This document shows positions 1 through 22,067 of a stretch of 22,067 nt of DNA, piece by piece (the stretch's first letter is position 1; the number at the start of each line of letters is the position of its first letter). Source of the DNA: a virus; IMG/VR virus record IMGVR_UViG_3300008448_000747, positions 1 to 22,067 of that record. One strand, given 5' to 3'. The position numbers were made by a program, and so were the translations under genes. Under the pieces are notes generated by a model. It made no database searches. It was not told the DNA's origin and worked only from the letters and a program-made list of their open reading frames with translations.

Positions 1-1
1 A

Positions 2-1009
2 GGTGCTACAGGGTCTGGTACTAATAGGATGTATATAGGATACTCCCCAGGAGCAGAAAATATATCTATTACAAGTAGCGGTGTAGTACGTTTAAATTCA
101 ATAACCTCAGGAAACGTACTTATAGGAACAACCACAGATGCTGGGTATAAGTTGGATGTAAATGGACAATTTAGGGCAACTGGGGAAACTGTTTTAGCAT
201 CAGCTAGTGGGAATGTTGGTATAGGAACGGTAAGTCCAACTTCTAAACTTCATATAAATGGAGCTGATCCATTTTTAAGAGTAAACAATGTTGGAAGTGC
301 TAATACACACGGAATAAAAATTAGTTATAATTCTTCTGATACTCAAGGATTTCACTTATTATATAATCCAGCTTTAGCGGTTGCTTATTTGGATAATACA
401 TACCTAGTTACCTCTGGACAACCTTATGGAGACATATACTTCAGGCAAAATGTTTCTGGTACCATGACTACCAGAATGACTATTAAGGCTGAAACAGGCA
501 ATATAGGTATAGGAACAACAACACCAACAGACAAACTACACATCGTAGACAACACCAATGGTAATAAGTTTGCAAGGATCAGTGCTGGTGGAAGTGATGC
601 GAGTGCTGCATGGGTTGCACAGAACGACCAGGTCGACAACGTAGTGTACCGTGTGTTCAGTTCTGGAGTTTCGGGGTCTCAGATGGGAATAGCGTTAGCA
701 CGCAGTGCATCGTTGATGGCCAACCTCGGAGGAAGCGGTAAGTTCTTGCTCGGAACATACTCCAACACCGACTTTGTGATGGGTACAGGTAACGCAGAGA
801 AGATGCGTATCGTAGACTCAACTGGTAACATACTCATTGCAACCACAACCGACCTAGGAAATAAACTAGAGGTAAACGGTGAAATAAACTCAACTGGATA
901 CAAAATAAACAATGTTTTAGGCTACACAGGCATCCTAAATATCCCAATGAATCCCCCTGGTCAGCAAAACGTTGATATACAGAGTGGAATTATCGTAAAT
1001 ATTTTCTAA
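2..1009 (+). CDS. Tail fibre / receptor-binding protein, 5' truncated
   Basis: C-terminal part of a phage tail-fibre-like protein. The frame is open to the left window edge, so the first ATG (29) is probably internal and the true start lies outside. Four degenerate repeats of the form G-N-(V/I)-x-I-G/A-T-x-x-x-x-x-K-L-x-(V/I)-N-G occur at about residues 28-47, 61-80, 157-175 and 266-290 counted from that ATG; such repeats are typical of beta-rich Bacteroidetes phage fibres. No intramolecular chaperone (peptidase S74-type) domain follows; the protein ends in a short unique tail. Base composition changes sharply inside the gene: bases 301-360 are 25% G+C by hand count and bases 601-660 are 55%, which suggests a mosaic of swapped segments. 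Function in host binding is inferred from family resemblance. Confidence 0.85.
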   Translation, partial: GATGSGTNRMYIGYSPGAENISITSSGVVRLNSITSGNVLIGTTTDAGYKLDVNGQFRATGETVLASASGNVGIGTVSPTSKLHINGADPFLRVNNVGSANTHGIKISYNSSDTQGFHLLYNPALAVAYLDNTYLVTSGQPYGDIYFRQNVSGTMTTRMTIKAETGNIGIGTTTPTDKLHIVDNTNGNKFARISAGGSDASAAWVAQNDQVDNVVYRVFSSGVSGSQMGIALARSASLMANLGGSGKFLLGTYSNTDFVMGTGNAEKMRIVDSTGNILIATTTDLGNKLEVNGEINSTGYKINNVLGYTGILNIPMNPPGQQNVDIQSGIIVNIF

Positions 1010-1014
1010 ATTTG
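1007..1014 (+). promoter_or_regulatory. TAnnTTTG box (Bacteroidetes -7 type) just before the gene at 1019
   Basis: TAAATTTG matches the Bacteroidetes -7 consensus exactly and lies four bases before the ATG at 1019, overlapping the preceding stop codon. No good -33 TTTG was found 19-21 bases upstream. If it is a promoter, the transcript would be nearly leaderless. Confidence 0.4.
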
Positions 1015-1018
1015 TGTT

Positions 1019-1309
1019 ATGATCAAGATACAAGATGTAATCGTACCAACTAAGGGAACAGCAAAATACTTCAATGTTATTGCATTGAACTTCCCAATGA
1101 ACCCTAGTTCAGTTACTTTTTACTGGCAGATTTTTTCAGAGGTATCTGAGCCCGCAGATCAATCGGACGAGCAACCAACACTGAAACCTGGTGTATCGTT
1201 GATGGACGGCAACTTAACAATGGATCAAACAACTTACAATTCATGGAACAACGATGACACTTATGTCATTGATTGGGCCTTATCGCAACTCGGATTTACT
1301 AAAATTTAA
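1019..1309 (+). CDS. Hypothetical late phage protein, 96 aa
   Basis: Not recognised as a named family. A soluble, mildly acidic protein without membrane segment or signal peptide. It begins with a beta-like stretch (IKIQDVIVP), has aromatic and proline residues mid-chain, and a C-terminal segment with N/D and W residues (YNSWNNDDTYVIDWALSQLGF). It lies nine bases after the tail fibre and three bases before the next gene, in the same transcription direction, so it is probably a small virion-associated or fibre-accessory protein. The position is the only basis for that idea. The start is the only ATG giving full length and is preceded by a TAAATTTG box at -12 to -5. Confidence 0.75.
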   Translation: MIKIQDVIVPTKGTAKYFNVIALNFPMNPSSVTFYWQIFSEVSEPADQSDEQPTLKPGVSLMDGNLTMDQTTYNSWNNDDTYVIDWALSQLGFTKI

Positions 1310-1312
1310 AAC

Positions 1313-1573
1313 ATGATAAACTTCAACAAAAACTTACTTGACCTCGAAGGAAAAGAAATCGAGGGAGCAAACATTGGCAAAATCGTAGCCCAAACACTGG
1401 TACAATCTTCAAAAGGAGACGCTTTAAAGTACTGGGGCTGGGCAACTAAAATGAATGCTGGCGAAGAATTGGACTTGGACAAAAGCGACACCGAGACACT
1501 CAAAAACTTTATTAAGGAGTCAGAAACATTGACTATCCTTACTAAAGCACAGGCGTTAGAGTGTTTTGAGTAA
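1313..1573 (+). CDS. Hypothetical late phage protein, 86 aa
   Basis: A small acidic, probably alpha-helical protein. It opens with INFNKNLLDLEGKEIEGANIGKIVAQTL and ends in an acidic helix pair, the pattern seen in small phage proteins sited between tail fibre and lysis genes. No transmembrane segment and no catalytic motif are visible. It starts three bases after the previous stop codon and ends eleven bases before the histidine kinase start, so it is likely co-transcribed with both. No function can be assigned from sequence. Confidence 0.75.
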   Translation: MINFNKNLLDLEGKEIEGANIGKIVAQTLVQSSKGDALKYWGWATKMNAGEELDLDKSDTETLKNFIKESETLTILTKAQALECFE

Positions 1574-1584
1574 CATGACCTAAT

Positions 1585-2811
1585 ATGAAACTCTCCCTTA
1601 GGGCATCAATATCACTGGGTGTGGCCATTCTGATAATGATGGTGTTCTTTGGGGTACAGAGTGCGGTTGTATTTGGATATTTCGAACCGTCATTATTAGT
1701 TATAGAATTTGGGTATGGTTGCATCATTGCTTTCATACCCTTTTTCTTTTTTACGCTCATTGAATTTGTTCGCAAAGCAAAATACAAATCGCAGTCTGTT
1801 GATGATACTTTAAAGGCAATCAACATATCAAACGCTTTGGTGGAGTTGGATTTGCAGGGCAATATTCTGAGTGCCAACAAAGTGTTTTGTGAAATTATTG
1901 GGTACTCGGTCTCAGAACTTAAAACGGTAAAACACCGACAACTCGTACCCGAAGTAAGCGACTACGATTACAAAATGTTTTGGAGAAACCTACAACTAGG
2001 TTACGCAAACTCTGGTGAGTTCCAAAGAATCAGTAAGAGCGGGGAAATTGTTTGGATATACGGTAATTATAACCCAATCAAAGATCCATACGGTGAGGTG
2101 TATCGCGTGATTAAGATTGCCTCAGACATTACTGACAAAAAGAAAATCGAAGCAGAGGTTGCCAAGAAAAACAGTTATCTGGAACACGCCGCCAAGATTC
2201 TACGTCACGACATGCATTCTGGAATCAACACCTACATCCCAAGGGGATTATCGTCGTTGAAGCGTCGCTTGAGCGAAGAGCAGATTAAAGAAATGCGTAT
2301 TGAAGGGCCGTTGAAGTTAATCGAAGAGGGATTGACACATACCCAAAAGGTTTACAAAGGCGTTAAAGAATTCACCAACTTGGTGAAAAAAGATGCACAA
2401 CTGGAGAAGACAGAGTGCAATTTGAAAGATATTTTGCAGTCTTATCTGTCATCTACTTCATATGAAAAACAAGTAGTTATCGATGAGATGCCTATTAAAT
2501 TGGTCAATGAAAGTTTATTCTGCACCGCCGTGGATAACTTGATTCGGAACGGCCTAAAATATAACGATTCGCCAACGAAGATCGTTCGTATCTTTGTTGA
2601 AAACGGTTACTTTGTGATACAGGACAATGGTCGAGGCATGTCACAGCAAGATTTCGCGCTGTGGTCTCAGCCTTACACCCGAAAGGAAGGACAGGAAGAA
2701 GCAGGATCGGGCCTAGGACTTAACATCTGTACTGCAATCATGGAAGAACATGGCTTCAAAATAGAAGTTGAAAAGTTACAAGTAGGCACAAAAATAAAAT
2801 TAAAGATATGA
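1585..2811 (+). CDS. Membrane-anchored PAS-domain sensor histidine kinase
   Basis: A hybrid-free sensor histidine kinase of 408 residues. Two hydrophobic segments (about 8-31 and 37-60) form an N-terminal hairpin with almost no periplasmic loop. A PAS domain follows (about 72-186, ending in the usual D-I-T-D-K-K-K linker), so sensing is probably cytoplasmic or intramembrane. The phosphoacceptor is H208 in LRHDMHSGIN. The ATP-binding domain shows an N box (VDNLIRNGLKY, 317-326), G1 box DNGRGM (347-352) and G2 box GSGLGL (374-379). All catalytic motifs look intact, so the enzyme should autophosphorylate and pass phosphate to a receiver. Its stop overlaps the start of the receiver gene by ATGA, which indicates translational coupling. 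A membrane histidine kinase inside a phage late region is unusual; its signal is unknown. Confidence 0.95.
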   Translation: MKLSLRASISLGVAILIMMVFFGVQSAVVFGYFEPSLLVIEFGYGCIIAFIPFFFFTLIEFVRKAKYKSQSVDDTLKAINISNALVELDLQGNILSANKVFCEIIGYSVSELKTVKHRQLVPEVSDYDYKMFWRNLQLGYANSGEFQRISKSGEIVWIYGNYNPIKDPYGEVYRVIKIASDITDKKKIEAEVAKKNSYLEHAAKILRHDMHSGINTYIPRGLSSLKRRLSEEQIKEMRIEGPLKLIEEGLTHTQKVYKGVKEFTNLVKKDAQLEKTECNLKDILQSYLSSTSYEKQVVIDEMPIKLVNESLFCTAVDNLIRNGLKYNDSPTKIVRIFVENGYFVIQDNGRGMSQQDFALWSQPYTRKEGQEEAGSGLGLNICTAIMEEHGFKIEVEKLQVGTKIKLKI

Positions 2812-3245
2812 TCGATTCTATATTACTGGTTGACGACGAGGACTTGTTCCATTTGGTGTTTGAAGATTCATGTTCATTATTGGACATCACGCTTTCTCTT
2901 CAGAGTTTGACTTCATCTGACGAGGCAGACCGCTTGTTCAAGAAGTGGTTCAACGAAGGCCCGGTAGAGGAAAGACCAGAGTGCGTATTTGTCGACCTTA
3001 ATATCATCGGCTCATCTTTTGACGGAATTGAGTTGATTAGAAAGATCAATACCGAGTATGGCAATGGTGTGGTGATAGGAATCATCTCGTCTTCTGACGA
3101 CAAGCAGGAGATTGAAAAGGCCAAAAAGGTGGGGGCTCAGTTCTGGATCATCAAGTCAGACGAAATCGAACCCCGTCTAGAGGCATTCCGTAACGACTAC
3201 GACGGATACAAAAACAAGACTGCTCCCTTTAAAGTGTACAAGTGA
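2808..3245 (+). CDS. Receiver-only response regulator
   Basis: A 145-residue stand-alone receiver (CheY-like) domain. It has the acidic pocket D9-D10-E11 in LLVDDED, the phosphoacceptor D63 in FVDLNI, the switch serines at 94-96 (IISSSDD) and the conserved lysine K116 (IIKS). There is no DNA-binding or enzymatic output domain; only a short C-terminal extension (residues 130-145) follows. It begins inside the stop of the kinase gene (ATGA) and ends inside the GTG start of the next gene (GTGA), so all three are probably translated together. Phosphate from the upstream kinase is the expected input. The output is probably by protein contact, like CheY or SpoIIAA-type switches; the partner is unknown but the following membrane proteins are the nearest candidates. 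Confidence 0.93.
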   Translation: MIDSILLVDDEDLFHLVFEDSCSLLDITLSLQSLTSSDEADRLFKKWFNEGPVEERPECVFVDLNIIGSSFDGIELIRKINTEYGNGVVIGIISSSDDKQEIEKAKKVGAQFWIIKSDEIEPRLEAFRNDYDGYKNKTAPFKVYK

Positions 3246-3790
3246 TAACCTTCAGCAAGGATACCTGTAATGAACTGATAGCGTTATACAAAACCAAAAA
3301 GATATCGCTAGAAGGAAATATCTTAAAAGTCATTAAGGGTGGAGATGCTGAGTTTTCAAAGTACATCGAGGAGGCAAAACAGCGGGACAACGATACTAGG
3401 CGGAAGCGATTAGAAATCACCAAGCAGGTCCAACAACAGAACAAAGATTTAACTGAGAGCCAGGCCGACAGGGACAAACTGATGGCTGAGTTACAGGTGT
3501 CTTTGGCGGAGTCAGAAAAACTAAAGAACGCGGCGGTTGAAGATTTAGAAACCCTACAGAAGCGAACTCAGTTTGAGTTGGTAGGATTGATTGTTAAGGT
3601 TGCATTAGGAGTAATCGGCACAGTTGCATTTTTGACATCTATTTTATACTTTTACGTCATATCTAAAGGATTGGATGCCAAGATCATAGAGAGCACTTGG
3701 TCAAATCTTTTTGGTATATTGCTGACGAATTCGTTTTCTATAATAGGAACAATCATGGGAGTTAAATACGCATCTGGTGAAAAGGGGTAG
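3242..3790 (+). CDS. Coiled-coil protein with two C-terminal membrane segments
   Basis: 182 residues starting at GTG, which overlaps the receiver's stop codon. Residues about 36-110 form a long charged, glutamine-rich helix that should be a coiled coil. Two hydrophobic segments follow at about 113-140 and 152-174, with a short loop carrying K, D and E, so both termini should face the cytoplasm. No catalytic motif is visible. The hairpin somewhat resembles small phage holins, but the long cytoplasmic coiled coil is not holin-like. Tight coupling with the kinase and receiver makes it a candidate effector or scaffold of the phosphorelay. Alternative: unrelated membrane moron sharing the operon. 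Function not assigned. Confidence 0.85.
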   Translation: MITFSKDTCNELIALYKTKKISLEGNILKVIKGGDAEFSKYIEEAKQRDNDTRRKRLEITKQVQQQNKDLTESQADRDKLMAELQVSLAESEKLKNAAVEDLETLQKRTQFELVGLIVKVALGVIGTVAFLTSILYFYVISKGLDAKIIESTWSNLFGILLTNSFSIIGTIMGVKYASGEKG

Positions 3791-4100
3791 TCAAGAGTGG
3801 ATAGACAGTATGAATCGTGCCTGCGATAGCCTTGTGGACATGATGCATGCGAGTCATGTTGAGGAGATGAATGAAATCGATGATGTGAGCGCGATGCAAT
3901 CCTCAACTGTAGAACCATTGGATACAGATGCTAACTGGTATATGGGGGCACAGAGTTATGTAGTGCCTGCATTTTTTGTGATCATGCTGACCTTATTTAT
4001 TTTTGGCACGATGACATTATTGGACACTCGCAAGGCAAATAAAAATAAACACAAGTTGAAAGTTTTGGATTTTTTGGAAGACGATAAACAATCAAAATAA
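3777..4100 (+). CDS. Small single-pass membrane protein
   Basis: 107 residues from a GTG start that lies 14 bases inside the previous gene. An acidic amphipathic N-terminal half (residues 1-55, with histidine and methionine clusters such as DMMHASHVEEM) precedes one hydrophobic segment at about 60-82 and a lysine-rich tail (KANKNKHKLK) followed by an acidic end. The positive residues after the membrane segment suggest a cytoplasmic C terminus and an exported N-terminal half (inference from the positive-inside rule). It closes the four-gene cassette; a new promoter-like box precedes the next gene. No family recognised. Confidence 0.75.
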   Translation: MKRGSQEWIDSMNRACDSLVDMMHASHVEEMNEIDDVSAMQSSTVEPLDTDANWYMGAQSYVVPAFFVIMLTLFIFGTMTLLDTRKANKNKHKLKVLDFLEDDKQSK

Positions 4101-4108
4101 AAATTAAT

Positions 4109-4116
4109 TATATTTG
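4109..4116 (+). promoter_or_regulatory. TAnnTTTG box before the gene at 4121
   Basis: TATATTTG matches the Bacteroidetes -7 consensus and sits four bases before the ATG at 4121, in the 20-base AT-rich gap after the signalling cassette. No matching -33 TTTG was found at the expected distance. It would separate the adhesin-type genes from the signalling cassette transcriptionally. Confidence 0.45.
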
Positions 4117-4120
4117 TATT

Positions 4121-4402
4121 ATGCAAGAAATATTCTCACGCACATTAGACTTTCAGAGCGGTTTAACCGGGTGTAGAGTCATCTCCAATACATCAGCAAA
4201 CACTGGAGGATTCCAAGGTTTTGTGGTGAATTCAGACGCTGTTGTTGCTCAAGTATTAAATTCTGCGGGATCAGATATTACTTCTGCTCTTGGACTCACT
4301 GGAGTAACTATTAAACAAGGAATGTTGATTACCGCTGCTGAGGGTGCATTCTTCTCTTCAATTACATTGACCAGCGGTAGTGTTGTTGCTTATCTGAAAT
4401 GA
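4121..4402 (+). CDS. Hypothetical virion-type protein, 93 aa
   Basis: Rich in S, T, G, A and V with alternating hydrophobic residues, typical of an all-beta phage structural or decoration protein (for example the stretch SGSDITSALGLTGVTIKQG). No signal peptide or membrane helix. It precedes the adhesin-like gene and overlaps it by ATGA, so the two are probably made together, perhaps as a baseplate or fibre-attachment component. Family not recognised; structural role is inferred from composition and place. Confidence 0.75.
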   Translation: MQEIFSRTLDFQSGLTGCRVISNTSANTGGFQGFVVNSDAVVAQVLNSAGSDITSALGLTGVTIKQGMLITAAEGAFFSSITLTSGSVVAYLK

Positions 4403-5241
4403 TAGGAATTGGGTTAAATATTGGCAATCGTGTAATGGGCGGTGGAGGCGGTGCTCCTGCTTTTGACGTAGACGCTCAAGCCTTCTTTGACCGCGTAACC
4501 ACTGCGGGTGGGACATTGTCAGAAACCGAAAAAACTGCAACCAATCAATTGGTACTTGATATGAAAAGTGCGGGTATTTGGTCAAGTATGAAAGCCGTTT
4601 ACCCAATGGTGGGTGCAAGTGCGGCAGCGTGTGCACAAAACTTAAAGAGCAGTTCTTTTACGGGTACATTTAGTAGTGGTTGGACTTTTGCGAGTACGGG
4701 GGTAACGCCAAATGGTGGGAGTGCGTTTATGAATACAGGTTTAAACATTGGTACAGAATTAACACAAACAAATTCACACGCTTCTTTTTATTCAAGAACT
4801 GCAAGTGATACCAGTCCCTATCCTACTGTCCTTGGTGCTTATGGTAATGGCTCATATACTCGGGCAATTGACTTGTATATTCGTAGACCAACGCCAGGCG
4901 ACAAAGGAGGAGGACAATTGGGTAGTTTTACGACATCGGTAATCAATTATACAGAAACCGATGCACGAAAATTTGCTATATTATCAAGAACGAGTGCAAC
5001 AAGTTTGAAGTATTACACGACAGGAATTTTAAGAGATACAAACACAACAAGCGACACAACTGGATTCGGTAGTGTAACTGCTTACATTGGTGCAGGTAAT
5101 TTTCAAAATCTTTCCGCACAAAACTTTTCAATTTTACAATGTGCTTTTGCTTCCATCGGTGACGGCTTAACCGACACCCAAGCATCCAATTTCTACACCG
5201 CAGTACAAGCGTTTCAAACAACCCTTTCAAGACAAGTATAA
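4399..5241 (+). CDS. Putative adhesin / receptor-binding structural protein, 280 aa
   Basis: A glycine-rich hinge (residues 14-18) leads into a helical segment with the pattern DAQAFFDRV-T-AGGTLS-E-TEK (about 23-44), then KAVYPMVG and AAACAQNLKSSSFTGTFS, followed by a beta-rich body with many S, T, G, Y residues. This arrangement resembles a widespread family of phage proteins from freshwater metagenomes sited near tail fibres, possibly with a jelly-roll (concanavalin-like) fold; that recollection is not verified here. A role in host-surface recognition is inferred. It starts within the previous stop (ATGA) and its stop overlaps the next start (TAATG). GC-skewed glycine codons at 4435-4455 code for the hinge. 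Confidence 0.75.
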   Translation: MIGIGLNIGNRVMGGGGGAPAFDVDAQAFFDRVTTAGGTLSETEKTATNQLVLDMKSAGIWSSMKAVYPMVGASAAACAQNLKSSSFTGTFSSGWTFASTGVTPNGGSAFMNTGLNIGTELTQTNSHASFYSRTASDTSPYPTVLGAYGNGSYTRAIDLYIRRPTPGDKGGGQLGSFTTSVINYTETDARKFAILSRTSATSLKYYTTGILRDTNTTSDTTGFGSVTAYIGAGNFQNLSAQNFSILQCAFASIGDGLTDTQASNFYTAVQAFQTTLSRQV

Positions 5242-5468
5242 TGTTAGGTTACACACTTACACCCGAAGAAAAGGATTTGATTCAAGGGCAGTATTACACG
5301 CCTTATCAATTTTTTAATTGCGTTCAAGACATTAACGGAACTTGGTTTTTGTTTCTTTCCGATGAAGACAAACCCGAAGTTGCAATAACCGAATACGCTT
5401 GGGTTTTAGATTTACCCGAAGCCGAATACATACCACCACCAGCACCGCCATTCCCACCTACTGAATAA
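5241..5468 (+). CDS. Small protein with proline-rich tail, 75 aa
   Basis: An acidic, aromatic-rich protein (LTPEEKDLIQGQYYTPYQFF near the start) ending in a proline-rich tail PPPAPPFPPTE. Start and stop are both shared with neighbours (TAATG before, TAATG after), so it is locked to the adhesin-like gene. It may be an accessory or chaperone for the adhesin. Small proteins in this position commonly accompany fibres, but no family is recognised. Confidence 0.75.
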   Translation: MLGYTLTPEEKDLIQGQYYTPYQFFNCVQDINGTWFLFLSDEDKPEVAITEYAWVLDLPEAEYIPPPAPPFPPTE

Positions 5469-5749
5469 TGACTGCTCCAAAGATAAAACCCAACGCGTTC
5501 CCGGTTTCATTTGATCAATTCAAGAAGAACCCAATTGCTGCTGTAGCATTTTGTATGCTAGTTGCTGTTTCATATTTGTACTACGATGTAAAGACTGGTT
5601 ATTCAGCGCAGATTGAGAATGCTAATGCAAAGATCACAGCGTTGGAAATAAAGGTAGATAGGATGAGTTCAGCATTAAAGAAATCTGACTCCGCCCTCGC
5701 TGCCGCCATTACTGAGTTGAGAATCATCAACACCGTCAAAAAGTTATGA
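5468..5749 (+). CDS. Membrane-anchored coiled-coil protein (possible inner-membrane spanin)
   Basis: 93 residues with an N-terminal cytoplasmic region, one hydrophobic segment (about 22-41, AAVAFCMLVAVSYLYY) and a helical, heptad-like region (about 47-90) predicted to lie in the periplasm. This is the topology of an i-spanin or a small phage membrane protein. The gene overlaps the next one, a secreted coiled-coil protein, by ATGA, so the two could work as a pair across the envelope. No lipobox is seen in the partner, so the classical Rz/Rz1 pairing is not proven. Confidence 0.7.
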   Translation: MTAPKIKPNAFPVSFDQFKKNPIAAVAFCMLVAVSYLYYDVKTGYSAQIENANAKITALEIKVDRMSSALKKSDSALAAAITELRIINTVKKL

Positions 5750-6171
5750 AAAACATACTACTTATATTCTGCGCCTTGTTTTTGATGGGAGAATTGATCT
5801 TCCCAGTAAAGGCATTGAACTCTCCGAACATCGATGAGATCGAAGAGATGTTAAAAAAGGTTGAGAACAACATGAAGATGGCTTCTCAAGTCGTGTCTGT
5901 CGCCAAAGAAAAAGGTGAAAAGTTGGTAGAAACCAAAGTAGAAGAGAAGGCAGAATTGAAAGAAGCCGTTCTTACTGCTGAGGCCAAGGTCGAAGTAATG
6001 GAAAAAAAGAACGAAGTTTTCATGCAGAGAATGGTAGAAGTTGGGTTAGATACCAGCACGGTACCTGTTGAAGAGGCAAAGTTGGCAGGACCTGTCTATG
6101 ACGAATGGTTACAGTACAGAAAGAACGGTGGGGAATCAGATTTTGAGTACTACCGTTTGTACAAGAAATAG
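5746..6171 (+). CDS. Secreted coiled-coil protein, 141 aa
   Basis: A signal peptide (residues 1-23, with FPVKA before the likely cleavage site) is followed by a long charged helix (about 27-105) dominated by K, E, V and A in heptad-like order, and a C-terminal segment with conserved-looking WLQYRKNGGESDFEYYRLY. No cysteine near the cleavage site, so it is not a lipoprotein. It shares an ATGA overlap with the preceding membrane coiled-coil gene. A periplasmic or cell-envelope role is inferred, perhaps in lysis or virion egress; no family recognised. Confidence 0.75.
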   Translation: MKNILLIFCALFLMGELIFPVKALNSPNIDEIEEMLKKVENNMKMASQVVSVAKEKGEKLVETKVEEKAELKEAVLTAEAKVEVMEKKNEVFMQRMVEVGLDTSTVPVEEAKLAGPVYDEWLQYRKNGGESDFEYYRLYKK

Positions 6172-6202
6172 TTTGAAAATTGAATTCAAAGTTATATTTT
6201 TG
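6172..6202 (+). promoter_or_regulatory. Bacteroidetes-type promoter upstream of the holin-like gene
   Basis: TTTG at 6172-6175, then exactly 19 bases, then TATTTTTG at 6195-6202. Both boxes match the Bacteroidetes consensus TTTG-N19-TAnnTTTG. The ATG at 6207 is four bases after the -7 box, so the transcript would be leaderless or nearly so. The TTTGAA/TTCAAA inverted repeat (6172-6190) overlaps the -33 region and may be an operator. Confidence 0.65.
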
Positions 6203-6206
6203 ATAT

Positions 6207-6455
6207 ATGAAAAAATTAATTGGATTTATTAGCGGTATGTTTACCGATGAAAAAGGTAAACCATCCTCTAAGAGATTCGTTGGAATCGTTGCTGGGTTGA
6301 TGTTATGCGTCACCATGTATGAAAACTCATTTACTGAGGCTCACTTTGCTCCTGCTGAATCATTGGTGAACGCTGTTGCTGCTTTGGCATTCGGTTGTTT
6401 GGGTTTGGCTAGTGCTGACAAATTCTTCGGAAAGAAGTCTGATGGCGAAGGATAA
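6207..6455 (+). CDS. Putative holin
   Basis: 82 residues. The N-terminal GMFTDEKGKPSSKRFVG motif precedes a hydrophobic segment (about 25-37) and a second near the C terminus (about 52-68, VNAVAALAFGCLGLAS), ending in a basic tail ADKFFGKK. The pair of short membrane segments, basic ends and the SSKRFVG motif resemble holins in Bacteroidetes phages. It follows a strong promoter match and starts the run of lysine-rich genes. A holin would form membrane lesions to release endolysin, but no endolysin is recognisable nearby. The next gene starts inside its last 14 bases. Confidence 0.7.
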   Translation: MKKLIGFISGMFTDEKGKPSSKRFVGIVAGLMLCVTMYENSFTEAHFAPAESLVNAVAALAFGCLGLASADKFFGKKSDGEG

Positions 6456-6732
6456 TCCCATACCAAAGACTACCAAAGGCAAAAGTGCCAATTACCTCCC
6501 CACTAAAAAGGGGGCGGGGATGACGGCTAAAGGCGTTGCTGCCTATAGAAAAGCAAATCCTGGCTCTAAATTAAAAACCGCAGTGACTGGCGAGGTAAAG
6601 GCAGGAAGTAAAGATGCAAAGAGACGCAAGTCTTTTTGTGCTCGTAGCGCAGGGCAAATGAAGATGTTCCCCAAGGCGGCCTCAGATCCTAATTCAAGAC
6701 TGAGACAGGCCCGTAAAAGATGGAAGTGCTAA
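6442..6732 (+). CDS. DUF6321-like basic protein, 96 aa
   Basis: Starts at the ATG at 6442, inside the holin-like gene's end (an upstream ATG at 6376 would extend it deep into that gene with a composition unlike the rest and was not used). It begins AKDNPIPKTTKGKSANYLP and contains KKGAGMTAKGVAAYRKANPG, KTAVTG, KRRKSFCARSAGQMKMFPKAA and DPNSRLRQARKRWKC. These conserved blocks are what I recall for the DUF6321 family of phage proteins. The protein is strongly basic and has two cysteines. It opens the array of lysine-rich genes. DNA or virion association is inferred only from charge. Its stop overlaps the next ATG (TAATG). Confidence 0.75.
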   Translation: MAKDNPIPKTTKGKSANYLPTKKGAGMTAKGVAAYRKANPGSKLKTAVTGEVKAGSKDAKRRKSFCARSAGQMKMFPKAASDPNSRLRQARKRWKC

Positions 6733-6836
6733 TGTTTAACTGCAATTTTGTACAACAGAAATTAATGGAGATGAATGCCAAGACTCCAAAACAAGGGGGC
6801 AAAATAAAGGTAAAGAAAAATAAACCAAAAAAATGA
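6732..6836 (+). CDS. Tiny lysine-rich ORF, 34 aa
   Basis: ATG at 6732 overlaps the previous stop (TAATG) and its TGA overlaps the next ATG (ATGA at 6833-6836), which is the pattern of a real translated link in this operon. The C-terminal half is lysine-rich (KTPKQGGKIKVKKNKPKK); the first 14 residues look unlike it, so translation may instead start at one of two internal ATGs (6765 or 6771). Too short to assign a function. Confidence 0.5.
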   Translation: MFNCNFVQQKLMEMNAKTPKQGGKIKVKKNKPKK

Positions 6837-7123
6837 CGCCAAAAAAACCTATGGCAAAAAGCACCAAGAAGGTGATGCCAGCAAAACCAGTTAAGTCGGG
6901 CAAAATGTCAACTGCCCCTAATAAAAAGATGAGTTCTAAGTACGGAACAGAAGGTACAGGAACTGCCCCAAAAGGAACTCCTGTTTATAGTCGTTCTGCC
7001 CCCACCAAGTCTTATCAAGATAGTATGGCTGCCTATAACAAATACAAAGGTAAAGCAGCAGGTGCTGAAAATCTTAAACCCAAAGGTGCTCCAAAAACCT
7101 TTGTAAAAATGAAGAAATCATGA
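6833..7123 (+). CDS. Lysine-rich basic protein, 96 aa
   Basis: 22 lysines and one arginine against three acidic residues by hand count, with many A, P, S, T and G residues and histone-H1-like KKP/AKP spacing in the first third (KKPMAKSTKKVMPAKPVKSG). Probably disordered. Later segments (SYQDSMAAYNKYKGKAAGA) look helical. Start overlaps the previous stop and its own TGA overlaps the next ATG. Likely binds nucleic acid or packs with DNA in the virion; this is an inference from charge alone. Confidence 0.7.
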   Translation: MTPKKPMAKSTKKVMPAKPVKSGKMSTAPNKKMSSKYGTEGTGTAPKGTPVYSRSAPTKSYQDSMAAYNKYKGKAAGAENLKPKGAPKTFVKMKKS

Positions 7124-7422
7124 AACCCAAAAAACCCGTAGTCGGACCAGTTACAAAAAAGGTAGCCAAGAAGGTTGCTCCGAAAGTACCAATGACATCG
7201 GCAGGAACTGCTGAAGCAAAGGCCGCTAAGAAAAAATCAATGATGAAGACTGTTGGTACTGCTATTGGCGTGGCGGGTGCTACTGTTGGATCAATGTTGG
7301 CAGATGCTAGATTTCAACGTGGTGCCGAAAGAATTCGAGGCAATAGAGCCAATGTAAAGGTTTCTCCTAAAGATGCCTGGAAAGCAGGTAAGAATCAAAA
7401 ATCAACTAAGAAAAAACCATAA
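7120..7422 (+). CDS. Lysine-rich basic protein with a small hydrophobic segment, 100 aa
   Basis: Basic N-terminal part (KPKKPVVGPVTKKVAKKVAPK), then AEAKAAKKKSMMK and a mildly hydrophobic Gly/Ala stretch (about residues 42-62, VGTAIGVAGATVGSML), then a basic C-terminal part ending in KKKP. The middle stretch could be a membrane or membrane-active helix, or simply a helical core. It shares the ATGA overlap with the gene before it and ends two bases before the next gene. No family recognised. Confidence 0.7.
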   Translation: MKPKKPVVGPVTKKVAKKVAPKVPMTSAGTAEAKAAKKKSMMKTVGTAIGVAGATVGSMLADARFQRGAERIRGNRANVKVSPKDAWKAGKNQKSTKKKP

Positions 7423-7424
7423 TC

Positions 7425-7943
7425 ATGCCAAACATTAAGGAGAAAGTACGTGCCGTAAAAACCAAAACCAAAGCGGTTGTTGGTGCCAAAGTTAAAAAGG
7501 TTGGTACACTTGCTAAACAAGAGGCTCGTGGTGCTAGTGTAAACGCTCGTCAGAGGGTTGCTGATATGCAAGACGACAACACTCTTGGATATGTAAAGCG
7601 TCAAGGTCGTGTTAGCGCAAGACGTGCTGAGCGTGTTAAGCGTTCTTATGAAAGAAATATAAGCAGTCCTACTGCTCCCAAATACAAAGGAGAGAACTTG
7701 CCAGGAAGCAAAAGAAAAGCTATTCGTACAATCAACGAAAGTCTTAATACGAAATTGCAGGGTAGAGAGCGTAAGAAATTGGCTAAGGCATATTATGCTG
7801 ATTTGAAATCAAAACCAAAGACAATGGAAGAGATGCGCAAACAGAACAAAAAGAAATCTAAACAAGCATCTAAGTGTATTCCTGGAGGAAAAGGAAATAA
7901 CTTGTGTTTGCCACAAGGTCGTAACAATGAAGGAGGATTTTAA
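7425..7943 (+). CDS. Basic, arginine/lysine-rich protein, 172 aa
   Basis: Basic throughout, with an arginine-rich middle (GRVSARRAERVKRSYERN, about 61-78), helical stretches and a C-terminal patch containing two cysteines (SKCIPGGKGNNLCLPQG). The C-x(10)-C pair is not a recognisable zinc site. Largest of the basic array. Inferred to bind nucleic acid or to be a minor virion protein. Start ATG at 7425 is close to the previous stop; the next gene begins three bases after its stop. Confidence 0.7.
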   Translation: MPNIKEKVRAVKTKTKAVVGAKVKKVGTLAKQEARGASVNARQRVADMQDDNTLGYVKRQGRVSARRAERVKRSYERNISSPTAPKYKGENLPGSKRKAIRTINESLNTKLQGRERKKLAKAYYADLKSKPKTMEEMRKQNKKKSKQASKCIPGGKGNNLCLPQGRNNEGGF

Positions 7944-7946
7944 GAA

Positions 7947-8114
7947 ATGAAAAAACCAGTAAAAAAAGCCGTAGGTAAGAAGATTTCTGAATATGGAGGT
8001 ATGGAAAAGTACACTTCTAAAAAGGCTGAGATGAAGCATGAAAAGAAAGAGGGTAAGAAGGTTGAAGCCAAAGAGAAAATGATGTATTCTAACTTGAAAA
8101 AGAAGAAAAAGTAA
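7947..8114 (+). CDS. Lysine-rich small protein, 55 aa
   Basis: 21 of 55 residues are lysine, and the chain ends in KKKKK. Segments SEYGGMEKYTSKKAEMKHEKK alternate K with E, so the net charge is positive but less extreme than in neighbours. It has TAA at 8112-8114 overlapping the ATG of the next gene (TAATG) and starts three bases after the previous stop. It is short, but the exact overlap and matching composition support it as a true gene. Confidence 0.7.
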   Translation: MKKPVKKAVGKKISEYGGMEKYTSKKAEMKHEKKEGKKVEAKEKMMYSNLKKKKK

Positions 8115-8326
8115 TGGCATACGGCACTAAAAAGCAAAGATCAACTATCGTTAAGAAGGCGGTTGCTGGTAAAGACTTAGGAAAGAAAGGTAAAGAATTC
8201 AAACCTATGGCTCAAGCAGTCGCTAAATCTTACGAGAAAAAGGGGATGTCTTCCGCTAAAGCCGAAGCAATTGGTAAGGCAACTGCGGCCAAAACCATGT
8301 GGAAAAAACTCACTAAGAAAAAGTAA
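8114..8326 (+). CDS. Lysine-rich small protein, 70 aa
   Basis: 20 of 70 residues are lysine, ending in KKLTKKK. Helical core GKDLGKKGKEFKPMAQAVAKSYEKKG followed by SSAKAEAIGKATAAKTMW resembles short basic phage proteins of unknown function. The gene is joined on both sides by TAATG overlaps, so start and end are firm. DNA-binding is inferred from charge. Confidence 0.75.
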   Translation: MAYGTKKQRSTIVKKAVAGKDLGKKGKEFKPMAQAVAKSYEKKGMSSAKAEAIGKATAAKTMWKKLTKKK

Positions 8327-8478
8327 TGGCTGGCAAGGCAAAAGTAAAAACTTCCAAAGAAATTGCTAAGTGGAAACCAAAAGCAAAGGTTCGCCGCCCG
8401 GGTGTGGTTTCTAAAAAGAAGAACAGCAAACTCAAGTCAAGTAAAAATTATCGTAAGGCTTACAAAGGTCAAGGATGA
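8326..8478 (+). CDS. Lysine-rich small protein, 50 aa
   Basis: 16 lysines and three arginines in 50 residues with one glutamate, giving the highest charge density in the array. The C-terminal block RRPGVVSKKKNSKLKSSKNYRKAYKGQG is a pattern I associate with small conserved phage proteins. It overlaps the previous stop (TAATG) and the next start (ATGA). Likely a short, disordered nucleic-acid-binding peptide. Confidence 0.75.
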   Translation: MAGKAKVKTSKEIAKWKPKAKVRRPGVVSKKKNSKLKSSKNYRKAYKGQG

Positions 8479-8819
8479 AAGACGCTTGCTACACTAAAGT
8501 CAAAGCAAAATATGCTGTATTCCCTTCTGCAAGGGCATCTCAAGCAATTGCCAAGTGTAGAAAATCATCTGGTACAGTACGAAAAACAAAGGCTGGTTCA
8601 GATTTAAAAAGATGGGGAGCAGAAAAATGGGTAGATACTAAAAGTGGCAAAGCCTGTGGAGCAGGTGGATCTAATGAGTATTGCCGCCCATCAAAAAGAG
8701 TATCATCAAAAACACCAGTTACAAAGTCTGAATTAAGCCCATCAAAACTCGCGGCAAAGAAAGCCGAGAAATCGAGAGTTGGAATGGGTAAAAGAGTTAC
8801 AAACGTAAAAAGAAAATGA
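8475..8819 (+). CDS. DUF5872-like basic protein, 114 aa
   Basis: Begins KDACYTKVKAKYAVFPSARAS, and later has GAEKWVDTKSGKACG and EYCRPSKRVSSKTP, blocks that I recall from the DUF5872 family of viral proteins. Four cysteines (C5, C28, and C60 and C69 in the second block) could bind zinc or remain free. The last 30 residues are lysine-rich. It closes the lysine-rich array and its TGA overlaps the start of a membrane miniprotein (ATGA). Function unknown; family name from memory, not searched. Confidence 0.75.
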   Translation: MKDACYTKVKAKYAVFPSARASQAIAKCRKSSGTVRKTKAGSDLKRWGAEKWVDTKSGKACGAGGSNEYCRPSKRVSSKTPVTKSELSPSKLAAKKAEKSRVGMGKRVTNVKRK

Positions 8820-8905
8820 CGGAAGGTTTTTTATTCGGGGTAATATTCTGTATCTTTTTGTGGCTTATGGGGTATGCTGTTGCTAGTTATAGACACAAAT
8901 CATGA
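8816..8905 (+). CDS. Single-pass membrane miniprotein, 29 aa
   Basis: One hydrophobic helix (about residues 4-23, FLFGVIFCIFLWLMGYAVAS) followed by RHKS. Both ends are ATGA overlaps, with the DUF5872-like gene before and the spanin-like gene after, so the reading frame is almost certainly translated. Next to envelope genes it may be a small holin, antiholin or pinholin-like peptide; this is speculative. Confidence 0.6.
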   Translation: MTEGFLFGVIFCIFLWLMGYAVASYRHKS

Positions 8906-9213
8906 AATTTATCACGCCAATTTTACTAGTGATTCTGATCGCTTTGCTGGGGTATCAGACTTTTGTAAAGGAAGAACCAGACACCAAGAGTGAAATACTA
9001 CACTTCTTGGATTCAATTGAAAAGCACAACGAAGTCGTATTCAGCAAAATAGATTCGCTAGACCGACTGAAGCACGAGGAATACAAAGTCTACGAACAAC
9101 TCAATTTAAAATATGACACGATTCAAATTGCTATTGACACTATGCCTGACATTGATGGCACAAAATATCTACTCACAATCAGTAGACAGCTTACCGCTAA
9201 AGGAGTTGAATAA
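8902..9213 (+). CDS. Putative inner-membrane spanin (i-spanin-like)
   Basis: 103 residues. A hydrophobic N-terminal helix (about 5-20, TPILLVILIALLGYQT) acts as a membrane anchor; the rest is charged and helical (about 27-80), matching the topology of an i-spanin with a periplasmic coiled coil. The next gene begins 101 bases before the stop, in the +1-relative frame (start ATG 9113), which is the overlapping layout of Rz/Rz1 pairs. Start overlaps the miniprotein's stop (ATGA). Spanins fuse the inner and outer membranes to finish lysis of Gram-negative hosts. Confidence 0.65.
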   Translation: MKFITPILLVILIALLGYQTFVKEEPDTKSEILHFLDSIEKHNEVVFSKIDSLDRLKHEEYKVYEQLNLKYDTIQIAIDTMPDIDGTKYLLTISRQLTAKGVE

Positions 9214-9463
9214 TGAATTCCTCAAAGGAATAAAGGCCCGGGAGCGTGTGGTAACTCTGAAGACCATCATTCAGTTGGACAGCCAGCAACTGAGTTTGTA
9301 CAAAGATACCATTGTTCCCAATTACAAAAAGGCATTGGATACCTGTAAGTATGAGATCGTTCGTTTGAACGGAGTCATTGATCGTAAGGACCAAGCCATG
9401 AAGTTTTACAAGTACGGGTTTATTGGAACCACTGTACTTTTTATTTTAAAATTAATTATTTGA
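9113..9463 (+). CDS. Putative secreted partner overlapping the spanin-like gene
   Basis: 116 residues with a signal-peptide-like N terminus (residues 1-22, ending ...AQNIYSQS), a charged helical middle (about 28-96), and a C-terminal hydrophobic segment (about 99-116). The first 33 codons lie in another frame inside the previous gene. The frame stays open and has a normal composition after the previous gene ends, and no alternative start exists after 9213, so the overlap is real. The N-terminal cysteine is not in a classical lipobox, and a C-terminal membrane segment is unusual for an o-spanin. It may be a variant spanin or a membrane protein with both ends anchored. Confidence 0.65.
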   Translation: MTRFKLLLTLCLTLMAQNIYSQSVDSLPLKELNNEFLKGIKARERVVTLKTIIQLDSQQLSLYKDTIVPNYKKALDTCKYEIVRLNGVIDRKDQAMKFYKYGFIGTTVLFILKLII

Positions 9464-9464
9464 C

Positions 9465-9692
9465 ATGAGTTTTGAGACAAAAGTAAATCCCAGTTATTAC
9501 AAAAATGGGAAGGTAGAATGCATTGATGCGATTGAAGCAGCGACAATTAACAAATCTGGGCTAGAAGCCTATTGCACGGGCAATATTATTAAGTATCTTT
9601 GGAGATGCGAGGAAAAGAATGGTTTAGAAGACATTGCTAAAGCCAAGTGGTATTTGGATAAACTATATGATCACATGAATAAAAATGAATAA
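9465..9692 (+). CDS. DUF3310-like protein, 75 aa
   Basis: Pattern NPSYYKNGKVECIDAIEAA, then CTGNIIKYLWRCEEKNGLEDIAKAKWYLDKL, which matches the DUF3310 family of small phage proteins (known in many siphoviruses, function unknown). Soluble, compact and helical. It is one base past the previous gene and its last 8 bases overlap the next gene. The family assignment is from memory and looks firm because the whole length fits. Confidence 0.85.
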   Translation: MSFETKVNPSYYKNGKVECIDAIEAATINKSGLEAYCTGNIIKYLWRCEEKNGLEDIAKAKWYLDKLYDHMNKNE

Positions 9693-9873
9693 CTTAGAAT
9701 CACTATTTAAAAAACTAGAGGAATTGGTGGCTTGGAACGATTACTATCACCAGCAACACAACCCAATTGAGGCCAACAAAGTTCAAAAAGAAATTGAACA
9801 ATTAAAGAAAACAATTACAGAAATAAAAAATGGACAAACTAAAAGCGTTTCTCAAAAAGGTCAACATAACTGA
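9685..9873 (+). CDS. Small coiled-coil protein, 62 aa
   Basis: Short helical protein with leucine-based heptads (LESLFKKLEELVAW, then QKEIEQLKKTITEIKNG). It starts within the DUF3310-like gene and its C-terminal 44 bases overlap the next gene in another frame. No family is recognised. Its place before a small-terminase candidate suggests a packaging accessory, which is inference only. Confidence 0.65.
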   Translation: MNNLESLFKKLEELVAWNDYYHQQHNPIEANKVQKEIEQLKKTITEIKNGQTKSVSQKGQHN

Positions 9874-10150
9874 GGAAGAAGCGATTGATCGCCTTCAAGT
9901 TCAGATGTTTGATCCAGCCAAAGATTTCTATGGAACTTTGGTATCGGCATCTCGTCAGTTGATGGATGCTGTCAAAAGCAAAGAAATTGATTTAGATGAC
10001 CCTTACTACAAGGCTTTGTTCCAGTTGCTACAGGCAGGGGATAAAATCAATAAGAGTCTGAAACTCGCCCAATTAGAGGCGTACCCGAGCGAAGAAGTAG
10101 TCGATAGTGAAGTATCATTTATCGATCGCATGGCAGGTAAGAAAAAATAA
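9830..10150 (+). CDS. Putative small terminase subunit or packaging accessory
   Basis: 106 residues, helical, with an N-terminal basic helix (KLKAFLKKVNITEEEAIDRLQVQ) and an acidic linker near the end (SEEVVDSEVSF). It lies directly before the large terminase gene, with a TAATG overlap, a place where the small subunit is usual. Small terminase subunits are too variable to identify by sequence alone; the call rests on position and size. No clear helix-turn-helix motif was seen. Confidence 0.5.
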   Translation: MDKLKAFLKKVNITEEEAIDRLQVQMFDPAKDFYGTLVSASRQLMDAVKSKEIDLDDPYYKALFQLLQAGDKINKSLKLAQLEAYPSEEVVDSEVSFIDRMAGKKK

Positions 10151-11988
10151 TGGAGATCCTAACTAAGCAGAAGAGTTCGAAGTTCGTCTACGAGGATTGG
10201 GCGGCTAAACATTTGATTAGCCCACATGCTACTCGAAAAGAAAAGGACATCTGGTGGAACACCGAGATGGAATTCTGGCGTACTGGTAGGTTTGGATTGA
10301 CAGGTGCTCAGTACTTTTTTCTGAGTCAGGCTACAATCAAGGAAGCCACGGGTCTCAGAATCAAACCTATCTGGCGTGACTTGGACGATTTGATTTACCA
10401 ATCTTACGACGAAGCCCGAAATACATACTGGGATTTGATGGTTACCAAACGACGTGAGGCAGGTTTGTCTTTGACTTTTGGTGGGGTGATCCCTGTATGG
10501 ATATCACTGACCAATCCCGGGTCAACTTCTCTGCTAACATCCGCGGATAAAACGCGACTCGAGGAAATGTTTAAAGACAAGACTCGTGTAATCTATGATG
10601 GCTTGGATGATTACATCCGCCCTTCGGTTATTAGTACACGTCAGAGTGGTTATTTGCACATGGGGCAGTTAGATCAAAAGACAGGAGCAATCTCTGGTCT
10701 AGACTCAAAGATTATTACTCGTGACACAGTTGACAGCCCACAGTCATTGGAAGCGTTTCGTGCGATGCACATCTTTTTGGATGAGTTCTTTCTTCACCCA
10801 AAGGCAGACGTAGTGTATCGTTCGGCACAGGCGTCAACAAAGAAAGGATTTATGAAAGTGGCTCCTATTGTTATGGGAGGAAGTGCCGGGGAATCTTCGG
10901 TGATAGGTCAGAAGAAAGGAGCAGAACTTTGGCGGAATGCGGAAACTATTAAGATGCTCACAGTTTTCTTACCTGGATGGATGGGTATTACAGCGGCCCC
11001 AGAAATCGATTCAAAGGGTAAAGAAACAGGAAAGATAATTAACTTCTGTCCTAATGGATGGAGTGATGAAAAGATTGCTACGGAGTGGATTCTGAGAACC
11101 CGAGACAATTTAAATAAACTTGAGGATAAGAGTTTCTTGGATTCGTTCATCAAGCAGTATCCATTGGATATCCAAGAAGTATTTAGTGCCAATGCCAAGG
11201 GTGCTTTGCCTGCTGACGTGATGGCTAAACTTAACGAGCAGGAAAGAATTATTCTAGGAAGTCCCCCGCCAATTGAAAAGTGTAATCTATCGCGCGATGT
11301 AAACGAAAAGTTGCAGGTCACTCCGATTCAGAATGGCAAGATTTTGATTTTAGAGCGTTACAATCCGCTTCACAAATACATCTGTGGCATGGACCCGATT
11401 CCATTCGTTTCATCGAAGTTGAATGATGGGTCGGACAATTGCATTGTGGTTAAGAATATAGACACCAATCGATATGTAGCATTCTACAAAGAGCGCGCGC
11501 TGGACCCAGATATCATCATGCACAATAACATTTTACTTCAAGATTATTATGGTAAGGCAAAAGTGATGATTGAAGTCAACCGGGGAGGGGTAATTCTAGA
11601 TCACTACAAACAGCGTAATAGACTCGATCTTTTGGCTCCTAGACCATCACTACTGGGAAAGGTTTTTATTAGCGGAGAGCGAACCTTTGGTTGGTATAAG
11701 AACGACCATACGGGGGAGAGAGCCAACTCTTATATTATTGATTACTTCAGAAAGTACTGGGACTCAGTTTACTTCATGGATATTATTGAAGAGGCCAAAC
11801 TTTACCTTGTAGATAACACGGATATCGTGGATGCAATGGTCTCCGCAGAAATCTATCACCGCCAGATCATTGAAAAAGGTAAACGGGATACTGGACCAGA
11901 GTTAGAGGTCAAGAAAATCCCGTTCATAGAAATGGTAGACGGCCGGGCGGTCAGAGTATGGAAAGAGATTCGTGTGGAACGACAGTAG
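10150..11988 (+). CDS. terL: Terminase large subunit
   Basis: 612 residues, two domains. The ATPase has a degenerate Walker A at about 100-107 (KRREAGLS) and a Walker B at about 206-212 (MHIFLDE, D211 and E212). The nuclease domain has acids at D415 (ICGMDP), E475 (MIEVN) and D561 (DIVDAM), the usual metal-binding set. It packages DNA into the prohead and cuts concatemers. It is the last gene of the plus-strand run and ends head-on against the minus-strand gene, with a 38-base overlap of the two 3' ends. The length is normal for the family. Confidence 0.95.
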   Translation: MEILTKQKSSKFVYEDWAAKHLISPHATRKEKDIWWNTEMEFWRTGRFGLTGAQYFFLSQATIKEATGLRIKPIWRDLDDLIYQSYDEARNTYWDLMVTKRREAGLSLTFGGVIPVWISLTNPGSTSLLTSADKTRLEEMFKDKTRVIYDGLDDYIRPSVISTRQSGYLHMGQLDQKTGAISGLDSKIITRDTVDSPQSLEAFRAMHIFLDEFFLHPKADVVYRSAQASTKKGFMKVAPIVMGGSAGESSVIGQKKGAELWRNAETIKMLTVFLPGWMGITAAPEIDSKGKETGKIINFCPNGWSDEKIATEWILRTRDNLNKLEDKSFLDSFIKQYPLDIQEVFSANAKGALPADVMAKLNEQERIILGSPPPIEKCNLSRDVNEKLQVTPIQNGKILILERYNPLHKYICGMDPIPFVSSKLNDGSDNCIVVKNIDTNRYVAFYKERALDPDIIMHNNILLQDYYGKAKVMIEVNRGGVILDHYKQRNRLDLLAPRPSLLGKVFISGERTFGWYKNDHTGERANSYIIDYFRKYWDSVYFMDIIEEAKLYLVDNTDIVDAMVSAEIYHRQIIEKGKRDTGPELEVKKIPFIEMVDGRAVRVWKEIRVERQ

Positions 11989-12466
11989 TCATAATTTCCT
12001 CTTTTAACCTTCCGTAAACTTTAGCATATTGTTTTGAGGAGTGCATGAAATTTTCATGCTGGTTACAAGAGTGAATCACTGTGCTATGGTCCTTTCTAAA
12101 TATTGTTCCAATCTTTTCGTAGGTGTAGTGTAATTCGCGCCGCATATAATACATTACATGTCTTCGGCAATCAACGAACTCCCCTTTTCTGGTGTTGCCG
12201 CAAAAATCCATGATGGTGATACTATGAATAATGCACGCACAATCGATGATCTGTTTGTCCAGAGTCTTTAAAACATTGTAGGTGATGACCATGCTAGGTC
12301 GCTTCGCTTTACCAGTGATGGGGTTTAACGTACGGTTTTTGTACTTTAGATACAAATGATTTTTATTAATCGCGCGAACGATGCGGTTTGTTTCTAAGGA
12401 GTCTAGGTCAAGTTGTTTGACCACTAATTCCAATATTTCAGCGGTAAATTCTGCTACAGTAGGCAT
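11951..12466 (-). CDS. Stand-alone DnaA domain IV-like DNA-binding protein
   Basis: 171 residues. The C-terminal part (about 96-145) matches DnaA domain IV: CRRHVMYYMRRELHYTYEKIG, then the signature DHSTVIHSC. There is no AAA+ domain; the first 95 residues (basic, KAKRPSMVITYNVLK) are of no known family. It probably binds DnaA-box-like sites at the phage origin or blocks the host initiator. Located directly after the polymerase gene in the replication operon. It overlaps the terminase 3' end by 38 bases. Confidence 0.85.
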   Translation of the reverse strand: MPTVAEFTAEILELVVKQLDLDSLETNRIVRAINKNHLYLKYKNRTLNPITGKAKRPSMVITYNVLKTLDKQIIDCACIIHSITIMDFCGNTRKGEFVDCRRHVMYYMRRELHYTYEKIGTIFRKDHSTVIHSCNQHENFMHSSKQYAKVYGRLKEEIMTTVVPHESLSIL

Positions 12467-14119
12467 TTAAAATAAGGTTAATTGTTTGGGTTCGACTTCA
12501 TCGATAATTTTGTAACACTCCCGAAAGTAAAATTCGTAATGCAGATTGTAATCTTCAAACTTAGGTACGCTAAAGTACCGATTGAACAAGACAGTTTTTT
12601 GATTGGCTAGTAAATGGTGTACTCGTCCATCTTCGCACACTTTGAAGGATGTGCCTCCGTCTTTCGTTGTCGAGTAAAACCGAAGAACTTTGCCGTGATT
12701 CTCCGTAATAACTGTGTTTTCCTTCGAGTAGTTGTACTCGGCATGCCAGCCTTTAGTCGCTTTATATCTTCCACAAAAATCATATATGTTGGTGTTTTCT
12801 TTTACTGTTTTTTCTATTGGGATGTTTTCTAAAAAGTATTTTTCTAATGCTTTGGGTACTACTAAGAATGAATTGTCTTTGTGAAAGTCTTTTACGGTTT
12901 CAAATATACCTTTTCGTTTGATTTCTTCCTTCATGGAAACCGCTAAATAATTATTTACGTTGAAAATAACCATCTTTTTGTAGTCACTGCTTTCTAAAAT
13001 TAAGCCAGTCAGTTTCATAAATCTAGTATTGATGGCTTCCAGAATCTTTACGCTGGATCTATTGCATCGTATGGTGATACCATCGGTGTTGATCTGTAAG
13101 ATTTCAATGTCTGGCACCCCATCCGCATACCACTCGGCCAGCATCGCCAGAGTCAACTGCCCATTCAAGGTGATGCTGTAGAAGTAGTACCTGTCAAAAA
13201 AGGCACTCGTTGACTCCCCTGTCTTACCAAACACCCCGTTCAAACTGAGTTTAAACCCAGCATCCTTTACTTTGTCCTTGGCCTTTTGGGCCTCGACCCT
13301 CTCATCAAACAACTTGCGATACACATTGATGAATACATCTTTGGGGATGTGCTTAGGGTGAAGTCCATTTTGAATGGCAAGGTTGGGGTAATAGGATTTC
13401 ACATCGTAGTCAATGATGATTTTTTCATCGTCAGAATCATAGACCCCGGGCGTTATGCATCCGTGTATCCCGCCTACTCCGAAGTCGTATCTGAAGCCCC
13501 GGTATGTCACGTTGTACTTTAATTTGTTGGTATCGTTGACCACCGTCCACCGAACTTTTTTAAGGAGTTCGTTAAATTCATCGCTATTGAATTTGATGTA
13601 GGGCAAAATGCATCTGTTCAAATCAATTTCCTTGTCGAACTTAATTTGTGATTTTAGTTCGTTGCGACTCAGCCCACTTTCTTTCTTGATATACTGTAGA
13701 AATATCTCCTCCCCGATGGTGATGTCTGGAAAGTTGATCATGTTCTTTTTGTAAACCCTGCTTAACTCTTTACGGAACTCAATCTTGTCAAGGTTTACTT
13801 CGTAGAATGCTTTGGTAGAGAGTACGTCGTTGCGGTTGTACTTAATTACCTCCTCGATTAGATCATCGGGGACAGGCTCATTAAATTTCAAAGGCATGTC
13901 TTGTACATTCTCCCAGTAAATACTACATTGTAGGGCTTTCAGTGAAGTACTACGAGCCTTGTTGTTGTAGTGATTGATGAGGAACAGGTCAATTTCATAC
14001 TTTCCTTGGAACTTTTCCTTCTTTTCGTTTTGAATGTATAGTTGAACTTGATTGTAAAGCGAGTTGAGTATTTGCTGGGGGCTCAGTTTCTGAAATAACG
14101 AGTAATTATTCATCACCAT
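12467..14119 (-). CDS. DNA polymerase family B, main part (Exo III and polymerase domain)
   Basis: 550 residues. Exo III-like YNRNDVLST at 94-102 (Y94, D98), polymerase motif A DVKSYYPN at 239-246 (D239), motif B K290-L-S-L-N294-G-V-F-G298 and motif C N-T-D at 344-346. Motif C has asparagine in place of the first aspartate of the usual DTD; the second metal-binding aspartate is kept. Exo I and Exo II are in the preceding short ORF (14113-14316), in another frame. The start lies in an ATGGTGA stop/start overlap with that ORF. It is the replicative polymerase. See the split discussion under findings. Confidence 0.93.
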   Translation of the reverse strand: MVMNNYSLFQKLSPQQILNSLYNQVQLYIQNEKKEKFQGKYEIDLFLINHYNNKARSTSLKALQCSIYWENVQDMPLKFNEPVPDDLIEEVIKYNRNDVLSTKAFYEVNLDKIEFRKELSRVYKKNMINFPDITIGEEIFLQYIKKESGLSRNELKSQIKFDKEIDLNRCILPYIKFNSDEFNELLKKVRWTVVNDTNKLKYNVTYRGFRYDFGVGGIHGCITPGVYDSDDEKIIIDYDVKSYYPNLAIQNGLHPKHIPKDVFINVYRKLFDERVEAQKAKDKVKDAGFKLSLNGVFGKTGESTSAFFDRYYFYSITLNGQLTLAMLAEWYADGVPDIEILQINTDGITIRCNRSSVKILEAINTRFMKLTGLILESSDYKKMVIFNVNNYLAVSMKEEIKRKGIFETVKDFHKDNSFLVVPKALEKYFLENIPIEKTVKENTNIYDFCGRYKATKGWHAEYNYSKENTVITENHGKVLRFYSTTKDGGTSFKVCEDGRVHHLLANQKTVLFNRYFSVPKFEDYNLHYEFYFRECYKIIDEVEPKQLTLF

Positions 14120-14316
14120 TTCAAGTACCGGGCATCAAAGTACAAGTTATTAAAGCCAATTCGCAGTTTCGGTAGACAGTTGTAGTGAATCATCGCCTCT
14201 AAATCGTTGCGAGATTCGTGAATCACGAAGAGTTTTTCTTCTCCTGTTTCAATATCAACATCAAGATAAGAAAAGAAGTTTGGGAATATTTCTATATCAT
14301 AGACTACTGTCTTCAT
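14113..14316 (-). CDS. DNA polymerase family B, N-terminal fragment (Exo I and II)
   Basis: 67 residues with Exo I (VYDIEIFPNFFSYL, D7, E9) and Exo II-like IGFNNLYFDARYL. These belong to the 3'-5' exonuclease domain of the polymerase encoded next, which carries the third exonuclease motif. The ORF stops with TGA exactly where the next frame starts (ATGGTGA). A -1 shift at this point would give one 617-residue polymerase. Either a natural split translated by coupling, or a frameshift (real or sequencing). No textbook slippery heptamer is seen at the junction (TTGAAATGGTGA). Confidence 0.85.
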   Translation of the reverse strand: MKTVVYDIEIFPNFFSYLDVDIETGEEKLFVIHESRNDLEAMIHYNCLPKLRIGFNNLYFDARYLKW

Positions 14317-14548
14317 CTTTCATTTTGATTAAGTAATCGAAGAAATACATGCCATTCTCTATCAGATAGTAACTGTGGACATTGTGAGATCGCCTCCAGT
14401 TACGGCTATAAATTAAAAATTTGCAATCATTCATTGTCAGAATGAAGTGGTTGGGATGCAGAGAGCATTCCATATTCCTAAGGGCTTTTGCCGCGCTCTG
14501 CATACGGATGTAAGTATTGGGGTTGACATTGATATATTCAACTTCCAT
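14297..14548 (-). CDS. Hypothetical protein in replication operon, 83 aa
   Basis: Start chosen at ATG 14548, seven bases after the primase-helicase stop; a longer frame (from 14665) would lie inside that gene. It contains YINVNPNTYIRMQSAAKALRN, CSLHPNHFILTMNDCKFLIYSRNWRRS and SYYLIENGMYFFDYLIK, so it is soluble, aromatic-rich and mixed alpha/beta. It overlaps the polymerase fragment by 20 bases. No family recognised; a role in replication is suggested only by its neighbours. Confidence 0.75.
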   Translation of the reverse strand: MEVEYINVNPNTYIRMQSAAKALRNMECSLHPNHFILTMNDCKFLIYSRNWRRSHNVHSYYLIENGMYFFDYLIKMKDEDSSL

Positions 14549-14555
14549 TTTCTTT

Positions 14556-16265
14556 CTAGAAATGAATCTCAGAGAACTCAGCAAAGAGGTTGTTGGTGTC
14601 ATTGTAGTCGATTTCGTTAGTCCATATTTCAGTTTGTTCCTTGTATCTACCGCTAGGTAAATCAAAGTCCATTGTTACGTTACCTACTTTACCCATAAAG
14701 TAGTGCTTGATTTTCTGTACATGTATTTCTACAAGGCCAGTTTGATATTGGCGGTGCACCACAAATCCGTTGTCACAGACATTGAAGAAGTGGTGGGAGC
14801 CAGAGATATCGTAGAGACGGGGTACATCGTATTCATTTGTTTGGCTATTCTTACCCATCTTGCGCGGGTGAGCAATTAGAATGATCAGAACATCGTTGGT
14901 GAGAGCGAACTTTTTAAGTTTGACCAGCATCTTACCAATCTTTTCGTTCATGATTTCATCTTTGAAATCGTTCTCGATGTAGTTAAATGGGTCAAAGACT
15001 ATGCAGTCAACTCCGCGCTGGCGTATCAGATTCTTAGCGATGCGTAAAAGGTTATCGATTTTGTAATCATCAAGGTTGTTGGTATCATAGAAATAAAACT
15101 TACTGTTAATTATTTCCAATGCTCTTGTAAATAACTCCTTGGGCATACGGTTTTGACCATGCACAGGCTTACCAGCAATTTGTTCTGCCATACGAATTGA
15201 TTTCAATTTGTTGTCGTTTTCTGGGCTAAACATTCCGAACTTCCAGTTCTTACGACAGGCCAATCGAATACAAACTTGATCTACAAACGTGCTCTTCCCA
15301 CTACCGGGGATGCCCGAGGCTACTACGAACTGTCCGCGCTTCCACGAAATCAGTTGGTCGAGTTCCAGATAATCCAGATTATCTCCTTTGGGGTAGCCGT
15401 TCTCATAGATAAAGTTTAATTCTTTGTAGTAATCCTCGACGCTACTAATTTCGGGGATAGGCAATGGCTTGGCTTTGTCTTTGATATCGATCAGTGCTTG
15501 CTTACCTTCGGCGATCAACGTATCGTTGGCGTCTTTGTGCTTACCGAAGTCAACGATAAACACATTGCTTGGCTCAAACCTACGAGATAAATCGTCAGAT
15601 AACTTTTTGCCGGGGGCATCGTTGTCCGTTGCGATGTAAATTAGTTTGTCTTGGAAATACTGATAAGTGTTATCGAGCCACTCAAGATTATTGTTACCTG
15701 CGTTTGCACCTGCTGGACAACTGATGGCATAAGGAAAGCCACACTCATACCATACCATGGCTTCTTCTTCGCCCTCGCAAATGATGACTGTGTCAGAATC
15801 TTTGATCCCGTTCAAGTTATAGGGAATCTTTTTGGCTCCAGATACCATCTTGAACATCTTCTCTCTTGTTTTGAATTTGATGTTTACTAGTTCAAAGCCT
15901 TCGTAGTAGTTAAAACAAATGGTCTTGTGGGGTTTGTTATCCTGTGGCATCACTTCGATGCTCTGAGTGACCTTAAAATGCTTTACGGTTTCGGCACTGA
16001 GGCCCCGTTTTAAAAAATGCTGAAGCAACAAATCATCGGGGGCCGTCTCTTTGGGTTCTGGGCGGTTGTATTTCTGAATTACCACAGTTCCTTTCCATTG
16101 ACAATGATGGCATTTGTACAACCCTTCGTCAATGTTTACCGAAAGCGATGGATCTGATGTCTTTTTGCGGGTGGCCGAGCACCGGGGACATACAGTTTTA
16201 ATCACTCCACTATACTTACCCTTGGTATCAATACCAAGTTTCATTAAATCGCTTTGATAACTCAT
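14556..16265 (-). CDS. Primase-helicase (T7 gp4/Twinkle-like)
   Basis: 569 residues from the ATG at 16265, which overlaps the upstream stop (ATGA); an earlier ATG would run into that gene. Zinc finger with C26, C29, C52 and C55 (CPRC and CHHC), Toprim acids E164 (ICEGEEE) and D214/D216 (ATDNDAPG), then a RecA-like helicase with Walker A GIPGSGKST (318-326), Walker B DCIVFDP (420-426), and IAHPRK (464-469). All domains look intact, so it should make primers and unwind DNA as a ring. Length fits the bifunctional family. Replication operon with polymerase and DnaA-like protein downstream. Confidence 0.95.
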   Translation of the reverse strand: MSYQSDLMKLGIDTKGKYSGVIKTVCPRCSATRKKTSDPSLSVNIDEGLYKCHHCQWKGTVVIQKYNRPEPKETAPDDLLLQHFLKRGLSAETVKHFKVTQSIEVMPQDNKPHKTICFNYYEGFELVNIKFKTREKMFKMVSGAKKIPYNLNGIKDSDTVIICEGEEEAMVWYECGFPYAISCPAGANAGNNNLEWLDNTYQYFQDKLIYIATDNDAPGKKLSDDLSRRFEPSNVFIVDFGKHKDANDTLIAEGKQALIDIKDKAKPLPIPEISSVEDYYKELNFIYENGYPKGDNLDYLELDQLISWKRGQFVVASGIPGSGKSTFVDQVCIRLACRKNWKFGMFSPENDNKLKSIRMAEQIAGKPVHGQNRMPKELFTRALEIINSKFYFYDTNNLDDYKIDNLLRIAKNLIRQRGVDCIVFDPFNYIENDFKDEIMNEKIGKMLVKLKKFALTNDVLIILIAHPRKMGKNSQTNEYDVPRLYDISGSHHFFNVCDNGFVVHRQYQTGLVEIHVQKIKHYFMGKVGNVTMDFDLPSGRYKEQTEIWTNEIDYNDTNNLFAEFSEIHF

Positions 16266-16591
16266 ACAATTAGCGGTTTGTTTTGCCCTTTGGGTAAGTT
16301 CATAGCCCATCGCCCCGCGGCGGACTTCCAGACTTTCATTTTGTTTTTGCCGACCATCCAGCCTTTGCTGTCATAGAAGTAAACAAATTCCTGGGCATGT
16401 TTCATGGATTCATTTACGTTCAATTCAATGAATAAGTTAAACACTTCTTCTATTGTAGGGGCGATAAATTTCTTGGTGGCGGGGGTGTCAGATTTCATTG
16501 CATCTCTAATGAGTTGCTTCTTTTCTTCGGGTAAATTGACCTCAAGTAAGATGTTCGCAATGACGTGCAGTAGTTTGTCTGAGTTGTTCAT
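16262..16591 (-). CDS. Putative replication accessory protein (helicase-loader-like tail)
   Basis: 109 residues. The segment AQEFVYFYDSKGWMVGKNKMKVWKSAAGRWAMN (split here as AQEFVYFYDSKGW then KNKMKVWKSAAGRW) is a C-terminal motif common in phage replication initiators and primosome helper proteins. The first half is helical and acidic. It sits directly upstream of the primase-helicase with ATGA overlap, which supports a role in loading or regulating it. Assignment is from motif memory and context. Confidence 0.65.
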   Translation of the reverse strand: MNNSDKLLHVIANILLEVNLPEEKKQLIRDAMKSDTPATKKFIAPTIEEVFNLFIELNVNESMKHAQEFVYFYDSKGWMVGKNKMKVWKSAAGRWAMNLPKGQNKPLIV

Positions 16592-16929
16592 TGTATGATT
16601 TTTAGTTTTAGTTTTTGTTTCAATAGTGGTTTGTAGTTTAGTCCGCTTTCCACAATATCGATTTGTGAAGAAGACAGCAAATCTAAGTGCGGAGATTCAA
16701 TAATGCCAACAAATTCTAAATTATCCACAATGTCGCACCAATTTAATTTCTTAACATAGTCGATAAGCCCCAGCAAATCCACGCGCGGTATTTTGCTTGT
16801 GTAGGGCATTTCTTTATTGTATAAGAATCTGTTACGATGTTCATACACGTATTTGATCGGTATGTCAAAGACAAACCCGTTTTGTGTATAAATTCTAAAA
16901 TTTACGGGGATTTCATATGAATTGGTCAT
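16588..16929 (-). CDS. Hypothetical protein, 113 aa
   Basis: Not recognised. A soluble protein with N-terminal beta-rich part (YEIPVNFRIYTQNGFVFDIP), a middle with many R, K and D, and a C-terminal lysine/leucine stretch (LLKQKLKLKIIQ). It overlaps the recombinase 3' end by 17 bases and the next gene by ATGA, so it is firmly in the same transcript. It does not contain a zinc ribbon and so is not a displaced recombinase tail. Confidence 0.65.
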   Translation of the reverse strand: MTNSYEIPVNFRIYTQNGFVFDIPIKYVYEHRNRFLYNKEMPYTSKIPRVDLLGLIDYVKKLNWCDIVDNLEFVGIIESPHLDLLSSSQIDIVESGLNYKPLLKQKLKLKIIQ

Positions 16930-17656
16930 AGATGTTGTTGTTTACAATTTTGATGATAGTGGAATGGTGAAATTGCTTGCCTGTCTTTGAGGTAATACCA
17001 TCTTTATTCAAGTGTCTGGCGATTTCGCTGTATTTCATTTGCTTCTTACAGGTAAATATTTTACGGACAATTTTCATTTCGCTTTCATTTACCACCAGAT
17101 TGCCATCGTTCTTATCAAAACCAAATGGTACGGGTCCGCAATAGACTTTGTTTTCTTTCTTGAGATACTTCATCACCGAAGAAATGAGTTCGCCTCTTTG
17201 GTTTGATTCAAACTCAGCAAACGCCGCGATCATTTGAAGCATTAATTTACCATGGCTGGTAGAAGTATCAAATTGAAAGTCCAGCGTATAAAACGACACC
17301 CCGAAGTTTTCTAAGAATGCTACCCATTTCAAAGTGTCTTTGGTGTTTCTACCAAAACGAGACAGGCTGTAAACAACTACGACGTCTACTTCTTTTCTTT
17401 TGACCATGTCAATCATCTTCATGAAGTCTGGGCGGTTCTCAAACTTTCTGCCTGAGACCCCCGGATCTGAAAATGTTGCTACAATTTCGTAGTTATTTAG
17501 TTTGCAGAACGCTTCGATGCGGTCCTCTTGGTTGTCTAACGACGAACCATCTTCTACTTGATTTTCATGAGAGACTCTCGTATAATAAACGGCTCTCTTC
17601 TTCGGTGAATGGTCCTTCTGTGGTAGTCTTTCGTTCGGGTACGGATTCGATTTCAT
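16913..17656 (-). CDS. Serine recombinase (short integrase/resolvase type)
   Basis: 247 residues. The resolvase catalytic domain has R27 and nucleophile S29 in YYTRVSHENQ, R100 and R103 in SLSRFGRN, and R154 in EFESNQRGE. A short recombinase (PF07508-like) part follows (about 174-247, PVPFGFDKNDG ... NNNIYD). The zinc ribbon and coiled-coil domain of large serine integrases are missing; the chain stops just after the first DNA-binding part. It may act as a phage integrase, resolvase or inverter. The start region overlaps the upstream gene by 92 bases and the overlap includes S29, which is unusual. Confidence 0.88.
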   Translation of the reverse strand: MKSNPYPNERLPQKDHSPKKRAVYYTRVSHENQVEDGSSLDNQEDRIEAFCKLNNYEIVATFSDPGVSGRKFENRPDFMKMIDMVKRKEVDVVVVYSLSRFGRNTKDTLKWVAFLENFGVSFYTLDFQFDTSTSHGKLMLQMIAAFAEFESNQRGELISSVMKYLKKENKVYCGPVPFGFDKNDGNLVVNESEMKIVRKIFTCKKQMKYSEIARHLNKDGITSKTGKQFHHSTIIKIVNNNIYDQFI

Positions 17657-17981
17657 TTTTCTTGACGTTTGATAAAATTTCCTTCATGATAAGTTGCAAG
17701 TACAATTTCTTTCCAATTTCATTGGCTTTGCAGAAAATGTCTATCGCTTTGTAGTTTTTAGGTGACAGTTGTACGTAGGCATAACTTGTCTTTTGATATT
17801 CTACCGCGCTACGTAAAAGCGACCGCCTGTTCTTGCTAATGTAGGCGTGCAGTAAGTCATCGGCCAGAGAGTAAAAATTACCATAGCCATTGGCATCTGC
17901 GATTTCTTTGAGTTTTTCCAATTGTTTTTCGTTCAATGTCATTTTTAAACTATGCTCATTGATTTTATATTTTCTGTCCAT
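17565..17981 (-). CDS. Putative regulator with ribbon-helix-helix-like motifs
   Basis: 138 residues. Residues 12-49 (SLKMTLNEKQLEKLKEIADANG, then YSLADDLLHAYI) fit the beta-helix-helix pattern of ribbon-helix-helix proteins, and residues 68-104 (YVQLSPKNYKAIDIF ... LQLIMKEIL) repeat it loosely, so it may be a tandem ribbon-helix-helix. The C-terminal 30 residues overlap the recombinase gene in another frame. Two copies of GATTAAGTA lie 5-25 bases before its start, in the 12-base spacing that such proteins often use, which suggests autorepression. Together it and the recombinase look like a regulated recombination unit. Confidence 0.65.
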   Translation of the reverse strand: MDRKYKINEHSLKMTLNEKQLEKLKEIADANGYGNFYSLADDLLHAYISKNRRSLLRSAVEYQKTSYAYVQLSPKNYKAIDIFCKANEIGKKLYLQLIMKEILSNVKKNEIESVPERKTTTEGPFTEEESRLLYESLS

Positions 17982-17985
17982 ATCT

Positions 17986-18006
17986 GATTAAGTAGTGGAT
18001 TAAGTA
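17986..18006 (-). promoter_or_regulatory. Direct-repeat operator candidate
   Basis: GATTAAGTA occurs at 17986-17994 and again at 17998-18006 on the plus strand, twelve bases apart, five bases upstream of the start at 17981 (minus strand). Tandem copies of short sites spaced about one helical turn are typical of ribbon-helix-helix repressor operators. Inference; no binding data. Confidence 0.45.
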
Positions 18007-18129
18007 TACGAGAATGACTATTACAACATTGAAAAGAAACGATTTTTTCGCTTGGTGCAAAGCATTGTCTCGTTTATTCCCAATCGTATATCGAGGTCGG
18101 GGTAACATAAATTAATCTAAAATTAAGTC

Positions 18130-18163
18130 GGAGGGTTGTGTTACCATGGTATACTAACCCTCC
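18130..18163. repeat. 34-bp concentric dyad in the non-coding gap
   Basis: Outer arms GGAGGGTT (18130-18137) and AACCCTCC (18156-18163) are perfect inverted repeats, and the palindrome TACCATGGTA (18142-18151) shares the same centre (between 18146 and 18147). Only the four bases between each arm and core fail to match. It could be a terminator for the gene ending at 18190 (minus), an operator, or a recombinase site; there is no clear U tract. The rest of the 17982-18189 gap is AT-rich without an assignable gene. Confidence 0.6.
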
Positions 18164-18189
18164 TTGGTAAATTGTGAAACGATTTCCCA

Positions 18190-18540
18190 TTATACGAGGG
18201 TTAGTTTGTACAGGGTTTTGTTGATTAGGCTTAGCATTTCATCCATGATATTTTGAAGATCAGAAGAATACTTGTTCCGCTCACGAGCAATAATTTGCTT
18301 GAGTTTATTCAAGTGTTCAACTGGGTTCTCGGGCTTCAGAGGATCAATGGCCATGACTTCGATAGGTATTCTCCTGTTTTGACCGAAGTAATTCTCTGTG
18401 AATTCATCTGTCAGACCAAGGATACCTTCGTAGTATTCCCCTAAGGTTTGATGTTGTGAGTAAGAGGTTGTACTCCAATGTGCTAAATGCATAGCATCTC
18501 TTGAATGCAATAGTGTGCTGATAAATTTCTGAGTAATCAT
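18190..18540 (-). CDS. DUF5856-like small protein
   Basis: 116 residues from ATG 18540 (a TTG at 18546 is two codons upstream). The N-terminal KFISTLLHSRDAMHLAHWSTTSYSQHQTLGEYYEGI with D17, H20 and H23-type spacing resembles the DUF5856 family of phage proteins, which are helical and ferritin-like by fold prediction as I remember. The second half has RRIPIEVMAIDPL and a long helix (about 75-112). Function unknown. A TAAATTTG box (minus strand 18551-18544) sits three bases before the start. Confidence 0.75.
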   Translation of the reverse strand: MITQKFISTLLHSRDAMHLAHWSTTSYSQHQTLGEYYEGILGLTDEFTENYFGQNRRIPIEVMAIDPLKPENPVEHLNKLKQIIARERNKYSSDLQNIMDEMLSLINKTLYKLTLV

Positions 18541-18543
18541 ATA

Positions 18544-18551
18544 CAAATTTA
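18544..18551 (-). promoter_or_regulatory. TAnnTTTG box before the DUF5856-like gene
   Basis: On the minus strand TAAATTTG reads from 18551 to 18544 and lies three bases before the ATG at 18540. Its TAA is also the stop codon of the 51-aa gene upstream. It is the fourth box of this kind near a start codon in the window. No -33 partner was found. Confidence 0.35.
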
Positions 18552-18704
18552 TTCTTTTAAAATGGTATCAATAAGTTTTGCTAAACATATTTTGGCTTCG
18601 GTTTCACTTGCGAATCGACGAATAATAACTCCGTCATAATAAATCCGATACTCTGGAACAGAGTTAACGAATGCAAGTCTGATCATAGGTATTATTTTAG
18701 TCAT
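18549..18704 (-). CDS. Small hypothetical protein, 51 aa
   Basis: MTKIIPMIRLAFVNSVPEYR then IYYDGVIIRRFASETEAKICLAK: alternating hydrophobic and charged residues of a small alpha/beta protein. Its ATG overlaps the stop of the upstream membrane gene (ATGA) which supports it as a real gene. No family recognised. Reads in the same direction as all neighbours. Confidence 0.65.
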   Translation of the reverse strand: MTKIIPMIRLAFVNSVPEYRIYYDGVIIRRFASETEAKICLAKLIDTILKE

Positions 18705-18868
18705 TTTGTATTTTTTGAAGGGTAAAGTGCCAAGGCTAAAACAAAAAGAAAAGATAACGCCATGCCCCCGGCAATAATCTGAGCCACAATGGGATGTTTT
18801 ACAATCATCCAGCCATAGACCAACCCGCTAAGGATGACGCATATGTACACGAAAATTATTTTTTTCAT
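18701..18868 (-). CDS. Two-pass membrane small protein, 55 aa
   Basis: Two hydrophobic segments (about 4-22 and 28-50) with a short loop and a C-terminal LYPSKNTK, which is likely cytoplasmic. It shares ATGA with the next gene and abuts the gene upstream (stop directly before ATG). A small early membrane protein; such phage proteins may block superinfection or alter the host envelope, but there is no motif to support a specific role. Confidence 0.65.
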   Translation of the reverse strand: MKKIIFVYICVILSGLVYGWMIVKHPIVAQIIAGGMALSFLFVLALALYPSKNTK

Positions 18869-18964
18869 CTAAAATTTATTAATGTAACCTTGCTTTTGCA
18901 TTTGATACAGATGGTAAGATACAATTCTATTCCATTTTTTCCAACGGCAAACTAAATTTTTCAT
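18869..18964 (-). CDS. Very small basic protein, 31 aa
   Basis: MKNLVCRWKKWNRIVSYHLY then QMQKQGYINKF. Basic, aromatic-rich, amphipathic; might bind membrane or nucleic acid. ATG overlaps the stop of the upstream gene (ATGA), and its TAG stop is immediately followed by the next ATG. Exact junctions on both sides support it as a gene despite its size. Confidence 0.55.
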   Translation of the reverse strand: MKNLVCRWKKWNRIVSYHLYQMQKQGYINKF

Positions 18965-19170
18965 TCGCTGTCAAGATAAATTGATTTAGCCTTGGCAAAG
19001 CCTTGGTTGTAGGCTTGTTGCTTTTCAAAATTTTCGATGTCTTTGGCTTTATTAAAGTATGGCGTCAAATCCACAGTTTCTTTGAAGGAACCTAATCGTT
19101 GACCAAAGCCGTTATCGTAAGTGATTTCTTCCTGTAACCACTCTACTGCCGAATCGTGTTTATTGCTCAT
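18961..19170 (-). CDS. Small early protein with AVEW motif, 69 aa
   Basis: Begins SNKHDSAVEWLQEEI and ends in an AYNQGFAKAKSIYLDSE helix. The N-terminal AVEW motif and the KAKDIENFEKQQ helix are shared with the protein at 19378-19635, so the two are probably paralogues. This small family is frequent in Bacteroidetes phages and has no assigned function. It overlaps the next gene upstream by 11 bases. Confidence 0.7.
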   Translation of the reverse strand: MSNKHDSAVEWLQEEITYDNGFGQRLGSFKETVDLTPYFNKAKDIENFEKQQAYNQGFAKAKSIYLDSE

Positions 19171-19381
19171 CGTTCATCTCATTATAATTGTCCATTTCCC
19201 ATTCCTCTTCCATCCTGTTGTAATCATCCACAGCATCTTGGTTTGTGTCCTCATCACTTGGTAGTTCAATGGGTGTTTCAGTTTTCAAAATGTCCTCAAA
19301 TGTCAAAATGTGTTCGTATAAATCACTATCTATACAAACTTGAAGCATTTTCCTTACTTGTTCTTCTGTGTATAGCTTCAT
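19160..19381 (-). CDS. Small acidic protein, 73 aa
   Basis: KLYTEEQVRKMLQVCID is a helical start often seen in small phage proteins; the rest is very acidic (ELPSDEDTNQDAVDDYNRMEEEW). It may mimic DNA or bind a basic partner, but this is a guess from charge. ATGA overlap with the next upstream gene. Confidence 0.65.
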   Translation of the reverse strand: MKLYTEEQVRKMLQVCIDSDLYEHILTFEDILKTETPIELPSDEDTNQDAVDDYNRMEEEWEMDNYNEMNDEQ

Positions 19382-19635
19382 TGCTCACCTCCTCCGTAGG
19401 TTTCGTTGTAGTATTCTACTGCTCTTAAATAAGTTCCAATTTGCCCTCTGCAATCACCAAACATATGTGATTGCATTATTTGTTCCTTCTCCATTTCTTT
19501 GGCTTGGGCTCTTATTTCTAAATTCCTTTTAAGATATTCATCAAATGAGTATTCACCATTGTTGAACTTTTCAAATGAATTAAACAATTGTTCAAATTGC
19601 CACTCCACTGCCGTTTGTTGTTTATTATTTGTCAT
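19378..19635 (-). CDS. AVEW-motif small protein, 85 aa
   Basis: MTNNKQQTAVEWQFEQLFNS, then a helix with KRNLEIRAQAKEMEKEQIMQ and CRGQIGTYLRAVEYYNETYGG. It resembles the 69-aa protein at 18961-19170 by the AVEW start and the KEMEKEQ helix. Function unknown; common type of early gene in these phages. Joined by ATGA overlaps on both sides. Confidence 0.7.
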   Translation of the reverse strand: MTNNKQQTAVEWQFEQLFNSFEKFNNGEYSFDEYLKRNLEIRAQAKEMEKEQIMQSHMFGDCRGQIGTYLRAVEYYNETYGGGEQ

Positions 19636-19889
19636 AGTTGTTTTTTAATTTCTTCTTGCCAAGCAGTGGGTAAATCTGTACATGAAATAACAATTTCATT
19701 ACCTCGACAGTCTGAATCTGCTTCCGATTTGTCACCAAATAAAATAACTCTTCCATATGAATCTGAAAGCACGTGGTCGTTGGCTTTATCATAAATTACG
19801 TAGTCTGTTGTAAATAATCTCTTAATGCATTTTTCATCGTTTCTCTCTTTCCATTTTTTCATAAGTGTTTTTTGTTTGTTGTTTTTCAT
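19632..19889 (-). CDS. Small hypothetical protein, 85 aa
   Basis: Start at ATG 19889 (ATGA overlap); an upstream in-frame start (19922) would add eleven basic residues but overlap the next gene by more. Basic N terminus (MKNNKQKTLMKKWKERN), then a beta-like part with YGRVILFGDKSEADSDC and CTDLPTAWQEE. Not recognised. Soluble; no catalytic motif evident. Confidence 0.65.
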   Translation of the reverse strand: MKNNKQKTLMKKWKERNDEKCIKRLFTTDYVIYDKANDHVLSDSYGRVILFGDKSEADSDCRGNEIVISCTDLPTAWQEEIKKQL

Positions 19890-20074
19890 AGTTTTTCTAT
19901 TTCTTGTTTTACTTTTTGCCAAAAATAGATTTCACCATTACTTAAAAGAAATGTTGAATTGCATAACAACTCATCGCACATAATTAATGCACATTGAATT
20001 CCTTCATTTCTTTGTTGCAATCCAACCACGGTGAATTTATCAACCAGTTCTTTTGCTTTCTCTTGTGGTGTCAT
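19886..20074 (-). CDS. Small phage protein MTPQEKAKELVDKF type, 62 aa
   Basis: The pattern MTPQEKAKELVDKF at the N terminus, CALIMCDELL, and EIYFWQKVKQEIEKL at the C terminus occurs in many Bacteroidetes phages and prophages as I recall, as an orphan helical protein. The start ATG at 20074 is one base from the upstream stop; a TTG at 20083 is unlikely. Function unknown. Confidence 0.7.
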   Translation of the reverse strand: MTPQEKAKELVDKFTVVGLQQRNEGIQCALIMCDELLCNSTFLLSNGEIYFWQKVKQEIEKL

Positions 20075-20075
20075 C

Positions 20076-20216
20076 TTATTCAATGGTTAATTCGATTAAT
20101 TCTAAAAATTGTTGTAAAGATACTTTGCCTGTTTTCACCCACTCGTAAATCAATTTACGTTTCTCGTATGGGAATTGCAAAGCGTTGATTTTGTCAACTT
20201 TGTCTTTCGGGGTCAT
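20076..20216 (-). CDS. Small protein, 46 aa
   Basis: MTPKDKVDKINALQFPYEKR then KLIYEWVKTGKVSLQQFLELIELTIE; a helical mini-protein with a start resembling its neighbour. The real start is ATG at 20216, overlapping the stop of the upstream gene (ATGA); a longer frame from 20306 would lie inside that gene. Possible paralogue of the 62-aa protein at its N terminus. Confidence 0.65.
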   Translation of the reverse strand: MTPKDKVDKINALQFPYEKRKLIYEWVKTGKVSLQQFLELIELTIE

Positions 20217-20770
20217 TGCTTTGGTTTTATTGGGGTTTGAAAAACTAGTTCGTTGGTATTTTGTTTGGTATGGCGGTAAACACAAATCTGATTGTAATCT
20301 TCGCAATAGTGTACATCAAAGTAAATCTGATTGCCGTTTCCATCGGAAACATTTACTGTAGTCCACCAATCTGACTCCCCAGGAGTAACTCTAAGAATAA
20401 CAAGATTGCCAGCATATGGAAATACAAGTTCATAGTCTTGAAAATACTTTTTCTTGGGCAGGGCCTCAGTGTATTGATTGAACTTTGATCTACGCATTCT
20501 GAAGAAGCCTTTGTGCTCTGGAAACTCATTATCAAACAACCTAGCAAACAAAGGAGCATAGTTGTTATTGATTTTAAATACGCCATCGCCTTTCTCGGCT
20601 GTCTTCCAACGAATGATTTCAAATATGCCGTTGGCACCATAGTGATCGAATCCCATTGCTTTTGTCTTTAAAGCAATTTCTTTGAACGCTTCATACAAAT
20701 GAGGATTTGTTTTGTGGTACTCGATAAACTCCTTGTTATCGATTCCTTCGAATAAATTTAATTGTGACAT
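20213..20770 (-). CDS. Conserved phage protein, 185 aa
   Basis: N-terminal part with HKTNPHLYEAFKEIALKTKAMGF, GANGIFEIIRW, NNNYAPLFARLF and HKGFFRMRR is a pattern I recall from many phage and plasmid proteins of unknown function. The C-terminal part (about 115-185) is beta-rich with W and Y residues (ESDWWTTVNVSDGNG). The two parts may be separate domains joined. Located upstream of small early genes. No reaction can be named. Confidence 0.75.
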   Translation of the reverse strand: MSQLNLFEGIDNKEFIEYHKTNPHLYEAFKEIALKTKAMGFDHYGANGIFEIIRWKTAEKGDGVFKINNNYAPLFARLFDNEFPEHKGFFRMRRSKFNQYTEALPKKKYFQDYELVFPYAGNLVILRVTPGESDWWTTVNVSDGNGNQIYFDVHYCEDYNQICVYRHTKQNTNELVFQTPIKPKQ

Positions 20771-21282
20771 AAGTTGTGTGCTTTGTATAGGTTTCGTTTG
20801 TTATATTTTATGATTCTGTTAGAAGTGGTGTCGTAGTGGTATCGAGTTTTACTGAGCATGTTTTCGTCAAAGATAGTTTCACGGATGGTCTCAGCCAATA
20901 ATTCGTTTGACTCATCAATCTCTGATTGAGTGTATTCTACTCCGTAGTATTCTGCTTCGGTAGGTTCGCTGATAATCATCCCAGTATAAAATCCAGGAAG
21001 GGCGTGTTTATCAAAGAATTTATTGGCGTGGCACCATACAGCGACCAATTCTTTGGAGGCTATCTTTGATACGTGAGAGGCATTGATCATGATTCGGCGG
21101 TGACCATAAAGACCACCTTCGTAGCCATGACCTAGCATGATGATACGATCGTGCTCTTCAATTAAATCTATGAGTTCATCGTTGGTTACGTAGTGAGTTA
21201 CTACGTTCCAATTTTTACCTTGGTAGATACGACTTAAAAAGTCAGTTGTGGCATCCTTAGGATGGATTACAAGTGTTTTCAT
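20758..21282 (-). CDS. CHAT/caspase-like protein (His-Gly / Cys dyad)
   Basis: 174 residues. MKTLVIHPKDATTDFL, then DRIIMLGHGYEGGLY with H52-G53 and later ELVAVWCHANKF with C84 after a hydrophobic strand. That spacing of His-Gly and Cys, each after a beta-strand, is the clan CD cysteine peptidase (caspase/CHAT) pattern. The rest (SEIDESNELLAETIRETIFD) is helical. Related proteins occur in phages and Bacteroidetes but none I know has a tested function. May cleave a phage or host protein, or may be an inactive fold. It overlaps the next gene by 13 bases. Confidence 0.6.
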   Translation of the reverse strand: MKTLVIHPKDATTDFLSRIYQGKNWNVVTHYVTNDELIDLIEEHDRIIMLGHGYEGGLYGHRRIMINASHVSKIASKELVAVWCHANKFFDKHALPGFYTGMIISEPTEAEYYGVEYTQSEIDESNELLAETIRETIFDENMLSKTRYHYDTTSNRIIKYNKRNLYKAHNLCHN

Positions 21283-21283
21283 T

Positions 21284-21514
21284 TTAGTGTGTAGTTGTTA
21301 GGATAGAGGTGAGTTCGTAATCAATTGTTGAGATAGGTTGTTCTAGTTGCCATTGGCTTAAGAGTTCGACGAGTTGTTGGAATTTGCTCTTGTCATACAA
21401 GATGTGTTCGGAAACATAGGCAAGGAAGATTCTACGTTCGTGTTCTCTCAAGTCCCGGAATGAAACATCATCCACAGGCATTTCAATTTTGATCTTTTTG
21501 ATTTTAGGTGTCAT
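21284..21514 (-). CDS. Small hypothetical protein, 76 aa
   Basis: Basic N terminus (TPKIKKIKIEMPVDDVSF), then a helical part with HERRIFLAYVSEHILY and FQQLVELLSQWQLEQPIS. Not recognised. It comes after the terminator at 21529-21548 in the direction of transcription and ends one base before the CHAT-like gene, so it probably opens the operon with that gene. A TACTTTAA sequence shortly upstream is a poor promoter match. Confidence 0.6.
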   Translation of the reverse strand: MTPKIKKIKIEMPVDDVSFRDLREHERRIFLAYVSEHILYDKSKFQQLVELLSQWQLEQPISTIDYELTSILTTTH

Positions 21515-21528
21515 AGTTTTTAAAGTAA

Positions 21529-21548
21529 ACCCCCTCCGAAGAGGGGGT
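21529..21548 (-). terminator. Rho-independent terminator with UUCG tetraloop
   Basis: On the minus strand the stem ACCCCCTC / GAGGGGGT (8 bp) encloses TTCG, giving a C(UUCG)G tetraloop, and is followed by TTTACTTTAAAAAC. It lies eight bases after the DUF932-type gene stop and before the start of the next gene. The plus strand shows the same hairpin but is followed by GTGGTG, so the direction is minus. Confidence 0.8.
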
Positions 21549-21556
21549 GTGGTGAA

Positions 21557-22067
21557 TTAAGCGAGGGTATAAACTTTCTGAGCAGTATTCTGTTCGATCC
21601 AAGACATGATGGTTTCGTAGGCAACATTGTTGATGTTGTAGCCAGTACCTGTCATTAGATAATCTAACTTGCGGTCTTTGTCAACAGGAGCCGACATATG
21701 GTTGGTGTAACGAGTCACGGCATTGAACAATCCCCACAATGTATCACCTTCTAGGTCACGTTCGATGTTGTAGGCTTGAGCAAAGTCTTGCATCTGATTG
21801 ATCTTACGGGTGCTGATGTCTTCACGATTGGTCTTCTTGACATCGATCTTGAACATGTTGTTGAGGACGGCCTGTACTACATTCTCGCTGGGAGCAATTT
21901 CAGACATACGTTTGAAGTTGTCAAACAACTGCTTGTCAGCATTGATTGTTTCTTGAAACTGCTTGATAGCATTTTCGATACGACCTTTGGCTGATTCGGT
22001 GTGTCTGAACTTGTCAGTTTCTTTGAATGCTCGGTGGAATGTATTGGAGCATACAACAACTGTATTG
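21557..22067 (-). CDS. DUF932-type protein, 5' truncated
   Basis: The frame is open to the right window edge; the apparent start at 21928 is an internal TTG. The sequence visible upstream includes NTVVVCSNTFHRAF and RHTESAKGRIENAIKQF, then the segment from 21928 with LFNAVTRYTNHMSAP. The C-N-N-T-type motif followed by RHT and a long helix is typical of DUF932 (phage/plasmid LGT-type) proteins. Function unknown; often linked to plasmid or phage replication regions. Transcription ends at the UUCG terminator eight bases after its stop. Confidence 0.8.
   Translation of the reverse strand, partial: NTVVVCSNTFHRAFKETDKFRHTESAKGRIENAIKQFQETINADKQLFDNFKRMSEIAPSENVVQAVLNNMFKIDVKKTNREDISTRKINQMQDFAQAYNIERDLEGDTLWGLFNAVTRYTNHMSAPVDKDRKLDYLMTGTGYNINNVAYETIMSWIEQNTAQKVYTLA

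Follow-up and report, generated by a model that had tools for sequence, protein, structure and literature searches.

To our knowledge, the usual account of phages is that they act on the two-component systems of their hosts rather than carry complete ones. One published phage protein affects the two-component systems of its host (PMC10714779, available parts), and a pelagiphage curli (T8SS) cluster includes a histidine kinase (PMC9599517, available parts), which resembles the locus described here in that histidine kinase genes are carried by phage genomes and differs in that the kinase there is linked to curli genes. DivK is a single-domain receiver that docks on the pseudokinase DivL (available parts of PMC9430884 and PMC5361649); the locus likewise encodes a stand-alone receiver, and its presumed target carries a kinase domain in one relative, L090, whereas the presumed target in the cassette itself is a membrane hairpin protein of the same operon. 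With canonical two-component systems the locus shares the H, N, G1 and G2 motifs of the kinase, the D, D and K residues of the receiver, and adjacent, overlapping genes, but it is phage-borne, has a third, membrane-protein gene at all testable loci, and combines a receiver without an output domain with a kinase that HisKA does not match. In fold, the receiver model came closest to an Rcp1-type phytochrome regulator (Rcp1, a single-domain receiver, PDB 1i3c, E 2.4e-4) of similar length, but identity was 18 %, the model is of low confidence (pLDDT 65) and no phytochrome was seen in the trio. We know of no phosphorelay in holin/antiholin lysis clocks, and in this, and in a hairpin that matches no holin family, the cassette differs from such clocks. 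If the lysis reading discussed below is right, it would share membrane-acting control of lysis on a cue with the holin/antiholin clocks of phages, of which T4 lysis inhibition is an example (PMC6832632, available parts). No description of such a cassette was found among the papers listed by searches of open-access text, and the available parts of PMC6359870 held nothing on one.

The window, a 22,067-nucleotide stretch of viral DNA, encodes what is best read, with a probability of about 0.62, as a self-contained phage signalling cassette in which a signal would pass from kinase to receiver to third protein to membrane; that it serves lysis timing in near relatives is a less certain part of this reading.

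Genes and proteins of the cassette

The features of the window that are referred to below are as follows.

1585..2811, plus strand: histidine kinase of 408 aa with two N-terminal membrane segments, PAS domain, divergent H box and N, G1 and G2 boxes (Pfam, motif positions, hydropathy, alignment)
2206..2208, plus strand: codon of the predicted phosphoacceptor H208 of the kinase (motif position; invariant in 17 aligned kinases)
2808..3245, plus strand: single-domain response regulator of 145 aa without output domain (Pfam, alignment, conservation over 158 trios, fold search)
2994..2996, plus strand: codon of the predicted phosphoacceptor D63 of the receiver (alignment; conservation over 158 trios)
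3242..3790, plus strand: third protein of 182 aa with N-terminal domain (about 1-45), long coiled coil, membrane hairpin (113-174) and GTIMGVK near the hairpin end (alignment, model, hydropathy)
3578..3763, plus strand: membrane hairpin of the third protein (hydropathy; conservation over 158 trios)
3777..4100, plus strand: accessory single-pass membrane protein of 107 aa, with a 14-base overlap with the third gene (open reading frame, hydropathy, locus clustering)
5468..5749, plus strand: context, small single-pass protein with only weak matches to Rz-like spanins (E 0.06-0.09; relative in L093, 0.03)
6207..6455, plus strand: context, small membrane protein that resembles a holin only in size and position, with no family match, no PHROG match and one membrane segment over the hydropathy threshold (47 % identical to a cluster-6 protein)

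All four open reading frames proposed in the sequence-only reading (kinase, receiver, 182-aa and 107-aa proteins) were present, with the expected overlaps of ATGA at 2808-2811, GTGA at 3242-3245 and 14 bases at 3777-3790, and with the phosphotransfer residues that had been named for the kinase (H208, N, G1, G2) and the receiver (D9, D10, D63, K116).

The kinase matched the Pfam families PAS_3 (4.4e-12) and HATPase_c (3.7e-14); H208 lies in RHDMHSG, the N box is at 317, G1 at 347 and G2 at 374, and the membrane segments span residues 11-29 and 33-51 by hydropathy. Pfam HisKA was not matched at E values up to 1, and the phosphoacceptor helix is therefore taken to be of a divergent type; a single HisKA model does not match every kinase subfamily. 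The PAS domain is akin to those of the FAD-binding sensors Aer and MmoS (best PDB matches 3ewk, 4.6e-25, and 8dik, 8.4e-15), in which the Trp and Asn of a WxG...NRR stretch belong to the flavin site; the corresponding stretch in the window, by eye, is NSGEFQRISK, where this Trp and Asn do not appear to be kept. The sensor part varies among carriers, being PAS in the window and GAF plus PAS in locus L079, with PAS absent in L141. A rhodopsin gene was observed inserted into the operon in two viral contigs.

Response_reg was the sole significant Pfam match of the 145-aa receiver (34.1 bits against a cut-off of 30.2, span 5-117), with no output domain behind it. Residues D9, D10, D63 and K116 are invariant in 12 aligned relatives and at least 98 % conserved over 158 trios of kinase, receiver and third protein, in which 62 of the 145 receiver positions are at least 98 % identical.

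Hydropathy bore out the two membrane segments claimed for the 182-aa protein (113-131 and 156-174, with a long coil in front) and the one claimed for the 107-aa protein (62-80). Many residues of the hairpin between W153 and K175 are at least 96 % identical over the 158 trios, and small and polar residues are conserved in the second segment. In the model of the third protein (pLDDT 79, pTM 0.33) a helix is predicted to run unbroken from the coil into the first membrane segment (36-142). Comparison of this model with PDB folds gave a best E of only 9.5, and the one fold match at E <0.001 was to an uncharacterised phage protein, A0A6J5PRT3, which is 44 % identical; no holin family was matched by the hairpin or the whole protein in Pfam, PHROGs or NCBIfam. 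The cassette appears to supply a new family of membrane-output proteins. The 107-aa gene cluster was present in 25 of 100 clustered loci versus 94 of 100 for the 182-aa protein, its occurrence being confined to near relatives and a looser family. A four-gene unit is ruled out by this lack of conservation, and the 107-aa protein is an accessory outside the conserved unit.

Conservation and spread of the trio

Positions 237-22067 of the window align at 99.99 % identity with an internal part of a viral contig of 68 kb, and terminase (7.2e-12), DNA polymerase and primase-helicase genes were recognized by PHROG, the terminase having no match in Pfam or NCBIfam. Host contamination is ruled out by the contig match and these three genes. 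The cassette had been placed between fibre or adhesin genes; this holds on one side, where the upstream neighbour resembles a fibre protein (PHROG tail fibre, 2.3e-8), whereas the 280-aa protein downstream matched only PHROGs of unknown function.

The trio was found in order on one strand in 75 of 75 loci having both flanks in a first set, which includes two MAG records (L089 and L090). A second set of 133 loci was retrieved with two distant queries, a receiver and a kinase core; at all 87 of its kinase loci that had 2.5 kb of downstream sequence the three genes were present and shared a strand, this test being one of presence and strand. Order was checked in both sets on loci passing motif filters; a fragment without receiver (L118), loci with short flanks and duplicates with identical nucleotide sequence were left out. 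The two sets overlap to some extent, since at least 14 of the 133 second-set loci are on contigs already in earlier sets, and loci that belong to the same lineage do not count as independent events. In 124 of 158 trios the receiver gene and the third gene meet at -4 or -1. Across the loci tested the three genes form an obligate unit, and there is strong support for a dedicated phage two-component cassette that also encodes a membrane protein. By the sequence-only reading, the idea would fall if kinase and receiver always occurred in related phages without the two membrane genes; the 182-aa gene was present throughout (75/75 and 87/87), and the 107-aa gene was absent in part, being limited to near relatives and a looser family.

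The kinase core is encoded in at least 590 IMG/VR stretches by seed scans, in which one contig can hold several stretches, and carrier records reach 298 kb. Neighbours of the trio change from carrier to carrier, and when eight long phage contigs were compared in 28 pairs, no homology beyond the trio was found in 14 of them. Receiver identity is 67-94 % among seven contigs while 50-87 % of the compared fourfold sites differ (G006 was left out of this codon comparison). On these sequence comparisons the trio appears as a mobile cassette under strong protein-level constraint, and because it is the only homology found between many long-contig pairs, with a near-constant receiver despite diverged silent sites, it must matter in infection. 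Distance correlations among the three proteins were only about 0.6 and are uninformative on coevolution. In the phages collection (50,697 records) nothing matched the receiver at E 0.01, and the kinase was matched weakly by 14 records; of the three that were inspected, MW462191 looks bacterial by its neighbours and the other two carry no annotation.

An autonomous trio with changing neighbours, a fibre-like gene adjoining it in the window and membrane segments in both sensor and third protein would also suit a moron-like module directed at superinfecting or rival phages, in which the hairpin would block entry or kill the membrane when a second phage disturbs the envelope. This explanation is unlikely: PADLOC-DB held no match for the kinase, the receiver or the 107-aa protein and only a weak coiled-coil match for the third protein (E 0.0045), and typical defence genes evolve fast, unlike the strictly conserved receiver.

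Bacterial relatives and the output of the cassette

Two bacterial relatives, one of them beside a terminase gene, were found in a scan of 84,980 species genomes with two peptide seeds, which distant bacterial relatives could escape, and profile searches of 395 phylum and 291 order genomes (overlapping sets) returned only G031 itself. The cassette is rare outside viruses. Kinases and receivers are common bacterial genes and one relative is on a Bacteroidetes MAG contig, as would be expected of bacterial genes caught by chance, as cargo or contamination, with no phage role; against this stand the rarity of bacterial relatives, the terminase on the contig of one of the two, the phylum and order searches that returned only G031, and the intact residues and gene order. 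Chance as the source of the cassette is excluded, the same genes recurring in hundreds of matched viral stretches, and such capture without a phage role is extremely improbable.

The Bacteroidetes MAG contig, L090, has the kinase, the receiver and the N-terminal domain and coil of the third protein, this last part showing 39 % identity with its counterpart in the window and 28-42 % across 11 relatives. Where the phages have the hairpin, L090 has a second kinase, with HATPase_c (5e-20) and a helix resembling HisKA (25.4 bits, cut-off 26.9). This output swap, known from one MAG contig, points to signalling from receiver to third protein. A receiver acting instead on host signalling proteins, as phospho-sink or docking protein with the third protein as its mere anchor, would fit the conservation of the receiver between phages with little other homology, since the host partner would be conserved, and the published precedent of a phage protein acting on host two-component systems (PMC10714779, available parts). 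Such rewiring of the host is improbable, however, given the kinase and third protein at every testable locus and the N-domain shared with L090, which suggests that the receiver acts on the third protein.

In the self-contained cassette that we favour, the kinase would read a membrane or cytosolic cue through its replaceable sensor and would phosphorylate its private receiver, as intact residues and strict pairing indicate. Having no output domain, the receiver would be expected to dock on the third protein at its N-terminal domain, with a conserved surface of EGN...K, Y41, D49, R53 and R56 as the candidate interface. The docked receiver may then alter the coiled coil that leads straight into the hairpin, a step suggested by the swap in L090 and the predicted continuous helix, and the hairpin would in turn change the inner membrane or a membrane partner.

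Lysis-gene context and biological meaning

Lysis timing, one role raised in the sequence-only reading, is compatible with gene context among the window's relatives and finds no such backing in distant carriers. In the near set, the holin PF05105 cluster occurs in 26 of 100 clustered loci, an amidase endolysin in 13, a lysin-like PHROG in 26 and a phage lysozyme in 5, families being read from one or two representatives per cluster. A reference lysin or holin lies within 5 kb at 54 of 103 near-set loci (21 of 46 when well flanked); in the distant set one lies within about 4 kb at 7 of 34 well-flanked loci versus about 0.11 expected (one-sided p 0.07), the near-set count being within 5 kb and the background within 4 kb, and the reference sequences being mostly near-set, so that other lysins of distant phages would escape. 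The 142 neighbours of 20 of the 27 distant loci without a reference match, loci picked for having none, were heterogeneous, with no endolysin or holin among the 25 commonest neighbour families listed. One 155-kb contig has its nearest lysin-like match about 22 kb from the kinase gene, and one Pfam holin model matched 5 of 32 records. Membership of a lysis cassette as a general claim is ruled out by the distant-carrier context.

The two inferred membrane segments of the third protein, the small and polar residues conserved in the second, and lysis neighbours at many near loci raise the idea of a two-segment holin gated by the receiver, the trio being a signal-triggered holin. This is rather improbable: in L157, where a PG-binding lysin-like gene, a Phage_holin_4_1 gene and the trio abut or overlap, the holin gene is a separate one adjoining the trio, and its cluster recurs in 26 near loci; no holin family matches the third protein, and most distant carriers have no reference lysis gene close by. 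Since lysis genes often lie beside the cassette near the window's lineage and seldom do so in distant carriers, lysis timing by the signalling cassette is favoured, not shown. For the phage of the window and those closest to it, the most likely purpose is to fix or hold back the time of lysis, a view that we put forward tentatively.

The evidence suggests that the carrier viruses sense something in infection and answer at the cell membrane. It is possible, and put forward with similar reserve, that tailed phages ranging from mid-size to jumbo, with hosts resembling Bacteroidota, have in common a decision circuit for general infection-stage signalling, in which interchangeable sensors (PAS, GAF, bare membrane segments and, in two viral contigs, a rhodopsin of the same operon) feed one strongly constrained receiver that gates a phage-specific hairpin, that the circuit is seldom or never found in bacteria, and that a related bacterial version has a kinase as output. 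The cassette opens to testing how such phages sense conditions and time their action.

Gene content and recurrence of the cassette

The sequence-only reading had described a two-component cassette with two co-translated membrane proteins, and its four open reading frames were found as claimed, with the ATGA and GTGA junctions, the 14-base overlap and the catalytic residues of kinase and receiver all verified. The genes lie in the window as follows:

1585-2811, histidine kinase with one PAS domain, a clear ATP-binding domain and two N-terminal membrane segments (Pfam; membrane-segment prediction)
2808-3245, receiver, a stand-alone domain
3242-3790, CC, the 182-aa third protein, with an N-domain and a modelled long coiled coil leading into two predicted membrane segments (the hairpin)
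3777-4100, 107-aa protein with one predicted membrane segment

Pfam HisKA gave no match in the window kinase. The window is a complete IMG/VR record (22,067 bases), of which positions 237-22067 lie inside a 67,969-base viral contig at 99.99 % identity. Its left end (1-236) has no match to that contig and is either a fibre gene variant or an assembly join.

Receiver relatives are encoded by 392 IMG/VR matched stretches, of which 80 (82-100 % identical) were kept, and CC relatives by at least 527. In all 75 deduplicated loci with 1.3 kb either side of the receiver, kinase, receiver and CC occur in that order on one strand; this count includes L090, a bacterial metagenome-assembled genome (MAG) contig. 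A second set of 133 loci (98 after deduplication; contigs already sampled account for at least 14 of the 133) was fetched with the receiver of L089, another MAG record, and the kinase core of L090, which has relatives in at least 590 IMG/VR matched stretches; these distant queries were meant to lessen ascertainment by near relatives. Receiver and CC lay on the same strand as the kinase in all 87 kinase loci that had 2.5 kb of downstream sequence, a kinase was found for all 85 receivers that had 2.5 kb of upstream sequence, and CC for all 88 receivers that had 1.5 kb downstream; none of the CC reading frames found in this set lacked a GTIMGVK-type stretch. Among 158 distinct trios from both sets passing motif filters, the genes overlapped or lay at most 10 bases apart at 122 kinase-receiver and 146 receiver-CC junctions. 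The 107-aa gene is regarded as accessory because its cluster occurs in 25 of 100 clustered loci, against 94 for CC.

Spread, a probable output exchange and sensor variety

A gene-by-gene comparison (E 1e-5, half coverage) covered eight long contigs of 41-155 kb, which may or may not be complete. The trio was common to all 28 pairs and supplied the sole shared proteins in 14, the remaining pairs having 4 to 16 proteins in common. With one contig (G006) left out, receivers of the other seven were 67-94 % identical in protein over 21 pairs, while 50-87 % of the fourfold sites compared differed, and 62 of 145 receiver positions were at least 98 % identical over the 158 trios. These figures fit a cassette long exchanged between phages, apparently under strong protein-level selection. 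The largest carrier record has 297,894 bases. Shine-Dalgarno-like 4-mers preceded 33 of 594 long reading frames in the eight contigs, which, from established knowledge, would fit Bacteroidota-type hosts.

When 84,980 species genomes were scanned with seeds, two of the 65 matched stretches were relatives. The L089 contig carries a terminase (PF03237); L090 is from a Bacteroidetes MAG and carries ordinary chromosomal genes (reading frames read by eye). Neither a CC profile in 395 genomes of its phylum nor an N-domain profile in 291 genomes of its order matched any genome beyond its own. L090 has a kinase with three PAS domains, a receiver 70 % identical to that of the window and a third gene, in the window's order and with overlaps of 4 and 1 bases. 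Alone among the 88 first-set CC matches, its third protein is an exception: it retains the CC N-domain and coil and has, where CC has the hairpin, a HisKA-like helix (25.4 bits, slightly below the cut-off of 26.9) and HATPase_c (5e-20). The simplest reading, which rests on one MAG contig, is that the CC N-domain would take the receiver's signal and the C-terminal part would be a replaceable output.

The kinase front is replaceable, consisting of two membrane segments and PAS in the window and GAF plus PAS in locus L079, with PAS absent from L141 and two PAS (by eye) in L157. Multi-segment proteins lie between receiver and CC in some loci (sequence read by eye), and other genes occur within the operon:

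L079 5468-5992, YceI-like gene between kinase and receiver, same cluster as the L129 gene
L129 7025-7552, YceI-like gene between kinase and receiver (PF04264, 5.2e-43)
L125 7393-7974, microbial rhodopsin in the kinase-receiver-CC operon (IMGVR_UViG_3300025879_001431, 32.7 kb; PF01036, 1.2e-13)
L342 3001-3579, microbial rhodopsin in the kinase-receiver-CC operon (IMGVR_UViG_3300048121_001678, 297 kb; PF01036, 3.7e-14)

The two rhodopsins are 84 % identical, with RY(M/L)DWTFT and DLTAK stretches and the retinal-lysine region present, and the 32.7-kb contig has phage-like genes (both by eye). In a search for papers on phage or viral rhodopsins, none of those listed contained a phage-rhodopsin term. 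The kinase-front variety and inserted genes suggest a membrane- or energy-related input. Two kinase-cluster genes precede one receiver in L141 (236,652-base contig), and an extra motif-bearing reading frame lies upstream also in L223, L237, L226, L240, L245 and L258.

Lysis genes and other neighbours

Phages close to the window's often carry the cassette within the lysis region, with Phage_holin_4_1, amidase endolysins, GH24 phage lysozyme, a GH19 lysin and a lysin-like PHROG among its neighbours. A lysis gene lay within 5 kb of the receiver in 54 of 103 near loci (21 of 46 well flanked), same-lineage loci not being independent; at random positions in the eight long contigs the expected fraction, taken within 4 kb, was about 0.11. 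The phage of the window has a lysin-like gene upstream of its kinase, at a distance of about 5 kb, and, some 2.4 kb downstream of CC, a small gene that is holin-like.

At distant loci a lysis gene was near in 7 of 34, against about 0.11 expected (one-sided p 0.07). Of the 27 distant loci that had no lysis match, 20 supplied 142 neighbours, among which no Pfam family exceeded 2 matches and no PHROG family 3, and neither endolysin nor holin was among the 25 families listed per tally. In the long contig G009 about 22 kb separate the kinase gene and the closest lysin-like match. The distant-locus result makes the lysis reading weaker but does not refute it, because large phages can have their lysis genes dispersed and the reference sequences were mostly from the near set. 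A response to superinfection would be an improbable purpose for the cassette, and host rewiring slightly more so; the timing of lysis is tentatively preferred, at a probability of about 0.4.

Overlapping small genes at window 8902-9213 and 9113-9463 share only their layout with a nested inner/outer spanin pair and have no PHROG match; in other phages, members of the latter gene's cluster directly precede the kinase. In one lineage, Endonuclease_NS (L115 8664-9296, 8e-24; cluster in 10 loci) lies directly downstream of the cassette. Two further genes were noted in the window:

16913-17656, minus strand, large-serine-recombinase N-terminus, 247 aa only (Resolvase 5.3e-40; PHROG integrase 1.6e-75), possibly marking a temperate past or a truncated gene
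11951-12466, minus strand, stand-alone DnaA C-terminal-like protein (NCBIfam 7.5e-14, below cut-off), adjoining a DNA polymerase gene

Likeness to known systems and proposed signalling

DivK-DivL is a receiver-docking system. Anatomically the cassette is a two-component system whose receiver has a single domain, and its nearest likeness in working, without a claim of membership, would be docking of the DivK-DivL type. PMC9430884 and PMC5361649 were listed for systems of this type. No sequence match to holin families was found in Pfam, PHROGs or NCBIfam, nor to PADLOC systems beyond one weak coiled-coil match; the one clear CC relative among predicted viral structures comes from an uncultured phage and is uncharacterised. 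Judged by title and opening of the abstract, none of the papers listed describes such a cassette, the nearest case being a pelagiphage histidine kinase adjoining curli genes (PMC9599517).

A cue would lead to kinase autophosphorylation at H208, the predicted phosphoacceptor, and the phosphate would move to receiver D63; both steps are proposed because the residues are intact and the pairing invariant. The receiver would then dock on the CC N-domain, as proposed from the L090 exchange and the receiver's having no output domain. The chain from cue through docking is considered likely. Docking would alter the coiled coil of CC and, in a membrane step proposed because a hairpin is predicted, the hairpin in the inner membrane.
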